Shown: in pieces, positions 1 to 64,000 of the stretch
How the letters are laid out: each line of letters begins with the position of its first letter
Numbering within the stretch: position 1 is the first letter of the stretch
Origin: an uncultured Opitutia bacterium
Lineage (GTDB): Bacteria; Verrucomicrobiota; Verrucomicrobiia; Opitutales; Opitutaceae
NCBI GenBank assembly: GCA_903881475.1
Contig: CAIRTK010000071.1
Coordinates: 1 to 64,000, forward strand
Length of the DNA stretch: 64,000 nt
Reading direction: 5' to 3'
Made by a program: the position numbers and the translations under genes
Notes under the pieces: generated by a model
What the model was told of the DNA's origin: nothing
What the model saw: only the letters and a program-made list of their open reading frames with translations
Database searches by the model: none

Positions 1-74
1 ACGATGCTCTTGCCCCCGTCCACCTCCCGCAGGATGCGGACTTTCTCCTCCGTACTGAATCTTTTTCCTTTCAT
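1..74 (-). CDS. IS3-family transposase OrfA, N-terminus only (cut by window edge)
   Basis: Reading leftwards from the ATG at 74, the frame begins MKGKRFSTEEKVRILREV and continues DGGKSI. This is the usual start of OrfA in IS3/IS911-type elements, where a helix-turn-helix region binds the element ends and a programmed frameshift normally joins OrfA to the DDE transposase OrfB. Only about 24 residues lie inside the window, so intactness cannot be judged. The outer end of the element probably lies near base 104, where the outward strand would begin TGGTCTGG, because a response-regulator fragment starts abruptly just beyond it. That boundary is inference. Confidence 0.75.
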   Translation of the reverse strand, partial: MKGKRFSTEEKVRILREVDGGKSI

Positions 75-104
75 GATCTGGGTCCTTTTTATTGGCCCAG
101 ACCA

Positions 105-376
105 ACTCTTCAAGCGGCTCGAATTTCCGGAATCACGTCACCTCGGCTCCCGATCTCGTGGTGACCGACCTTCTGCTCGGCGAAGATCAATCCCTTGGAC
201 TGATCCGCAAACTTCGCGAAGCAGACGCCGCCGTTCCGATCGTCGTCCTCTCCATGTATCCGCCTTCAAGCTATCGGCACGCGGCCCTCGGCGCCGGCGC
301 CAACGACTATGTCATGAAACAGGACAGCCCCGGAGTCTTTCTTGAAACGCTGGCCTTGGCCCGGTCGCGGAGCTGA
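105..376 (+). pseudogene. Response-regulator receiver domain, truncated remnant
   Basis: The frame encodes PDLVVTDLLLGEDQSLGLI, then PIVVLSMYPPSSYR and GANDYVMKQD. These match the phosphoacceptor strand (Asp in VVTDLLLG), the switch Ser in VVLSMY and the conserved Lys in YVMKQ of CheY-like receiver domains of the NarL type. The first part of the domain, which carries the acidic pair, is missing, and the frame stops at 376 with no DNA-binding output domain. The left break coincides with the inferred end of the IS3-like element, so insertion or deletion there is the likely cause. No start codon with a ribosome site is visible. Confidence 0.65.
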
Positions 377-448
377 CGCCTTGGCCGAAGTCATCCAATC
401 GATGCCGACTTCACCGGCAAAAATGCGGGGGATTGAAAGGTGGAGCGA

Positions 449-483
449 GTTGTCCCCTGTATGGGCCGGAGACAAGGGACAAC
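449..483. repeat. Imperfect 12-bp inverted repeat
   Basis: GTTGTCCCCTGT at 449-460 pairs with ACAAGGGACAAC at 472-483 with one mismatch and an 11-base loop. The flanks extend the symmetry weakly. It lies in the non-coding gap between the receiver remnant and hemH and resembles the other palindromic intergenic elements of this window. No U-tract follows it, so it is not an obvious terminator. Confidence 0.7.
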
Positions 484-522
484 GCGTTCCAACCTCAACG
501 GTATGAGACCGATTAGAAGTCC

Positions 523-582
523 GATGTGGGCGGGGTGCCCCTTCCCCGCTGGATGGAAGGCGGGTGAGGGCGCCCGCCCCAT
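523..582. repeat. Intergenic hairpin, GATGTGGGCGGGG family, copy 1
   Basis: The element starts GATGTGGGCGGGGTGCCCC and then CCCCGC, forming a GC-rich hairpin. A second GC-rich inverted block to 582 makes the whole region roughly self-complementary. Related copies with the same opening words lie at 31422-31448 and 39892-39919. It sits 80 bases upstream of hemH. The rest of the 377-661 gap shows no gene. Confidence 0.65.
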
Positions 583-661
583 ATTCGATCTCCAATTTGA
601 GGCACAACCCGCTGCGCCGTCCGGTTGACTTCGCCGGAAAACTCCCGACCAATTCGGTCGC

Positions 662-1696
662 ATGCCCAAACGCGCCGTCCTCCTCGTCAACCTCGGTTCG
701 CCCGACTCTCCGTCCGTGCCCGATGTGCGGCGCTACCTGCGCGAGTTCCTCGGTGACGAACGCGTGCTCGACCTCCCCGCCGCCGCCCGCTGGCTTCTCC
801 TCGAGGGCATCATCCTCCGCACCCGGCCGAAAAAATCCGCGCACGCCTACGCCTCCGTCTGGACCAAGAACGGCTCCCCCCTGATCGCCACCTCCAAGAG
901 CGTACAACAGAAGCTGACCGCCGCGCTCGGGCCCGATACCCCCGTCTACCTCGCCATGCGCTATGGCAAGCCCTCCATCGCCAGCGTCATCGGCCAACTC
1001 GTCGCGGATGGCATTCAGGAGGTTCTCCTTTTCCCGCAATATCCCCATTACGCCATGTCGTCCTGGGAGACAGTCGTCGTTCGCGTGATGGAAGAGGTCG
1101 CCCGTCAGGCCCCGCAACTCCGGGTGACCACCGTCCAGCCCTTCTACGCCGACCCCGACTATATCGGGGCCATGCTCGCTGTCGCCGAGCCGTACCTCGC
1201 CCAGGACTACGACCACATCCTCTTCAGCTACCATGGCCTGCCGGTGCGCCATCTCCGCAAGGCCGACTCGTCCCGCGCCCACTGCACCGTCGTCGCCGAC
1301 TGCTGCACGACGTGCTCCACCGCCCATGGCACGTGCTACAAGGCCCAGTGCCTCGCGACCACCCGCACCTTCGCCCAGCGCGCCGGCCTTGACCCGGCGA
1401 AGTACTCGGTCTCGTTCCAGTCCCGCCTCGCCGGCGAGCCCTGGCTCGAGCCTTTCACCGACAAGGAATTCCTCCGCCTTCCGGCGGCCGGGGTGAAAAA
1501 CCTCCTGGTCTTCTGTCCGGCCTTCGTGACCGACTGCCTCGAGACCCTCGAGGAAATCAGCCAGCGGGGCCGCGAGGACTTCCTCGCGGCGGGCGGCGTG
1601 AAGTTCCAGCAGGTGCCCTGCCCGAATGACCATCGGGCCTTCATCGATTTTCTCGCCAAGCGGACGCAGGGGTGGCTAAAGAGTGGCCAACCTTGA
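662..1696 (+). CDS. hemH: Ferrochelatase
   Basis: Ferrochelatase inserts Fe(II) into protoporphyrin IX, the last step of protoheme synthesis. The 344-residue length is normal for the family. The start LLVNLGSPDSP, the catalytic-histidine motif SYHGLP (His191), SFQSRLAGEPWLEP and the C-terminal CPAFVTDCLETLEEI are all present. Between SYHGLP and SFQSRL lies an unusual cysteine-rich stretch containing CCTTC and GTCYKAQC, six Cys in all at about residues 206-231, where E. coli HemH has a short loop with one Cys. Internal cysteine segments of this kind ligate a [2Fe-2S] cluster in some bacterial ferrochelatases; that role is inferred here. The 3' end overlaps the following sensor kinase gene. Confidence 0.96.
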   Translation: MPKRAVLLVNLGSPDSPSVPDVRRYLREFLGDERVLDLPAAARWLLLEGIILRTRPKKSAHAYASVWTKNGSPLIATSKSVQQKLTAALGPDTPVYLAMRYGKPSIASVIGQLVADGIQEVLLFPQYPHYAMSSWETVVVRVMEEVARQAPQLRVTTVQPFYADPDYIGAMLAVAEPYLAQDYDHILFSYHGLPVRHLRKADSSRAHCTVVADCCTTCSTAHGTCYKAQCLATTRTFAQRAGLDPAKYSVSFQSRLAGEPWLEPFTDKEFLRLPAAGVKNLLVFCPAFVTDCLETLEEISQRGREDFLAAGGVKFQQVPCPNDHRAFIDFLAKRTQGWLKSGQP

Positions 1697-4365
1697 GCCA
1701 GCCCACGACCTCGCCGACCAACGCCTCCCCGGACCTGCCCGCCCCGCCCGGGGCCTGTGCGGTTGTGCTGCTCGACGACGCCGGCAAGATCACCGCGGTC
1801 AACGCCTCCGCGCAGGCCCTCTGGCGGGCCGCGCCGGGTGAACTCGTCGGCGCGCATTTCGCCAGCCTGATCCAGTTCGACGTCGTGTCGGACGAGCCCG
1901 GCTGGCTCGAGTCGAATTGGGAAATCATCCTCGCCACCGCCCTGGACCACAGCGCCAAGCTCACGATCCAGCCCCGTTCCGGGGCCCCGCGCGACGTGCT
2001 CCTGCGCCTGGAAAAAAACCTTGGGGCCCCTTCGGGCTACTTTGCCACCGCCCTGCCGCCCGTCACGGCCACCGCACCCGCGGGCGGCAACGACGCCAGC
2101 TTCCGGCTCCTCGCCGAGAAGGGCGTCGCCGGTTTCTTCGACCTCAACCTCACGACCGGCCGCGCCCATTACTCGCCCGCCTGGAAAAAGATCCTCGGTT
2201 ACGCGGACGCCGAGCTGCCCGACACGCTCGACCACTGGCGCCAGCTCATCCACCCCGACGATTCCGGCGCCGCCCCCGACCAGCTCGGCAAGAAGCTGGC
2301 CGTGAGCGCGCGGCCGTTCAGCGTCGAGTACCGGATGAAGCACCGGCTCGGCCACTGGGTGTGGATCCAGTGCATCGGCCTGCAGGTCGTGGGCGCCGGC
2401 GGTGAGCTTGAGCGCGTCATCGGGCTCCACCTCGACATCACCGAGCGCAAGGAGCTCGAGGAAACCAGCATCGCGAACGACACGCGCCTGCAGGAGCTCA
2501 GCAGCCTCGGCCCGCTCGGCGCCTTCGAGCTCGATTTCGCCGCCAAGGTCTTCTGGTTCTCGCCCGCGTGGAAGAAGCTTCTCGGCTGGGGCGAGGACGA
2601 GCGCGCGGACGAGCTCGCCACCTTCACCGCCGCCCTGCCGCCCGAGGAGGCCGCTTCCGGTCCCGAGGTCTGGCTGCTCAAGCACGCACCCGGCCAGCCT
2701 TCCTTTGTCGTTCCCGTCCCGTTGCAGGACAAGGCGGGCAAGATCGTGACGGTGCTGCTGGGCGCCCACCGCGCCCTCACCCGCAAGCGCGACCTCGCGC
2801 GCCTGACCGGCTTCATCTGCGCGATCCCCGCCGGGCTCGCGTCCTCGGTCACCGCCGGCCTGCCCGAGGGCCTCGTCGGCGAGGCGCTCAACACCCTGGC
2901 CGAGGGCGTCATCGTCGCCGACGGCCACGGGAAGATCAGCTTCGCCAACGCCGTCGCCGCCCGCCTGCTCTGCCGTAGCGTCGAGTCGGTCCGCGGCCAG
3001 CCCGCCAGCGAGATTTTCCGCGTCGTGCACCGCGAGAGCGGCCGGGCCGGCGACGATCCGGTGGACCGCGCGCTCACCGCCGACCAGCCCCTGCCGCTGA
3101 TCAACAGCGACGCCCTCGTCGCCAACCTCGCGGGCCTCGCCCCCACCCCCATCGTCTGGACCGCCCGCGCGGCGTTCAACGCCGAGGGCAAGCCGCTGGG
3201 CGTCGTCATCGTGTTCCGCGACCCCAACGAGATGAACCTCACCCCCGAGGAACTCGTGAAGGCCAACCGCTTCGAGTCGCTCGGCCTGCTCGCCGGCGGC
3301 ATCGCGCACGACTTCAACAACCTGCTCACGACCATCCTGGGCGGCATCTCGCTCGGCAGGGACACGCGCGACTACTCCTCGCTCGACGACAGCGAGCAGG
3401 CCTGCATGGCCGCCAAGGGCCTGACGCGGCAGCTCCTGATGTTCGCCAAGGGCGGCTCCGGCACGCAGATCGTGCAGGCGCCGAAGGAGATCCTCGCCGA
3501 TACCATCAAGATCGCCGCCGCGGGCTCGACCGCCGTGGTCACGGTCAACGTCGCCGACGGCACCGCCCCCGTGCTCGTGGACCGCGCCCAGATGCTGCAG
3601 GTCTTCCAGAATCTCGTCGTTAACGCGCTGCAGGCCATGCCGCCGCCGCCGCACCAGGCGCGGCTCCAGCTGACCGCGCGCAACCTGACGCTGGCCGACG
3701 GCCAGATCGCCCCGCTGCCCGCCGGCCAGTACGTGGAGTTCGAGGTGCGCGACAACGGCAGCGGCATCAAGCCCGAGCATGTCGCGAAGATCTTCGACCC
3801 GTTCTTCACCACCAAGAAGCACGGCACCGGGCTCGGCCTCGCCACCGTGCTCTCCATCGTCCGCCGGCATGGCGGCCAGATCGGCCTTGATACCGCGCTG
3901 GGCGTCGGCACCGCGTTCACCGTTTACCTGCCGCACGCCGACCAGCCCGTCGAGGCGAAGGCCCGCCGCGCCGCCTCCCTCCGCTTCGGCACCGGCCGCG
4001 TGCTATTCATGGACGACGACCCGAAGATCTCGTCCATCACGGCCACCATGCTCAAGAGCCTCGACTACAAGTTCGACCTCGCGAAGAACGGCGAGGAGGC
4101 GATCACCTTCTACAAGCGGTACCTCAACATCGGCCGCCCCTACGACGCCGTCATCATGGACATCAGCGTCGTCGGCGGCATGGGCGGCGAGGACACCTTC
4201 AAGGCCCTGCGCGAACTCGACCCCGACATCCGTGCCATCGTGTCCAGCGGCTACGACAACGACGACATGGCCCGGAAGTTCCTGGAGCTCGGCTTCTGCG
4301 GCTACCTCACGAAGCCCTATCGCGTGGCTGATCTCGGCAAGGTGCTCAAAACGGTGACCGGCTGA
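1672..4365 (+). CDS. Multi-PAS hybrid sensor histidine kinase with C-terminal receiver
   Basis: This 897-residue protein has no predicted membrane segment. PAS-like domains lie at about 30-105, 140-262 (a PAS_3-type fold with YSPAWKKILGY), 268-365 (weak) and 400-520. The dimerisation domain has the NtrB-like H-box GIAHDFNNLL with His546. The ATPase domain follows (DNGSGI, FDPFFTTK, GTGLGLA), then a receiver at about 775-897 with phosphoacceptor Asp830 in VIMDIS. It is an orphan hybrid kinase: no separate response regulator is adjacent. The frame opens with GTG at 1672, inside hemH. An in-frame TTG at 1693 would give the coupled TTGA stop/start overlap with hemH and is a good alternative. The input signal is unknown; cotranscription with hemH hints at a redox or heme link, which is inference. 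Confidence 0.93.
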   Translation: MAKEWPTLSQPTTSPTNASPDLPAPPGACAVVLLDDAGKITAVNASAQALWRAAPGELVGAHFASLIQFDVVSDEPGWLESNWEIILATALDHSAKLTIQPRSGAPRDVLLRLEKNLGAPSGYFATALPPVTATAPAGGNDASFRLLAEKGVAGFFDLNLTTGRAHYSPAWKKILGYADAELPDTLDHWRQLIHPDDSGAAPDQLGKKLAVSARPFSVEYRMKHRLGHWVWIQCIGLQVVGAGGELERVIGLHLDITERKELEETSIANDTRLQELSSLGPLGAFELDFAAKVFWFSPAWKKLLGWGEDERADELATFTAALPPEEAASGPEVWLLKHAPGQPSFVVPVPLQDKAGKIVTVLLGAHRALTRKRDLARLTGFICAIPAGLASSVTAGLPEGLVGEALNTLAEGVIVADGHGKISFANAVAARLLCRSVESVRGQPASEIFRVVHRESGRAGDDPVDRALTADQPLPLINSDALVANLAGLAPTPIVWTARAAFNAEGKPLGVVIVFRDPNEMNLTPEELVKANRFESLGLLAGGIAHDFNNLLTTILGGISLGRDTRDYSSLDDSEQACMAAKGLTRQLLMFAKGGSGTQIVQAPKEILADTIKIAAAGSTAVVTVNVADGTAPVLVDRAQMLQVFQNLVVNALQAMPPPPHQARLQLTARNLTLADGQIAPLPAGQYVEFEVRDNGSGIKPEHVAKIFDPFFTTKKHGTGLGLATVLSIVRRHGGQIGLDTALGVGTAFTVYLPHADQPVEAKARRAASLRFGTGRVLFMDDDPKISSITATMLKSLDYKFDLAKNGEEAITFYKRYLNIGRPYDAVIMDISVVGGMGGEDTFKALRELDPDIRAIVSSGYDNDDMARKFLELGFCGYLTKPYRVADLGKVLKTVTG

Positions 4366-6052
4366 GCGGGCCCGTTTTTTGCGCGGCGATGAGTTCCCGG
4401 GCGCGGACGACGGCCTCCGCCAGGTCGCCCGCCACGTTGGCAGTGCCCACGCGCTCGAGGAAGCCCGACTTGTCCATCAGGAAATAAGGCTGCGTGTGCG
4501 GTCCGCTCAGCACGAGGTACCGGCCGTGGTGCCGCAGCTTCTCGTGGAGCGTCTCCAGCGCGTTGAGCGCGGTGGCGTCGAGAGCCGTCACGGCCGCCAG
4601 GTGCAGGATCACGACCTTCGTGTCGGTGCCCGCTCGGCGCATGACGCTGTCGAGCTTGTCCGCCGCGCCAAACAGCAGCGCGCCGAACACGCGGAAAACC
4701 AGCACGCCCGGCGGCAGGTTGGCCACCGCCTCGTGGCCTTGCGTGAGGGAGGCCGCCTCATCATGGGCGAACACATGGGTCGTGTCCGCAATGCGCTTGA
4801 TGAAAAGCGCCCCGGCCAGGATCAGGCCCCATTTCACCGCCACCGTCAGGTCGAAGCAGGTCGTCAGCGTGAAGGTCACGAGAAACACCGCGGCATCACT
4901 CTTCGCCTGGCGCCCGAGCAGGAGAAACTCGTCCCACTCGCCCATCCGGTAAGCGACCACGAGCAGCACCGCGCCCAACACCGTCAGCGGGATGAATTTC
5001 GCCACCGGCGCCGCCAGCAGGACGATCACGAGGAGCGTCAGCGCATGGGTCATGCCCGCCACCGGCGAGGTCGCGCCGTTGCGCACGTTGGTCGCCGTGC
5101 GGGCTAGCACGCCCGTCACGGGGATGCCTCCGAAAAAGGGCACGGTGAAATTGGCGATGCCCTGTGCCATCAGTTCCTGGTTCGAGTCGTGCCGGTCGTC
5201 GATCATGCCGTCGGCCACCACCGCCGAGAGCAGCGACTCGATTGCCCCCATCATCGTGATGGCCACGGCCGGGGCCACGAGGCTGCCCAGGTGCGACCAG
5301 TCGAAAACCAGCGGGTGCAGCGCCGGCAGGCCGTTGGGAAACGCGCCGGGCCCGAAGCGGCCCGTGATGGTCATGACCGGCAGCCCTAACCCATGGACCG
5401 CGAGGGTGCCCAGGATAACAGCCACGATGGAGCCCGGCACATAGCGCGCCCAGGACTTCGGCCAGAACGTGATCAGGGCGACCGAGGCCAGGCCCACGGC
5501 GGTGGTCGGGCCGCTCAGCGAGGGCAGCGCGCGAACCAAGGCGGGAATCTTCTCGAAGAACTCGGCCGGCACCGTTCCCAGCTGCAGGCCCAAAAAATCC
5601 TTCACTTGGGTCAGCATGATGGTGATCGCGATGCCACAGGTGAAACCTGTCGTCACCGGGTGCGGGATAAACTTGATAAGTGTGCCCAGCCGCGCCGCGC
5701 CCAAGGCGAACAAAAACACCCCCGACATGGCCGTGCAGATCAGGAGGTTGGGCAGCCCGTATTGCAGGATGATCGCGTACACGAGCCCGACAAAGGCCCC
5801 CGCGGGTCCGCCAATCTGCACCCGCGAACCGCCCAGGGCCGATACAATAAAGCCCCCGATGATCGCCGTATAAATACCGGTGCCCGGCGACACACCCGAA
5901 GCGATGCCGAAGCCGATCGCCAGCGGCAGTGCCACGACACCGACGATCAGCCCCGCCAGGACGTCCGAAAAAAACCGCGCACGGGTGTAATCACGCAGGC
6001 ACTCGATGAGTTTCGGCCGGAAGGAAAAATAGCGTGGCAGCGGGGCGCTCAT
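4346..6052 (-). CDS. SulP-family anion permease with STAS domain
   Basis: A SulP/SLC26-type inner-membrane transporter. The transport domain (about residues 30-420) shows ALPLAIGFGIASGV, the conserved QIGGPAGAFVG and many hydrophobic segments. A cytoplasmic STAS domain follows (VVILHLAAVTALDATALNAL). Substrates of the family include sulfate, bicarbonate and carboxylates; the sequence does not decide which. The chosen start (MSAPLPRYFSF) fits the usual family N-terminus. An upstream in-frame ATG at 6112 would add 20 Arg/Gly-rich residues that look non-coding. The last 20 bases overlap the convergent kinase gene, so no separate terminator fits between them. Confidence 0.93.
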   Translation of the reverse strand: MSAPLPRYFSFRPKLIECLRDYTRARFFSDVLAGLIVGVVALPLAIGFGIASGVSPGTGIYTAIIGGFIVSALGGSRVQIGGPAGAFVGLVYAIILQYGLPNLLICTAMSGVFLFALGAARLGTLIKFIPHPVTTGFTCGIAITIMLTQVKDFLGLQLGTVPAEFFEKIPALVRALPSLSGPTTAVGLASVALITFWPKSWARYVPGSIVAVILGTLAVHGLGLPVMTITGRFGPGAFPNGLPALHPLVFDWSHLGSLVAPAVAITMMGAIESLLSAVVADGMIDDRHDSNQELMAQGIANFTVPFFGGIPVTGVLARTATNVRNGATSPVAGMTHALTLLVIVLLAAPVAKFIPLTVLGAVLLVVAYRMGEWDEFLLLGRQAKSDAAVFLVTFTLTTCFDLTVAVKWGLILAGALFIKRIADTTHVFAHDEAASLTQGHEAVANLPPGVLVFRVFGALLFGAADKLDSVMRRAGTDTKVVILHLAAVTALDATALNALETLHEKLRHHGRYLVLSGPHTQPYFLMDKSGFLERVGTANVAGDLAEAVVRARELIAAQKTGPLSRSPF

Positions 6053-6148
6053 CTCGGGCCGGGACAGCCTGCGGCGACCCGTCCCGCCACGCAAGCCGCG
6101 CCGCGCGGTCATGAGTCCCGCTTCTCGGGCAGATGAGCCAGCGCGCCG

Positions 6149-6727
6149 TCACTCCCGCCACGTGAACGCGTGGCACAGCGCCACGCCCGCAGCGTCGGCC
6201 TCGTCGGGCGCGAGCTGGCGGCCGTGGCCGAGGAGCGCCATGACGGTGCGAGCCAGCTGCTCCTTGCTCGCGCGGCCCGCGCCGACCACGGCCAGCTTCA
6301 CCCGCAGCGGCGCATACTCGTAGACCGGCCGCGCATGCAGCGCCACCGCCGCGATTGCCGCACCGCGCGCCGCGCCGAGGATCTGCGCCGTCTGGAAATT
6401 CTGCACGTAGATCGTCTGCTCGAGCGCCACGTGCTTCACCTCCGTCTCCGCCACGAACGCCGTCACCGCCCGGTGAATCTCCGCCAGCGCGACCGCCATC
6501 GGCTGCTTCGCCGGCACGCGCACCGTCTGGCAGCGCAGCAGCAGCGGCGAACGGCCCGGCACGAACTCGATCAGCGCGAGCCCCGTGCCGCGCAGCGACG
6601 GATCAATGCCCAGCACCCGCCCGGCAAACGGCACCCGCTGCAGCGCGGGCAGAGCCGGCCCGCTTGCCGGCACGGACCGACCCTCGAGCTTCGCCTTCCA
6701 CATTTCCCGGACGGTCAGGCGCGCCAT
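6149..6727 (-). CDS. ruvC: Crossover junction endodeoxyribonuclease RuvC
   Basis: RuvC resolves Holliday junctions during recombination repair. The four catalytic acids are visible: Asp42 in LGIDPSLRGTG, Glu103 in VALEQTIYVQN, and Asp175 and Asp178 in APDEADAAG. The protein has 192 residues, with about 35 extra N-terminal residues compared with E. coli RuvC, so translation may instead start at a later codon. ruvA and ruvB are not in the window. It is followed on the same strand by the SulP gene and preceded by a palindromic gap. Confidence 0.95.
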   Translation of the reverse strand: MARLTVREMWKAKLEGRSVPASGPALPALQRVPFAGRVLGIDPSLRGTGLALIEFVPGRSPLLLRCQTVRVPAKQPMAVALAEIHRAVTAFVAETEVKHVALEQTIYVQNFQTAQILGAARGAAIAAVALHARPVYEYAPLRVKLAVVGAGRASKEQLARTVMALLGHGRQLAPDEADAAGVALCHAFTWRE

Positions 6728-6776
6728 TTGATGGAGGACGGAGTCGCTGAACCCGCCGGGCTTGGGATGAAGTTAA

Positions 6777-6871
6777 GGTAGGGCGCGCAGGTATCCGGCC
6801 GGCATCCGAATCCGACGGCAGGCAGGATGCCTGCGCTACGTTGCGGCGGATGGGGGAAAATCCGCCCTACC
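6777..6871. repeat. Palindromic intergenic element, GGTAGGGCG family, copy 1
   Basis: The element begins GGTAGGGCG and ends with its complement CGCCCTACC. The interior carries further inverted words such as GCAGGCAGGATGCCTGC. The same outer arms recur at 31459-31522 and 59187-59242. It fills most of the gap between the TSUP gene and ruvC, both on the minus strand. Confidence 0.8.
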
Positions 6872-6914
6872 TTCTGAATGAGGAAATCCTGAATCATGGT
6901 TTTGCCGGCATGCC

Positions 6915-7649
6915 CTAATACAGCAGCTTTACCCCCGCAACCGCCGAGAGGCCCAGCGCCAGATACTCGAAGAGCTTCTGGTTCATCCGCACCAGGATCT
7001 TTTTCCCGAGCAGCGCCCCGACCAGCACCGCCGGCGCCAGCCAGAGGTTCAGCCACAGGCTGGGGCCGTTGATCAGCCCGAGGTTCGCCATGAACGGCAC
7101 CTTGAAGGAATTCATCAGGAGGAAATAGATCGCCCCGGTGCCCATGTATTCCATCTTCGGCAGCCGCATCGCGAGGAGATAGATCACCATCAGCGGCCCG
7201 GCCGCATTGGCCACCAGCGTCGCGAATCCCGCCAGCACGCCGATCAGGGGCGCAAACCACCCGGCATGCTCCGGTTCCTCGTCGGTCGCCCGCCAGCGCC
7301 GCACCAGGTTCATGGCCAGCATCGCGAGGATGATGGTCCCGATCAGCACCTTCGCCTGCCGGTCGTCGATCCGCCCCAGCACGAAGTAGCCCGCCACCAC
7401 GCCGGCCGCCGTCCACGGAAAGAGCTTCCACAGGTAGCTCCACTGCGCATGCCGCCGGTAGGAGGCGACCGCCACGAGGTCCGCGAGGATGAGCATGGGC
7501 AGGACGACGCCGCTCGCCTGCCGCGCCGGCAGCAGGTTCGCGAAGATCACGACCGCGAAGATGCCCAGCCCGTTGATGCCGGTCTTCGCCAGGCCGATCG
7601 CCAGGGCCGCAATCACGGCCAGCCCCCACTGCCACGGTTCCAGGTTCAT
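6915..7649 (-). CDS. TSUP (TauE/SafE) family membrane permease
   Basis: The product is a 244-residue polytopic membrane protein of the sulfite-exporter TauE/SafE type, with about eight hydrophobic segments. The family signature is seen in the paired repeats [20 protein letters not shown] near the N-terminus and [19 protein letters not shown] in the second half. Members export sulfite, sulfonates or other organic anions; the substrate cannot be told here. The start (MNLEPWQWG) is fixed by an ATGA overlap with the recF stop, so translation is probably coupled to recF. The frame stays open further upstream inside recF, but that part has no family similarity. Confidence 0.9.
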
Positions 7650-8734
7650 GCAGCGGCAGGGTTTCCGGTAAACGTGCCGTCGGCGACGACAAACACCTGC
7701 CACTCGCCCAGGGCCGCGTCGGGCAGGCCCGTGCCGGTGGCGATGACCTGCGACTCCGGGTCGATGGCCGCCCAGAATTGCCGGCGGCGCGCCGGGTCCA
7801 GCTCGCCGAGGACGTCATCCGCCAGCAGCACCGGCCGGATGCCGCTCCGGGCGTGAAACCACGCGGCCTGCGCCAGCCGCAGCGCCAGCACCAGCGAGCG
7901 CTGCTGACCCTCGGACGCATAGTCCTTCGCCGCCGTGCCGCGCACGGTGAAGTGAAAATCGTCGCGGTGCGGCCCGGTCAGCGTCGTGCGGAACTGCGCG
8001 TCGCGCGCCCGGCCCGCCTCGAACCGGGCCAGGAGCGCCTCCGCCGACGGCTCGGCAAAGTTCGGGTCGTAGCCGAGCGAGGCCGGCTCCGCCGTGTCAC
8101 ACAGCCGCGCGTAGAACTTCGCAAGCTCCGCGCCGAGTTCGCGCAGCGCGGCCGCGCGGCGCCCGATCAGTTCGGCCGCAGCCGGCGCCAGCAACTGCTC
8201 GAAGGCCGCGAGCTGCGCCTCGCCCGCCCGCCCCGCCTTCAGCAGCGCGTTCCGCTCCGCCAGTGCGCGCGCATAGGTCTGCAGCGCCCGCAGGTAGGCG
8301 GCGTCCATTGCCGCCAGCGTGAGGTCCAGCCACCGCCGCCGCCCGGCCGGCGACCCGCGCACGAGCAGCAGATCCTGCGAGGAGAAGACGACCGTCGGGA
8401 ATTTTCCGAGGTGGTCCGCGAGCCGCGTCACCCGCGCCTGGTCGCACCAGAGCTCCTTGCCGTCGCGCCGGAGTTTGATCGTGACCTGCGTGTCGCCCTG
8501 CCGCTCGTGCTCCAGGTCCGCCGCGATGGCCGCCACCGCCTGGCCGTGGCCGATGAGCAGCTTGTTGTCCGTCGCCCGGAAGGACCGCAGCGCCGTCAGA
8601 AATCCCGCCGCTTCGAGCAGGTTGGTCTTCCCCTGCCCGTTCGCACCAAGCAGGAACTGCTGGCGGCCGGAAAATTCGAGCGTGGCAAAGCCCACGTTTC
8701 GAAAGTGCCGCAGCGTGATTTTCTTCAGGCGCAT
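7646..8734 (-). CDS. recF: DNA replication and repair protein RecF
   Basis: RecF is an SMC-like ATPase that loads RecA at ssDNA gaps with RecO and RecR. The 362-residue length is normal. The Walker A motif GANGQGKTN is at residues 30-38. Further on are the signature [18 protein letters not shown] and the Walker B/D-loop [11 protein letters not shown]. In many bacteria recF lies between dnaN and gyrB; here it is followed directly by a TSUP permease and is divergent from gmhA. Confidence 0.96.
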
Positions 8735-8945
8735 GATCGGGATGGGGCCGATTCACGCAGGGTTGGCCACAAAAAGGCACGATAATTTCCGTGGCTTCGG
8801 ATGTAGCGTCAGGGCGCCCATAGGCGCGCGGGAAAGCCGTGACGCAGCCTTGGAAATCCTTGCACCTCTTCGTGGCGCTGCTCCGGCCGGTTCGGCGCAA
8901 CAAATTCTTTCCCTTGCCGGTTCTCTCGGCTAATCCTGTAACCGC
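8735..8945. other. Divergent gap between recF and gmhA
   Basis: This gap must hold the promoters of both recF (minus) and gmhA (plus). It contains words shared with the palindromic element at 13428-13541 (TTGGCCACAAAAAGGCAC, GGGCGCCCATAGGCGC), so it looks like a decayed member of that family. I see no convincing -35/-10 pair and no reading frame. Confidence 0.5.
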
Positions 8946-9506
8946 ATGACCTTCGAAGCCTCGCTCGCCGAATCCCTGCAGACCCTTCAGTCGCTGTCCA
9001 CGATCCGCCCGGCCGTCGACCGCGCCGGGCAGATGATCCTCGCGACGCTCCGGCACGGGGGAAAGCTCCTGATCGCCGGCAACGGCGGCAGCGCAGCGGA
9101 GGCCGGGCATTTCTCCACCGAACTCGTCGGCCGCTACCAGAAGAACCGCCGTGCCCTGCCCGCGGTCGCGCTGTCCGCGGACGGCTCGCTTCTCACCTGC
9201 ATCAGCAACGACTACGGCTACGACCAAGTGTTCTCCCGCCAGCTGGCCGGACTCGCGCGCCCCGGCGACCTCCTCGTCGTGCTGACCTCCAGTGGCAACT
9301 CCGCTAACATCCTCGCCGCGCTCGCCGAGGCAAAAAAACTCGGCCTGGAGAGCATCGCCTTCCTCGGCCGCGGCGGCGGCAAGGCCAAGGGTCTGGCCAC
9401 CTGCGAGCTGATCATCCCCGGGCAAAGCGGCGCGTCCGCGCAGGAGGCGCACCTTTTCCTCATCCATCATTTCTGCGAGCTGGTCGACGAGGCCTTCGCC
9501 TCGTAG
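8946..9506 (+). CDS. gmhA: Sedoheptulose 7-phosphate isomerase (SIS domain)
   Basis: GmhA converts D-sedoheptulose 7-phosphate to D-glycero-D-manno-heptose 7-phosphate, the first step to the LPS core heptoses. The 186-residue protein is a single SIS domain. The sugar-phosphate loop is AGNGGSAAEAGHFSTEL (about residues 44-60), followed by LTSSGNSANI and a C-terminal QEAHLFLIHHFCELVD carrying the conserved Glu and His. Its presence implies heptose-containing lipopolysaccharide and so an outer membrane. No other heptose gene is adjacent. Confidence 0.92.
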   Translation: MTFEASLAESLQTLQSLSTIRPAVDRAGQMILATLRHGGKLLIAGNGGSAAEAGHFSTELVGRYQKNRRALPAVALSADGSLLTCISNDYGYDQVFSRQLAGLARPGDLLVVLTSSGNSANILAALAEAKKLGLESIAFLGRGGGKAKGLATCELIIPGQSGASAQEAHLFLIHHFCELVDEAFAS

Positions 9507-9540
9507 GAGTTGGGAACTGGGAGATCGGAGATTGAATGCC

Positions 9541-9575
9541 ACTGGAAGGAACCGGCCTCGGTCCCTGCCAGTTTT
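9541..9575 (+). terminator. Likely Rho-independent terminator of gmhA
   Basis: ACTGG with AGGAACCG and, after a short GCCT loop, CGGTCCCTGCCAGT form an imperfect stem of about 12 pairs, followed directly by a short T run. It lies 35 bases after the gmhA stop. Confidence 0.55.
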
Positions 9576-9688
9576 CCATCTCCCAACTCCAATCTCCTGA
9601 CTTCTGACGCCGATCGCTGAATCCCGACGCACTCGCGGATGAGAATCGCCTTGCGGAACCTTTCATCCCGGACCTTCCTGACCTTCCC

Positions 9689-10207
9689 ATGAGCACTCCC
9701 GCCGCCACTGAACACGCCATTATCAAGACCACCTACGGTGACATGACGATCGCCTTCTGGCCCGACGTCGCGCCGAAGACCGTCGAGAATTTCAAGAAGC
9801 TCGCCAACGAGAAGTTCTACGACGGCACGGCGTTCCACCGCATCATCAAGGGCTTCATGATCCAGGGCGGCTGCCCCAACACGAAGAAGGGCGAAACCGG
9901 CATGCCCGGCACCGGCGGCCCGGGCCACAAGGTCAAGGCGGAGTTCAACGCGAAGTCGCACGTGCGCGGTGTCATTTCCATGGCGCGCTCGGCCCATCCC
10001 GATTCCGCCGGCAGCCAGTTTTTTATCTGCCACGGCGACGCCAAGTTCCTCGACCGCCAGTACACCGCCTTCGGCGAACTCGTGAAGGGCGACGACGTCC
10101 TCGAGCGGATCGCGACCATGCCGACGAGTTCCGGCGGCGGCGGGGAAAAGAGCACCCCGATCGAGCGCGTCGAGGTCGAGAGCATCCGCATCGTCCCGGC
10201 GAAGTAA
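9689..10207 (+). CDS. Cyclophilin-type peptidyl-prolyl cis-trans isomerase
   Basis: A 172-residue single-domain cyclophilin that speeds proline isomerisation during protein folding. The core is clear: TVENFKKLAN, the catalytic-Arg segment FHRIIKGFMIQGG, GVISMARSAHPDSAGSQFF, and FGELVKGDDVLE. There is no signal peptide, so it should be cytoplasmic. A glycine-rich loop (SSGGGGEKS) precedes the last strand, as in small bacterial PpiB-like enzymes. Confidence 0.95.
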   Translation: MSTPAATEHAIIKTTYGDMTIAFWPDVAPKTVENFKKLANEKFYDGTAFHRIIKGFMIQGGCPNTKKGETGMPGTGGPGHKVKAEFNAKSHVRGVISMARSAHPDSAGSQFFICHGDAKFLDRQYTAFGELVKGDDVLERIATMPTSSGGGGEKSTPIERVEVESIRIVPAK

Positions 10208-10297
10208 GGGCGAGTATCGTCCCCGTCGGTAGCAGCCGACTTCAGGAGGCTGTCCGGTTGCCGCCCCTTCTTTGGGCCACAGCCTGTTCAACCCGGC

Positions 10298-11905
10298 TCA
10301 AGGCGTGCCGGCATTGGGCCCAACCGCGGCTCGTTTGTCCAAGGAGTCCCGCAGGATGGCGATCTCCTCGAGAATATCCGGCTTGGGCTGGGTAGCCCCA
10401 AGTTCATCGAGGAGCCGACGGGCCCCCGCTTCGTCCTTCAGCCTCATCCGCACCAGCGCCAGGGCCACCACGGTGCGAGACTTGTCGGCCAGCGATGGGA
10501 GGTGCGCCTGCACCAGATCGATATTGGCGCGCATCGGTTGGTCTGCGGTCGCCTCCACCCAAGCCAGCACTTCATAAGCCTGCGTCTGCTGCGGCTCACA
10601 TTCGATCAAGCGGCCCAGCAGGCGCCGGAGGTGCTGCGCGCCTTCCTCCGGCAGACGGAAATACAGCACGTCGATTCCACTGAAATTCGCGCGGTCTTCC
10701 ATCTCCACCAAGGCATGCAGGATCGCCGGATTCCGCGTACCCGCCCTGAACGCCTGCTCCCACCGCTCCTGCGCCGTGGCCTCGTCGCCTTCGCCCAACG
10801 CGTCCGTGCCGAGGATCTCCAGCGCGCGAATGTCATCGGGATTTGTATCCAGCCGGCCCAGGAGCGCCAGCTTGGCGGCGGGCGAGCGGTTGACCCGTAA
10901 ATCGAGCTCTTGAAGCTGGCCGCGGATCTCATCGCGTGGGACCGGCCGCATGACGTAGCTTTCGGCCGGGGCGATCGTCGGCAATGGATAGCGGCCCGGG
11001 CTGAACCTTCCGTGATTCAGATACTTGTTCAGTCGTTTGATCATCGCCGGATAATCCATCCCCATTGTCTCCTGAAAAAGCGCCCGGCGCTTCACCGGAT
11101 CGCCCTTTTCTGTCTCCTGCTCAATGTAGGTCAGGAAACGGTCGACCTGGTCACGCGGCAGGCCGGAATTTCCATAGAGAAGGTAATGCACCAGAACCCA
11201 AGATTCCCCATAGAACATCCCGACCCGCTGGTTCTCGTGGTAATTGGGGGAAGTGTGATCGATGGCAAAAAGCTCCTCCAGCGGCATCGGCGGATGGGCC
11301 CGGTACTCGAAGGCCCGGCCCGGGATCGGTTTGCCCACGATCAAACCTTCGGGCGACTCCTCAATGGTGGAGAATACGTCGGCGATTCCCTCCCGGAACC
11401 ATAGCGCGGGGTTTCGGCCGGAGACCTCGGTAAGATGATGCACGTATTCGTGGAAAACGACCTGCTGTGACTCCTTTTCGTCCTTGCGAAAGGGCATCAC
11501 AATCACGGCTCGGTCAGGTCGGCTCAGATAAAATCCGGCGAGATCCTCGAGTTTCCGGAAATCCGCCGACACATAGGGACGGAATTCATCCACGCCCGCG
11601 AAATAATAGACCGTCACCTGCACTGAGCGCTTTTCCTTCTCGTGCATGATGTCGAAGAAGGCCGAGCGCAACAGTTCAAGGTTGCGCAACAACCGCCGCG
11701 AAGCTCCGGCGGAGTTATGGCTGAAGAGCTCAAAATGCGGCGACTCATAGCGCTGCCACTGGTCATCCGCCGCGGGAATAACCTCCGGCGCCGAACCCCG
11801 CAGCGGCAATCCGCTGCCGAGGAGCAAAGCCAACGCCAAGGCCAGAACGCCATATCGCCGGAGACAACGGATGGAATCGACGGCGGAGTCGGTAGGGCGA
11901 GGCAT
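10298..11905 (-). CDS. Secreted HExxH putative metallopeptidase with TPR-like C-terminus
   Basis: The chosen ATG gives MPRPTDS followed by a hydrophobic segment (VLALALALLLGSGLPL), a signal peptide or N-terminal anchor. The N-terminal half has the zinc-protease motif HEYVHH (His152, Glu153, His156) with the downstream partner WFREGIADVFS, the gluzincin-like arrangement of DUF1570-type proteins. The C-terminal half (about 350-520) is helical and alanine-rich, resembling TPR repeats (LGTDALGEGDEATAQERW). Its substrate is unknown. It is convergent with the cyclophilin gene. An upstream in-frame start at 11944 is possible but less likely. Confidence 0.75.
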   Translation of the reverse strand: MPRPTDSAVDSIRCLRRYGVLALALALLLGSGLPLRGSAPEVIPAADDQWQRYESPHFELFSHNSAGASRRLLRNLELLRSAFFDIMHEKEKRSVQVTVYYFAGVDEFRPYVSADFRKLEDLAGFYLSRPDRAVIVMPFRKDEKESQQVVFHEYVHHLTEVSGRNPALWFREGIADVFSTIEESPEGLIVGKPIPGRAFEYRAHPPMPLEELFAIDHTSPNYHENQRVGMFYGESWVLVHYLLYGNSGLPRDQVDRFLTYIEQETEKGDPVKRRALFQETMGMDYPAMIKRLNKYLNHGRFSPGRYPLPTIAPAESYVMRPVPRDEIRGQLQELDLRVNRSPAAKLALLGRLDTNPDDIRALEILGTDALGEGDEATAQERWEQAFRAGTRNPAILHALVEMEDRANFSGIDVLYFRLPEEGAQHLRRLLGRLIECEPQQTQAYEVLAWVEATADQPMRANIDLVQAHLPSLADKSRTVVALALVRMRLKDEAGARRLLDELGATQPKPDILEEIAILRDSLDKRAAVGPNAGTP

Positions 11906-12063
11906 GCTTGGTTCGGACGGCGGCCAGGCTTGGGTCAGCCGCACTTTTTTCGCCCGGTGACGTGAGGGCCGGTGGCGCTTCTGGAAATCACCGGGATAAA
12001 ACGATGTTTGCTAAGCATGCACCCCACGCTTTGGTCATCCCCTCTTCCCGAGGCAATCCCACA

Positions 12064-12591
12064 ATGCCCAAGCTCCTCCACCTCCAGGTCGCCTGCGCCG
12101 AGAACCGCGTCATCGGCCGCGAGGGACGCCTGCCGTGGAGCATCCCGGAGGACCTGAAATTCTTTCACGACCAGACCGCTGGCCAGACCGTCGTGCTCGG
12201 GCGCGTCTGCTTTGAAACCTGGCCTCGCGTCCGGCTGGACGGCCGCCAGCCCGTCGTCATCACCTCCCGTCTTCCTGATCCAACGGCGCCTGGAGTCTCG
12301 GCCGAAGGCAAGTGGAGCCCGCCCCTGCTGACCGCCCCTTCCCTCGCGACGGCTCTTGCCATCGCCGACACGCTGCCCGGCGAAATCCACATCTGCGGCG
12401 GGGAACGCATCTACGGGGAAACCCTCGCGCTCGACCGCCCGATGCGGCTGCACCTGACACTCGTCCACGCCGACGTGCCCGGCGACACCTTCTTTCCCGA
12501 ATGGCGCCACCTCGCCTGGCGCGAGACCGCCCGCCGCGAAAGCGCCGACACCCACTTTCGCTACACCTTCTTCACGCTCGAGCGGCCCTGA
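12064..12591 (+). CDS. folA: Dihydrofolate reductase
   Basis: The enzyme reduces dihydrofolate with NADPH for thymidylate and purine synthesis. The 175-residue product starts MPKLLHLQVACAENRVIG. It carries GREGRLPWSIPEDLKFF with the conserved acidic residue after Pro, TVVLGRVCFETWP for cofactor binding, VVITSR, ICGGERIYGE and a typical last strand (FRYTFFTLER). The frame is open upstream with another ATG at 12004, but family similarity begins at 12064. It is divergent from the metallopeptidase gene. Confidence 0.94.
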   Translation: MPKLLHLQVACAENRVIGREGRLPWSIPEDLKFFHDQTAGQTVVLGRVCFETWPRVRLDGRQPVVITSRLPDPTAPGVSAEGKWSPPLLTAPSLATALAIADTLPGEIHICGGERIYGETLALDRPMRLHLTLVHADVPGDTFFPEWRHLAWRETARRESADTHFRYTFFTLERP

Positions 12592-12594
12592 TCT

Positions 12595-12826
12595 TTTCAC
12601 CACGAAGGGCGCGAAGAACACGAAGGCCAGGCATCGATCCTCCAATCATTTTCACAGGAGGAAACCGAGGTAAGGGAGAAAACCTCATCCTTCGTTCTCT
12701 CCGTTACCTCCTGTAAAATGGCCGGGGATCGAAACTCCGAATCCGTGTTATCGGTGCAATCCGTGGTGAATAAATCCGGACTCTTCCTCTTCCTTCGTGC
12801 TTGTCGCGCCCTTTGCGGTTAAAAAT
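12595..12826. repeat. Nested palindromic element in the folA/gamma-CA gap
   Basis: The outer arms are TTTTCACCACGAAGGGCGCG (from 12595) and, inverted, CGCGCCCTTTGCGGTTAAAA (ending near 12824), members of the CACGAA-word family. Inside them, 12647-12720 is a second palindrome of the ACAGGAGGTAACGGAG family, with its sister at 53493-53581. A further one-sided word TCCGTGGTGAATAAATCCGG lies at about 12760. The element fills the whole gap between two convergent genes. Confidence 0.75.
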
Positions 12827-13362
12827 CAGGCCGGTCCCTTCTGCAGCACCGCGTGCGCCTTCGCCGTCGCAACATATTTTTCCGCCCACGGACGGAGGCC
12901 GGCGATCTCCTCGGGCTTCAGCGGCCGGATCACCTTGGCGGGCGAACCGTAGACCATCGAGCCGGGAGGACATTCAAAGCGCTGGGACACGAGCGAGTTC
13001 GCACCCACGATGCTCTGCGCGCCGATCTTCGCCCCGTCGAGCACCGTCGCCCCCATGCCGATCAGGCACTCGTCGCCAATCGTGCAGGCATGGATGATGG
13101 CCGCATGGCCGATCGTGCACCATTTGCCGATGTAGGCCCCGTAGTCGTCGGCGAGGTGCACGATGGCGTTGTCCTGGATGTTCGTCCCCTCGCCCACGCG
13201 GATCTCATGGATGTCCCCGCGCAGCACCGCGCCGTAGAAGACGCTGGTCTGCGGGCCGAGCACGACGTCGCCGTTGACCGTGGCATTCGCCGCGATGAAG
13301 AGCGCCCCGGCCGTATCCGGCGTCTTCGACAGATGGCGGGCGAGGCGTTCGTGGATCGTCAT
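12826..13362 (-). CDS. Gamma-class carbonic anhydrase family protein
   Basis: This 178-residue left-handed beta-helix protein is built of hexapeptide repeats (VNGDVVLGPQTSVFYGAVLRGD onwards). Residues matching the Cam/CaiE metal site are present: His69 in NAIVHLADD, and His86 and His91 in TIGHAAIIHACTIG. The conserved Arg48 and Asp50 of VLRGD and Gln63 are also there. Many such proteins act as carbonic anhydrases and others have no known activity, so the exact role is uncertain. It should form a cytoplasmic trimer. Confidence 0.88.
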   Translation of the reverse strand: MTIHERLARHLSKTPDTAGALFIAANATVNGDVVLGPQTSVFYGAVLRGDIHEIRVGEGTNIQDNAIVHLADDYGAYIGKWCTIGHAAIIHACTIGDECLIGMGATVLDGAKIGAQSIVGANSLVSQRFECPPGSMVYGSPAKVIRPLKPEEIAGLRPWAEKYVATAKAHAVLQKGPA

Positions 13363-13427
13363 GCCGGAATGGCCGCAAAATCCCGCCCCGGGCGCAAAGA
13401 CTTTCGGGCCGGCATTTCAAACCGGAT

Positions 13428-13541
13428 TGGCCGCGAAGAGGCACAAGGGCGCAGGGGCTCCGGCTCAAATCGCCCTTGCGCCTATAGGCGCAAGGGCGAC
13501 TCCTTCACAGCCCCCATGCCCTTGTGCCTTTTTGTGGCCAA
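13428..13541. repeat. Nested palindrome with a perfect 28-bp core
   Basis: The outer arms TTGGCCGCGAAGAGGCACAA and TTGTGCCTTTTTGTGGCCAA are imperfectly complementary. At the centre, CGCCCTTGCGCC (13471-13482), TATA and GGCGCAAGGGCG (13487-13498) form a perfect 28-bp palindrome. It separates the gamma-carbonic anhydrase gene from the ABC permease gene on the same strand. Confidence 0.85.
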
Positions 13542-13576
13542 CCCGTCCGGTGTTCGGGCCGGTTCGGTTTCGCCGT

Positions 13577-14551
13577 TCACTTCTCTTTCGCGTAGGGCAC
13601 GCCGATCGCGGCAGGCGGCACCGCCGTGCCGACAAAGCCCGCGAGCAGCAGCACCGTGAGCACATATGGCAGCGCAAGGATGAACTGCACCGGGATCACC
13701 CCGACCAGCGGCAGGTCCACGCCCTGCAGCCGGGTCGCGAGCGCGTCGGTGAAGGCGAACAGCAGGCAGGCTCCCAGCGTGGGATAAGGTTTCCACTTGC
13801 CGAAGATCAGCGCCGCCAGCGCCAGATAGCCCTTGCCCGCGGTCATGTCGCGCACGAAGCCCGCGCTCGCCGCCGTCGACAAGTACGTGCCGGCCACGCC
13901 GCAGAGCACGCCGGAGATCAACACCGCCTGGTAGCGCAGCCGCGTCACGGAGATGCCCGCCGTGTCCACCGCCGACGGATTTTCGCCCACCGCCCGCAGC
14001 CGCAGGCCGAAGCGCGTGCGATAGAGCAGCCACGCGCTGAGCGGCACGAGCACCGCGGCGAGATAGACGATCAGGTTGTGCCCGCTCAGCAGCTGGGAAT
14101 AGAGCCGCCCGGGAAACGGGACCTTGTCTGCCGCCGCGGCCCACGGCCAGGTCAACGCCAGAAACCGCTGGCCCGGTCCCTCGAGCTGCGGCGTCTGGCC
14201 ACCGAGGTCGAACCAGGCCAGCGCCAGCGCCGGGCCCAGCCCCGCGACCATGATGTTGAGCGCCATGCCCGCCACGACCTGGTTGCCCCGGTGCGTCACG
14301 CAGGCAAACGCGAGCAGCAGCGCGAGCGCCATGCCCGTCGCGACACCCGCGCCCAGGCCGAGCCACGCCGAGCCGCTCACGGCCGCGACCGACGCCGACG
14401 TAAACGCCGCGCCGAGCATCATGCCCTCCAGCCCGAGCGCGATCACGCCCGAGCGCTCCGAGAACATCCCGGCCAGCGCCGCCAGCAGCAGCGGCGTCGC
14501 CACGCGGATCGTGGCGGCCAGCAGCAGGACGATGAGGGTGTAGGTTTCCAC
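13577..14551 (-). CDS. Nucleoside-type ABC transporter permease (NupQ/YufQ-like)
   Basis: This 324-residue polytopic membrane protein is of the BPD_transp_2 type, like the second permease of BMP-linked nucleoside importers. Visible features are FSERSGVIALGLEGMMLGAA near the N-terminus, VVAGMALNIMVAGLGPALAL, and the coupling-helix segment RAVGENPSAVDTAGI. It is the last gene of the set binding protein, ATPase, permease 1, permease 2 (right to left). Guanosine and other nucleosides are the usual ligands; the actual ligand here is inferred only from the family. Confidence 0.9.
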   Translation of the reverse strand: METYTLIVLLLAATIRVATPLLLAALAGMFSERSGVIALGLEGMMLGAAFTSASVAAVSGSAWLGLGAGVATGMALALLLAFACVTHRGNQVVAGMALNIMVAGLGPALALAWFDLGGQTPQLEGPGQRFLALTWPWAAAADKVPFPGRLYSQLLSGHNLIVYLAAVLVPLSAWLLYRTRFGLRLRAVGENPSAVDTAGISVTRLRYQAVLISGVLCGVAGTYLSTAASAGFVRDMTAGKGYLALAALIFGKWKPYPTLGACLLFAFTDALATRLQGVDLPLVGVIPVQFILALPYVLTVLLLAGFVGTAVPPAAIGVPYAKEK

Positions 14552-14661
14552 GGTTCAGGAAGCTCGAAGGAGGAAGTTCGAAATCCGAAGGAAATTCTTT
14601 GATCCCCGAAATTTCCAACCTGCACGATCCGGTTTCGGCCGGGCATGGGGAAATTGCCGTC

Positions 14662-15798
14662 TCATGCGTCAGGCCCTCCATCATTTCGGATTTCGGATTT
14701 CGGGCTTCGAGTTTTGCCGGCGAACAGCCGGCTCAGTGGGCCGCGGAACACATTCTCCATCGCGCCGCATAACAGGATCACGAGGCCCTGGATCACCACG
14801 ACCATGTCGCGGTTGACATGAGGCATGTCGAACGAGAGTTGCGAGCCGCCCTGCACCAGGGCGCCGAACAGCACCGCCGCGAGGAAGATGCCCACGGGCT
14901 GGTTGCGCCCCATGAGCGCGACTGCGATCCCGACGAAACCCGCGCCGCCGGGAAAATCCAGCAGGATGCGGTGCTGCGAGCCCATGAGCTCGTTGAGTCC
15001 GAGCGAGCCGGCCAGCGCACCCGACAGCAGCATGGCCCCCAGCGTCACGCGCGGCGGCCGGATGCCAGCATAGACCGCCGCGGCGGGATTCCGGCCGGCC
15101 ACGCGCAGCGCGTAGCCCCAGCGCGTCCGCCAGAGCAGCACCCACACGAGCGCCGCGGCCGCGAGGGCGAGCAGGAAGGCGAGGTTGAGCGGCGTGGACG
15201 TGAACGGAATCCCGATCTTCCCGAGCAGCGTGTGCAGGCCGGGCATGAAGGCGTTCGGGGCAAACTCGCGTGTCTCGGGCGACTGCTGGCCCGGCCGGAT
15301 GAGCACGTTGACCAGCAGCCAGGTCATCAGCGCCGACGCGATGAAGTTGAACATGATCGTCGTGATCACGATGTGGCTGCCGCGGCGCGCCTGCAGCCAG
15401 GCCGGGATGAACGCCCACGCGGCGCCAAAGAGGGCGCCGGCCAGAATCGCCAGCGGCAGCACGGCCCAGAACGGCCATGCCCCGAGCCACAGGCACACGA
15501 GGCCGGTCCCGAGGCCGCCGATATAGGCCTGGCCTTCGGCCCCGATGTTGAAGAGCCCGGCATGGTAGGCGACGGCGACGGCGAGGCCGGTAAAGATGAA
15601 ATTCGTCGCGTAGTAGAACGTGTAGCCGATCGACTCCTGCGAGCCGAACGCGCCGTCGGCCATCAGTTTCAGCGCCGCCCACGGGCTCTCGCCGATGAGC
15701 CGGATGATCGCGCCCGACAGCAGGAGCGCCGCGATCAGGTTGATCGCGGGCAGCAACCCGAGCTCGGCCCAGCGGGGCAATTTGGCCGGAGGGCTCAT
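14662..15798 (-). CDS. Nucleoside-type ABC transporter permease (NupP/YufP-like)
   Basis: The 378-residue permease has the family core: YTFYYATNFIFTGLAVAVAY, GLFNIGAEGQAYIGGLGTG, and the coupling segment RVAGRNPAAAVYAGI. It pairs with the permease encoded just downstream. The last residues (KTRSPKSEIRNDGG) are encoded by the AAATCCGAAATCCGAA-type repeat seen in nearby gaps. The C-terminal tail is therefore probably read-through into intergenic repeat DNA rather than conserved protein. Confidence 0.9.
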   Translation of the reverse strand: MSPPAKLPRWAELGLLPAINLIAALLLSGAIIRLIGESPWAALKLMADGAFGSQESIGYTFYYATNFIFTGLAVAVAYHAGLFNIGAEGQAYIGGLGTGLVCLWLGAWPFWAVLPLAILAGALFGAAWAFIPAWLQARRGSHIVITTIMFNFIASALMTWLLVNVLIRPGQQSPETREFAPNAFMPGLHTLLGKIGIPFTSTPLNLAFLLALAAAALVWVLLWRTRWGYALRVAGRNPAAAVYAGIRPPRVTLGAMLLSGALAGSLGLNELMGSQHRILLDFPGGAGFVGIAVALMGRNQPVGIFLAAVLFGALVQGGSQLSFDMPHVNRDMVVVIQGLVILLCGAMENVFRGPLSRLFAGKTRSPKSEIRNDGGPDA

Positions 15799-15818
15799 CG
15801 TACATCTCCGTTTTCCCT

Positions 15819-15897
15819 GTCATTGCGAGAAGCGGAGCGATGGAGCAATCCAGCCCCTCGACGAGACTCGGGGCCGTGAGCTTGTCGAACGGCTGGA
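15819..15897. repeat. Dispersed inverted repeat (TGTCATTGCGAG / GAGCTTGTCGAAC words)
   Basis: TGTCATTGCGAGAAGCGGAG followed by GGAGCAATCCAGCC matches a widespread intergenic repeat, and a related copy lies at 51818-51901. It is followed by TCCAGCCCCTCGAC and GCTTGTCGAACGGCTGGA, which pair as a hairpin. The element lies in the 142-base gap between the ATPase and permease genes of the importer. Confidence 0.65.
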
Positions 15898-15940
15898 CCG
15901 CCACGGCGCACGCTGCGCGCCTCGCGCTGACAAACCGCGC

Positions 15941-17488
15941 TCACGCCCGCCCCTCCCCTTTCACGCCGGCCATCATCAGGCCGATTTTTTCCTCGGTCGC
16001 CTCGGCGCGGGCCAGCTCGCCGACGATCTCGCCCGCATTCATCACGAGAATCCGGTCGGCGAGGCCGAGGATCTCATCGAGCTCAACCGACACGAGTAGC
16101 AGCGCCTTCCCGGCATCCCGCAACGCAACCAGCTTTTGGTGAATGAACTCGATCGCCCCGATGTCCACGCCGCGGGTCGGCTGGCCGACCAGCAGCACGC
16201 GCGGGTCGGAATCGATCTCGCGCGCGAGCACGAGCTTCTGCTGGTTGCCGCCGGAGAACGCCGCGATGCGCAGGTGCGGATTCGGCGGGCGCACATCGTA
16301 GGCAGCCATTTTCCGCTCGCAGCCCCCGAGGATGGCCGCGCGGTTCAGCAGCCCGCCGCGCTGGTAGGCGGGCAGGTCATGGTACCCGAGGATGGCGTTG
16401 TCCTGCGCGGAAAAGCCCGTGACGACGCCCATCCGCAGCCGGTCCTCCGGCACATGCGCCAGGCCGAGATGACGGCGGGCGCGCGGATCGAGGCCTTCGC
16501 GCACGAGGTCGCGGCCGCCCAGCACGATTTCACCCCGGCTCGGCGCGCGGATGCCGGCCAGCGCCTCCAGCAACTCGGACTGGCCGTTGCCCGCCACGCC
16601 GGCCAGGCCGACGATCTCGCCGGCGCGCAGCGTGAAACTCACGCCCTTCACGCGCGGCACGCCGAGCCGGTCGGTCACTTCAAGGTCCCGCACCGTGAGC
16701 AGGGTCGCGCCCGGCTGCGCCGGGCCTTTCTCCACCTGCAGGAGCACGGCGCGGCCCACCATCTTCTCGGCCAGGTCGCGCGACGACGTGGCGCGGGTCG
16801 CCACCTCCGCGACAACCGCGCCCTGCCGCATGACCGTCACCCGGTCGGTCACGGCCATGATCTCGCGCAGCTTGTGGGTGACGAGGATGACCGTCTTGCC
16901 CTGCGCCCGCAGCCGCCCGAGCATCTTGAACAACTGGTCCGCCTCCTGCGGCGTCAGCACAGCGGTCGGTTCATCCAGGATGAGCAGGTCGGCGCCGCGG
17001 TGCAGCGCCTTGAGAATTTCCACGCGCTGCTGAAGGCCGACCGGGAGTTCGGAGACCACGGTGTCGAGCGGCACATCGAGGCCGTAATCCCGTGCCAGCT
17101 GTTCCAGACCGGCCCGCGCGCTTGCCAGGCCGCCAGCCAACCGCGGGCCGCCCTCGACGCCGAGCACGATGTTTTCCAGCACCGTGAAATTCTCCACGAG
17201 CATGAAGTGCTGGTGGACCATGCCGATCCCGGCTGCGATGGCGTCCTGCGGCGAATGGATCTCGACCGGCTTCCCGTGCACCCGGATCTCGCCGGCGTCG
17301 GCGCGATGAAAGCCATAGATGATGTTCATCAGCGTGGACTTGCCCGCGCCGTTCTCGCCGATGACCCCGTGGACGGTGCCCGCCGCGACAGCGAAGGAGA
17401 GGTCCCGGTTCGCGTGCACTGCGCCAAAGCGCTTGTCGATGCCGCGCAGCTCGAGCGCGGGCGGCAGGCTGTTTATTTCTTCAACCAC
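15941..17488 (-). CDS. Double-domain ABC ATPase of the nucleoside importer (NupO/YufO-like)
   Basis: Two fused nucleotide-binding domains of about 250 residues each, as in NupO and sugar importers. Domain 1 has Walker A GENGAGKSTLMN, MVHQHFMLVENFTVLENI (Q-loop region), LPVGLQQRVEILKALHR and LLILDEPTAVLTPQE. Domain 2 has GVAGNGQSELLEALAG in place of a standard Walker A and FSGGNQQKLVLAREI as signature, the usual degeneracy of this family. The start is uncertain: GTG at 17488 is chosen because residues encoded further upstream (to 17554) lie inside a palindromic repeat. The first domain similarity begins at LELRGIDKRFG. Confidence 0.92.
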   Translation of the reverse strand: MVEEINSLPPALELRGIDKRFGAVHANRDLSFAVAAGTVHGVIGENGAGKSTLMNIIYGFHRADAGEIRVHGKPVEIHSPQDAIAAGIGMVHQHFMLVENFTVLENIVLGVEGGPRLAGGLASARAGLEQLARDYGLDVPLDTVVSELPVGLQQRVEILKALHRGADLLILDEPTAVLTPQEADQLFKMLGRLRAQGKTVILVTHKLREIMAVTDRVTVMRQGAVVAEVATRATSSRDLAEKMVGRAVLLQVEKGPAQPGATLLTVRDLEVTDRLGVPRVKGVSFTLRAGEIVGLAGVAGNGQSELLEALAGIRAPSRGEIVLGGRDLVREGLDPRARRHLGLAHVPEDRLRMGVVTGFSAQDNAILGYHDLPAYQRGGLLNRAAILGGCERKMAAYDVRPPNPHLRIAAFSGGNQQKLVLAREIDSDPRVLLVGQPTRGVDIGAIEFIHQKLVALRDAGKALLLVSVELDEILGLADRILVMNAGEIVGELARAEATEEKIGLMMAGVKGEGRA

Positions 17489-17591
17489 GAATGGACACAA
17501 ATTGACACGAATGGGAAAGCACTGGAAGCGCCCTGAGACGAATCGAAAAGCCACGCTTCCTATTCGTGCTCATTCGTGTCCATTCGTGGTT
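17481..17591. repeat. Palindromic element, CACGAA-word family (ABC ATPase/BMP gap)
   Basis: The left arm AACCACGAATGGACACAAAT followed by TGACACGAATGGGAA pairs with the right arm TTCCTATTCGTGCTCATTCG followed by TGTCCATTCGTGGTT, about 35 bases each with some seven mismatches. The word CACGAATGG repeats every 9-10 bases inside each arm. The element fills the gap between the BMP and ATPase genes and covers the likely ATPase start codon. Confidence 0.85.
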
Positions 17592-17594
17592 CCA

Positions 17595-18578
17595 TCACTG
17601 CGCCCGGTACTCGGACACCTTGAGCCTGCCGCTGACAATATCGGCCCGCGCCTGGTCGAGGCGCTGCTTCATCGCCGGGGTCAGCACGGTGCGGTTGTAC
17701 TCGTCGTAGGAGTAATCCACCCCGCTCTCCGCGAGCCCCAGCACCAGCTGCCCGCCCTTCCAGGTGCCCGCCTTCGCATCTTGGAAAGCCTTATAGACGG
17801 CGACATCCACCCGCTTCACCGCCGAGGTCAGGACGCTGCCCGGGTGCAGGTAGTCCTGGTTGCTGTCACAGCCGATGCTGAGCAGGCCCGCGTCCTGCGC
17901 GGCCTGCATCACACCAATGCCGGTGGCTCCGGCCGCGTGGAAGACGACGTCGGCCCCGCGGCCAAACTGGCTTTTGGCGAGTTCGGCACCCTTGGTTGGG
18001 TCGCCCCAGGCCGCGGGCGTGGTGCCGGTCATGTTCTGGAAGACCTCGATGTTTGGGTTCACGTACTTCGCCCCCTCGGCGTAACCGAGGGCGAACTTGC
18101 GGATGAGCGGGATGTCCATCCCGCCGACAAAACCGACCTTGCCGGTCTTCGACGCGAGCGCGGCGGCCATGCCGCAGAGGAACGAGGACTCCTGCTCGCG
18201 GAAATTGATCGACTGGACATTCGGCAGGTCGACGACCGCGTCGATGATGGTGAACTTCACGTCGGGAAACTGCCGGGCGACCCTTTCCACGGCCGAGGCC
18301 TGGGTGAAGCCGACGGCCACAATGATGCTGGAGCCCCGCTTGGCCAGCTGCGTCATGATCTGCTCGCGCTGGGCGGCATTGGTGATCTCGAACTCGCGGA
18401 AGGCGATGCCGGTGTCCTGCCTGAACTTCTCCGCCCCCACGCTGGCGGACTGGTTGAAGGAGCGGTCAAACTTGCCGCCGAAGTCGTAGACGATGGCCGG
18501 TTTGAAATCCGCCGCAGGCGTGAGGGTGACCGCGCCCAGCGAGACCAGCAGGACGCCCAGAAGACGGGAAGAAATCAT
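17595..18578 (-). CDS. BMP-family ABC transporter substrate-binding protein
   Basis: A periplasmic binding protein of the basic-membrane-protein/PnrA type, which in characterised members binds nucleosides. The 327-residue product has a signal peptide (MISSRLLGVLLVSLGAVTL, cleavage near TPAAD) without a lipobox Cys, so it should be soluble. Family motifs include YDFGGKFDRSFNQSASVGAE, INFREQESSFLCGMAAAL, GKVGFVGGMDIPLIRKF, FHAAGATGIGVMQAA and GCDSNQDY. It is the first gene of the four-gene importer. The reading frame is open upstream to 18785, but those residues come from repeat DNA. Confidence 0.94.
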   Translation of the reverse strand: MISSRLLGVLLVSLGAVTLTPAADFKPAIVYDFGGKFDRSFNQSASVGAEKFRQDTGIAFREFEITNAAQREQIMTQLAKRGSSIIVAVGFTQASAVERVARQFPDVKFTIIDAVVDLPNVQSINFREQESSFLCGMAAALASKTGKVGFVGGMDIPLIRKFALGYAEGAKYVNPNIEVFQNMTGTTPAAWGDPTKGAELAKSQFGRGADVVFHAAGATGIGVMQAAQDAGLLSIGCDSNQDYLHPGSVLTSAVKRVDVAVYKAFQDAKAGTWKGGQLVLGLAESGVDYSYDEYNRTVLTPAMKQRLDQARADIVSGRLKVSEYRAQ

Positions 18579-18664
18579 CGGTGATAAAGGCTGCCCGCGA
18601 CCCTGCGAAAAACCCGGGCGCGAATCAATGCCCATCCGCCCGCGCAGGCCTCGGGGTCTGGACC

Positions 18665-18747
18665 AAGGTGGGCGGGCACGTCCCGTGCCCGCATGGTGAG
18701 TCAGGCGTTCGGCGCAGATGCAGGCATGGGACATGCCTGCCCACCTT
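18665..18747. repeat. Paired inverted hairpins, GGTGGGC/GGCACG family, copy 1
   Basis: The element starts AAGGTGGGCGGGCACGTCCC and ends GCATGGGACATGCCTGCCC then ACCTT. It contains two hairpins in opposite orientation: GCGGGCACG-TCC-CGTGCCCGC, and AGGCATG-GGA-CATGCCT. Related copies lie at 44974-45086 (paired) and 52345-52375 (single). It lies in the 278-base divergent gap (18579-18856) between the BMP and RND operons. No other feature is evident there. Confidence 0.8.
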
Positions 18748-18856
18748 CTCATGCTTACAACCCACCGCGATGCGGGCTCCCGCAAAATTCAGGTAAGCAA
18801 AGGAAAATTCCGAATCCCGTTTGAACTTATGAAAAGAGTGACCTTATTGAACCCCC

Positions 18857-19996
18857 ATGGCTGATCTTAAGCGTGGCAGGATAGCTTCGTTGATTTTTGC
18901 CGGGATGCTGGTGACGGGCTTCGTCAGTGGATGCGGCAAGTCCGGCGTCCAAGCCCCTCCTCCCGTGGATGTCCAGGTGGTCACGGTCGAACAACGGGAC
19001 GTGCCGGTCACCCGCGAGTGGGTCGGCAGCCTCGACGGCTCTGTCAACGCGCAGATCCGCGCCCAGGTCACCGGCTACCTGATCAGACAGAACTACAAGG
19101 AGGGGTCCGTCGTCGCGAAGGGTGATCCGCTGTTCGAGATCGACACCCGGCCGTTTGAGTCGGCCCTGGCCCAGGCGAACGGCCAGCTGGCCCAGGCCCA
19201 GGCGCAGGCCGAGAAGGCGGCGCTGGATGTGAAGCGCTATACGCCCCTCGCCCAGGACAAGGCCATCAGCCAGGAGGAGCTCGATGACGCCGTCCAGGCC
19301 GAGCTCGCCGGCAAGGCCCAGGTGGCGTCGGCCCAGGCCGCGGTTGACCAGGCCAAGCTGAACCTCGCCTTTGCCCACATCGTCTCCCCCATCGACGGCA
19401 TCGCCGGGCTGGTCCAGGCGCAGATCGGCGACCTCGTGGGCCCGGCCACCGGCGTCCTGACCACGGTCTCGACGGTGGACCCGATCAAGGCCTATTTCCC
19501 GATCAGCGAGCAGGCCTACCTCGAGTTCCGGCGGCGCGAGCCCGATGCGCCCAGCATCCCGCAGGGCACCCGGTTCCAGCTCGTGCTCTCCGATGGCACG
19601 CTTTACCCGGAAGCCGGCGAATTCTTCGCCATCGACCGCCAGGTGGACGGCAATACCGGGACGCTGCGCGTGGCGGCGTTGTTTCCCAACCCGAAGGGCC
19701 TCCTCCGGCCCGGCCAGTTCGCCCGGGTCCGCGCCGTCGTGAACGTCGAGAAGGGCGCGCTGCTCGTACCGACCCGCGCCCTGACGGAACTGCAGGGCAG
19801 CTACCAGCTGGTCACTGTCGATGCCGCGAACCATGCCCATCTCGTCAGCGTCAAGGTGGGTGAATCGTCCGGCGCCCTGAGCGTTGTCGAGGGACTGCAT
19901 CCCGGCGACCGCGTCGTCGTCGAGGGGATCCAGAAGGTGAAGGAGGATGCGGCGGTGAATCCCCTGCCCTACTCCGCCGCCGCGGCCGCCAAATAA
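18857..19996 (+). CDS. RND efflux periplasmic adaptor (AcrA/MexE type)
   Basis: This membrane-fusion lipoprotein links an inner-membrane RND pump to an outer-membrane channel. The 379-residue protein has a lipobox ending GFVSGC with Cys26 as acylation site. Then come a lipoyl half-motif (TGYLIRQNYKEGSVVAKGD), a coiled-coil hairpin (about 95-165, rich in AQAQAQAEKAAL) and the second lipoyl half (IVSPIDGIAGLVQAQIGDLV). The barrel domain and the membrane-proximal VPTRALTELQG follow. It is the first gene of a three-gene operon. No regulator is adjacent. Confidence 0.95.
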   Translation: MADLKRGRIASLIFAGMLVTGFVSGCGKSGVQAPPPVDVQVVTVEQRDVPVTREWVGSLDGSVNAQIRAQVTGYLIRQNYKEGSVVAKGDPLFEIDTRPFESALAQANGQLAQAQAQAEKAALDVKRYTPLAQDKAISQEELDDAVQAELAGKAQVASAQAAVDQAKLNLAFAHIVSPIDGIAGLVQAQIGDLVGPATGVLTTVSTVDPIKAYFPISEQAYLEFRRREPDAPSIPQGTRFQLVLSDGTLYPEAGEFFAIDRQVDGNTGTLRVAALFPNPKGLLRPGQFARVRAVVNVEKGALLVPTRALTELQGSYQLVTVDAANHAHLVSVKVGESSGALSVVEGLHPGDRVVVEGIQKVKEDAAVNPLPYSAAAAAK

Positions 19997-20003
19997 CCGC
20001 GCC

Positions 20004-23000
20004 GTGTCGAAATTCTTCATCAACCGCCCGATCGTCGCGATCGTCATCTCGATCATCACGGTGATCGTGGGCGTGGTAGCCTTCCTCAGCCTGCCGATCG
20101 CCCAGTTCCCGAAGATCGTCCCGCCCGAGGCGCGCGTCACCACGACCTACGTCGGCGCCGACGCCCAGACCGTCGAGCAGTCCGTCGCCACGCCCATCGA
20201 GCAGCAGCTGAGCGGCGTCGACAACCTGAACTACATGTTCTCGATCAACGGCAGCGACGGCTCGCTGCGGTTGTCGGCCAACTTCGACGTCAACACGGAC
20301 CCGAACACCGACCTGATCCTGACCCAGATGCGCGTGACGCAGGCGGGCCCGCAGCTGCCCTCCGACGTCGCGAATTTCGGCGTCACCGTGCAGAAGCAGC
20401 TCACGGCGCCGCTGATGCTCGTCGCGCTGTATTCGCCCACCAATTCCTACGACAGCACGTTCCTGGCGAACTACGCCTACATCAACATCAACGACCAGCT
20501 CACCCGCGTGCCCGGGATCGCCAGCGCGACAGTGTTCGGCGCCGGGCAGTACGCGATGCGCTACTGGGTCAAGCCCGACCAGCTCGCCAAGCTCAACCTG
20601 ACGGTCAACGACATCATCTCGGCCATCCAGAGCCAGAACACGGTCAATCCCGCCGGCACGATCGGCGGCGAGCCCGCGCCCAGCGGACAGGACTTCACGT
20701 ACTCCGTCCGCGCCCAGGGCCGCCTGACCTCCCCGGAAGAATTCGGCGCCATCATCGTCCGCGCCAACCCCGACGGCTCCACCGTCCGCCTGCGAGACGT
20801 GGCCCGGGTCGAACTCGGCGCCCAGGTGTACAACGTGATGGGCCGGTTCAACGGCAAGCCCTCCGCCATCATCGCGATCTACCAGCTCCCGGGCTCCAAC
20901 GCCCTCGACTGCGCCAATGGCGTGAAGCAGGCCATGGCGAAGCTCAGGCAGCGCTTCCCGCAGGGCCTCGACTATGAGGTCGGCCTCGACACGACGCAGT
21001 CGGTGTCCGAGGGCGTGAAGGAAATCTCCAACACCCTCTGGCAGGCCCTGCTGCTCGTCATCCTCGTCGTCTTCGTGTTCCTGCAGGGCTGGCGCCCGAC
21101 GCTCATTCCCCTGCTGGCCGTGCCCGTCTCGCTGATCGGCACGTTCATCCTGTTCCCGGCCTTCGGATTCTCGGTCAACACGCTCTCGCTCTTCGGCCTC
21201 GTCCTCGCCATTGGCCTCGTGGTGGACGACGCCATCGTCGTGGTCGAGGCGGTCGAGCACCACATCGAGGAAGGCCTTTCGCCGCGCGACGCGACGCTGA
21301 AGGCGATGGAGGAGGTCGGCGGCCCGGTCGTGGCCATCGCGATCATCCTCGCGGCGGTTTTCATCCCGACGGCGTTCATCCCCGGCATCACCGGGCGGCT
21401 CTACCAGCAGTTCGCGCTTACCATCGCGATCTCCGTGATCATCTCGGCCTTCAACGCCCTGTCGCTCAGCCCCGCGCTGTGCGCGATGCTGCTCCGGCCC
21501 AAGGGCCAGAACCGCGGGCCGCTGGGTGGTTTCTACAGCTGGTTCAACCGCGCCTTCGGCCGCGTGCAGGAGGGTTACGTGGGCATTTCGCGCCATCTGA
21601 TCCGCAAGAGCGCGATGAGCTTCGTGCTCCTCGCCCTCTTCGCGGCCGCGGCGCTCTGGTTCGGCAAAAAGCTGCCGACGTCGTTCCTGCCGGAGGAGGA
21701 CCAGGGCTACGTCTATGTCGGCCTGCAGCTGCCCAACGCCTCCTCCCTCCAGCGCACCAGCGAGGCGGCGCGCAAGGTCGAGGAGATCGTGAAGGCCACG
21801 CCCGGCGTGAAGAGCTGCACGTCCGTCATCGGGTTCAGCCTCCTCAGCACGGTTTACAACACGTACAGCGCCTTCTTTTTCGTAAACTTCAAGCCGTGGT
21901 CGGATCGGACCAGCGAGACCGAGCATTTCGACACGATCCGGGCCCGCCTCAACCGGGAGCTGTCCAAGATCCCGGAGGGCCGGGCGTTCGCCTTCTCGCC
22001 GCCGTCCATCCCGGGCGTCGGCACCGCCGGCGGTTTCACCTTCGTGCTCGAGGACCGGGCCGGCCGCGATGTCGCCTTCCTGGCCAGCAATGTGGGCAAG
22101 TTCATGGCCGCGGCGGCCAAGCGTCCCGAGATCACCGGGCTCTCGACGACGTTCCTGCCGTCCGTGCCGCAGGTCTTCGTGAACGTGGACCGCGACAAGG
22201 TCCTGAAGCAGGGCGTCGCGCTGGGCGACGTTTACAAGACGCTGCAGACCTTCATGGGCGGGGCGTTCGTGAATTACTTCAACCGCTTCGGCCGCCAGTG
22301 GCAGGTCTACGTCGCGGCGGAGGGCGAGTACCGCAACAGCACCGACAAGCTTGGCAGCTATTACGTCCGCAACCGGGCCGGCACCATGGTGCCGCTCTCG
22401 ACCCTGGTGACCGTCGAGAACCGCCTCGGGCCGGAATTCACCATGCGGTACAACCTCTACCGCAGCGCCCAGATCAACGGGTCGGCCGCGCCCGGCTACA
22501 GTTCCAACCAGGCCACGCAGGCGCTCGAGGAGGTCTTCGCGCAGACCATGCCGCGGGAGATGGGCTTCGACTATATCGGCATGTCCTACCAGGAAAAGAA
22601 GGCTCAGGAAGGCGTGCCGCCGGCTGCGATCTTCGGACTCTCGCTGCTGTTCGTCTTCCTGATCCTGGCCGCGCTCTATGAAAGCTGGTCGCTGCCGTTC
22701 AGCGTCCTGCTCGGCGTGCCCGTGGCGGTGTTCGGCGCCTATGCGACCCTGCTCGCCCGGCACATGGAGAACAACGTCTTCGCGCAGATCGGACTCGTGA
22801 TGCTGATCGGCCTGTCGGCGAAGAACGCCATCCTGATCGTGGAATTCGCCCGCACCCGGTACGAGCACGGCGTCCCGCTGCTCGAGGCCGCGCTGCAGGG
22901 CGCCAAGGTCCGGCTGCGGCCCATCCTGATGACGTCCCTCGCTTTCATCTTCGGCTGCATTCCCCTCTGGCTCGCGGACGGCTCGGGCTCGGTGGCGCGC

Positions 23001-23207
23001 CGGGTGATGGGCACCGCGGTGATCGGCGGCATGTTTGCCGCCAGCGCCCTGGCGATCTTCCTGATCCCCGTCACGTTCTTCGTCATCGAAATGTGGGCGA
23101 CCAAGGGGCTCCCGCACAGCGCGCACCGGAGCCCGCTCCATCCGACCACCCTCGACGGCACCCCCACTTCACCTCCCGGCACCAACCCGCCGGCGCCCGG
23201 CCATTGA
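20004..23207 (+). CDS. RND multidrug efflux inner-membrane transporter (HAE1 type)
   Basis: This 1067-residue proton-driven pump has twelve membrane segments and two large periplasmic loops, as in AcrB/MexF. It starts with GTG at 20004, eight bases after the adaptor stop: SKFFINRPIVAIVISI is the typical N-terminus. The essential Asp pair of TM4 is in GLVVDDAIVVVEAVEHHIEE. Other family motifs are ALSLSPALCAMLL, FLPEEDQGYVYV and IGLSAKNAILIVEFA. The hydrophobic HAE1 subgroup points to drugs, dyes or solvents rather than metal ions. The C-terminal tail (after EMWATKG) is Pro/Thr-rich and low in complexity. Confidence 0.96.
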   Translation: MSKFFINRPIVAIVISIITVIVGVVAFLSLPIAQFPKIVPPEARVTTTYVGADAQTVEQSVATPIEQQLSGVDNLNYMFSINGSDGSLRLSANFDVNTDPNTDLILTQMRVTQAGPQLPSDVANFGVTVQKQLTAPLMLVALYSPTNSYDSTFLANYAYININDQLTRVPGIASATVFGAGQYAMRYWVKPDQLAKLNLTVNDIISAIQSQNTVNPAGTIGGEPAPSGQDFTYSVRAQGRLTSPEEFGAIIVRANPDGSTVRLRDVARVELGAQVYNVMGRFNGKPSAIIAIYQLPGSNALDCANGVKQAMAKLRQRFPQGLDYEVGLDTTQSVSEGVKEISNTLWQALLLVILVVFVFLQGWRPTLIPLLAVPVSLIGTFILFPAFGFSVNTLSLFGLVLAIGLVVDDAIVVVEAVEHHIEEGLSPRDATLKAMEEVGGPVVAIAIILAAVFIPTAFIPGITGRLYQQFALTIAISVIISAFNALSLSPALCAMLLRPKGQNRGPLGGFYSWFNRAFGRVQEGYVGISRHLIRKSAMSFVLLALFAAAALWFGKKLPTSFLPEEDQGYVYVGLQLPNASSLQRTSEAARKVEEIVKATPGVKSCTSVIGFSLLSTVYNTYSAFFFVNFKPWSDRTSETEHFDTIRARLNRELSKIPEGRAFAFSPPSIPGVGTAGGFTFVLEDRAGRDVAFLASNVGKFMAAAAKRPEITGLSTTFLPSVPQVFVNVDRDKVLKQGVALGDVYKTLQTFMGGAFVNYFNRFGRQWQVYVAAEGEYRNSTDKLGSYYVRNRAGTMVPLSTLVTVENRLGPEFTMRYNLYRSAQINGSAAPGYSSNQATQALEEVFAQTMPREMGFDYIGMSYQEKKAQEGVPPAAIFGLSLLFVFLILAALYESWSLPFSVLLGVPVAVFGAYATLLARHMENNVFAQIGLVMLIGLSAKNAILIVEFARTRYEHGVPLLEAALQGAKVRLRPILMTSLAFIFGCIPLWLADGSGSVARRVMGTAVIGGMFAASALAIFLIPVTFFVIEMWATKGLPHSAHRSPLHPTTLDGTPTSPPGTNPPAPGH

Positions 23208-23215
23208 AAACCGCC

Positions 23216-24646
23216 ATGAATCCCTGGACGAAACACGGCGCGGTCCCGGCTTTCCTGCTGCTGGCCGGCTGTGCGATCGGGCCCGATTACCAGCGACCCG
23301 CCGTGGACGCGCCGGCGGCATTTCGTGTTGAGCCCGCTCCCGCGGGCGACCGGTCGTTCGCCGATGCGGCGTGGTGGGACATTTATCAGGATGCGCAACT
23401 GAAGGAACTGATCCGGTCCGCGCTGGCGGACGGATTCGATGCCCGCATCGCGGCCGCCCGCGTCGAGCAGGCCCAGGCGATCGCCGCGCAGGTCCACGGC
23501 CAGCGCTTCCCCGGGCTCGGCTACGCCGCCAATGCGGATCGCGGCAAGAACGCCCTGCTGGGCAATCCCTACACGGCGGGGAACGGAACGACGGCCGACG
23601 GCTTCGACGGGTATCTGGCCGCGGCGTGGGAACTCGACCTGTGGGGCCGCGTGCGCCGGCTGGATGAAGCAGCCCGCGCCCAGTACCTCGCCTCGGAAGA
23701 GGCGCAGCGCGGGGTCCTCCTGAGCCTCGTGAGCCAGGTCGCCACCAGCTACTTTCAGCTCCAGGAGCTGGATGAGGAACTGCGGATCGCGCAGCAAGCC
23801 ACCGCGTCCTTCGGCGACAGCCTGAAATTGTTCAACCAGCGGCTGGAAGGCGGCGTGGCCTCGCGGCTCGAGACCGCCAGTGCCGAGGCGGCCATGGCCG
23901 CCAGCGCCGCGCGGGTCCCCGCCCTGGAGCGCCAGATTGCGCTGCAGGAAAACCAGCTCAGCGTCCTGCTCGGCCGCACTCCCGGGGCCATCGCGCGCGG
24001 TCCCCGCCTGCTGGACCAGATGCTGCCACCGGAGGTGCCCGCGGGTCTGCCTTCCGAACTCCTCGAGCGCCGGCCCGACATCCGCCAGGCCGAGGCTGCC
24101 GCGCGGGCGGCCAATGCGGGCATCGGCGTCACGGTGGGTGGATTTCTGCCCAAGATCGGCCTCAGCGCGATCCTCGGGGCCGTGAGCCCCCAGCTGGACA
24201 ACCTCACTTCCCGGCGGGCCGGCCTTTGGTCGGTCGGCGCCTCGGCGACCGGTCCGCTCTTCCAGGGTGGCGGGCTGCACGGGCAGTACGACCAGGCCAA
24301 GGCGGCCTGGGAACAGGCTAAACTGCAGTACCAGCAGACCGCATTGAATGCCTTCGCCGAGGTCGCCAGCGCCCTTGTGGCGCGGCAGAAGCTGGCCGAA
24401 GTCCGGGTGCAGCAGGAACGCGCCGTGCACGCGTACGAGGATGCCCTCAAGGTGGCGTCAAAGCGCTACACCGCGGGCAAGGCCGGCTATTATGAGGTGC
24501 TGCAAGCGCAGCAGCAGCTGTTCCCGGCCGAGGTCGCGCTGGCCCAGACCCGCCGTGACGAACTCACGGTGGTGGTCCAGATCTACCAGGCCCTCGGCGG
24601 CGGCTGGAACCTGAAGGACGCCGCGGCGTGGGCCGGGCCCAAATAA
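23216..24646 (+). CDS. Outer-membrane efflux lipoprotein (OprM/NodT type)
   Basis: A TolC-like outer-membrane channel, third component of the RND system. The 476-residue protein has a lipobox (LLLAGC) followed by AIGPDYQRPAVDAPAAF, the standard opening of NodT-family lipoproteins. Repeated helical segments (VEQAQAIAAQV, LDEAARAQYLASEEAQRGV, VQQERAVHAYEDALKVASKR) form the periplasmic barrel. The start ATG lies nine bases after the pump stop, so the operon is tight. The frame is also open upstream inside the pump gene, but without family similarity. Confidence 0.95.
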   Translation: MNPWTKHGAVPAFLLLAGCAIGPDYQRPAVDAPAAFRVEPAPAGDRSFADAAWWDIYQDAQLKELIRSALADGFDARIAAARVEQAQAIAAQVHGQRFPGLGYAANADRGKNALLGNPYTAGNGTTADGFDGYLAAAWELDLWGRVRRLDEAARAQYLASEEAQRGVLLSLVSQVATSYFQLQELDEELRIAQQATASFGDSLKLFNQRLEGGVASRLETASAEAAMAASAARVPALERQIALQENQLSVLLGRTPGAIARGPRLLDQMLPPEVPAGLPSELLERRPDIRQAEAAARAANAGIGVTVGGFLPKIGLSAILGAVSPQLDNLTSRRAGLWSVGASATGPLFQGGGLHGQYDQAKAAWEQAKLQYQQTALNAFAEVASALVARQKLAEVRVQQERAVHAYEDALKVASKRYTAGKAGYYEVLQAQQQLFPAEVALAQTRRDELTVVVQIYQALGGGWNLKDAAAWAGPK

Positions 24647-24647
24647 A

Positions 24648-24860
24648 CGCAAAGAGGCGAAGACGCTATGGTCGGAGTCAAGGCAGAGCCTTGTCATTCT
24701 GAGCGGAGCGAAGTCTAGCCGCTTGGGGCTGGTTCGACATCCAGTGAGATTTCGTCGCGAGCTTCGATTCTATCCAACTGGATTCTTCACTGCGTTCAGA
24801 ATGATAATCCGGGTTTTCCTTCGCGATCGAACTTAGCGCCTTCGCGTCTTCGCGCTTAGC
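24648..24860. repeat. Nested inverted repeats between oprM-like and glgP genes
   Basis: The outer arms AAACGCAAAGAGGCGAAGACGC and the inverted GCCTTCGCGTCTTCGCGCTTAG belong to the CACGAA/GCGAAG word family. Inside them TTGTCATTCTGAGCGGAGCG and TTCACTGCGTTCAGAATGAT form a second inverted pair, a dispersed repeat type known from many bacteria. The genes on both sides converge here, so the structure may act as a bidirectional terminator. Confidence 0.7.
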
Positions 24861-24867
24861 TCCGGCA

Positions 24868-27384
24868 TCAGGGAATTTTCACCGCCGGCAGGTCCCAGAT
24901 CTGCTCAGCGTATTCGCGGATGGTGCGGTCGCTGGAGAACTTGCCCATCCGCGCGGTGTTCAGGATGGCCATCTTCGCCCACTTGGACGGGTCGCGGTAG
25001 GCCGCGTCCACCCGCTGGTGGGCGTCGCTGTACGCGCGGAAGTCGGCCAGCACCATGTACGGATCACCGCCCTGCAGCAGGCTGTCGTGCACGAGGGAAA
25101 ACGCGCCCTGCCCGCCCGGCGTGAAATAATCGCTACCCAGCCAGTCGACCACGGCCCGAAGTTCCTCGTCGGCCTGGTAATAATCCCACGGCCGGTAGCC
25201 GCGGGCGTGCAGCGCCTCGACCTCCCCGACGTTCAGGCCGAAGATGAAGATGTTCTCGTCGCCGACCTCCTCCTTGATCTCGACGTTGGCGCCGTCGAGC
25301 GTGCCGATGGTCAGCGCGCCATTCAGGGCGAGCTTCATGTTGCCCGTGCCCGAGGCCTCCTTGCCGGCGGTGGAAATCTGCTCCGAGAGGTCGGCCGCGG
25401 GGATGATCTTCTCCGCGAGCGACACGCGGTAGTTCGGCAGGAAGGCGACCTTGAGCTTGCCGCCGATGCGGGTGTCGGCGTTGATCCGCGCGCCGATGGC
25501 GTTGATCGCGTAAATGATGTTCTTGGCCAGGTCGTAGCCCGGCGCGGCCTTGGCGGCGAAGACGAACACGCGCGGCACGACGTCGAGCCCGGGGTTCTGC
25601 AGGAGCCGGCGGTAGAGCGCGAGGATGTGGAGCAGGTTCAGGTGCTGGCGCTTGTACTCGTGCAGGCGCTTGATCTGCACGTCAAAGAGGGCGTCGGGTG
25701 AGACGTCGAGGCCGCACTCCGCCTTGATCACAGTGGCGAGCTCCACCTTGTTGGCGCGCTTGATGGCCATGAACTCGCGCTGGAAGCCGGGATCGTCCGC
25801 GAATTGCTGCAGGCCCCGCAGCAGGTCGAGGTCGCGCGGCCAGTCTGCACGGCCGAGTTTTTGGGTGATGAGCGCGGACAGCAGCGGGTTGCTCTTCAGC
25901 AGCCAGCGGCGCGGCGTGATCCCGTTGGTCTTGTTCTGGAATTTGCCGGGGTACAGCGCGTTGAACTCGGGAAAGAGGTCCTTCTTGAGCAGCTCGGTGT
26001 GCAGGGCGGCGACGCCGTTGACGGCGTGCGAGCCGGCGACCGCGAGATTCGCCATGCGGACCATCTTGTGGCCGTTTTCCTCGATGAGGGAGCACACGCG
26101 CTTCTTCTCGTTGTCGCCGGGCCACTTCGCCTCCACCAGGGCCAGGAGATGCGTGTTGAGGTCGTAGATGATCTGGAGATGGCGCGGCAGGACGCGCTCA
26201 AACAGGCCCACGCCCCATTTCTCCAGCGCCTCGGGCAGCAGCGTATGGTTGGTGTAGGCGAAGGTCGGGCTGACGATGGCCCAGGCTGCGTCCCACGTCA
26301 GGTTCTCCTCGTCGAGGAGGATGCGCATGAGCTCGACCACCGCGATAGCCGGATGCGTGTCGTTGAGCTGGACCGCCACCTTGGACGAAAAATTGGCCCA
26401 GCTGTTGCCCGGCGTGCGGAAATGCCGGCGCACGATGTCGCGCAGCGAGCACGCGACGAAGAAATACTGCTGGGTCAGCCGCAGCTCCTTGCCGTTCTCG
26501 GTCTTGTCATTCGGATAAAGGACCTTCGAGACGGTTTCGCCCACGGCCTTGTCATGGACGGCCTCGACATAGCCGCCGCGGTTGAACGCCTCGAGGTCGA
26601 AGTCCTCCGAGGATCGCGAGGCCCACAGGCGGAGGATGTTCACCGTCTTGGTGCCGTAGCCCGCGGTGGGGATGTCGTGCGGCACGCCGATGATGGTCTT
26701 GGTATCGACCCAGCGCGGACGGTAATTGCCGCGGTCGTCGAAGACATTCTCCACCCGGCCATAAAGGCGAACCTCCTGGGTGTACTCGGCGCGGACGACC
26801 TCCCACGGGTCGCCGAAGCGGGTCCAGTTGTCCGGGTGCTCGACCTGCTGGCCCTTCACGAAGGACTGCTTGAAGAGGCCGAACTCGTAATAGATGCCGT
26901 AGCCGAGCGCCGGGTAGTCCAGCGTCGCCAGCGAATCAAGGAAGCAGGCCGCCAGCCGGCCGAGGCCGCCGTTGCCCAGGCCCATGTCGAACTCGGACTC
27001 GCGGATCTTCTCGAAATCCTGGCCGAGCGACGTCAGCGCCGCCTTGGCCGTGTCAAAGAGGCCGGTGGCCAGCAGGTTGTTACCCAGCAGCCGGCCCATG
27101 AGGTATTCGAGGGAAAAATAGTAAATCCGGCGGACATTCTGCGCGTTATGCACGGCCTGGGTGGCGATCATGCGCTCGTGGATGGTGTCCCGCACCGCCA
27201 GCGCGGTGGCGACCCACCAGTCGCGCGGCGTCGCCGTGCTCGGATAACGCGCCAGGGTGGAGACCAAGTGCCGCTGGATCAGCGAACGGAGCACGGTCTC
27301 CGGGGAGTCATGCACCGCCGGCGCGGCAGGAGTGGAAGCAGGGACCTGGGCGTCAGGGGATTTCTTCGGAGCGGCAGTCGGCAT
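24868..27384 (-). CDS. glgP: Glycogen/maltodextrin phosphorylase
   Basis: This GT35 phosphorylase releases glucose 1-phosphate from alpha-1,4-glucans. The 838-residue length is normal. Seen are [48 protein letters not shown], the PLP-lysine motif [16 protein letters not shown] (Lys about 684) and [10 protein letters not shown]. The ATG at 27384 is preferred over a TTG at 27405. A non-conserved Ala/Pro-rich N-terminus precedes the domain. It follows mutL on the same strand after a 212-base gap holding a GC-rich inverted repeat (AGGCCTCA/TGAGGCCT near 27455-27475). No other glycogen gene is nearby. Confidence 0.95.
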
Positions 27385-27596
27385 GGGAAAGAGGAATGAA
27401 GGCAACCAAGATTCGTGCCAGCAGCGGCACTAGGCACGTCTATTTTTTGTCAGGCCTCAGCCTGCAGGCCTCAAGGCTGGGCGGCAATCCACCGCCGGCA
27501 ACAACCCGGTGAACTCGGTCGTGGGCCCGTTTGCCTTGCCCTCGCAGTCCAGCGCAACCGGGCGTGGCGGTCCAGCCAGGGGAATTGCTTCGTCGC

Positions 27597-29450
27597 CTAG
27601 CCGCGCTGAAAGCGCCGCGCGAGCTCGCCGTGGTTCAGCTCGATGTAAGTCGGCCGGCCCGCCGGGTTCGTGAGCGGCGAGCGGGTCGCGAGCAGCTGCG
27701 CGACCAGGGCCTGCAGCTCCGTTTCGCCCGCCGTGGCGGGCAGCCGGATGGCCTTGGCCGCGGCCAGGCGCGCGAGCTCCTCGCGGGCCAGGTCGGTGTT
27801 CCTGTCGGGCAGCCGGCCCTCGCGGAAGGCGCCCAGCAGGTCGCGCAGGAAGGGCTCGGCATCCGCCGGCTCCATCCAGACCGGCACCGCCTCGACCCGG
27901 AAGAAATTGCGCCCGAACTCCCCGATCTCGAAGCCATGGGCATTGAGAAACGCGAGCCGGTCGAGCAGCAGCGCGGTCATGATGGGATCCAGCTCGATCG
28001 GCACCGGCAGCAACAGCCGCTGGCTTGGCACCGTGCCCGACCGGAACTGTTCTTGCAGCCGCTCGAACCACACGCGCTCGTGCGCCGCCCGGCGGTCGAG
28101 CAGGACCAGGCCCGCCGCCGTCTCGAACAACGCGTAGCTGCCGTGCGCCAGCCCGACGAAGCGCCAGTTCAATTGCGGATTGCGGATACCCGCCTTCGCC
28201 AAGGCTTCGGCGGGCAAGCCGGATACCGGATTGGGTCCGGATGCCGGCGTCGGCGCAGCGGTGCTTTGCGGGTGGAGCGCAGTGCCCCCAACGCGCTGGG
28301 GGGGCATCGCCGGGGCGACAAGCGGAATAGGCCCAAGCTGCCCCGCGAGCCGGGGCGCAGCTCCACCCTGCAGCGCCGCCGTCGGCGCGGACAAATTATT
28401 ATCCGGTCTCCGCCATCCGGTCTCCGTTATCGCCCCGTCCGGTTTCCGAAATCCGGTGTCCGAAATCTCCCGGAGCCTTTGCAGCACGCTGCGGATCACA
28501 AACGCCCGCACCGCCGGCTCGCTGCGGAACCGCACCTCGCGCTTGGCCGGGTGCACGTTCACATCCACCGCCGCCGGGTCGCAGTCGAAAAACACGAAGG
28601 CGAGCGGATACCGGCCCTTCGGCAGCGACTCGTGGTAGCTCTCGATTAGCGCGTAGTTCAGCGTGCGACTGTCCACCGGCCGCTGGTTCACGAACACGAT
28701 CATCTCGTGGCGCGTCGCCCGGCCGGCGCCCGGCCGGCCGATCAGGCCGCTCAGGCGCATGCCCGCTTCCCCCGCCTCGATCGGCACCACTGCCTCGGCG
28801 GTCTGGCGGCCGAAGATCTCCGCGACCCGCTCGGCCAGCGTTGCACACTCCGGGGAGCGGAAGATCACGCGGCCGTCCTCGACCAGGGTGAACGCCGTCT
28901 GCGGACAGGCCAGGGCGTAGAGCCGGACGCACTGGATGATGTGCGCCGCCTCGGTCGGGTCGGTCTTCAGGAACTTCCGGCGGGCCGGGACCGAGTTGAA
29001 CAGGTGCGTGACCTCGATGCGCGTACCGACGGGCCGGCCGCACTCGCGCACGTGGACGAATTTGCCGCCGTTCACCAGGATCTCGGTGCCGGCATCATGG
29101 CCGGCCTCGCGGGTCTGCAGCTCGAAGCGCGACACGCTCGCGATGGACGGCAGCGCCTCGCCGCGAAACCCGTAGCTGGCCAGCCGGTCGAGATCGGCCG
29201 CCTCGGCGATCTTGCTCGTGGCGTGGCGCTCGAGAGCGAGCAGGGCGTCGTCCCGCGCCATGCCGGAGCCATTGTCCTCGACCCGCATGAGCGAGCGGCC
29301 GCCGTGCCGGAACTCGACCTCGACGCGCGTCGCGCCGGCGTCGAGGGCGTTCTCCACGAGTTCCTTGACCACCGCGGCCGGGCGCTCGATCACCTCGCCC
29401 GCGGCGATCTGGTTGGCAACCCGGTCGGTGAGAATGCGGACTTTGGACAT
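27597..29450 (-). CDS. mutL: DNA mismatch repair protein MutL
   Basis: MutL couples MutS mismatch recognition to strand removal. The N-terminal GHKL ATPase (about 1-330) is well kept: ELVENALDAGATRVEVE, VEDNGSGM, YGFRGEALPSIASVS and VNVHPAKREVRF. The C-terminal dimerisation domain is present, but the endonuclease motif DQHAxxExxxxE of MutL in MutH-less bacteria reads DRRAAHERVWFE from about residue 452. The later ACR and CPHGRP motifs read AAAKAI and NPAGRP. Nuclease activity is therefore probably absent. The linker (about 335-425) is Pro/Ala-rich and encoded partly by dispersed repeat words. Confidence 0.95.
   Translation of the reverse strand: MSKVRILTDRVANQIAAGEVIERPAAVVKELVENALDAGATRVEVEFRHGGRSLMRVEDNGSGMARDDALLALERHATSKIAEAADLDRLASYGFRGEALPSIASVSRFELQTREAGHDAGTEILVNGGKFVHVRECGRPVGTRIEVTHLFNSVPARRKFLKTDPTEAAHIIQCVRLYALACPQTAFTLVEDGRVIFRSPECATLAERVAEIFGRQTAEAVVPIEAGEAGMRLSGLIGRPGAGRATRHEMIVFVNQRPVDSRTLNYALIESYHESLPKGRYPLAFVFFDCDPAAVDVNVHPAKREVRFRSEPAVRAFVIRSVLQRLREISDTGFRKPDGAITETGWRRPDNNLSAPTAALQGGAAPRLAGQLGPIPLVAPAMPPQRVGGTALHPQSTAAPTPASGPNPVSGLPAEALAKAGIRNPQLNWRFVGLAHGSYALFETAAGLVLLDRRAAHERVWFERLQEQFRSGTVPSQRLLLPVPIELDPIMTALLLDRLAFLNAHGFEIGEFGRNFFRVEAVPVWMEPADAEPFLRDLLGAFREGRLPDRNTDLAREELARLAAAKAIRLPATAGETELQALVAQLLATRSPLTNPAGRPTYIELNHGELARRFQRG
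28187..28475. repeat. Repeat-derived sequence inside the mutL linker
   Basis: Within the mutL frame, CGCCTTCGCCAAGGCTTCGG at 28192 is a self-complementary dispersed word that reads as AEALAKAG in the protein. At about 28404-28470 a CCGGT-TCCG-AT unit of 14-18 bases occurs four times with variation (CCGGTCTCCGCCAT, CCGGTCTCCGTTAT, CCGGTTTCCGAAAT, CCGGTGTCCGAAAT). Such words are typical of intergenic repeats in this window but here lie in frame in a disordered linker. Confidence 0.7.
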
Positions 29451-29491
29451 GAAAGCTTCGGATAAAGTCGCGGAAGGGAGGAAGCGCGGAA

Positions 29492-29866
29492 TTAATGCGA
29501 GAGGACAATCCTCCGGATTTCGAGTGTCGGTTTGGCGAAATTCATGATTAAGGCGAGCGGTAGCACAGTTGCCTTCAGATAAGAACGCGTGGTCGCGAGA
29601 TGAATATCCTCAATGGCCTTGCAAGCCTTCAGCTCGACCACCACTCGCGCATCCACCAGCAAGTCCAACCGATGTTCCCCCACGGGTTTCCCGTCGTATA
29701 AAAGCACCACGGTCTTCTGCCGCTCAAAGCGCAACCCTGCTTTCGTCAACTCAATGGCCATGGCCTCCTCATACACCTTTTCGAGAAATCCAAGTCCGAG
29801 CGCACGATGGACCTTGATGCCACAGCCAATAATGCGCTCCGAAAATTCCGCCTCGATCAATTCCAT
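29492..29866 (-). CDS. GxxExxY-family protein
   Basis: This 124-residue protein has the family-naming motif in GLGFLEKVYEEAM (residues about 24-36). A nuclease-like core follows: GEHRLDLLVDARVVVELKA, with the Asp and Glu-x-Lys arrangement of PD-(D/E)XK folds. The biochemical role of the family is not established. These genes are common and often scattered in Verrucomicrobiota and Bacteroidota. It lies 41 bases upstream of mutL and 50 bases downstream of argH on the same strand. Confidence 0.88.
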   Translation of the reverse strand: MELIEAEFSERIIGCGIKVHRALGLGFLEKVYEEAMAIELTKAGLRFERQKTVVLLYDGKPVGEHRLDLLVDARVVVELKACKAIEDIHLATTRSYLKATVLPLALIMNFAKPTLEIRRIVLSH

Positions 29867-29916
29867 CGGATTGTTTCCGCGTTTCCCAGCTTCCGCGTTT
29901 CCGCGACAAAAACCCC

Positions 29917-31317
29917 CTACTTCAGCAGCCGCTTCCAGCGATTGAACTGTCTCGCCAGTTGCGCCGGGCCGGGCATGCCGGTGCCGGTGCGCTTGGCCAG
30001 CGCCCGCCGCGGATCAAAGACCTGTACCCAATCCGGGCCGAAGGCGGCATGCACTTTCTGCACTTCCTCGGCCGGGACCTGGTCGAGGCGGATCGTGTTT
30101 TTCTCCGCCAGCCGCACCACCGCGCCCACCGCATGGTGGGCTTCGCGGAACGGCACGCCCTTGAGCACCAGGTAATCGGCCAGGTCGGTCGCCAGCAGGG
30201 CCGGGTCGGCCACGGCGGCGGCGCAGCGCTCCCGGTAAAAGGTCATCCCGCCCAGCACGCCCGCCAGCACATCGGCGCACAGCGCGGTCTGGTCGAAGCT
30301 GTCGAAGACCGGCGGCTTGTCCTCCTGCAGGTCCCGGTTGTAGGTCAGCGGCAGGCCCTTGGTGAGCGTCAGCAGCGTGTGCAGGTTGCCCTGCAGCCGC
30401 GCGGACTTGCCGCGGAGCAGTTCGCAGGCGTCGGGATTCTTCTTCTGCGGCATCAGCGAGGAGCCGGTGCAGAAGGCGTCGGCCAGCTCCACGAACTTGA
30501 ACTCGGCGCTGCTCCAGAGGATCAGGTCCTCGGCGATGCGCGACAGGTGCACGCCGAACAGCGCGCACGCCGCCGCGAACTCGATGAAGACGTCGCGATC
30601 GGCGACGGTGTCCATGGAGTTCTGCGTGACCTGCGGCCGGCCCTTGGCATCGGTGAAGCCCAGCGCCTGCGCGGTAAACTCGCGGTCGATCGGCAGCGTG
30701 GTGCCGGCGATGGCCCCGGCGCCCAGCGGGCACCAGTTGGCCTTGGCCGCCACCTCGGCAAAACGCCCGCGGTCGCGGTCGAGCATCTCGAGCCACGCGA
30801 ACAGGTGATGCGCCAGGTACACCGGCTGCGCCCGCTGCAGGTGTGTGTAGCCGGGAATGAGGATGTCGCGGTTCGCCCCGGCCACGGCCAGCAGCGCCCG
30901 CTCGGCGCCGGCGATTTTTTCACCGAGTACGCCGCAGGCAAACTTGAACCACAGCCGCATGTCGGTCGCGATCTGGTCGTTCCGGCTCCGCGCGGTGTGG
31001 AGCTTGGCCGCAGCGGGCACGCGCTTCGTCAGCGCCTGCTCGATGTTCATGTGAACGTCCTCGAGCTTGGTGTCCCAGGCAAACTTGCCCGCCGTGATCT
31101 CGGCGTGGATGGCATCGAGCCCGGCGTGGATGGCATCGCGTTCCTTGGCAGTGATGAGGCCGACGTGCGCGAGCATGGCCGAGTGGGCCTTGCTGCCGGC
31201 GATGTCAAACGGCGCCAGGCGGCGGTCGAACGAGACGGACTCGCTGAACTGCAGCATTAATTCGGCGGGACCCGCGGTGAAGCGGCCGCCCCAGGTCGCT
31301 TGGGAGGCTTTGGCCAT
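29917..31317 (-). CDS. argH: Argininosuccinate lyase
   Basis: ArgH splits argininosuccinate into arginine and fumarate, the last step of arginine synthesis. The 466-residue product starts [17 protein letters not shown]. It contains [37 protein letters not shown] and the fumarase-superfamily signature [12 protein letters not shown]. The ATG at 31317 was chosen because the open upstream extension (to 31440) is encoded by repeat DNA. No other arg gene is near. Confidence 0.96.
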
Positions 31318-31421
31318 GACACCGGGAGCAGACGGCGCCGTCCCGCTGCGCGCAAGCGCGAAGCGGGACGGTGCTGGAGAAGGGAGCAGGGAGAAAGGAG
31401 CAGGGATTCGGAGAGTCGTAA

Positions 31422-31448
31422 ATGTGGGCGGGGTGCCCACACCCCGCG
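31422..31448. repeat. GATGTGGGCGGGG-family hairpin, copy 2
   Basis: ATGTGGGCGGGGTG, loop CCCA and CACCCCGC form an eight-pair perfect hairpin. The opening words match copies at 523 and 39892. Confidence 0.7.
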
Positions 31449-31458
31449 TTCATCCACT

Positions 31459-31522
31459 GGTAGGGCGAATCCTCCGGATGAGCCGTGACCGTGGCGGCTC
31501 GTTGGGGACAACTCGCCCTACC
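31459..31522. repeat. GGTAGGGCG-family palindrome, copy 2
   Basis: The arms GGTAGGGCGA and TCGCCCTACC pair perfectly. An inner stem GAGCCG...CGGCTC is also perfect. The outer arms match copies at 6777-6871 and 59187-59242. Confidence 0.8.
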
Positions 31523-31655
31523 TTTCGAAGCGGAGTGAAAGCGCCCCACCAACATTTCAAACTCTGCTCATCCCTTCTCCCTTCTCCTTTCTCCAGCCTG
31601 CAGGGCCTCGCCCTGCGGGCGCCTCCTTGACCGTCCCTCTCCTGCCCGCACAGTT

Positions 31656-32120
31656 ATGGCCATGGTTAGACGCCTCCTGTACATTTTCCTTGGCCTGGCC
31701 GTCGGTGCGTCCTTCAGCCGGGCCGCGGAGACGGATCTCGCCCGCTACGGCACGGCGGAAATCGCACCGGCCAGGACGTCGATTTACATCGGGAGCGTGA
31801 GCATGACGTTCCCTGTCTTCATCCGGAAGGGCGGCACCTACTGGTCGACCTACTCGGCCAGGGTCTTCCCCTATTTTTTCTACAATGAGCACGGACATCT
31901 CTCCATCGACGTGTCCGACGACCAGCTGCGCCAGCTGGCGCGCGGAGAGACCATCGAATTCAAGGGCCGCGGGCTCAGTTCCGACAGCGAGGAGCGGCCG
32001 ATCGAGGGCAAGGTCACGCCCGCCGATGCCACGTCCGGCAAGATCAAGGTGCGTGTCTACGTCTCCAAGCACATCCAGCTCATCTTCAACACGACGTACC
32101 GGCTGAAGCCGGCATCATAG
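31656..32120 (+). CDS. Secreted protein of unknown function
   Basis: A 154-residue protein (148 if it starts at the ATG at 31662) with a clear signal peptide (RRLLYIFLGLAVGASFSRAAE). The mature part is predicted beta-rich: SIYIGSVSMTFPVFIRKGG, IDVSDDQLRQLARGETIEFK, GKIKVRVYVSKHIQLIFN. I do not recognise a family. It stands alone, divergent from argH across the palindromic gap, and ends in a hairpin shared with the convergent OsmC gene. Confidence 0.7.
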   Translation: MAMVRRLLYIFLGLAVGASFSRAAETDLARYGTAEIAPARTSIYIGSVSMTFPVFIRKGGTYWSTYSARVFPYFFYNEHGHLSIDVSDDQLRQLARGETIEFKGRGLSSDSEERPIEGKVTPADATSGKIKVRVYVSKHIQLIFNTTYRLKPAS

Positions 32121-32245
32121 CGGATAGCAGGGTAGCAGACGAGGTAACGAGGCTGAGTTCCGATTGAATCGCCAAGACGCCACGGCGCGAAGACCGCAGC
32201 GAAGTTCGTGACAGGTTGACCGCTGAAACCTGATCACTGAAAGCT

Positions 32246-32262
32246 CCGGGCCAACGGCCCGG
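32246..32262. terminator. Hairpin between convergent genes, probable bidirectional terminator
   Basis: CCGGGCC, loop AAC and GGCCCGG form a perfect seven-pair stem four bases from the stop of the OsmC gene. No long T run is present, so intrinsic termination would be weak. Confidence 0.4.
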
Positions 32263-32265
32263 GAC

Positions 32266-32679
32266 TCACTCCCCCGCCCAATGAAACGTCACCGGCTTCT
32301 CCACCGAGGGATGCAGGCTGTGATGCACCGGACAATTGTGCGCGGCGTGCTCGAGGATCCGGGCGAGTTCCGGGGTCTTCGCGACCGGCAGCCAGAGTTG
32401 CACCGCCAGCCGGATGATGCGGCGCGGGGCGTCGACGGACATTTCCTTCGTCACCTCAAACTTGAGCCCGCGCAGCTCGACATTCTGCCGCCGAGCAGCC
32501 ATCGCCATGGTCGTGGCGATGCAGGTCGCGAACGACGTCGCGGTGAGGTCCGTGGGTGAAAACGCCTCGCCGCGCCCCTGGTTGTCCTTGGGTGCGTCGG
32601 TATTGAGGATATTGCCCGAGGGCTCGTGCACCGCGAGGCAGTGCAGGTCCCCTTGATATTCGCCGGTGATTTTGACCAT
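32266..32679 (-). CDS. OsmC/Ohr-family protein
   Basis: The OsmC fold reduces organic hydroperoxides with a pair of cysteines. This 137-residue product has the expected layout: AFSPTDLTATSFATCIAT with Cys53 and a second Cys (Cys116) in HNCPVHHSL. The C-terminal strand VTFHWAGE is also typical. It is closer to the YhfA/general OsmC group than to Ohr, so peroxide specificity is not certain. It lies 72 bases downstream of a PhnB-like gene on the same strand. Confidence 0.88.
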   Translation of the reverse strand: MVKITGEYQGDLHCLAVHEPSGNILNTDAPKDNQGRGEAFSPTDLTATSFATCIATTMAMAARRQNVELRGLKFEVTKEMSVDAPRRIIRLAVQLWLPVAKTPELARILEHAAHNCPVHHSLHPSVEKPVTFHWAGE

Positions 32680-32751
32680 GACCGAAACGTTGCCGGATTC
32701 GGCCGGTTGGCAACCCGCGGAACGGAGGGAACCGTGCGCCGTCGCGCGGCG

Positions 32752-33162
32752 TCAGGCGGTTTTCTCGCAGTTGATCATCCACGGAATGCCGAACCGGTCG
32801 TCCAGCATCCCGAATCGATGCGCCCAGAACGTCTCCTGCAACGGCATCCGGATTTTCCCACGGTCCACCAAGGCGGCGAAGATGCGCTCGGCCTCCGCCG
32901 GGTCGTCGGGGCCGAGCGTCACATTGAAACCCGCCGGCTTCACATAGTCCTCGGGCAACTCGTCGCCGCCCATCAAAAGCCGGTCCCCGACGATCATGCG
33001 CGCATGGAGAATCTTGGACCGCCATGAAACCGGCACGTCGCCCACCAGCGGCGACCCCTCAAAGGTCCCCATGGCCAGGATCCGGCCACGGAGGCACTGC
33101 GCATAGACGGCAAAGGCCTCCTCACATTGGCCGGCGAAGTTCAGGTAAGGATTCAGGTGCAT
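32752..33162 (-). CDS. PhnB/YjdN-like VOC-superfamily protein
   Basis: This 136-residue protein of the glyoxalase/bleomycin-resistance (VOC) fold starts MHLNPYLNFAGQCEEAF and has ILHARMIVGDRLLMGGDELP and FWAHRFGMLDDRFGIPWMI. These are hallmarks of the PhnB/3-demethylubiquinone methyltransferase-like subgroup. Despite the PhnB name, most members have no demonstrated function. It follows the AlkD gene by nine bases, so the two are probably cotranscribed. Confidence 0.88.
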   Translation of the reverse strand: MHLNPYLNFAGQCEEAFAVYAQCLRGRILAMGTFEGSPLVGDVPVSWRSKILHARMIVGDRLLMGGDELPEDYVKPAGFNVTLGPDDPAEAERIFAALVDRGKIRMPLQETFWAHRFGMLDDRFGIPWMINCEKTA

Positions 33163-33171
33163 GGCCGCGGT

Positions 33172-33879
33172 TCAGCACTTCGCCGTTTTGCGTTTCTTCC
33201 CGACGGCGCCGCGCTTTTCCGCCTTTCGGATGTAGTCCGGGGCAAAGGGCACCTGGCAGGCAGTGTTGCCCACATCCACCGTGACCGGGCCGATCTTCTC
33301 GCCGGCCTGCAGCGCGGGCACGCTCAGCGGCTGCACGTAGGTGCCCACCGCGATGACAAATGCGTTCATCTGGGAGCGCACCTCGTTCGGCGCCTGGTGA
33401 ATCGTCTTCTGCACCCGCTGCAGCAGCTGCTTCAGCTCCGCCAGGTCGAGGTCGGCATCGGCCTTGATGGACACCAGGCTAGACAAGGTTGCCCAACCGG
33501 CAGCCGCGACGAGGGCCGTCTTCGAGTCGATCCACTCGATTGCCAGTTCCCACCCCTGCGGGCTGCCCGCGGCGACCCAGGGCACCGTCGCGCCGTAGAG
33601 CGGCTTGCAGTAGGCTTTGGCGACCCAGCGTTGGAGATCCTTCTTGGTCATCTGGTCGTCGTCCGCGATCAACCCGGCCAGGTACATCGCATCGTAGACA
33701 CCGGTGTCGTAGAGTTCGAGCGCGAGCCGGTAATCGCTCCCGACGCGCTTCACGATCTTTTGGAGGTCGCCGATTTTCACCCCAAAACACGGCTCCTTCA
33801 CGCCGTGGTTGAAGATCACCTTCTTGTAGCCGTCGTTGCCCAACGGCTTCAGTTCTGCCAGGATTTCTTTTGCAGTCAT
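33172..33879 (-). CDS. AlkD-like DNA alkylation repair protein
   Basis: A 235-residue HEAT-repeat protein of the DNA_alkylation family, related to AlkD, a glycosylase for bulky alkylated purines. Seen are FNHGVKEPCFGVKIGDLQKI near the N-terminus, LALELYDTGVYDAMYLAGLI and a run of helical pairs. The C-terminus is lysine-rich (KKRKTAKC). This subgroup is often annotated only as DNA alkylation repair protein, and catalytic residues cannot be assigned safely here. It heads a short run with the PhnB-like and OsmC genes. Confidence 0.85.
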   Translation of the reverse strand: MTAKEILAELKPLGNDGYKKVIFNHGVKEPCFGVKIGDLQKIVKRVGSDYRLALELYDTGVYDAMYLAGLIADDDQMTKKDLQRWVAKAYCKPLYGATVPWVAAGSPQGWELAIEWIDSKTALVAAAGWATLSSLVSIKADADLDLAELKQLLQRVQKTIHQAPNEVRSQMNAFVIAVGTYVQPLSVPALQAGEKIGPVTVDVGNTACQVPFAPDYIRKAEKRGAVGKKRKTAKC

Positions 33880-33937
33880 GGGAGTTACGGGTCGAACGGT
33901 TAAGCGAGTCCTGTCCGGAGTCGATTTCCGAGATTGG

Positions 33938-34879
33938 TCATGGTTTCAAAGACACGAGATAGGCCGCCAGGTCCGTGATATCGGAGCCGGACAACTGTGC
34001 CACGACCGGCTGCATGAGGGCCACCGCCGGCCCGCTGCGGGCGCCGGACTTGATGTCCCAAAGCATCCGCGCCACGTAGGCCGGCGATCTTCCGGCAATG
34101 GACGGGGTTTCACCCATTCCCCGCAGGTCGGGACCATGGCAGGTGGCACATGCGACGGCGCTGTTTCCACCCATCCGGGCCAGCGCTTCGCCGCGGCTGA
34201 CGGAGCCCGGGGGCACATAAGCCACGACCCCGGAGTGCGGATCCTCGATCCAGCTGCGGTCCCAATCCTCCGGCAGTTCGATGATGCGGCCCTTGATCGG
34301 TTTGGTCCCGCCGTTCTTCACCAAGTCGAACCAGCCATAGTAATCCGGCTTGGTGGCCGGAACCGTGTCGGTCTCCACGACTCGAAACCAGGGCCGGCGC
34401 GGCAGGTGCGAAAAATAGTCGGCGGCTTGGGCCAGTTCGGCGTCCGTCAACCGAGTCGCGACCCCGATCATCCGGTCAGTGCCCACGCGTCCTTTATGGT
34501 AGGACTTGCGGCGTCCGCTGCGGAATTCGAGGATCTGCTGGACGATGTACGATCGCGGCAATCCTGCCAGATCGGGCATGTGCAGGAACCCCTTGCCATT
34601 GAAGTAATGGCAAGCCGCGCAGGGAATGGGTCCGTGCGGGCGATAGTGCCAGATCACCGGCGGAGCGACCGGATGGTCATCGGGAATCCAATCGACGGCA
34701 TCGTCCCCGTTGAGTTCGTCGGCCGTGAACGACCGCTTGCTGTCCGGAATGCGGTAGGTGCCGGGAGCGACGACCGGCTCCGGAGCAGGAGCCGCCGTCA
34801 CATACCCGGGAGCTCTATCGGGAGGCCGCCTAGACAAGCAAAGAAGCGAACGACCACAAGAGTTAGGGGCTGACCCCAT
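33938..34879 (-). CDS. Diheme c-type cytochrome, N-terminus displaced by a repeat
   Basis: Two heme-binding motifs are present: CAACH (Cys87, Cys90, His91) and CATCH (Cys244, Cys247, His248). Each is followed by a cytochrome c4-like segment (FLHMPDLAGLPRSYIVQQI; LRGMGETPSIAGRSPAYV). Such proteins mature in the periplasm and pass electrons to oxidases or dehydrogenases. The first in-frame ATG (34879) lies in the loop of a perfect inverted repeat and gives MGSAPNSCGRSLLCLSRRPP, with no export signal. A GTG before TAAPAPEPV also gives none. The gene has probably lost its signal-peptide region, so it may be non-functional. Confidence 0.8.
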   Translation of the reverse strand: MGSAPNSCGRSLLCLSRRPPDRAPGYVTAAPAPEPVVAPGTYRIPDSKRSFTADELNGDDAVDWIPDDHPVAPPVIWHYRPHGPIPCAACHYFNGKGFLHMPDLAGLPRSYIVQQILEFRSGRRKSYHKGRVGTDRMIGVATRLTDAELAQAADYFSHLPRRPWFRVVETDTVPATKPDYYGWFDLVKNGGTKPIKGRIIELPEDWDRSWIEDPHSGVVAYVPPGSVSRGEALARMGGNSAVACATCHGPDLRGMGETPSIAGRSPAYVARMLWDIKSGARSGPAVALMQPVVAQLSGSDITDLAAYLVSLKP

Positions 34880-34911
34880 ATGACGGGGTCAGCCCCTAAC
34901 TCTTGTGGTCG
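34851..34911. repeat. Perfect 27-bp inverted repeat
   Basis: The arm CGACCACAAGAGTTAGGGGC plus TGACCCC (34851-34877) and its exact complement (34885-34911) enclose the seven-base loop ATATGAC. Perfect arms suggest a recent event. The GGGGTCAG/CTGACCCC core resembles REP- or MITE-like repeats mobilised in trans by Y1-type (RAYT) transposases; that link is inference. It sits exactly where the cytochrome gene should have its signal peptide. Confidence 0.9.
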
Positions 34912-35000
34912 GTGCGCCAATCGTTGGCGAAGTGCCAGGGCTTACTGAAAACAAGCTTCGGGACGAGCATCCGGACTGAGTCGCTGGGCGTAGTTGGATT

Positions 35001-35552
35001 ATGCGTCTCATCCGTATTCTGCCGCCTGCCCTGCTCGCAGCCTTCATCGCCCTTGCTGGCAGCGCCGCCGAGCCCTCCCTCGACTTCGCCCGGATCTACG
35101 CCAGCTGGACGGGCCAATGGGCGGGTGTGCTGGAGTACCGTGACTATCAGCCGCCGCACGGGCGTGTCGCCTTGCCCACCACCCTCAGTGTCACGCCCGC
35201 CCCCGGCGCCCCGGCGCTGATCCTCCGCTTCGTCTACGATGATGGTCCGCACAAAACCGTGAAATCCAACTCCCGGCTCACGCTCGACCTCATCGCGCGC
35301 AGCCTCACCTGGAGCGATGAGGGCAAACCCGCCACCGCCGAGGATACCTTCACGCTCACCGAGGCCTCCGCCAACGGCGACCGGCTCGTGTTTTCCGGCG
35401 AGGCCATGGACGACAACAAACCGTCGCGGGTCCGCTACACGATCACGACCGCCGCCGGCGTTTGGCGCATTCTGAAAGAAACCACCAGCGACGGCCCGAC
35501 CTTCAGCTTCCGGCACGAGTATCGTTTCACGCACGCTGTAGGCGCACCTTGA
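35001..35552 (+). CDS. Secreted protein of unknown function
   Basis: This 183-residue protein has a signal peptide (MRLIRILPPALLAAFIALAG, cleavage near SAAEPS). The mature part reads as a beta-barrel-like domain: YASWTGQWAGVLEYRDY, LTLDLIARSLTWSDEGK, RVRYTITTAAGVWRILKE. The WTGQWAGVLEYRDYQ opening resembles small lipocalin/DUF1579-like secreted proteins, but I cannot assign a family. It is a single gene between the 27-bp inverted repeat and the convergent AraC gene. Confidence 0.7.
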   Translation: MRLIRILPPALLAAFIALAGSAAEPSLDFARIYASWTGQWAGVLEYRDYQPPHGRVALPTTLSVTPAPGAPALILRFVYDDGPHKTVKSNSRLTLDLIARSLTWSDEGKPATAEDTFTLTEASANGDRLVFSGEAMDDNKPSRVRYTITTAAGVWRILKETTSDGPTFSFRHEYRFTHAVGAP

Positions 35553-35594
35553 TCGCGCCCCGGAATCCGGGACCGCCTGATCCTTGTCCTCGCT

Positions 35595-36500
35595 TTACCG
35601 CTGACGCCGGTAGTCGGTCGGGGACAGCCCCGTTTCCTTGCGGAAGAGCTGCGCGAAATGGCTGGGGTTCGAATAGCCGACCTCGTTCGCGATCGTGATT
35701 ACGCTCCGCTTCGTTTCGCGCATCAGGCGCCGCGCGGCGTCCATCCGCAGCTTGATCTGGTACTGCGACGGCGGCACACCCGTCGCGCGCTTGAACAGGC
35801 GGTTGAAATGAAACTCGCTCATGCCGGCCTGCTCGGCCAGCCGCCCGAGGCTGAACTCCTCCGCCAGGTGCTCCGCCATCCAGTCGGTGACCCGGCGCAG
35901 CTTGAAACCCGGCAGCGCCGACGTCTCGCCGCGGACGGCGTCGGTCAGCGCCGCATAGTTTCGAGCCAGGTGAATCGCGATCGCCTGCGCGAGCCCGCGC
36001 ACGAGCAGGCGGCTCGCCGCCGGCCGCTCCGCCTCGCTGCGCAATTGCTGCAACAGCGGAACCAGGAGCGGATCTTCAAACCCGGACAGGTCGCGCAGCC
36101 GCGCGTTCGCGGCATTCGCGCCGAAGACCTCCTGCAGCGCCTCGTGGAAAAGCGGCACGCTCAGCAGCACGAGCACGACCTCGTAGGGCTCGGAAGTCAG
36201 CGTGCGGTAGCGAAAATCATACGGTGCACCCGCCGCGGTCAGGAACATCGACCCTTTCTTCACCCGGCTGGTGAGCCAGGGCCCCTCGTTTTCCCGCTCC
36301 TGCGTCTCTGCCTCGCCGGACGTCGTCCAGACCAGGAAGGGTTCAGTCACGGCCGGCATGGTGAAAATCTCCGCCACCGGCGGCAGCGCCATGACAGTGA
36401 GCTGGATGTCACGCCAGGCGGGCCCCTTGCTGCCGGCCATGCGCCGCCCCACGGCATAGCGGTCAATGGCCTCAGCAGAGGTTGTCTCCGGAACAGTCAT
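35595..36500 (-). CDS. AraC-family transcriptional regulator
   Basis: The 301-residue product has an N-terminal cupin-like effector domain of the AraC/CFA-I or Cupin_6 type (residues about 30-190). A C-terminal pair of helix-turn-helix units follows (about 200-300): MSEFHFNRLFKRATGVPP and the signature SVITIANEVGYSNPSHFAQLF with RKETGLSPTDYRR. The start MTVPETTSAEAI is preferred; the frame is open further upstream to 36590. It is divergent from an aldo-keto reductase/SDR/SDR/cupin operon, the usual arrangement for an activator of that operon. Confidence 0.92.
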   Translation of the reverse strand: MTVPETTSAEAIDRYAVGRRMAGSKGPAWRDIQLTVMALPPVAEIFTMPAVTEPFLVWTTSGEAETQERENEGPWLTSRVKKGSMFLTAAGAPYDFRYRTLTSEPYEVVLVLLSVPLFHEALQEVFGANAANARLRDLSGFEDPLLVPLLQQLRSEAERPAASRLLVRGLAQAIAIHLARNYAALTDAVRGETSALPGFKLRRVTDWMAEHLAEEFSLGRLAEQAGMSEFHFNRLFKRATGVPPSQYQIKLRMDAARRLMRETKRSVITIANEVGYSNPSHFAQLFRKETGLSPTDYRRQR

Positions 36501-36599
36501 GCACTGGAACGGCCAAACGTAGCCCGGCCCGGCACTTTGGAGCAAGATCGCAACAGGTCGCGCAAGGGCGCGGGCGACAATGGCAACCAAGCGTGCTAA

Positions 36600-37679
<1,080 letters not shown>

Positions 37680-37808
37680 GTCCGGCCGATTCAGTTTCCC
37701 GCGAATTAACACGAATGCAATACCTCGGATTTTTAACCACCCACTACACGAAACACACGAAATAGCTCGGATCAGAAAACGAAGCCCCGGCCCAGTCGGC
37801 CAATCCCC

Positions 37809-38651
37809 ATGAAAAATAATTCCAAGAAAAACGTCATTGTCGTCATCGGGCCCGGCCAGATTGGTCAGGCGATCGCACGCCGGATCGGAACCGGGAAACA
37901 CATTCTCCTGGCCGATATGCGCCGCGAAAATGCCACTGCCGCGGCGGAGGTCATGGCGAACACCGGCTATGAAGTCAGCGTCGCGACCGTCGACGTGTCC
38001 TCACGCAAGGCCGTGCTGGCACTGGTGAAAACCGCGACCCGCTTGGGCAATGTCACCGGGCTGATCCATGCGGCCGGCGTCTCGCCGAGCCAGGCCTTGC
38101 CGGCCACGATCCTCAAAGTCGATCTTTACGGCACGGCGCTCGTGCTGGAGGAATTTGGCCGGGTGATTGCCCCCGATGGGGCCGGGGTCGTGATCGCGTC
38201 ACAGTCGGGGCATCGCCTGCATGCGCTTCCGGCCGAACAGAACAAGGCGCTGGCCACCACTCCGGTGGAAGCGCTGCTCAGCCTCCCGTTTCTCCAGCCC
38301 GCACAGGTGACCGACTCGCTCAACGCGTATCAACTGGCGAAACGCGGCAACTCGCTGCGCGTGATGGCTGAGTCTCTCCGCTGGGGCAAGCGGGGCGCGC
38401 GGCTGAACACCATCAGCCCGGGCATCATCATCACGCCGCTCGCCCGCGATGAACTTACGGGTCCACGCGGCGCCGGCTACCGCCGCATGATCGAGCTGTC
38501 GCCCGCGGGCCGCGCCGGCACGCCCGACGAGGTGGCCACCGTCGCCGCGCTGCTGATGGGACCGGACGGCGGGTTCATCACCGGCAGCGACTTCCTCATG
38601 GATGGCGGCGTGACCGCCTCGTATTGGTACGGCGAACTCGCACCGAAGTGA
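37809..38651 (+). CDS. SDR-family oxidoreductase with atypical cofactor loop
   Basis: The 280-residue Rossmann protein begins VIVVIGPGQIGQAIARRIG, so the usual SDR TGxxxGIG loop is replaced by GPGQIGQ. Other SDR marks are kept: LIHAAGVSPSQ (NAG equivalent), ASQSGH, the catalytic YQLAK, LNTISPGIIITPLA and GSDFLMDGGV. Its substrate is unknown. It lies 129 bases after the aldo-keto reductase and 17 before the next SDR gene. Confidence 0.9.
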   Translation: MKNNSKKNVIVVIGPGQIGQAIARRIGTGKHILLADMRRENATAAAEVMANTGYEVSVATVDVSSRKAVLALVKTATRLGNVTGLIHAAGVSPSQALPATILKVDLYGTALVLEEFGRVIAPDGAGVVIASQSGHRLHALPAEQNKALATTPVEALLSLPFLQPAQVTDSLNAYQLAKRGNSLRVMAESLRWGKRGARLNTISPGIIITPLARDELTGPRGAGYRRMIELSPAGRAGTPDEVATVAALLMGPDGGFITGSDFLMDGGVTASYWYGELAPK

Positions 38652-38668
38652 GCGATTGATTTCTTACT

Positions 38669-39412
38669 ATGAAAAACCTCACGGGAAAAATCGTCGTCAT
38701 CACCGGCGCGAGCAGCGGACTCGGCGAAGCCACCACGCGCCTCCTCTCCGCCGAGGGCGCCATCGTTGTCCTTGGCGCCCGCCGCTCCGACCGCTTGGAA
38801 GCCTTGGTCAAGGAACTGACCGTGTCGGGCAGACAGGCCCTTGCGCTCACCACCGATGTCACCGCCCGCGACCAAGTGAAGCGCCTGGTCGATACGGCCG
38901 TCGAAAAATTCGGCCGTGTGGATGTCATCATCAACAACGCCGGCCTCATGCCGCAGTCGCTTCTCGCGAAACTCCACGTAGACGAGTGGGACCGCATGAT
39001 CGACGTGAACATCAAGGGCGTGCTCTATGGCATCGCCGCCGCCCTCCCGCATATGCAGCGGCAGAAAAGCGGACACATCATCAACGTTTCCTCCGTCGCC
39101 GGGCACAAGGTCGGTCCGGGTGGAGCAGTCTATTCCGCCACGAAGCACGCCGTCCGCGTGTTGTCCGAGGGTCTGCGCATGGAGGTGAAGCCCTACAATA
39201 TCCGCACCACGATCATTTCGCCCGGCGCAGTCGCGACAGAGCTGCCGAACACCGTGACCGATCCTGATGTCGCGGCGCGGGTACAAAAGCTGTATCAGGA
39301 CGTTGCCATTCCCGCCGATTCCTTTGCGCGCTGCGTCGTGTTCGCCATGAGCCAGCCCGAAGACGTGGACATCAACGAGATCCTTTTCCGTCCGACGAAG
39401 CAGGAATACTAA
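38669..39412 (+). CDS. Short-chain dehydrogenase/reductase
   Basis: This classical 247-residue SDR has the cofactor loop [15 protein letters not shown] (residues about 12-26), [11 protein letters not shown], the catalytic Ser in [11 protein letters not shown] and YSATK as the Tyr/Lys pair. The C-terminus FRPTKQEY matches the NADP(H)-dependent YdfG-like oxidoreductases of similar clusters. It follows the first SDR gene by 17 bases. Confidence 0.94.
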
Positions 39413-39451
39413 TCCTCCCGCTCGATCTCAGCTTTTAATCCAGGAATCCCC

Positions 39452-39850
39452 ATGAAAATCCAACGCAGTGGCTCACAGCCCTCCGCCAAAGGTCCGGCCG
39501 ACTGGTTCACCGGCACCGTCCGGATCGACCCTCTTTTCCCCGCGACGGATCCGGCCCGCGCAGCCGGCAACGCCGTGACCTTCGAGCCCAGCGCGCGCAC
39601 CGCGTGGCACACGCATCCGCTCGGCCAGACGCTCATCGTGACCGCCGGCTGCGGCCGCGTGCAACGCGAGGGCGGCCCAATTGAGGAAATCCGGCCCGGC
39701 GACGTGATCTGGTTCGCGCCAGGCGAGAAGCACTGGCACGGCGCTGCGCCCACGACCGCCATGACCCACATCGCGATCCAGGAGCACCTCAACGGCAAGC
39801 CCGTAGACTGGCTGGAGCAGGTCAGCGACGAGCAATATCAGGCAGGGTAA
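39452..39850 (+). CDS. Cupin-domain protein
   Basis: A 132-residue single cupin. Motif 1 is [20 protein letters not shown] and motif 2 [19 protein letters not shown], with the His residues of a metal site. This type often accompanies SDR and aldo-keto reductase genes, and some carry carboxymuconolactone-decarboxylase-like partners. No activity can be named. It is the last gene of the operon. Confidence 0.9.
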
Positions 39851-39891
39851 AGCGCACCCTGAAAGCGCGCCGTCGTGCAGATTTGGAGTTT

Positions 39892-39919
39892 GATGTAGGC
39901 GGGGCGCCCTCACCCCGCT
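39892..39919. repeat. GATGTGGGCGGGG-family hairpin, copy 3
   Basis: GATGTAGGCGGGGCGCCCTC then ACCCCGC form a hairpin with one mismatch. It lies between the convergent cupin and uxuA genes and may serve as a shared terminator. Confidence 0.65.
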
Positions 39920-39929
39920 GAAGCCACAG

Positions 39930-41156
39930 CTACTCCGCGCCGAAGGATTCGCTGCGGAGGATTCCCCGCTCCAGCCCGCGCAGCTCGGCCATGCCGCGGA
40001 GCAGGCCGATGGCGGAGTAGCCCGGGTTGGTTTTCTTCCGGAGGTCGTCCAGCATCGTGTGTCCGTGGTCGGCGCGCATCGGGATCACGATATCGCGGCG
40101 GCCCGCCCACTCGCGCCGGCGCTGCTCCTTCAGGATCTCACGCATGACACCGAACATGTCCACGTTACCCTCCAGGTGCGCCGCCTCGAAGAAGCTGCCG
40201 GACCCGTCCCGCTCCGTGCTGCGCAGGTGGGCGAAGTTGAGCCTGCGGCCGTGCCGCTGGACAATCCCAACGAGGTCGTTGTCGGCGCGCACACCGAGCG
40301 AGCCGGTGCACAGGGTGAAGCCGTTGGCAATGGAATCATGGACGCCCAGGATGTAGCGCAGGTCCTCCTCGGTGCTGACGATGCGCGGAACCCCGAAAAG
40401 CGGAGTCGGCGGATCGTCGGGATGGATCGCCATCCGGACCCCCGCCTCCTCCGCCGCGGGCACGATGGCCCGGAGAAAATAAGCCAGGTTTTCGCGGAAT
40501 TTTTCCTCGGTGACGTTCCGGTAGGCGTCCAGCTTCGCCTGGAACTCGGCGAGCGTGTAGCCCTGCTGCCCGCCGGGCAGCCCGGCGATGATGGTCTCCT
40601 GCAGCCGGGCCTTCTTCGCCGGGGTCATCGCCTCAAAACGGTTGCGCGCCACCTCGATCTGCTCCGGCGTATAGTCCTGCCGGGCGCCGGGCCGCATCAG
40701 GATGAACAGGTCGAACGCGGCGAACTCGTGCGCATCGTAGCGCAGGGCCCGCGCGCCGTCCTCCAGTTCGAACTGGAGGTCCGTGCGGGTCCAGTCGAGG
40801 ACCGGCATGAAATTGTAGCACACGCAGTGCACGCCCGCCCGGCCGGCGTTGCGCAGGGTCTGACGGTAATTCTCGATGTACCGGTCGCGCGACGGCAGCC
40901 CCATCTTGATGTCCTCGTGCACGGGCACGCTCTCGATGACCGACCACGTCAGGCCGCGCGGCCGCGGCGGCGACACGATGTCGTCCATTTCAATCAGGCG
41001 CTTCCGCTCCAGGATGGCCTCAAGCGGCCAGACCTCGCCAATGGGAATCTGGTGAAGGGCGCTGACAATGCCGGTCGCCCCGGCCTGCCGGATGTCCGCG
41101 AGTGTCACCGGATCGTCCGGTCCATACCAACGCCAAGTCTGTTCCATTCCGTGCAT
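39930..41156 (-). CDS. uxuA: Mannonate dehydratase
   Basis: UxuA dehydrates D-mannonate to 2-keto-3-deoxygluconate in glucuronate breakdown. The 408-residue product starts at ATG 41156 or at the next ATG (41147, [10 protein letters not shown]). Family motifs are [76 protein letters not shown] and [13 protein letters not shown], covering the metal ligands. No other uronate gene is adjacent. A divergent serine-hydrolase gene lies upstream. Confidence 0.95.
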
Positions 41157-41355
41157 AGTGGGTGCGGCGCGGCCGGATGATGAGCCAGTGAAATCCGGCT
41201 ACGGGCGTCGGGATTTAGCACCACGCCCGCCGGGCTTGTCTATCGCAATCCGCCTCTTTCATTTATGGCTCACGATCCTTGCGCTTCAGCCCTATCCCTT
41301 CCCGCGCCTCATCTTTTTGCTTCGGAACCGCACCCGATGCGATAGGCTCAGCTCC

Positions 41356-42507
41356 GTGTTGCGCCGCCTCACCATCAGCCTGATTGCCCTTGCGTGGGTG
41401 TGTTCCACGCACGGCGGGATTGAGCTCACGCCCGAGAAAGCCGCCGCGATCGACGCCCTCTTTGCCCGTTTTGCGCGTGCCGATTCCCCCGGCTTTGCCG
41501 TCGGAATCGTCAGCGGAGGAAAATTGATTTTTGCCCGCGGCTACGGCCAGGCGAACCTGGACTACCCGGTGCCCATCACCTCGCAAACGTGCTTCCATCT
41601 CGCCTCGCTTTCGAAGCAATTCACGGCGGCGGCGGTCGCACTGCTGATCGAGGAAGGGAAGCTTTCCCTGGAGACCCGGGTCGCCGATTTCTTTCCCGAG
41701 GTCGCGCGCTTCGGGGCGGATCTTCGCGTCAAGCATCTCATCTATTTCACCAGCGGACTGCCGGAATATACGTCGCTGCCCCGCCGCAATGGCCAGCCAT
41801 GGTTTTCGGATTTCTATTTCACCATTGATGAAGCCATTGCCACGACCCTGCAGGCACCCGCCCTGCGATTCGCCCCTGGGGAGAAGTGGGAATACTCCAA
41901 CGTCAACTACATGTTGCTCGCCCGGATGGTGGAGAAGATCAGCGGCCTGAGCCTGGCAGACTTCCTTGAACGCCGGTTCTTCGTTCCCCTAGGAATGACC
42001 CACACCTCGCTCAATGACGATTCCACCCTCATCGTTCCGCAGCGGGCCATCGGTTATGTCGACCGGGCCGATCCCGCGGTGCAGAAACAATTGGCCAGCG
42101 TCGGGATTATTCTCCGCCCCGGCAAAGGCTACGCCCAGATGCTTCGGGTTTCGCCCCATTATGGCGGCAGTGGCATTTTCAGTACGCTGGAGGACTTTGC
42201 GCGCTGGGATAACAATTTCTACGATCCGATCGTGGGTGGCCCGGCGTTTCTAAGGCAAATATTGCACCGTGAACGATTCGCCCACGACAAGGACAACGAT
42301 GCCTTTGGTCTGGTCTACGGCCAGTTCCAAGGGCGCGAGATGCTGTGGTTTTCCGGCAGTGACCTCGATACCTCAACTTACTTCGCCCGTTTTCCCGCAG
42401 ACCATCTCACGGTGATTTGCCTGTCGAATCTCACGTTCGGCAACGCGGAGGAAAAGGCGCGCGAGGTGATGTCCATCCTGTTCCAATCATCGGTCAGGCA
42501 CCCCTGA
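41356..42507 (+). CDS. Secreted serine hydrolase, beta-lactamase (class C-like) family
   Basis: The 383-residue protein starts with GTG at 41356, giving a signal peptide (LRRLTISLIALAWVCSTHG). It belongs to PF00144: the nucleophile motif SLSK in HLASLSKQFTAAAVALL, YSN in WEYSNVNYMLLARMVEK, and HYGGSG as the third motif. Relatives include class C beta-lactamases, D-aminopeptidases and esterases, so resistance should not be assumed. The frame is open far upstream and overlaps uxuA antisense, but that part has no family similarity. Confidence 0.85.
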   Translation: MLRRLTISLIALAWVCSTHGGIELTPEKAAAIDALFARFARADSPGFAVGIVSGGKLIFARGYGQANLDYPVPITSQTCFHLASLSKQFTAAAVALLIEEGKLSLETRVADFFPEVARFGADLRVKHLIYFTSGLPEYTSLPRRNGQPWFSDFYFTIDEAIATTLQAPALRFAPGEKWEYSNVNYMLLARMVEKISGLSLADFLERRFFVPLGMTHTSLNDDSTLIVPQRAIGYVDRADPAVQKQLASVGIILRPGKGYAQMLRVSPHYGGSGIFSTLEDFARWDNNFYDPIVGGPAFLRQILHRERFAHDKDNDAFGLVYGQFQGREMLWFSGSDLDTSTYFARFPADHLTVICLSNLTFGNAEEKAREVMSILFQSSVRHP

Positions 42508-42618
42508 TCGGCTTTTGCCACGTCTCGCCGGCGGGCAACGCACGCGAACCGCGGTCGCAGGCAAGGATCGAACGCAACTTACCACAAAGGTTAGGAGCCG
42601 CCTTGGCCTTCAGGATAA

Positions 42619-42945
42619 TCAGTGCTTCGCCGGCCCCGCCTCGGCCGCGATGCCATCCAGTTCCGTCAGCGTCTGCGGCGAGAGCGTCAACTGCCCGGCG
42701 GCCAGATTCTCGCGGAGGTGGGCGACGGACTTGGTGCCGGGGATCAACAGAATATTGGGCGACCGGTGCAGCAGCCACGCCAGTGCGACCTGCATCGGCG
42801 TGGCCCCGAGCCGGGTCGCGACGTCCGACAGCGTGGACGACTGCAGCGGCGTGAACCCGCCGAGCGGGAAGTACGGCACGTAGGCGATGCCCTGCCGGGC
42901 CAGGTCGGCGACGAGGGCATCGTCGTGGCGGTGGGCTACGAGCAG
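42619..42945 (-). pseudogene. Aldo/keto reductase, C-terminal fragment
   Basis: The fragment encodes AHRHDDALVADLARQGIAYV, PLGGFTPLQSSTLSDVATRL, VALAWLLHRSPNILLIPGT and VAHLRENLAAG, the last third of an aldo/keto reductase. The barrel half with the catalytic Asp, Tyr, Lys and His is missing. Similarity stops abruptly near 42945, where sequence of a different character begins. It looks like a gene truncated by deletion or recombination next to tRNA-Gln. Confidence 0.75.
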
Positions 42946-43300
42946 CAACAACAAACCAACCGCGCGCGGCAAAACATTGTCGCGCTTACGGCGTCTACGA
43001 AACCATCCGGCGGTCCGTCTTTTCGAGCATCAGCAGGCTGAATTCTTCGGTCGCGAGTCTTACGTGTGCGAGTTTTCTGGGTGCCAAATTGCGGCAAGAA
43101 TCGACATGATTTTGGGTCGAATTCATTTTGCCTCACTTTGCGGAAACAGGGGGTGCAAGGGAGAAAATGGGGGCCGCCGTGGAGCAAACGAAGAACTTTT
43201 GAAAAGTGAGGCAAAAACCGAATTTCCGGTTGTTGCGGATTTATCGGCACTTAGCTCCTCTTTTGTCTTACCTCGAAAAAAGTTCTCGGAATTTTTTCGA
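42946..43300. other. Gene-free stretch beside tRNA-Gln
   Basis: This stretch is clearly less GC-rich than its surroundings (A/T runs such as GAAAAAAGTTCTCGGAATTT). I see no gene. At 43273-43300 TCGAAAAAA and TTTTTTCGA form a stem with a bulge just after the tRNA, possibly its terminator. Composition and the truncated neighbours suggest foreign or decayed DNA. Confidence 0.5.
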
Positions 43301-43374
43301 TGGCTGCCCGACATGGATTCGAACCATGACTAGGCGAGTCAAAGTCGCCTGTGCTACCATTACACCATCAGGCA
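43301..43374 (-). tRNA. tRNA-Gln (anticodon TTG)
   Basis: On the minus strand the acceptor stem TGCCTGA pairs with TCGGGCA, followed by discriminator G and an encoded CCA. The anticodon arm is GGCGA-CTTTGAC-TCGCC, giving anticodon TTG for glutamine codon CAA. The T arm is CATGG-TTCGAAT-CCATG. The D arm contains GTAATGGTAGC. All four arms fold, and the length is 74 bases with CCA. Confidence 0.97.
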
Positions 43375-43513
43375 GTGAGGTGAGGAAGGGCAACGGTGCG
43401 GCGCCCGTCACTCCGGTCAAGGCCGTAAACTTAACCATACTCGCTGCACGCGCTGAGGATCGCAGGCAATTCAACCTTGAGCACACCTCTGCTTCCGTTG
43501 CCCAAATCTCAGC

Positions 43514-43600
43514 ATGAACCCCAAGGTTGATCAGTTTCTGCGCGAGACTCCGGAGTGGCGGGAGGAAACCAAGAAATTGCGGGCGATCACGCTTCGCCTG
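43514..43600 (+). pseudogene. Truncated duplicate of the YdeI-like gene
   Basis: The first 28 codons (MNPKVDQFLRETPEWREETK onward) match the start of the intact gene at 44306, and about 50 bases upstream of the ATG are also alike (CAATTC-ACCTTGAGCAC words in both). After LRAITLR the similarity stops. The frame then runs into a segment with CCTGAGCCTGTCGAAGG, a dispersed repeat word, and ends at 43696. Synonymous differences between the copies show the duplication is not recent. Confidence 0.75.
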
Positions 43601-43837
43601 CTCATGGCCTGCGGCCCGTACAGCAGTCCTGAGCCTGTCGAAGGGCTCATGGCCTGCGTCCGGCGGCCAGGAGTACCGGGAATTCCGGTAGGATGAAGAG
43701 CGTGTTGAAGGGCGGCCTAGGTCGTTTGAGGGTGACTCACGCTTTGGCTTTCTTGAGCGAAAGGTTTAGCGGCGGTCCGCCCGGTAGGTGTATGGCCCAT
43801 TATGACCACGGGGGAAATGTGGCATAGTGGCCAGCCA

Positions 43838-44140
43838 ATGAAAACGACGCACAAAAATCACCCGACCCACAGTGAAATCGCCACCCAGGCCCAGCTCATC
43901 TGGGAACTGCGGGGACGACCGATCGGACAGGACGATTCGATCTGGCTGACGGCGGAGCAGGAGTTGCGCTACGATCGCAAGCTGAACTTCGCCGCCACAA
44001 AGGACCGGGTTTCAGCTTTGGAGCACCTGGATGCGAAGAGCGATGCGGTCCAGAAGGAGTTGTCCGAGCTCTTCCCCTCGAAGAACTCCCCGACGATTCG
44101 GGAGGAACTCCTGCCCTCCAGCCTGAACGAGGATCGTTAA
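43838..44140 (+). CDS. DUF2934-like small protein
   Basis: This 100-residue protein starts at MKTTHKNHPTHSEIA, with an alternative ATG at 43802. The centre, ATQAQLIWELRGRPIGQDDS then IWLTAEQELR, matches the DUF2934 pattern (LWE-RGRP-G-D-WL-AE-EL). The C-terminal half is charged and probably helical. Function is unknown. Such genes are common in verrucomicrobial and deltaproteobacterial genomes and often sit alone. Confidence 0.75.
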   Translation: MKTTHKNHPTHSEIATQAQLIWELRGRPIGQDDSIWLTAEQELRYDRKLNFAATKDRVSALEHLDAKSDAVQKELSELFPSKNSPTIREELLPSSLNEDR

Positions 44141-44305
44141 GTGCCGAGGGGGAAATCTCCGTTCAGACTTCCTGCAGCGACGCCGTCGTCGCGGGACAAG
44201 GATCGACGGCTCAGGTCATCGGCCAATGCCCCCGCCATGCTTCCGCGATAACTGCCAACAATTCTACCTTGAGCACGCCCTTGATTCCGCTACCCAAAAC
44301 GCGGC

Positions 44306-44881
44306 ATGAATCCCAAGGTTGAGGTCTTTTTACGCCAGACCCCCGAATGGCGGGAAGAAACGAAGAGACTGCGGGCGATCGCGCTTCGCTGCGGGCTGAC
44401 CGAGGAGTTGAAGTGGGGTAAGCCCTGTTACTCGTTTCAGGGCAGCAACGTGGTCCTCCTCCAGGGATTCAAGGAATCGTGTGCGCTTCTGTTCTGCAAA
44501 GGCGCCCTGTTAAAGGACTCCAAGGGCCTGCTGGAAAAGCCCGGGGAGAACACGCAGGGCGCCCGCCGGATCCGGTTCACCGACGTCCGGGAGATCGTTA
44601 AGTTAGAACCGATTTTGCAGGCTTACATCCAGGAAGCCATTACGGCGGAAAAAGCCGGCTTGGAGGTGGAGTATAAGAAGAATCCGGAGCCTGCTCCCAA
44701 GGAGCTGCAGGAAAAACTGGAGGAAGCTCCCGCCTTGAAGGCCGCGTTTGGGGCCCTGACGCCGGGACGGCAGAGAGCCTACATCCTTTATTTTTCCGCG
44801 GCCAAACAATCCCAGACCCGGAGTGCCCGGGTGAATAAATGCCGGCAGCGGATTCTGCAGGGGAAAGGATTGAATGATTAG
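44306..44881 (+). CDS. YdeI/OmpD-associated family (DUF1801-like) protein
   Basis: This 191-residue protein starts MNPKVEVFLRQTPEWREETK and has LKWGKPCYSFQGSNVVLLQG and CALLFCKGALLKDSKGLL in a DUF1801-like fold. The YdeI-type C-terminal helical part follows (GALTPGRQRAYILYFSAAKQ and SQTRSARVNKCRQRILQGKG). Members are loosely linked to polymyxin resistance in enterobacteria, but no molecular role is known. A truncated older copy lies 0.8 kb upstream. Confidence 0.88.
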   Translation: MNPKVEVFLRQTPEWREETKRLRAIALRCGLTEELKWGKPCYSFQGSNVVLLQGFKESCALLFCKGALLKDSKGLLEKPGENTQGARRIRFTDVREIVKLEPILQAYIQEAITAEKAGLEVEYKKNPEPAPKELQEKLEEAPALKAAFGALTPGRQRAYILYFSAAKQSQTRSARVNKCRQRILQGKGLND

Positions 44882-44973
44882 GGGGAGGCACTGCGCTTCG
44901 CCGGCCTTCTCTATCTGATCGGACGGCTGCCCGTTCAGGGGCTCGTAGAGTAAGTCTCTAAATGGGTCAGCTG

Positions 44974-45086
44974 GGTGGGCGGGCACGTCCCGTGCCCGCA
45001 TTACGCCACGTCGCCGACAGGGGAGTCTTAGCACAAGCTTGGTTCTGTGGACACGCCCATGCAGGCACGGGACGTGCCTGCCCACC
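44974..45086. repeat. Paired inverted hairpins, GGTGGGC/GGCACG family, copy 2
   Basis: GCGGGCACG-TCC-CGTGCCCGC (44979-44999) and GCAGGCACG-GGA-CGTGCCTGC (45061-45081) are perfect hairpins in opposite orientation. The outer words GGTGGGC and GCCCACC close the element. Layout and sequence match 18665-18747. It lies between the convergent YdeI-like and moaE-moeB genes. Confidence 0.85.
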
Positions 45087-45145
45087 TTCAAACTATTCTG
45101 CGAAACCAACAAAGGACGGACCGTGGATCAAGGTTTCGCAGCAAG

Positions 45146-46681
45146 TCAGGCCTTGAAAGCGCCGGCCTGGATCGCACCCAGGCCACCCGCGAGCGCATAA
45201 ACCCGCCTCACCCCCTCGGCCCGGAACAGCCGCGCCAGGGCGGCACTGCGCAGGCCGCGGCGGCAAGCCAGGACGGCAGGGCCCTTGCCCGCCAGTTCCC
45301 GCATGCGAACGAGATCGGCCATCGGCACAGCGATGGCTCCAGCCGGCGCAGTCGCGGAGTCGAGCGCCTCGCCTGCTTCCAACAGCGCGATCAACTGCAC
45401 GGGGCCGAGGGCGGCGATTTCCTCGGGTTGGACGATAACAGGGGTGTCGTCGGTAAATGCAGCACGCGGCGGGGGCGCTGCGTCTCCCTGGGCTTCGCTC
45501 GTCGGGGCCGACCCGCAGACCGGACAGGCGGGATCCGCGGGGCGCTCGATGCCGTAGGATGAGGCGTCGAGCAAGTTGACCAACCGCGTCTGCTTGAAAT
45601 CGATCGGGTCCGTGAGACGCAGGATCAGCTTCAAGGCCTCGGCGGCTTGCATGATGCCGAGCACGCCGACCGCCGGCCCAAAGACCGGGCCGCCCGAGCA
45701 GCTCGGCGCCGTCTCCAGCTGGGCCGGTTTCCGGCCGGACCACAGGCAGTGCAGGCAACCCGGCGCACCGGGTTCGAAAAGGTTCAGCTCGCCCTCGAAG
45801 CGATAGACCGCCGCCTGGACCAGCGGCACGCCGGCCTGACGGCAGGCGTCGTGCAGCAGGAATCGCGTCGCAAAATTATCCGTGCAATCCAGCACCGCCG
45901 TGCGCCGGGCCACGAGTGCGAGCACGTTGCCCGGTGTCACGTCCGTGTCCCGGGCCTCGACCTGCACCAGCGGGTTGTGCATCCGCAGCCGGGCCGCGGC
46001 GACAGTCGCCTTGGCCGCGCCCACGTCGTCCGCGGTGAACAGGATCTGCCGGTGCAGGTTTGAGACTTCCACCCGGCCGGCATCCACCAGGGTCAGCCGC
46101 CCCACCCCGGACGTCGCCAGATAGAGCGCCGCCGGACAACCCAGCCCGCCGACCCCGACCACCAGCACGCTGGCCGCAGCCAGCGCCGCCTGCCCGGCCG
46201 CGCCCACTTCGGGCAGCGAGGCCTGACGCGCGTAATAGGTTTCCAGCGAGAGCCGACCGGCGACGGACTCCGTGGTGCAGTTCACCCACTCGGCGACATT
46301 TCCCGGATGATGCTCCTTTTTCCACACGGGCAGCCGGCGCTTGATTTCCTCGATCACCTGCCGGCAGGCCAGAAACGCGCCGTGCCGGTGCGGCGAGGCC
46401 ACGCCGATCCACACCGCGAGTTCGCCGATCGCCAGCGAGCCGGTGCGATGGACGCATAGCACCGTGCAGCCGGGATGTGCCTCCTCCGCCTCGGCCGTGA
46501 TCGCCCCGCCTTCGAGCCGGGCGAGTTCGTCGAACGCCTCGTAGTCGAGCTGCGTGACCGGCCGGCCCGCGTGATGGTTGCGCACCCAGCCTTCGAACAC
46601 CACACACGCCCCGGCCTCGGGACGCTCGAGCCGGGCGCGCAGCGCGGCGCCGTCGATCGGTTGGTCCGTCAGTTCAAACAT
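45146..46681 (-). CDS. MoaE-MoeB-rhodanese three-domain fusion
   Basis: A 511-residue fusion with three molybdopterin-synthesis domains. MoaE covers residues 1 to about 140: VVFEGWVRNHHAGRPV and RLPVWKKEHHPG with the catalytic Lys pair 121/122. A MoeB/ThiF adenylyltransferase covers about 149-400: YYARQASLPEVG, the ATP loop GVGGLG at 176-181, VSNLHRQILF, LDCTDNFATR, and two CxxC zinc pairs in CLHC and CPVC. A rhodanese covers about 415-511, with the active-site loop CRRGLRS at Cys473. One chain could thus adenylylate MoaD, sulfurate it and use it to make molybdopterin; this coupling is inferred. The start lies four bases after the moaD stop. Confidence 0.93.
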   Translation of the reverse strand: MFELTDQPIDGAALRARLERPEAGACVVFEGWVRNHHAGRPVTQLDYEAFDELARLEGGAITAEAEEAHPGCTVLCVHRTGSLAIGELAVWIGVASPHRHGAFLACRQVIEEIKRRLPVWKKEHHPGNVAEWVNCTTESVAGRLSLETYYARQASLPEVGAAGQAALAAASVLVVGVGGLGCPAALYLATSGVGRLTLVDAGRVEVSNLHRQILFTADDVGAAKATVAAARLRMHNPLVQVEARDTDVTPGNVLALVARRTAVLDCTDNFATRFLLHDACRQAGVPLVQAAVYRFEGELNLFEPGAPGCLHCLWSGRKPAQLETAPSCSGGPVFGPAVGVLGIMQAAEALKLILRLTDPIDFKQTRLVNLLDASSYGIERPADPACPVCGSAPTSEAQGDAAPPPRAAFTDDTPVIVQPEEIAALGPVQLIALLEAGEALDSATAPAGAIAVPMADLVRMRELAGKGPAVLACRRGLRSAALARLFRAEGVRRVYALAGGLGAIQAGAFKA

Positions 46682-46685
46682 GGCA

Positions 46686-46940
46686 TCAGCCTCCGGCCAC
46701 CGGCGGGATGAACACCACGCGGTCGCCCGACTGCAACGGTGTCTCCATGGTCGCGTAGCGTTCGTTGATCGCAACCCGCAGCAGGCCGGCGGGAAACTGG
46801 AGCCCGCGGCCGGCCTGCAGCTCCCGATAGAGTTCCGCGGGCGTGCGGGCCGCCGTGGCGCAGTCCAAAGCGGAAACGCCGGCCTGCTCGCGCAGCACGG
46901 CGAAAAATTTAACCTGAACCTGGCGCGGGGAGTCAGCCAT
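46686..46940 (-). CDS. moaD: Molybdopterin synthase sulfur carrier subunit MoaD
   Basis: An 84-residue ubiquitin-fold protein starting MADSPRQVQVKFFAVLREQAG and ending DRVVFIPPVAGG. The C-terminal Gly-Gly is adenylylated by MoeB and thiocarboxylated, then donates sulfur to precursor Z within MoaD2MoaE2. It lies between moaA (seven bases upstream) and the MoaE fusion gene (four bases downstream). The longer open frame upstream is antisense noise within moaA. Confidence 0.93.
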   Translation of the reverse strand: MADSPRQVQVKFFAVLREQAGVSALDCATAARTPAELYRELQAGRGLQFPAGLLRVAINERYATMETPLQSGDRVVFIPPVAGG

Positions 46941-46947
46941 GGCCGGT

Positions 46948-47928
46948 TCAACCGCCGATTTCCGACATCCCGCGCGTGGTGGGGATGAGATGCTGCTCGA
47001 GCCCGTGGCCCCACGGCTTGTCGAACACCGCTTCGCGGATGCGGGCCGTAATCGCGGCATCGTCGGCGCCCCCGCGCAGCAGGGGCCGGAGATCCACCTC
47101 AGTGTCGCGCAGCAGGCAGAGGCGCAGCAGTCCCTCGGCGGTGAGGCGCAGCCGGTTGCAATCGGCGCAGAAGGGCTTGGACACCGGACTGATGAAACCG
47201 ATGCAGCCCGCGGCGCCGGCGATGCGGTAGAGGCGAGCCTCGCCATCGAGCCGGCCGTGGTTGACCAGCTCGAGCGGACCGTAGGCCGCCGTGAGCACGG
47301 CGTGCAGCTCCTCCTCGGTCACCATGCTGTGGGTCTGGAACCCGGCGTTGTTGCCGAAGGGCATCTGCTCGATGAAGCGGACCTGCCACGGCTGCTCCAG
47401 CGTATAGCGGGCGAGTGCGACGACATCCGCGCGGTCATTGTTGCCGCGAGAGACCACAGCGTTGAGCTTCACGCGCAACCCGGCGCGCGCGGCGGCATCA
47501 AGCCCGGCCAGCACGCGCTCCAGTTTGCCCCAGCGGGTGATCTGGCGGAATTTCTCCGGGTCGAGCGTATCGAGGGAAATGTTAACCGAGCGCAGGCCGG
47601 CGGCGCGCAGCGGCGCGGCGAGTTCGTCGAGCAGGATGCCGTTGGTCGTCAGCCCGATGGTCTCGATGCCGGGCGTGCGCGCGGCGTGGCCGACGAGGTC
47701 GACCAGCGCAGGCCGCAGCGTGGGCTCACCACCGGTGAAGCGGATCTTGCGGAAGCCGACGGCGGCAAACAGGCCGATCAGCCGCCGCAGTTCGTCGTCG
47801 GAGAGCAGTTCCTCGCGCGGACGGAAGGTCATCTTCTCCGGCATGCAGTACACGCAGCGGAGGTTGCAGGCATCCGTGAGGGAGATGCGGAGGTAGTCGA
47901 TGTCGCGGTTGTAGCGGTCGAAGGGCAT
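46948..47928 (-). CDS. moaA: GTP 3',8-cyclase MoaA
   Basis: This radical-SAM enzyme cyclises GTP in the first step of molybdenum cofactor synthesis, with MoaC. The N-terminal cluster motif is CNLRCVYC (about residues 21-28), followed by FTGGEPTLRP. The C-terminal cluster region is FCADCNRLRLTAEGLLRLCL, and the essential C-terminal Gly-Gly ends the 326-residue protein (RGMSEIGG). It follows mog by three bases. Confidence 0.96.
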   Translation of the reverse strand: MPFDRYNRDIDYLRISLTDACNLRCVYCMPEKMTFRPREELLSDDELRRLIGLFAAVGFRKIRFTGGEPTLRPALVDLVGHAARTPGIETIGLTTNGILLDELAAPLRAAGLRSVNISLDTLDPEKFRQITRWGKLERVLAGLDAAARAGLRVKLNAVVSRGNNDRADVVALARYTLEQPWQVRFIEQMPFGNNAGFQTHSMVTEEELHAVLTAAYGPLELVNHGRLDGEARLYRIAGAAGCIGFISPVSKPFCADCNRLRLTAEGLLRLCLLRDTEVDLRPLLRGGADDAAITARIREAVFDKPWGHGLEQHLIPTTRGMSEIGG

Positions 47929-47931
47929 CGG

Positions 47932-48423
47932 TTACGTCCGGAGTTTGGGCCGGAAACCCGCGATGTGGTCCAGCGCCTCGGCGATGGCCGGGACGAGGAG
48001 CGGCAGGCACTCGGCCACGGCGGTGGGCCGGCCGGGAAGATTGATGATCAACGCCCGCCCGCGGATGCCCGCGGTGGCCCGGGACAGGATCGCGGTCTTC
48101 ACGGTCGCATAGCTCGTCAGGCGCATGATCTCGCCGAAACCCGGCAGCTCCTTCTCCAGCACGGCGCGCGTGGCCTCGGGGGTGAAATCGCGCGCCGACG
48201 GTCCCGTGCCGCCGGCGGTCAGCACGAGCAGGCATTGCTCCTCGTCCACCAGCCGGCGCAGTTCCGCTTCGAGCTTGGACTGATCGTCGGCCAGCAGCAC
48301 GCGGGTCCACTCCAGCGGCTCGGCGAACGCCTGCTCGACGATGCGCTCGATCTCCGGGCCGCTCGCGTCGGGATAGACGCCGGCGGCGGCACGGTCGCTG
48401 AGTTTTACGCGGGCGACTTTCAT
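47932..48423 (-). CDS. mog: Molybdopterin adenylyltransferase (MogA/MoaB type)
   Basis: The 163-residue MoCF-domain protein adenylylates molybdopterin before Mo insertion. The motif [20 protein letters not shown] is diagnostic, with [20 protein letters not shown] and [18 protein letters not shown] following. The start ATG overlaps the moaC stop as ATGA. MogA and MoaB cannot be told apart firmly from sequence alone. Confidence 0.92.
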
Positions 48424-48884
48424 GACTTCCGTTTCTCGACGACGCGGATGCCGCCGATGGACATGCCTTTGTCGACCGCCTTGCACATGTCGTAGAGCGT
48501 CAGCGCCGTCACGGACACCGCGGTCAGGGCCTCCATCTCGACGCCGGTCTTGCCGGTCGTGCGGGCGGTCGCCTTCACGACGATGCCGTCGGGCTCGACC
48601 TTGAACTCGATCTCCACCGCGGTGAGCGCGAGCGGATGGCAGAGGGGAATGAGCGTGCTGGTGGCCTTGGCCGCCTGGATGCCGGCGATCTTCGCGACCG
48701 TGAGCACGTCGCCCTTCGGCAGGGCCTTCGCGCGCAGTTGCCGGATGGTCGCCGGGTCGCACGTCAGCCGGCCCACCGCCACCGCCTCGCGGACCGAATC
48801 GGGCTTCGCTCCCACGTCCACCATCCGGGCATTGCCCGTGGCATCGAGGTGGCTGAAGCCGGTGGAGGAAGTGGAGGATTTCAT
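48420..48884 (-). CDS. moaC: Cyclic pyranopterin monophosphate synthase MoaC
   Basis: MoaC turns the MoaA product into cyclic pyranopterin monophosphate (precursor Z). The 154-residue protein has [60 protein letters not shown] with the catalytic Asp, and CKAVDKGM. It is the first gene of the moa group and overlaps mog by four bases. Confidence 0.96.
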
Positions 48885-48917
48885 GGGAGACGGTAGCGGG
48901 GTAATTCAGTCGGATAT

Positions 48918-49018
48918 TTACCACGAAAAGCACGAACGACACGAAAGGAGAAATTCGGCACGGGCGCAGTCTCTTCAGACGGTATTATTTTCGTGGTGTT
49001 GGTGTGTTTCGTGGTGAC
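48918..49018. repeat. Palindromic element, CACGAA-word family (modC/moaC gap)
   Basis: TTACCACGAAAAGCACGAAC and GACACGAAAGG on the left face ATTTTCGTGGTG and GTTTCGTGGTGA on the right, an imperfect inverted pair. It occupies the 156-base gap between modC and moaC on the same strand. I see no clear Moco-riboswitch structure here. Confidence 0.7.
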
Positions 49019-49040
49019 CTTCCGATGGCACGGAGTCGGC

Positions 49041-49784
49041 TCAAGCCGCTCCATCCTTGAGTGGACTGACATCAGCCGGTTTTGCCAGCTCATGATGCGG
49101 CCGCGGGCTGACGACAAACAACCCTGCAGGCGGGCCGCGCCGCACACAGCGGCCCTGCTCCAGCACGAGCACGTCATCACAAAGCGCAACTATCTCATCC
49201 GCGCTGTGGCTCACGAGCAGCATCGGAATCTTGAACTCGTCGCGGATCAGCCGCAGGTAGGGCAGGATCTGGTCCTTGAGTTCGCGATCGAGGCTGGCCA
49301 AGGGCTCGTCGAGCAGGAGCAGGTGCGGCGCCGCCAGGAGGGCGCGGCCAAAGGCCACGCGCTGGCGTTCGCCGCCCGACAGCGACCCGATGCGGCGCGC
49401 GACCAGTGACCCGAGGTTCAGCACGTCGCGGACGTGCTCGTAGGAGATGCCCGGACGGGTGGCGCGGGGGCGCGACCGCTGGCTGTAGCACAGATTCTCC
49501 TGCACATTGAGGTGGGTGAACAGGGCCGAGTCCTGCGGGACAAACCCCACTCCGCGGCTCTCCGGCGGCCGGAAGACGAGGGCAGCGGAATCGGTGAGCA
49601 CGACGCCATCGAGGCTGATAAGTCCGTCCGCCGGCCGGCGCAACCCGGCGATGGTCTCGAGCAAAGAGGTCTTGCCCGCGCCCGAGGCGCCGAACAGACC
49701 CGTGACGGGTGCGTCCAGCCGCGCATCGAGTTCAAGGGAAAACGAGGCCAGCGGGAGCCGCAGGCGGGTAATCTCCAGGCTCAT
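49041..49784 (-). CDS. modC: Molybdate ABC transporter ATPase, TOBE-less
   Basis: This 247-residue ATPase energises molybdate uptake. It has Walker A GASGAGKTSLLE, FVPQDSALFTHLNVQENL (Q-loop), signature LSGGERQRVAFGRALL and Walker B LLLLDEPLASLD. E. coli ModC is about 350 residues because of a C-terminal molybdate-binding TOBE region, which is absent here. ATG at 49784 overlaps the modB stop as ATGA. Confidence 0.92.
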   Translation of the reverse strand: MSLEITRLRLPLASFSLELDARLDAPVTGLFGASGAGKTSLLETIAGLRRPADGLISLDGVVLTDSAALVFRPPESRGVGFVPQDSALFTHLNVQENLCYSQRSRPRATRPGISYEHVRDVLNLGSLVARRIGSLSGGERQRVAFGRALLAAPHLLLLDEPLASLDRELKDQILPYLRLIRDEFKIPMLLVSHSADEIVALCDDVLVLEQGRCVRRGPPAGLFVVSPRPHHELAKPADVSPLKDGAA

Positions 49785-50449
49785 GCCGCCACCCTCCGCA
49801 GCAACCGCTCGCTGCACCAAACGGCCACGAACGCTAGAGCCACCGAAACCGCCAGGAAGGCGGCCGCCTCACCGTCGCGGCCGAGTTCGACCGAGTGGTA
49901 GATAGACAGCGACAGCGTCTCCGTCTTGCCGGGAATAAACCCGGCCACCATCACCGTCGCCCCGAACTCACCCAGCGCGCGGGCAAACGCCAGCACCGCG
50001 CCCGCAATCACGCCCGGCCGCGCCAGCGGCAGGGTGATGGTCCAAAACACGCGCCACGGCCCGGCGCCGAGCGTGCGGGCCACGTGCTCGACGCGGGGAC
50101 TGACGTTCTCAAAGGCCACCCGGGCGGTGCGCACCAGCAGCGGAAACGACATGACCGCGGTCGCGATCACGACCGCCTTCCACGTGAACACGATCTCGAT
50201 GCCGAGGCTGTTCTCCAGCCAATGCCCAAGCAGGCCGCGCCGGCCGAAGAGGTGCAGGAGAATCAGGCCGGTGGCCACCGGCGGGATCACCAGCGGGAGG
50301 GCGACGAGGGTCTCGACGATTGACTTGCCCGGCCATTGGCGCCGGGCCAGCAGCCAGGCCAGCGCGATGCCGGGCGGCAGGATCACCAGCGTGCTGGTGA
50401 CCGCGACCCACGCCGTGAACCAGGTGACCTGCCAGAGATCGGACGACAC
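49781..50449 (-). CDS. modB: Molybdate ABC transporter permease
   Basis: The 222-residue inner-membrane protein has about five hydrophobic segments. It carries the BPD_transp_1 coupling motif VARTLGAGPWRVFWTITLPL and FARALGEFGATVMVAGF, which is characteristic of ModB. It lies six bases after modA and overlaps modC by four. Confidence 0.94.
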   Translation of the reverse strand: MSSDLWQVTWFTAWVAVTSTLVILPPGIALAWLLARRQWPGKSIVETLVALPLVIPPVATGLILLHLFGRRGLLGHWLENSLGIEIVFTWKAVVIATAVMSFPLLVRTARVAFENVSPRVEHVARTLGAGPWRVFWTITLPLARPGVIAGAVLAFARALGEFGATVMVAGFIPGKTETLSLSIYHSVELGRDGEAAAFLAVSVALAFVAVWCSERLLRRVAA

Positions 50450-50455
50450 GGGAAA

Positions 50456-51217
50456 TCAGAGCTGCGGGACAAAGCCGAACTTGGCGAACACGGCCCGGCC
50501 CTCGACCGAGGCCAGCAGAGCCAGGAAGCGCGCGGCGCCCGCAGGATTCCTGCCGCCCACGATCAGGGCCACGGGGTAGGAAATACGCGGGCCGTCGGCA
50601 GCGGGAATCTCATGAGCCACCTTCACCTTGCGCGAAATCAACGCGTCCGTCTTGTACACGATGCCGGCGTCGGCGTTGCCGCTCTCGACGGCAGCGAGCG
50701 CGCCGCGGACATTTTCGGTGGACACAATCTTCGCGAGGACAGCCGTCCACCAGCCCTTTTTCTGGAGGTATTCGCGGGCATAGATGCCCGCCGGCACCGT
50801 GGCCGGCTCGGCGATCGCCACGCGCCGCACTGCCGGGCCGGTCAGGTCGGCGGCTGATTTCAGCACCAGGGTGCTGTCGGCCGCGACCACGATGACGAGC
50901 GTGTTGCCCAGCACGCTCCGCCGCGTGGCCGGGACGATCAGGCCGGCCTTGGCAAGGTCGTCCATCTTGGCCTCATCCGCCGAGAAAAACAGATCGGCCG
51001 GCGCCCCGGCCTTGATCTGGCGGGCGAGCGTGCTGGAGGCCGCGAGATTCAAGTGCACGGTGTCGCCGGTCGCCTTCTGGTAGCTGGCGGCGAGGACCTG
51101 CAGCGCGTCGGACAGACTCGCAGCGGCGAAGACGTTCAACTCGGCGGCAAAGGCCGAACCCGTCGCGGCGAGCACGATGAGCAGCAGGCATTGGGTGGCG
51201 GGACGGCGCAGGTTCAT
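50456..51217 (-). CDS. modA: Molybdate-binding periplasmic protein
   Basis: A 253-residue binding protein with a signal peptide (CLLLIVLAATGSAFAAELNV). ModA features are NVFAAASLSDALQVLA, LNLAASSTLARQIKAGAPAD, LFFSADEAKMDDL and ARFLALLASVEGRAVFAKFG. It captures molybdate or tungstate for ModBC. The gene starts two bases after the preceding small molybdopterin-domain gene. Confidence 0.95.
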   Translation of the reverse strand: MNLRRPATQCLLLIVLAATGSAFAAELNVFAAASLSDALQVLAASYQKATGDTVHLNLAASSTLARQIKAGAPADLFFSADEAKMDDLAKAGLIVPATRRSVLGNTLVIVVAADSTLVLKSAADLTGPAVRRVAIAEPATVPAGIYAREYLQKKGWWTAVLAKIVSTENVRGALAAVESGNADAGIVYKTDALISRKVKVAHEIPAADGPRISYPVALIVGGRNPAGAARFLALLASVEGRAVFAKFGFVPQL

Positions 51218-51219
51218 GG

Positions 51220-51765
51220 TCAGGGTTGGGACTTCGGCAGGGCGACGCGTTTACGCTCGCCGGTCGCCAGCGAGATTACCTCCATCGAAAGCACTTGTCG
51301 GATGGACCGGGCAGGACGCTTGTCACCGGGGCAAACCAGCCGCAGCGGCCCTGCAGTCGCGGGTAGCGGCGCCCCGTCCATGTGGTCAGCCAGCAGGATG
51401 GTCTGTTCGCGGAAAGCGGGGTCGAACTCCGCCAGCGAAAACACAACGACGTAGCCGTCCGCCGCGCGCACCCGGACCACGAGCGCCAGGGCGGCGCCGC
51501 GGAATTTCTCGCCCTGCGGCATGCCGACCAGCGCCAGCACATCGCGGGCGGCCACGCCGCGATAGTGGTGCGGTTTCCCGTGGTCCACAACGTCGGCTGC
51601 CACCGGAGCCAGCTGGGCGAGATCGGCCGCGGATACCTCCTTGTGCTGGTCGCCAAACGTGACACTGAGCAGGGAATCGGCGGCCCTCAGACCCGGGGAG
51701 GCTAGAGCGCAGAGTGCCAGCAGCCAGACGGAGCGGATGAGTCTGGAATGAAACGGAAGCCTCAT
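51220..51765 (-). CDS. Exported molybdopterin-binding-domain protein (sulfite-oxidase-like)
   Basis: This 181-residue protein starts at MRLPFHSRLIRSVWLLALCA with a signal peptide ending near LRAAD. The mature part (HHYRGVAARDVLALVGMP, DGYVVVFSLAEFD, PLRLVCPGDKRPARSIRQVL) resembles the short oxidoreductase molybdopterin-binding domain (PF00174-like) found beside mod genes in other bacteria. It lacks a clear Moco-ligand Cys in the usual context, so catalysis is doubtful. It is the first gene of the mod operon, two bases before modA. A longer start at 51801 is possible. Confidence 0.7.
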   Translation of the reverse strand: MRLPFHSRLIRSVWLLALCALASPGLRAADSLLSVTFGDQHKEVSAADLAQLAPVAADVVDHGKPHHYRGVAARDVLALVGMPQGEKFRGAALALVVRVRAADGYVVVFSLAEFDPAFREQTILLADHMDGAPLPATAGPLRLVCPGDKRPARSIRQVLSMEVISLATGERKRVALPKSQP

Positions 51766-51817
51766 GCGCCCATGACTGGGCGAAGCCACCGATCTCTTCA
51801 AGAGAATAGGTCGGCAT

Positions 51818-51901
51818 TGTCATCGCGAATCCGGCACAGATGGGTGCGGCAATCCAGCTAGATTGCTTCGTCGCCCGCTACGCGGGCTCCTCGCAATGAC
51901 A
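51818..51901. repeat. Dispersed inverted repeat in the modE divergent gap
   Basis: TTGTCATCGCGAATCCGG and GCAATCCAGCTAGATTGCTT face CTCCTCGCAATGACA, with an inner GCCCGC-TAC-GCGGGC hairpin. The words match the repeat at 15819. It fills most of the gap between the divergent mod operon and modE. I see no clear ModE box (the ATCG-TATATA type), so the operator stays unidentified. Confidence 0.65.
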
Positions 51902-51963
51902 AATGGTCCCCACCCACCCCTGATTCTGTTTGCTAGCCAGCGCCGGCCAAATTGCATCGGCCC

Positions 51964-52320
51964 ATGCCCGCCAAGGTAATCTCGGTCGTGCCCCGGCTCC
52001 GCCTCTACCGCGGGCGCAGCTTTGCTTTCGGGCCGGGCAAAGCGGACCTGCTGGAGCACATCGCGCGCACCGGCTCGATCAGCGAGGCCGCCAAGGCGAT
52101 GGAGATGTCGTACATGAAGGCGTGGACCCTGGTGAAGAGCCTCGAGCGCGGCTTCACCGAGCCGCTCGTGATCAAGAGCCGCGGCGGCCATGCCCGCGGC
52201 GGCGCCGTCCTCTCGGACACCGGCCGCAAGGTGCTGGCCGTCTACCGGGAGATGGAGGCCGCGAGCCGGGAGGCGACGCAAGACTTCAGTGCGCGGTTTA
52301 ACGGGCTGCTCAAGCCATAG
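51964..52320 (+). CDS. modE: ModE-type molybdate-responsive regulator, DNA-binding domain only
   Basis: A 118-residue winged helix-turn-helix protein matching the N-terminal domain of ModE: FAFGPGKADLLEHIARTGSI, SEAAKAMEMSYMKAWTLVKS and GGAVLSDTGRKVLAVYREME. The molybdate-binding TOBE domains of E. coli ModE are absent. It is divergent from the mod-moa operon, which it probably controls; how such short forms sense molybdate is unclear. ATG at 51964 is preferred to a TTG at 51952. Confidence 0.9.
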   Translation: MPAKVISVVPRLRLYRGRSFAFGPGKADLLEHIARTGSISEAAKAMEMSYMKAWTLVKSLERGFTEPLVIKSRGGHARGGAVLSDTGRKVLAVYREMEAASREATQDFSARFNGLLKP

Positions 52321-52344
52321 GCAGGGTCTTCAAACCCTTCAGTG

Positions 52345-52375
52345 GATGGGCAGGCACGGGACGTGCCTGCCCACC
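52345..52375. repeat. Single hairpin, GGTGGGC/GGCACG family, copy 3
   Basis: GGGCAGGCACG-GGA-CGTGCCTGCCC forms a perfect 11-pair stem (52348-52372), followed by ACCTTCTC. Only one of the two hairpins of the paired copies is present. It lies between the convergent modE and ferritin-VIT1 genes and could act as a terminator. Confidence 0.85.
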
Positions 52376-52414
52376 TTCTCGCCGTTCCACAAAAGTAATT
52401 TGCAGACATAAACT

Positions 52415-53374
52415 TCAGCCCGAACCGATCAGCCATCCGGTCAGGAACACCAGCACGCCGCCCACGACCACTTGGAAGATCGCTGAGAGCAGCGGGGTGT
52501 CCATGTAGCGGCGGCGCAGCCAGGAGATCACGGCGAGTTCGACCGCCACGACGACAAGCGCGATGCTCGTCGCGAGGTGAAAGTCACGGATGAGGTACGG
52601 CAGCGTGTGGCCGAGTCCGCCCAGGGCGGTCATCAGCCCGCAGACCGTGCCGCGCACCCACGGGGTGCCGCGGCCGCTGAGCTTGCCGTCGTCCGACAGC
52701 GCCTCCGCGAAGCCCATGCTGATGCCCGCGCCGACCGACGCCGCGAGGCCAACCTTAAAGGTTTCCGAGGTGCTCCCGGTCGCGAAAGCCGCGGCGAACA
52801 GCGGCGCGAGCGTGGACACCGAGCCGTCCATCAGCCCGGCCAGGCCCGGCTGCACGAAACGCAGCACAAACAGCCGGCGCGCCGCGGAGTCCTCGTGATT
52901 CAATTCGCCCGACGCGGCCTGGGCCGCCGTGAATTCGCCGGCCGCAGATTCGTGCCGGCCTTCCTCCTGGGCGAGGTCGCCCAACAGCTGACGGACCCCC
53001 GCGTCCGTGGTCCGCAGAATGGCCGCCTCATAAAAGCGCCGCGCCTGGATCTCCATCAACTCCGCCTCCTCGCGCATCTGCTCCGGCCGGAAAGCCTGGG
53101 TAAGCCACGCGGAGCGGCGCACGACGAAGCCCTTCACGTCCTGCCGCCGGATCAGCGGGATGTGCTCGCCGAACCGCTGGCGGTAGAGATCGATCAGCCG
53201 GCGCCGGTGTCCATCCTCCTCCACCGCCATGTGGTCGAACAGCTCGGCCGAGGCGGGAAAATCCTTCCGGAGCGATTCGGCGAAGTCACGGTAGATGCGG
53301 CTGTCTTCCTCCTCGGCCGTGACGGCGAGGGCGAGAATCTGGGCTTCAGTCAGGTCGCGAAAGTGCATCGTCAA
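52415..53374 (-). CDS. Ferritin-like/VIT1 fusion, MbfA-type iron exporter
   Basis: The 319-residue protein has an N-terminal rubrerythrin-like di-iron domain (1 to about 145) with acidic/His motifs in [30 protein letters not shown] and [11 protein letters not shown]. It is followed by a CCC1/VIT1 membrane domain (about 165-319) with [35 protein letters not shown] and further hydrophobic segments. This is the layout of MbfA, which exports iron and protects against iron and peroxide stress. It is convergent with modE. No iron regulator box could be identified. Confidence 0.92.
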
Positions 53375-53492
53375 CCTTTGAATAGAGCCGCGAGGCGACG
53401 TGAATCAACGCGAATGAAAAGAGACTGAGTCTCTGGGAGAGGAACGTCGCGATCCCGGTCTTGAAACGGGATTCATTCCCAAACCTCCGATC

Positions 53493-53581
53493 ATTTCACA
53501 GGAGGTAACGGAGAGAACGGAGAGCGGATTCACCAAGGCAAACCCATCAACTCTCGGTTTCCTCCGTTACCTCCTGTAAAA
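53493..53581. repeat. ACAGGAGGTAACGGAG-family palindrome, copy 2
   Basis: The left arm TTTCACAGGAGGTAACGGAG continues AGAACGGAGA. The right arm reads GGTTTCCTCCGTTACCTCCT, then GTAAA. The 21-base word ACAGGAGGTAACGGAGAGAA plus C is identical to the inverted right arm of the element at 12647-12720. It lies in the 244-base gap between the GH38 stop and the divergently placed ferritin-VIT1 start. Confidence 0.85.
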
Positions 53582-53618
53582 ACAGATCGGCATCCAGGAA
53601 TTTTGAGCGCTCTTCCAA

Positions 53619-56351
53619 TCACAGTCCCGCCACGCTCAGGGTCACGATCTGTTTCGGTTTCAGCGCCACGGTCACTGCACCTTTCACCACGGCCAATTCT
53701 CCTCGGGGGTTGCCCTCGAAGTCGGTAGTCTGGACCTGAGCCGGGAGCTTGGCCAACGGACCGGTAAGCTCGAGTGTCGCCGAGATCTTCTTCGCGTGCG
53801 GATTGAACATCCGGACTTCCATGACCGGGCCGACCTGGCGCGCGCTCGTGACCACCGCCGGGCCTTCCAGGCGGAGAAACCCAGTCGTGGCCGGCAGCGA
53901 ACGTTCCGGCCGGTAAATCGCGATATCCGCCGCGCGGAGCTGCACGACGCGCAGACCGGCCGCGATCCGCTGGCCGAGTTCGCACAGCAGCGTGCGATCG
54001 GGCGCACCGGCCAGCGGCTTGATGAAATAGCGGAACGTCATCAGTCCGCGCATCTGGCCGTTGGGCTCGCCGCCGGTGAACACCGTGCGGCGCGTCCCGC
54101 GGAACAGCGTCAGCGCCACCGGCCGCTCCGCCGTGTCGCGCACCGTCGTCTCCAGCAGCGCATCGGCCACCACCGCGAGGCCCGATTTGGCGTCGTGCAC
54201 CGCGGTCCAGCTCTGCTGCGGCACTGTTTCGACATTCAGCTCCCGATACTCGTGGTTGTCCTTTGGCAGCGCGATTGGCCGCTCCACGACATCGAACGCC
54301 GTGTCCGTCAGGAATGTCCCGGTCTTCGCGCCGCTGGGAAACAGCACGCGGACACGGTGATCGTCCGCCGTGTTGTCCACGGTCGTCTTCACTTCCACGA
54401 AATCCTGCCCCGGCCGCAGGCTGACCAGGCTGTCGAGCACGAGGGGAACGAAGGTCTCCGACCGCGCCATGCCGTCGGCCTTGAGCTCCGCGGGCACGCG
54501 CATTTCCGTGCGGATGCGGAAGGTGGCCAGCAGCGGACCGTTGTGGACGAGCGCCACATCGGCCCGGCAGGCGACCGAGGTGAAGATCTGGTCGTTGACC
54601 GCGATGCCGTGATACCAGCCGTCGCCGATGTCGGCCCGCTCCTCGAATGTCAGCAGGCGCGGATAGACCCGCTTCGTGAGCTTGTCGGTGAGGGTGAGCG
54701 TGCCGTTGTCCCCGATCACGACCTCGAGGTGTTCGTTCGCCATCGAGCGGTCGCTGGTCGCGAGCGCCGGTTCGTCGGCATAACGCGTCGGCCGGCCCGG
54801 CGCGACGGCGCGCACGGTAAGCGTCGTATAGCCAAGGGCCGGCACGGCCACGGACAGCGCCACGGCAATGTGATGGCTCATCACGCCCTCCGGAAACCGC
54901 GTCGTCCGGATGCGTTGGCGGATCTGGTTCATCGTCTGCCCCAGCCGCTGGTAGGGAAGCTCGCGGCCGCCGGCGTCATGGATGGTGAAGCCAGGCTTCG
55001 GCTCAAAGCCGAAGAACTCGTTGAAGGTGGGCCACGCCGTGGGAATTTCCAACGTCAGCTCAGTCACACCGGAGAAATCCCGGGCGAGCGGATTGAACAC
55101 GGTGACGCGCAGTTCGTCGTCGCTCAGGTTGCCCGCGACGCTGGCGGCGAGCTGGCTGGTGGCCTCGACCGCCAGTCGGTTGGCGATCAACCGGCACTGG
55201 TCGAAGCGGTACTCCATGTCCTTGTGGATCTGGTCGGGACTGCAGCCGTCGATCGAGTCGTGCGCATGGTTCTGCATCAACCACCGCCACGCGGCTTCGA
55301 GGTAGCCCGGGGCAAAGTCCACGCCGAGCGCGGTGCCCGCGAAGGCGGTGAACGGCTCGGCCCAGTGACAGAGCAGGGTCTGGCACTGGCCGTTCGCCTG
55401 CTTGAGGCGCACGCGGCTCGAGAGCACGCCGGGGATGACCCACTGGTTGCAGTAACCGCACTGATCCTTGGTCGGATGCGCGCGGCCGGCCGCCCGGAGC
55501 TCGCCGTCGAGCACGGTCGTGATGCGGTCCCGCTGCCGGAGCAGCTCCTGCAGGTAGGCGTCGAGGCTCGTGTGCCGGACCGAGTATTTTTTGCTCTTCG
55601 CGAACTCGGCGAACAGGAGCGCATAGCGCCGGGGGTTCCACTCCTGGTGATCGCAAGATTCATGGATTAGGATCGCGTCCACCTCGCTGGCCGCGGCCTC
55701 CTGGTCGAGGAAGGCGCGCACGAGGCGGGCCATTTCCGCCGGGTTGTCCTCGATGGGCGGCCCGTATTCGTGACCGCGGTTCACCTGGTGGGCGAATGTG
55801 CCGTAGCCAACGTTGCCGAACTTGTGCACCGGGATCTCGGTGCCGTCAGCCCCGCGCCAGAGAAAATTGCGGTGCGCGCTGTCATTCACGCCGCGCCACA
55901 GATAAGCCACGGGGACGCCGCTCAGGGCGAAGATCTGCGGCAGCTGGCTCGTGTGGCCAAACATGTCGGGCACGTAGCCGGCATTCGACGGCACGCCGCC
56001 CCAGGCCCGCGCGCTCTGGCGTCCCACGAGCAGGTTGCGGATCAGGGCCTCGCCCGAGACCGTGAATTCGTCGGGCATCGAATACCACGGGCCGATGACC
56101 AGCTGGCCCGCGTGGATCAGCTTTTCCACCTGCGCCCGGCGGTCGGGTCGGATTTCAAGATAGTCGTCGATCAGGATCGACTGTCCGTCGGTCTGGAACG
56201 GCCCTTTCAGCCGTCCGTCCTCCAGGCCGGCGATCACCCGGTCCATCAGCCGCACGAGCGCATAGCGGATCCCCTGGAAGGGCTCGCGCCATTCGCGATC
56301 CCAATGGGTGCTGAGGGTATAGTGGACGGGGCGTTTCCTGGGGGTGCTCAT
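53619..56351 (-). CDS. GH38 alpha-mannosidase
   Basis: The 910-residue glycoside hydrolase cleaves alpha-mannosidic linkages by a zinc-dependent retaining mechanism. The N-terminal catalytic domain shows LSTHWDREWREPF (His16, Asp18 as zinc ligands), VPDMFGHTSQLPQI with the nucleophile Asp129, and WLMQNHAHDSIDGCSPDQIH with further ligands. The beta-rich C-terminal domains follow (PGQDFVEVKTTVDNTADDHR). No signal peptide is seen, so it should act on imported oligosaccharides. It is the last gene of the carbohydrate operon. Confidence 0.94.
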   Translation of the reverse strand: MSTPRKRPVHYTLSTHWDREWREPFQGIRYALVRLMDRVIAGLEDGRLKGPFQTDGQSILIDDYLEIRPDRRAQVEKLIHAGQLVIGPWYSMPDEFTVSGEALIRNLLVGRQSARAWGGVPSNAGYVPDMFGHTSQLPQIFALSGVPVAYLWRGVNDSAHRNFLWRGADGTEIPVHKFGNVGYGTFAHQVNRGHEYGPPIEDNPAEMARLVRAFLDQEAAASEVDAILIHESCDHQEWNPRRYALLFAEFAKSKKYSVRHTSLDAYLQELLRQRDRITTVLDGELRAAGRAHPTKDQCGYCNQWVIPGVLSSRVRLKQANGQCQTLLCHWAEPFTAFAGTALGVDFAPGYLEAAWRWLMQNHAHDSIDGCSPDQIHKDMEYRFDQCRLIANRLAVEATSQLAASVAGNLSDDELRVTVFNPLARDFSGVTELTLEIPTAWPTFNEFFGFEPKPGFTIHDAGGRELPYQRLGQTMNQIRQRIRTTRFPEGVMSHHIAVALSVAVPALGYTTLTVRAVAPGRPTRYADEPALATSDRSMANEHLEVVIGDNGTLTLTDKLTKRVYPRLLTFEERADIGDGWYHGIAVNDQIFTSVACRADVALVHNGPLLATFRIRTEMRVPAELKADGMARSETFVPLVLDSLVSLRPGQDFVEVKTTVDNTADDHRVRVLFPSGAKTGTFLTDTAFDVVERPIALPKDNHEYRELNVETVPQQSWTAVHDAKSGLAVVADALLETTVRDTAERPVALTLFRGTRRTVFTGGEPNGQMRGLMTFRYFIKPLAGAPDRTLLCELGQRIAAGLRVVQLRAADIAIYRPERSLPATTGFLRLEGPAVVTSARQVGPVMEVRMFNPHAKKISATLELTGPLAKLPAQVQTTDFEGNPRGELAVVKGAVTVALKPKQIVTLSVAGL

Positions 56352-56370
56352 GGGTAAAGGAAGGGAAGGT

Positions 56371-56460
56371 TAACCACGAAGGGCACGAAGCGCACGAAGT
56401 TCCAGACAAGGGGTTCGGATCGGATCCGGGCTTCGTGTTCTTCGTGCCCTTCGCGGTAAA
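56371..56460. repeat. Palindromic element, CACGAA-word family (GH38/aldolase gap)
   Basis: TAACCACGAAGGGCACGAAG then CGCACGAAG pairs with CTTCGTGTTCTTCGTGCCCT then TCGCGGTAA, 25 of 29 positions matching. The word CACGAAG recurs about every 9-10 bases in each arm. It lies inside the operon, between two genes on the same strand. Confidence 0.9.
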
Positions 56461-56469
56461 AAATTATTC

Positions 56470-58443
56470 TTAGATCACCCGGTCGTTGCCGCCGTCCACC
56501 GGGACCTGCGCGGCGGTGGTCTTGGCGAAGAGCGGGCCGCACATCTCGGCGGCGAGCTCGGCGACATCGCGGCTGGAGACCTCGGTCTTCAGGACGTTGT
56601 TGGTCTTATACTGCTCAACGGTCAGCCCGTAATGCTCCGCGCGCATGGCAAGGATCTTTGGGGTCCAGATTGCCGTGTCGAAGACCATGTTAGGATGCAG
56701 CGAATTGATCCGGATGCGGTCCTTCCCCCACTCCAGCGCGGCAACGCGCGCCAGCTGGTTGACGGCGGCCTTCGAGGCCGAGTAGGCCGCGGCGCCGGGA
56801 CCCGGCGCGGGCACATTCTTCGAGCCGATCACGACGACGCGGCCGCCGTTGGGCGCCAGCTTCAGCAGCGGGTGCGCCTCGCGCATCAGGAAGAACGTGG
56901 CGTCGAGGTTCACGCCCATCACCTTGCGCCAGAGGTCCGCGCCGGTCTCCGCGATCGGGGCGCCGGCCGGGAAGATGCCCGCGTTCAGGACCAGCATGTC
57001 CAGGCCGCCAAACGCCCGCACCGCCTCCTCCAGCACCGCGCCGATCCCCGTTTCCTGCGTAAGATCGCAGACGAGGCCGCGAAAATCGGGGCGGGTATAC
57101 AGCGTCGTGACTGCCGGATTGATGTCCAGGCCCACGACGGCCGCGCCGCGTTTCAGGAGCGAGTCAACGCACGCCTTGCCGATCCCCGAGGCGGCGCCGG
57201 TCACGAGCGCGACCTCGCCGGCAAACATCGCCGGCTTGCCCGCGTTGCGGAGCTTCGCCTGCTCCAGATCCCAGTATTCGACGTCGAAGATGTCCGCCGC
57301 CGGCAGGGCCTGCCAGCCGCCGAGCACGGTGGCGCGCTGGATGATCTCCAGCGTGTGATGGTAGATGTCGCTGGCGATGGCGGCATCCTTGGCCGTGCGT
57401 CCAGCCGTGCAGAGGCCGAGCTCCGGGTCCAGGATCACCCGCGGGGCCGGATCGAGCATCGTGAGCTTCTGCCCGGACTTCGCGGCGAGCCCCGCAAAAT
57501 AGTCCGTGTAGGCCGCGCGATACGCCTGCAGGTCGCTTCCGACCAGGGGCAGGCGCTTGGTGCGGATCACATGGTCCGGCGTCGCCGGGCCCTGCTGCGA
57601 AATGGCCGCGAGGTCGGAGCGCTGGACGAAAGCGAGCGCCGGCGCATCCGTATGGGTGCTCAGGATGGCGGGTGCGCCCATGGCGGCGGACAACTCGCGC
57701 CGCAGCGTGGCCAGCCGGATGCGCAGGGACGGAGCCGGAGGGACCGGCTTCGTCACCGGCAGCTCCCACGCCCGGTGTTTCGCGAGGTAGTTCTCCGCGA
57801 GCGTGGCCAGCTCGATCATCCGCTCATAGGCGGCCTTGGCGGTGTCGCCGAAGGTGAACAGGCCGTGGTTCATCAGCACGAGGCCGATGGTGCCCGCGTG
57901 GGTGTGCCGCGGGTACAGCTCGGCGCACAGCCGCGCCAGCTTGAAGCCGGGCATGACATAGGGAATCACCACGACGCGGTCGCCGTAGATCTCGCGTACA
58001 CGCTGTTCGCCGCCGGGCGTGTTGGTCACCGCGATCAGGGCGTCGGCATGCGTGTGATCGACAAACTTCCCCGGCAGCAGCGCATGCAGGATCGCCTCGA
58101 CGGATGGCATGGGCGCGGACGGGTTGGTCAGGCAGACCTTCAGTTCCTTCGCCATCTGCAGATCGGAGAGCTGCGGCAAAGCGGCCAGCCGGAGCAGATG
58201 CGGCAGGCGGCAGGGCGAGAAGCCTGCGGCCTCGATCGTCTCGAGGTCCCAGCCGCTGCCCTTGACGTAAAGGATGTCCTCCGGCTCGCCGAAGATATTC
58301 GGCTCGCGCATCTTCACCGACGTGTTGCCGCCGCCGTGCAGGACGAGCGACGGATCGCGGCCCAGCAGGCGGGAGCTGTACACCCGCTGTGCGAGATCGC
58401 CGGCGTAGGCGGCGGCTTCCTGGTCATTCCAGAGGCTTTTCAT
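56470..58443 (-). CDS. Bifunctional class II aldolase/short-chain dehydrogenase
   Basis: The 657-residue fusion resembles rhamnulose-1-phosphate aldolase/lactaldehyde dehydrogenase (YuxG/RhaEW-like) proteins. The aldolase part (1 to about 370) has LVLHGGGNTSVKMRE, ILYVKGSGWDLETIEA and the zinc motif DHTHADALIAVTNT, with LVLMNHGLFTFGDT. The SDR part (about 410-657) has VTGAASGIGKACVDSL, LVLNAGIFPAG, YSASKAAVNQLARVAALEWG and a C-terminal PVDGGND. It should split a ketose 1-phosphate and oxidise an aldehyde or alcohol; the exact sugar is not determined. No kinase gene is adjacent. Confidence 0.92.
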   Translation of the reverse strand: MKSLWNDQEAAAYAGDLAQRVYSSRLLGRDPSLVLHGGGNTSVKMREPNIFGEPEDILYVKGSGWDLETIEAAGFSPCRLPHLLRLAALPQLSDLQMAKELKVCLTNPSAPMPSVEAILHALLPGKFVDHTHADALIAVTNTPGGEQRVREIYGDRVVVIPYVMPGFKLARLCAELYPRHTHAGTIGLVLMNHGLFTFGDTAKAAYERMIELATLAENYLAKHRAWELPVTKPVPPAPSLRIRLATLRRELSAAMGAPAILSTHTDAPALAFVQRSDLAAISQQGPATPDHVIRTKRLPLVGSDLQAYRAAYTDYFAGLAAKSGQKLTMLDPAPRVILDPELGLCTAGRTAKDAAIASDIYHHTLEIIQRATVLGGWQALPAADIFDVEYWDLEQAKLRNAGKPAMFAGEVALVTGAASGIGKACVDSLLKRGAAVVGLDINPAVTTLYTRPDFRGLVCDLTQETGIGAVLEEAVRAFGGLDMLVLNAGIFPAGAPIAETGADLWRKVMGVNLDATFFLMREAHPLLKLAPNGGRVVVIGSKNVPAPGPGAAAYSASKAAVNQLARVAALEWGKDRIRINSLHPNMVFDTAIWTPKILAMRAEHYGLTVEQYKTNNVLKTEVSSRDVAELAAEMCGPLFAKTTAAQVPVDGGNDRVI

Positions 58444-58452
58444 GGGTGGGGA

Positions 58453-58560
58453 TTAAGCGCAAAGACGCGAGGGAGCGAAGGCCGATCGGAAGAAAACCAG
58501 CCAGTAGGCAAAATTCCGGACTTTGCTCAGGCCTTCGCGACTTGGCGTCTTCGCGATTAA
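58453..58560. repeat. Palindromic element, GCGAAG-word family (aldolase/isomerase gap)
   Basis: TTAAGCGCAAAGACGCGAGG then GAGCGAAGGCC pairs imperfectly with GGCCTTCGCGACTTGGCGTC then TTCGCGATTAA. It is closely related in design to the arms at 24648-24860. Confidence 0.8.
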
Positions 58561-58604
58561 TTCTCCAGCCTCGTTACCTCGGCTGCTACTAGCTCTGCAT
58601 TGTT

Positions 58605-59159
58605 TCACTTTTGGGCCTCCACGACCTTGGTCGCGCGGCCGATGGCGGGGTCGGTGAAGATGTCGTTCTCGTCGGTGCTGCGCGTGGAGAATTCGGACAC
58701 GACGGCACCCTCGTCACCGGCCTGGAACCAGTGCTTGGTGTCGGGGGAAATGGTGTACTGGTCGCCGGGCTGGAGGACGACCTCGTGCCAGATCGTGTAG
58801 GTCGACTCACGGCCGACGGGCGGGCGGCAGCGGGGCGACGGCGTGGGCTGGCCCTCGACATAGAGGTAAACCGTGCCCCAGCGGCAGCGGAACGTCTCCT
58901 CCTTGCCGGGCTGGCCGCCGACCGACGGGTGCCGGTGTTCCGGGCAGGTCTGCCGCGGCCACATCGCCAGTTCCTTCGCGCAGCAACGCTGCGTGTTGAC
59001 GTAGACGAGCACGCCGAGCCCGGTGCGGGTGAACTCGCTGAGACCGAAGTCGGCCACCTCGATCCGCTCGTGCTCGGCGGGGGTGATGACGAGGCTGGCC
59101 TTCTGGAAGAACGCGGCCGCCTCGTCCTGCCGCTGCTTGAATTCTGCTTTCGTGATCAT
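58605..59159 (-). CDS. D-lyxose ketol-isomerase-type cupin
   Basis: This 184-residue cupin of the YdaE/D-lyxose isomerase family interconverts D-lyxose and D-xylulose, and often D-mannose and D-fructose. The metal site is visible in CPEHRHPSVGGQPGKEETFR (two His and Glu) and WHEVVLQPGDQYTISPDTKH with WFQAGDEGAVVSEFST. Next to an alpha-mannosidase, mannose to fructose is a plausible reaction; that is inference from context. Confidence 0.88.
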   Translation of the reverse strand: MITKAEFKQRQDEAAAFFQKASLVITPAEHERIEVADFGLSEFTRTGLGVLVYVNTQRCCAKELAMWPRQTCPEHRHPSVGGQPGKEETFRCRWGTVYLYVEGQPTPSPRCRPPVGRESTYTIWHEVVLQPGDQYTISPDTKHWFQAGDEGAVVSEFSTRSTDENDIFTDPAIGRATKVVEAQK

Positions 59160-59186
59160 GGGGTTTGGGTGGGGTTGCTTGCCTGA

Positions 59187-59242
59187 GGTAGGGCGGATTA
59201 TCCCTAATCCGCCGCGGCGCGTCAGGGATAACGCGCCCTACC
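59187..59242. repeat. GGTAGGGCG-family palindrome, copy 3
   Basis: The ends GGTAGGGCG and CGCCCTACC are complementary. Inside, GGATTA-TCCC-TAATCC forms its own hairpin, and GCGTCAGGGATAACGC a weaker one. The outer arms match 6777 and 31459. Confidence 0.85.
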
Positions 59243-59247
59243 TTGAT

Positions 59248-60012
59248 TCATTTCCAGTCTTCGCAGCCGCGAAAGGCCATCTGGGTGTCGCCTCCGACGT
59301 AGCGGGGAAAGGGCTTGTAGTCATTGATGCCAGGAACGGCCTGGCCGCGCAGCAGAAAATCGCAGCCCCAGGGCTGGGTGATGCGCGTGGTGGTGGGAAT
59401 GTAGCGGATGGTGAGGCCGCAGCGGCGCTTCGGCGAGGTGTTCGCGTTGGAACCATGGATCACGTTGGGGTGATGCACGGAAAGGTCGCCGGCCTTGAGG
59501 ATGACGTCCACCGCCTTCGACTCGTCGACGAAGGAGGCGTCGATCTCCGAGTTGAGCACGTTGGTGACATCCTTCCGCTCCTTGAGCTGCTGGAGCTTCA
59601 GATGCTGCGTGCCGGGGATGACGCGCATGCAGCCGTTTTCGGGCGTGGAGTCGTCCACGGCCAGCCACACGGTCACGACCTCCATCGGATCGAGCGGCCA
59701 GTAGCTCCCGTCCTGGTGCCAGAGCACGGGCAGGCCGTTGCCGGCGGGCTTGCAGAGGTAGTGCGAGGCGAAAAGCGCGATGTTGGGACCGATGAATTCC
59801 TGCGCGACATCGAGCAGGCGGTTGTCGCCGACGAGCCGCACCCAGAACGGATCATTCGGGATGAGGTCCTGCCACAGTTGCTCGGGCCGGCGCCCGGGAT
59901 TCTTCCGCATGAGCCATTCGACATGGTCGCTGGCCTCCTTGATGAGCGCGGAATCAAGGACGTTGCGGGCGATGACGTAGCCATCGCGGTTGTAGTGATC
60001 GATCAGTTTCAT
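59248..60012 (-). CDS. PhyH-family Fe(II)/2-oxoglutarate dioxygenase 1
   Basis: The 254-residue phytanoyl-CoA dioxygenase-like protein has the iron facial triad in LWHQDGSYWPLDP (His-x-Asp) and in VHHPNVIHGSNANTS (distal His). RRCGLTIRYIPTTT follows with the Arg that binds 2-oxoglutarate. Family members hydroxylate or demethylate many small molecules, so the substrate must be read from context. It lies 111 bases after the E1-beta gene, across a perfect 12-bp inverted repeat. Confidence 0.9.
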   Translation of the reverse strand: MKLIDHYNRDGYVIARNVLDSALIKEASDHVEWLMRKNPGRRPEQLWQDLIPNDPFWVRLVGDNRLLDVAQEFIGPNIALFASHYLCKPAGNGLPVLWHQDGSYWPLDPMEVVTVWLAVDDSTPENGCMRVIPGTQHLKLQQLKERKDVTNVLNSEIDASFVDESKAVDVILKAGDLSVHHPNVIHGSNANTSPKRRCGLTIRYIPTTTRITQPWGCDFLLRGQAVPGINDYKPFPRYVGGDTQMAFRGCEDWK

Positions 60013-60032
60013 GGGGTGAGGTGGAGTAATGG

Positions 60033-60120
60033 GGAACTCAGGAAATCAGGAGAGGAACCTGAGTATTTTGAGAACCATCGAGGCGGTTTTAGAAGGCTTG
60101 TTCCAGAGTTCCTGAGTTCC
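60033..60120. repeat. 12-bp perfect inverted repeat (E1-beta/PhyH gap)
   Basis: GGAACTCAGGAA (60033-60044) and TTCCTGAGTTCC (60109-60120) are exact complements 64 bases apart, with a partial extra copy AGGAACCTGAG between them. Confidence 0.7.
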
Positions 60121-60123
60121 AGA

Positions 60124-61140
60124 TTAAGTCTGGGCCAGACGCCGCGCGGCTTCGACGATGCGGGAGACGTCGGGGCGGTAGGCGTTTTCGAGGATCGGGG
60201 TGAAGGGCACGGGCACGTCGGGCGAGGCCACGCGCACCACGGGAGCCATGAGGCTGTCGGCGCAATGCTCCATGATGCCGGCGGCGATTTCCGCGCTGAC
60301 CCCGCCGGTCTTCGGTCCCTCCTCGACGATGACCACGCGGCCGGTCTTGCGGAGGGAGGCGCCGATCGTGGCGTAGTCGATGGGCGACAGGCTGCGGACG
60401 TCGATCACCTCGGCCTCGATGCCCTCGGCGGCGAGGATCGTGGCGGCGGCCATCGCGTAGTGGGTCATCAGCAGCCAGCCGAGGATCGTGACGTGTTGCC
60501 CCTCGCGGCGCACGGCGGCCTGGTCGAGCGGCACGGTGTAATCCGCGTCGGGAATCTCGCTGGTGGCGTCGACGGCGCCTGGTTCGGCGCGCGCACCCTT
60601 GGAGCCGTAGAGCAGCTTGTGCTCGAAGATCATCACGGGGTTGTCGTCGCGCACCGCGGCCTTGAGGATGCCCTTGGCATCGTAGGCGTTCGACACCGCC
60701 ACGACCTTCAGGCCGGGCACACCGGTGAAGTAGCGCTCCATGCTCTGGGCGTGCTGCGAGCCGCGGCCGGTCGCGCCGATGGGCGCGCGCATGACCATGG
60801 GGACCTTGACGGTGCCGCCCGACATGTAGCGCATCTTCGCCGCGTTGTTGATCAGCTGGTCGCTGGCGAGGAAGAGGAAGTCGCCGTACTGCATGTCGGC
60901 GATCGGCCGCATCCCCATCATGGCCGCGCCCACCGCCATGCCGGTGAAGCCGAGCTCGGCGATCGGCGTGTCGATGATCCGGCCGGGGAATTTCTCCGCG
61001 AGCCCGAGCGTGACGGTGAAGGCGCCGCCCCACCCGCCCGGCACGCCGATGTCCTCGCCGATGCAAAACACCGCGGGGTCGCGGGTCATTTCCTCCGCGA
61101 TGCCGTCGCGGAGCGCCTCTGCTATGCCTTGTCGTTTCAT
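60124..61140 (-). CDS. 2-oxoacid (pyruvate/acetoin-type) dehydrogenase E1 beta subunit
   Basis: This 338-residue transketolase-like subunit pairs with E1-alpha to decarboxylate a 2-oxoacid or cleave acetoin with thiamine diphosphate. Seen are AVFCIGEDIGVPGGWGGAFT, DTPIAELGFTGMAVGAAMMG, MQYGDFLFLASDQLINNAAK and VIDVRSLSPIDYATIGASLR. No E2 or E3 gene is in the window. The gene lies 13 bases after a PhyH dioxygenase gene rather than next to E1-alpha. Confidence 0.94.
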   Translation of the reverse strand: MKRQGIAEALRDGIAEEMTRDPAVFCIGEDIGVPGGWGGAFTVTLGLAEKFPGRIIDTPIAELGFTGMAVGAAMMGMRPIADMQYGDFLFLASDQLINNAAKMRYMSGGTVKVPMVMRAPIGATGRGSQHAQSMERYFTGVPGLKVVAVSNAYDAKGILKAAVRDDNPVMIFEHKLLYGSKGARAEPGAVDATSEIPDADYTVPLDQAAVRREGQHVTILGWLLMTHYAMAAATILAAEGIEAEVIDVRSLSPIDYATIGASLRKTGRVVIVEEGPKTGGVSAEIAAGIMEHCADSLMAPVVRVASPDVPVPFTPILENAYRPDVSRIVEAARRLAQT

Positions 61141-61153
61141 AAATTCAAAAGGT

Positions 61154-61978
61154 TCAGGTTTCGCGGAAAGCCACCGGGCTGCCCTGCGGGTCGTTGAAGT
61201 CGTTCAGGTAGCCGGCGTCCTGCCATTTTACGCCATCGCGCAGCCCGGACTTCTCCGTCCGCAGGTGGATCGCGAAGCTCACGCGCGGACCCGGGCCGAG
61301 GTTGGGGCCGCTGCCGTGGACCGTGAGGCGGTGATGGAAGCTCACGCCGCCGGGCGGGAGCACTGCGGCGACCTCCTCCCACGCGCCGCCGCCGCTCTTG
61401 TCCCGGATCCGCTGTTTGAGCGCATCGAGGTGGTCGCTGAAAAAATCGCCCGCCTTGAGCAGGCCCCAGTGGTTCGAGCCGCGCACAAAGCGCATCGGGC
61501 CGGAATCGGCCGTGACATCGCTGATCGCGACCCACGCCGTGAAAATGTCGCCTTGCAACGCGCCATCCCAGTATTCCTGGTCCTGGTGCCAGCCGACATT
61601 CACGCCGCCCTGGCCGCCGGGCGGCTTGATCAGGAGCTGGGTCGCGAACACCTGGACGAGCTTGGCGCCGGTCAGCGCTGCGGCCCAGCGCCCAAGGGCG
61701 GGATGGCTCACCAGCTCGTGGATGGTCCGGTCCGAGCGGTGGGCATTGTCGATTTTCACCAGCGACTTTGGCGCTTCCTTCGAAGCCTTGGGTGCACCGG
61801 CCGGCGGAATCCCGGTCTCGTACTCGCCGGCGTAAACCGCGTCGATCCGCTGCCGCACGCGCCCGAGCAGCTCGGTGGGGATGAGCCGCGGGGCGATGAA
61901 AAAGCCGTCCCGGGAAAACTGGGCCGCGGCCGCGGTCTTCATGGTCTCGGTCAGGAAGGGGCTGGTGGAGGCGCTCAT
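61154..61978 (-). CDS. PhyH-family Fe(II)/2-oxoglutarate dioxygenase 2
   Basis: The 274-residue PhyH protein has the iron motif GWHQDQEYWDGALQGD, the distal His in LTVHGSGPNLGPGPRVSFAI and the following Arg. It differs clearly from the dioxygenase encoded at 59248 (longer N-terminus, different core), so the two probably act on different substrates. It is inserted between E1-alpha (four-base gap) and E1-beta (13-base gap), which ties its expression to theirs. Confidence 0.9.
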   Translation of the reverse strand: MSASTSPFLTETMKTAAAAQFSRDGFFIAPRLIPTELLGRVRQRIDAVYAGEYETGIPPAGAPKASKEAPKSLVKIDNAHRSDRTIHELVSHPALGRWAAALTGAKLVQVFATQLLIKPPGGQGGVNVGWHQDQEYWDGALQGDIFTAWVAISDVTADSGPMRFVRGSNHWGLLKAGDFFSDHLDALKQRIRDKSGGGAWEEVAAVLPPGGVSFHHRLTVHGSGPNLGPGPRVSFAIHLRTEKSGLRDGVKWQDAGYLNDFNDPQGSPVAFRET

Positions 61979-61982
61979 GGGG

Positions 61983-62942
61983 TCAGGCGAAAACGTCGGT
62001 GGTCAGGTCTGCGAGCGTGGGTTGCGGGGCGCGCTTGGCGTTTTCGACGCCGGCGGTGATCTGCCGGTCAACGTCCGCCTTGATGGCGTCCAGGTCGGCC
62101 TGGCTGACATCCCCTCGATCGAGCAGCTGCACGGCAAAGCGCTCGATCGGATCGCGCGCAAACCATGCCTCACGCTCGTCCTTCGCCTGGTAATGGCAGG
62201 CGTCGCGCCGCGAATGTCCGGTGCGCCGGTAGGTCAGCAGCTCGAGCAGCACGGGACCCTTCCCCGCCCGGCACTCCTCCGCCGCACGCTGGGCGGCGGC
62301 GTAGACCGCAAGCACGTCGTTGCCGTCAACCGTCTCGCCGCGGAAGCCGTACGAGGCGGCCCGGTCCGAGACGCGCGGGTTCTTCATGACCTTGTCGATG
62401 CGGGTCGAGGCGCCGTAGAGGTTGTTCTCGCAGACGAGGATGACGGGCAGGTCCCAGATCGCCGCCATGTTCACCCCCTCGTGGAATGCGCCCTCGGCCA
62501 CGGCGCCGTCGCCGAAGAAGCACGCGACGACCTGCGGGCGGCGCTGCAACTTGAACGCCAGCGCCATGCCCGCCGCCAGCGGGATGCCGCCAGCAACGAT
62601 GGCGATGCCGGGGACCATGCCCTTGTCCATGTTGCCCATGTGCATCGAGCCGCCCTTGCCCTTGCAGCAGCCGGTGGTGGCGCCGAACAGCTCGTCCAAC
62701 ATCTCCTGCACGGATAGCCCCTTCGCGAGGGCGTGGCCGTGGCCACGGAACGTCGAGGTGATGAAGTCGTCGGGCCGCAGGGCCGCGCACACTCCGACCG
62801 CCGTGGCCTCCTGCCCCTGGCACTGGTGGATCGTGCCGGGCATCGTGCCCTCGAGAAAGAGGAACTTCACGCGCTCCTCGAATTCGCGGATGAGCACCAG
62901 CTGTTCGTAGAGTTTCAGGTGGAAGGCACGGTCGGTTTTCAT
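61983..62942 (-). CDS. 2-oxoacid (pyruvate/acetoin-type) dehydrogenase E1 alpha subunit
   Basis: The 319-residue thiamine-diphosphate subunit has FLFLEGTMPGTIHQCQGQEA, STFRGHGHALAKGLSVQEML, GKGGSMHMGNMDKGMVPG and the cofactor motif GDGAVAEGAFHEGVNMAAIW with CENN. YRRTGHSRRDACHYQ near the C-terminus is typical of acetoin or pyruvate E1-alpha. It comes 17 bases after the partial gene at the right edge and four bases before a PhyH gene. Confidence 0.94.
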   Translation of the reverse strand: MKTDRAFHLKLYEQLVLIREFEERVKFLFLEGTMPGTIHQCQGQEATAVGVCAALRPDDFITSTFRGHGHALAKGLSVQEMLDELFGATTGCCKGKGGSMHMGNMDKGMVPGIAIVAGGIPLAAGMALAFKLQRRPQVVACFFGDGAVAEGAFHEGVNMAAIWDLPVILVCENNLYGASTRIDKVMKNPRVSDRAASYGFRGETVDGNDVLAVYAAAQRAAEECRAGKGPVLLELLTYRRTGHSRRDACHYQAKDEREAWFARDPIERFAVQLLDRGDVSQADLDAIKADVDRQITAGVENAKRAPQPTLADLTTDVFA

Positions 62943-62959
62943 GGGTGTCGGGAAGTTGA

Positions 62960-64000
62960 TCAGAGTTCGAGGCTCACGCCCATGAGGCCGATGACGACGT
63001 CCTGGGACAGGGTTTCAAGGGTCACGCTCTCCAGCGGCACGCCCGCGCGGAGTTTCCAGGAGAGCACCATGGCGCGGCACTCGCGGCCGAGCTGGACCTG
63101 CGGCGGCGGCTCCTTGGGCAGGCAGAAGGCATCGAGCTCATAGCTGTAATCGCTGCCACCCCAGCTGGAGAGCATCCAGAAGTTGAACGGCGGCACCAAT
63201 TCCAGCTTCTCGACCTGGCCGTCGGCATAGCGGAACCGGAACTCCGCGTTGGCGATCCGCGTCTGCATGGGAAACGTCGAGCCGGCAACCAGCAGCCAGA
63301 GTGTGTCTGCCGCGCGGCCGACCGGCACCGTGACCGACACCGGCCAGTTGTCCCACAGTGACGTGAAGGCGATGTTCTGTTTCTCGCCCGGCGCAGTGAA
63401 CGGAACGTGCTGCGGCGTCATGATCCGGCCCCGACCGTCGGCGAGAGCGGGCACCTGGCCGAGGTCGATCATGGGCGGCGGCAGATTCCAGTACGGAAAA
63501 GTCCACGCCGAATAACCGTCGATCCCCAGCTGCACCGAGCACGTCGCGGGACGCGGCGAGAGGTAGCGCTGCTGGAAGATGGTGCGGACATCCCCGTTGC
63601 ACTGCGGCGCTAGGTCGAGGCAGGTCCAGGTCGCGTGCGCCCGTGCGGTCCGCGGGGTTTGGGCGGCGCGGCGAAGCTCGGCAACGGGATCCGTGACCTG
63701 CACCTGGAAGATCTGCCAGCGCGGCAGTTCACCCGCAAGGTTCCGGGCGAGCACCAGGTGATGCCCGGGTTTCGCGGCGAACCGGCCGTGCAGGCTCGAA
63801 GTCCCCGCGCGGGCACCCTCGATCACCTGGTGCAGATCACGCCACTCTTCAACCGGGCCCGCGGCCACGGACAGTTCCGCTTCCTCCCCCACGCGGCCGG
63901 CGATGGCCACCGGCTCGTCCTGCGGCCGGCGACCCGCGAGTTCGATCACCAGCTCAGCCGTGGTCACCGCCGGAACTTCCAGTCGCAGCAGCGTGCAGCC
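62960..64000 (-). CDS. Unrecognised protein, C-terminal part (cut by window edge)
   Basis: The frame stays open to base 64000, so this is the C-terminal 346 residues of a longer protein. I do not recognise the family. It is rich in beta-strand-like segments and aromatic residues: CSVQLGIDGYSAWTFPYWNL, PVSVTVPVGRAADTLWLLVA, YADGQVEKLELVPPFNFWML and AMVLSWKLRAGVPLESVTLE. The pattern suggests a beta-sandwich, possibly the end of a large carbohydrate-active or sugar-binding protein, which would fit the operon. It is the first gene seen of the carbohydrate operon, 17 bases before E1-alpha. Confidence 0.6.
   Translation of the reverse strand, partial: GCTLLRLEVPAVTTAELVIELAGRRPQDEPVAIAGRVGEEAELSVAAGPVEEWRDLHQVIEGARAGTSSLHGRFAAKPGHHLVLARNLAGELPRWQIFQVQVTDPVAELRRAAQTPRTARAHATWTCLDLAPQCNGDVRTIFQQRYLSPRPATCSVQLGIDGYSAWTFPYWNLPPPMIDLGQVPALADGRGRIMTPQHVPFTAPGEKQNIAFTSLWDNWPVSVTVPVGRAADTLWLLVAGSTFPMQTRIANAEFRFRYADGQVEKLELVPPFNFWMLSSWGGSDYSYELDAFCLPKEPPPQVQLGRECRAMVLSWKLRAGVPLESVTLETLSQDVVIGLMGVSLEL

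Follow-up and report, generated by a model that had tools for sequence, protein, structure and literature searches.

The locus

The window, a stretch of DNA of 64,000 nucleotides from an uncultured Opitutia bacterium, carries a molybdenum cluster on its minus strand, in the order modA, modB, modC-like, moaC, mogA, moaA, moaD and, last, a fused gene. Scores above the model cut-off identify modA (50456..51217; TIGR01256, 202 bits), modB (49781..50449; TIGR02141, 235 bits), moaC (48420..48884; TIGR00581, 192 bits), a mogA-like molybdopterin adenylyltransferase (47932..48423; NF006932, 182 bits) and moaA (46948..47928; TIGR02666, 370 bits); the modC-like ATP-binding protein (49041..49820) reaches 265 bits with TIGR02142, below the cut-off of 285. 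The gene for a separate sulfur carrier, moaD (46686..46940, minus strand like the others), is recognized by PF02597 (55.5 bits), by TIGR01682 (65.4 bits, just under the cut-off of 66.15) and by alignment with E. coli MoaD. Its product ends in PPVAGG, with a free Gly-Gly, and its stop codon and the ATG of the fused gene are 4 bases apart. Directly before modA, the frame 51220-51801 (minus strand) gives a weak match to an oxidoreductase molybdopterin-binding domain (29.8 bits, with the cut-off at 24) and may encode a cofactor user. No tRNA was found near the molybdenum cluster.

The fused moaE-moeB-rhodanese gene (45146..46681, minus strand) is a single open frame of 511 residues that runs from an ATG at 46681 to its stop; the plus-strand frame over the same positions is interrupted by stops. 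A first-pass annotation of this DNA had the coordinates and the length exactly, without giving the strand, and its placement of MoaE, MoeB and rhodanese on one scaffold holds on the open frame and the Pfam domains. All three domains lie on the minus strand. The MoaE domain (residues 4-116, 46334..46672), to which K114 and K121 belong, scores 110.4 bits with PF02391 against a cut-off of 23.4 and covers profile positions 1-114 of 114. The MoeB/ThiF-type E1 domain (residues 150-364, 45590..46234) scores 224 bits with the Pfam ThiF domain, far above the cut-off, and aligns with E. coli MoeB. The rhodanese-like domain (residues 408-511, 45149..45460, with Cys473) is recognized by a weak Pfam match together with a structure model and its PDB matches. 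The motifs that had been described as intact were all located, GVGGLG at 176-181, the two CxxC pairs at 309/312 and 386/389, and CRRGLRS at 473. A search for a carrier domain within the fused chain, of the MoaX type, found none, MoaD being the product of its own gene.

The draft assembly that contains the window, 3.21 Mb in 83 contigs, has a completeness of 99.91 percent, and the absences given for this genome rest on that draft. It holds one MoaE, the fused one. Of its two ThiF-family genes one is the fusion; the other lies at C67, and its best model by far is TcdA (278 bits, the cut-off being 304, with 98 for the next best). No other MoeB-like E1 and no second MoaE was found in the draft, which answers the earlier concern that separate moaE and moeB genes elsewhere might do the job. 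The one ThiS/MoaD-family protein in the draft is the MoaD that adjoins the fused gene, and ThiG was not found there.

Catalytic residues of the MoaE and E1 domains

Alignment with the E. coli K-12 proteins (from NC_000913) gives 36 percent identity for the MoaE domain, in which R34, H98, K114 and K121 correspond to R39, H103, K119 and K126 of E. coli MoaE, and 39 percent identity for the E1 domain, in which R152, R211, K224, D268 and C328 correspond to R14, R73, K86, D130 and C187 of E. coli MoeB. Four of the latter (R14, R73, K86 and D130) have a catalytic role in MoeB. The zinc cysteines of MoeB, 172/175 and 244/247, fall at 309/312 and 386/389 of the fused protein. Lys121 and Lys122 had been singled out in the first-pass annotation; Lys121 stands as the counterpart of K126, whereas Lys122 matches neither E. 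coli lysine and Lys114 had been missed, because K119 and K126 of E. coli MoaE align with K114 and K121. The listed catalytic residues, K114 and K121 included, are invariant in all 16 aligned fused proteins, with the exception of the second zinc pair, which is changed in three of them (L042, L043 and L057). According to the papers cited here by PMC number, all of which are drawn on in excerpt, K119 of E. coli MoaE is essential (PMC4443979) and counterparts of the above MoeB residues are present in Uba4 (PMC7527816).

The three proteins with an altered second CxxC pair are proteobacterial (L042:6001-7593, L043:6001-7575, L057:6001-7845) and have in addition a histidine-rich linker joining MoaE to MoeB and a CERC at the MoaE end, possibly marking a metal site that has been replaced or moved.

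Two CxxC pairs are said to set MoeB and MoeBR apart from MoeZ and MoeZR (excerpt of PMC3227635), and the fused protein has both pairs (C309/C312 and C386/C389). Its E1 domain is nonetheless not filed under the NCBIfam MoeB, MoeZ or ThiF equivalogs, because it scores under every cut-off: 166.5 against 376.6 for TIGR02355, 256.9 against 449 for NF006444, 172.3 against 647 for NF005902 and 214.1 against 275.3 for TIGR02356.

The rhodanese-like domain and structure models

The Pfam rhodanese profile (PF00581) matches residues 460-505 only, at 17.7 bits against a gathering cut-off of 22.2, and 10 of the 16 fused members have a rhodanese match with E no higher than 0.01. A D-x-R stretch (VDxRE/IDVRE) is kept in the seven more distant members and lost in the other nine, which make up the window's clade. 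Cys473, Gly476 and Arg478 are invariant in all 16 aligned proteins in spite of divergence over the remainder of the domain, where mean column identity is 35 percent. A model of the domain by itself (104 residues, 16 rows) gave a pLDDT of 91.6, and its best PDB matches were rhodanese domains, the first at E 8.6e-4 and the only one under 0.001; a 112-residue chain of a Uba4 entry was the seventh match. With the active-site cysteine loop and the predicted rhodanese fold both found, the third domain is plausibly a shortened sulfurtransferase. The earlier proposal of a rhodanese that can supply the sulfur thus stays plausible on the invariant Cys473 and Arg478; sulfur transfer by the domain may all the same be weak or gone, because the match is under the Pfam cut-off and the D-x-R stretch is lost in the window's protein as in the rest of its clade.

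The model of the whole chain (pLDDT 83.3, pTM 0.50) is weak at two joints, 136-144, where pLDDT is under 50, and 392-409. Its top PDB match is full-length Uba4, an E1-rhodanese protein, over 433 columns. There was no MoaE structure among the 50 PDB matches listed for it, and among the 60 of 84 sequence matches listed no chain matched both the MoaE and the E1 parts. The model was rejected as a guide to domain orientation, the placement of MoaE against E1 not being confident at this pTM.

Distribution

Other genomes share the fused architecture. The fused gene is present in 11 of 12 same-genus genomes, the window's own included, with the copy in G001 cut by a contig end; neither MoaE nor an E1 enzyme was seen in another member of the genus, G010. 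Near full-length fused matches occur in 17 of 387 sampled Verrucomicrobiota genomes, again counting the window's own, and these carriers span five families (f1, f41, f43, f69 and f75). In the class to which G442 (a Steroidobacteraceae record) belongs, 185 genomes were sampled and two carry the fusion, G442 being one. Further fused records are by title from Krumholzibacteriota (L036, L040), Rhodospirillales (L038), Gammaproteobacteria (L057), a proteobacterium (L043) and a bacterium (L041), the contig scan for such records having used six short peptide patterns (best 80 of 582). The counts are lower bounds because of split contigs, and titles may be wrong because many of the records are bins.

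These relatives settle whether the fusion exists. The gene was read from a single draft contig, and the first-pass annotation had allowed for a sequencing frameshift or an assembly join; the chance of such an artefact is now negligible, because fused frames recur in 11 of the 12 same-genus genomes as well as in further families and phyla, and because one relative (G008) has a full-length frame that is 90 percent identical. The MoaE-MoeB-rhodanese fusion is confirmed as real, with chance, frameshift and join ruled out as its origin.

The neighbouring carrier gene is likewise conserved. A MoaD gene with a Gly-Gly end lies 3 to 250 bases upstream in 39 of the 40 distinct fused loci whose upstream stretch is long enough to tell, a count from which duplicates were removed and in which three contig-edge loci (G007, L040 and L044) and the second G374 copy were set aside. 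The sole exception among the 40 is L041, which has no MoaD-like gene in 6 kb upstream.

Several loci have features of their own. Upstream of the fused gene of G001 (L106:2734-3678), MoaC and MogA matches fall in one open frame, perhaps a second fusion. Two genomes have two fused copies each, G374 (at C40 and C31) and G174 (at C177 and C281), and the second G374 copy matches model positions 1-389 only, without the rhodanese part. L036 (G437, a Krumholzibacteriota bin) has an in-frame stop in the ThiF domain that may be an error or mark a pseudogene; intact relatives exist.

Origin of the fusion

The E1 tree groups the 16 fused rows with one other, L045, in a single clade (ultrafast bootstrap 100, SH-aLRT 93), and the same 17-row set was recovered with support of 99 on 90 rows. 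The fused rows were picked greedily, with near-copies of more than about 72 percent identity removed, and the tree was built under a simpler model after prior removal of eight far single rows. L045 (2481-4149, Ignavibacteria), the only unfused row in the clade, has neighbouring moaE and E1-rhodanese genes in different frames; its position inside the fused clade requires two changes, and its split genes could represent either a fission or the ancestral state. The MoaE tree (137 columns) is poorly resolved, with five changes as drawn and one fused clade in 0 percent of bootstraps. An AU test on this tree, which left out the single rows L218, L077, L066 and L090 and the partial L037, did not reject a single fused clade (p 0.52) or the fused rows plus L045 (p 0.30), a result that is no proof of a single origin. 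On these sequences, repeated independent fusion is not favoured.

Where the loci of unfused relatives were read, moaD and moaE mostly adjoin and the E1 gene is at another site, which in G034 and G017 borders on thiH and thiG. Taken with the E1 clade, these loci make the fused gene look like part of an old fused lineage and not like one that arose locally from the moaE and moeB of its own family.

The idea that fusion was possible since the E1 no longer serves ThiS is post hoc and suggestive only. It draws support from the window's own draft genome, where the lack of ThiG and of any ThiS-family protein besides MoaD is consistent with an E1 that serves MoaD alone, and from relatives whose unfused E1 adjoins thiH and thiG, as read in G034 and G017 and as coordinates indicate for G021, G037 and G043. 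Of the 41 distinct fused genomes searched, 34 gave no ThiG match below an E of 1e-90, several of the 34 having weak partial matches (best 6e-9); the 41 count five re-found genus members, L026 (the same as G400) and L029 (the same as G201) once each. Three of the seven ThiG-bearing fused genomes have a separate E1 (G435, G441 and G444). Other genomes speak against the idea: G438 has, apart from its fused gene, no more than a ThiF fragment, and G174 and G205 have further ThiF-family genes of ambiguous type. G003 has ThiC, ThiS, ThiG and a ThiH-like gene, and no separate E1 was seen; it cannot decide the matter, because its 6.1-kb thi contig breaks off just past the ThiH-like gene, at the place that the E1 occupies in G034 and G017. 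Within the family, ThiG occurs in 1 of 11 fused as against 8 of 23 unfused E1-bearing genomes, a difference that is not significant (Fisher p 0.21), and the 15 of 23 unfused E1-bearing genomes that lack ThiG count against the idea.

A proposed route for sulfur

The reading that best accommodates these findings is that the product is a three-domain molybdopterin-synthesis enzyme working with separately made MoaD; it is probably correct, each catalytic step being assigned by homology. MoaD would bind the MoeB-type domain, where its C-terminal glycine would be adenylated with ATP (R152, R211, K224 and D268). The rhodanese-like domain would hold sulfur as a persulfide on Cys473 and convert the MoaD C-terminus to a thiocarboxylate, perhaps by way of a thioester on Cys328, the crossover-loop cysteine, before persulfide attack as in Uba4. 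MoaD-COSH would then pass to a tethered MoaE domain, either in the same chain or in an adjacent one, and the K114/K121 site there would transfer the sulfur to cyclic pyranopterin monophosphate, and the spent MoaD would go back to the E1, two rounds being needed for one molybdopterin. In the excerpted account of Uba4, adenylate formation is followed by a thioester with the cysteine of the crossover loop, which the persulfide of the rhodanese then attacks, and the thiocarboxylate is released (PMC7527816); MoeBR and MoeZR are described as producing MoaD thiocarboxylate (PMC3227635).

The first-pass annotation had suggested that MoaD could be charged and discharged on one scaffold. The conserved catalytic residues, the separate moaD 4 nt upstream with its Gly-Gly end and the lack of another ThiS/MoaD-family carrier in the draft genome all fit that suggestion. 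With E1 and MoaE joined, both docking sites should be more concentrated locally, and the MoaD C-terminus is left unblocked. The gain from tethering or channelling is itself hypothetical, and tethering may bring none.

A fusion that only fixes co-expression, in which the enzymes act just as separate MoaE and MoeB-rhodanese would and nothing is channelled, is a strong contender that falls somewhat short of being probable. Unfused relatives keep the same functions apart, and the joints at 136-144 and 392-409 look disordered in the model, whereas the persistence of an old fused E1 lineage over several phyla, with MoaD upstream at nearly all testable loci, suggests, without proving, selection for the joined form.

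A different source of sulfur would be required if the C-terminal domain were no longer a sulfurtransferase in the window's clade and survived as a structural remnant, a cysteine desulfurase sulfurating MoaD-AMP directly. That route is known in E. coli (excerpt of PMC3227635), and the sub-threshold Pfam score and the missing D-x-R stretch in nine members would agree with it; the loss appears unlikely, however, given that Cys473, Gly476 and Arg478 do not vary in a domain that diverges elsewhere.

Of the more elaborate possibilities, it is improbable that the protein is a tethered relay in which MoaD swings between E1, rhodanese and MoaE without leaving the assembly, combined with an off switch in which this proximity lets the E1 load MoaD onto the MoaE active-site lysine and with a moaD-[moaE-moeB-rhd] cassette that would be an old molybdenum-dedicated E1 lineage moved between phyla. 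Still less likely, and very doubtful, is the proposal that the link between E1 and MoaE serves to attach MoaD to the active-site lysine of MoaE, shutting the enzyme off reversibly as SAMP1 does with archaeal MoaE. SAMP1 is described as isopeptide-linked to K240 of MoaE (the equivalent of E. coli K119), with inhibition of the synthase (PMC4443979), Uba4 with a mutated cysteine is described as conjugating Urm1 to itself under oxidation (PMC7527816), and K114 is invariant among the aligned fused proteins. Against this, no convincing JAMM isopeptidase partner was found: the own genome has one match, to part of the domain, at 22.1 bits against a 25-bit cut-off, and the partial matches in 14 of 20 fused genomes, seven of them above the cut-off and none strong, are suspected to be RadC.

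Comparison with known systems

The enzyme that charges the carrier, E1, and the one that spends the charge, MoaE, use the same small protein in turn, and the three-domain enzyme ties both together while the carrier stays free. As a natural fusion it lets the effect of tethering on a ubiquitin-like sulfur relay be measured, and close relatives with split genes can serve as controls. Architecture alone also suffices to assign the ThiF-family genes of the fused lineage to the molybdenum cofactor, in a superfamily where one member is not easily told from another.

The fused protein is filed as known enzymes joined in a new domain architecture, the chemistry being known. Searches of open-licence PMC papers brought up no report of MoaE joined to MoeB among the papers listed. 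Burroughs and colleagues are said to have surveyed E1-like enzymes in 2009, and that survey or a domain database may list this architecture. The excerpted part of a domain-fusion paper contains no MoaE-MoeB fusion (PMC6147048); published fusions are MoeBR/MOCS3, MoaX, MoaC-MoaE, MoaD-MoeB and MoaD-MoeBR (PMC11237513, PMC1779556, PMC3227635).

In E. coli, MoaE and MoeB are encoded by separate, distant genes and MoeB has no rhodanese, yet the catalytic residues align with those of the fused protein. MoeBR and MoeZR of mycobacteria and MOCS3 and Uba4 of eukaryotes likewise place a rhodanese C-terminal to an E1, with the E1 residues and the rhodanese cysteine kept; unlike the fused protein they have no N-terminal MoaE, and the rhodanese of the fused protein is degenerate. 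MoeZR also serves CysO (PMC3227635); in the draft genome of the fused protein, MoaD is the sole carrier found. The MoaD-MoeB and MoaD-MoeBR proteins of Thaumarchaeota, Rokubacteria and others are also fusions of the carrier-activating E1, with MoaD and not MoaE as the partner (PMC11237513). In MoaX and other MoaD-MoaE proteins a molybdopterin synthase subunit is again fused to a working partner, but there the carrier itself is joined to MoaE and cleavage is needed for a free Gly-Gly (PMC4326299, PMC11237513), just as the carrier C-terminus of a SAMP1-MoaE fusion is blocked until it is cleaved (PMC4443979); in the protein described here, MoaD is separate.
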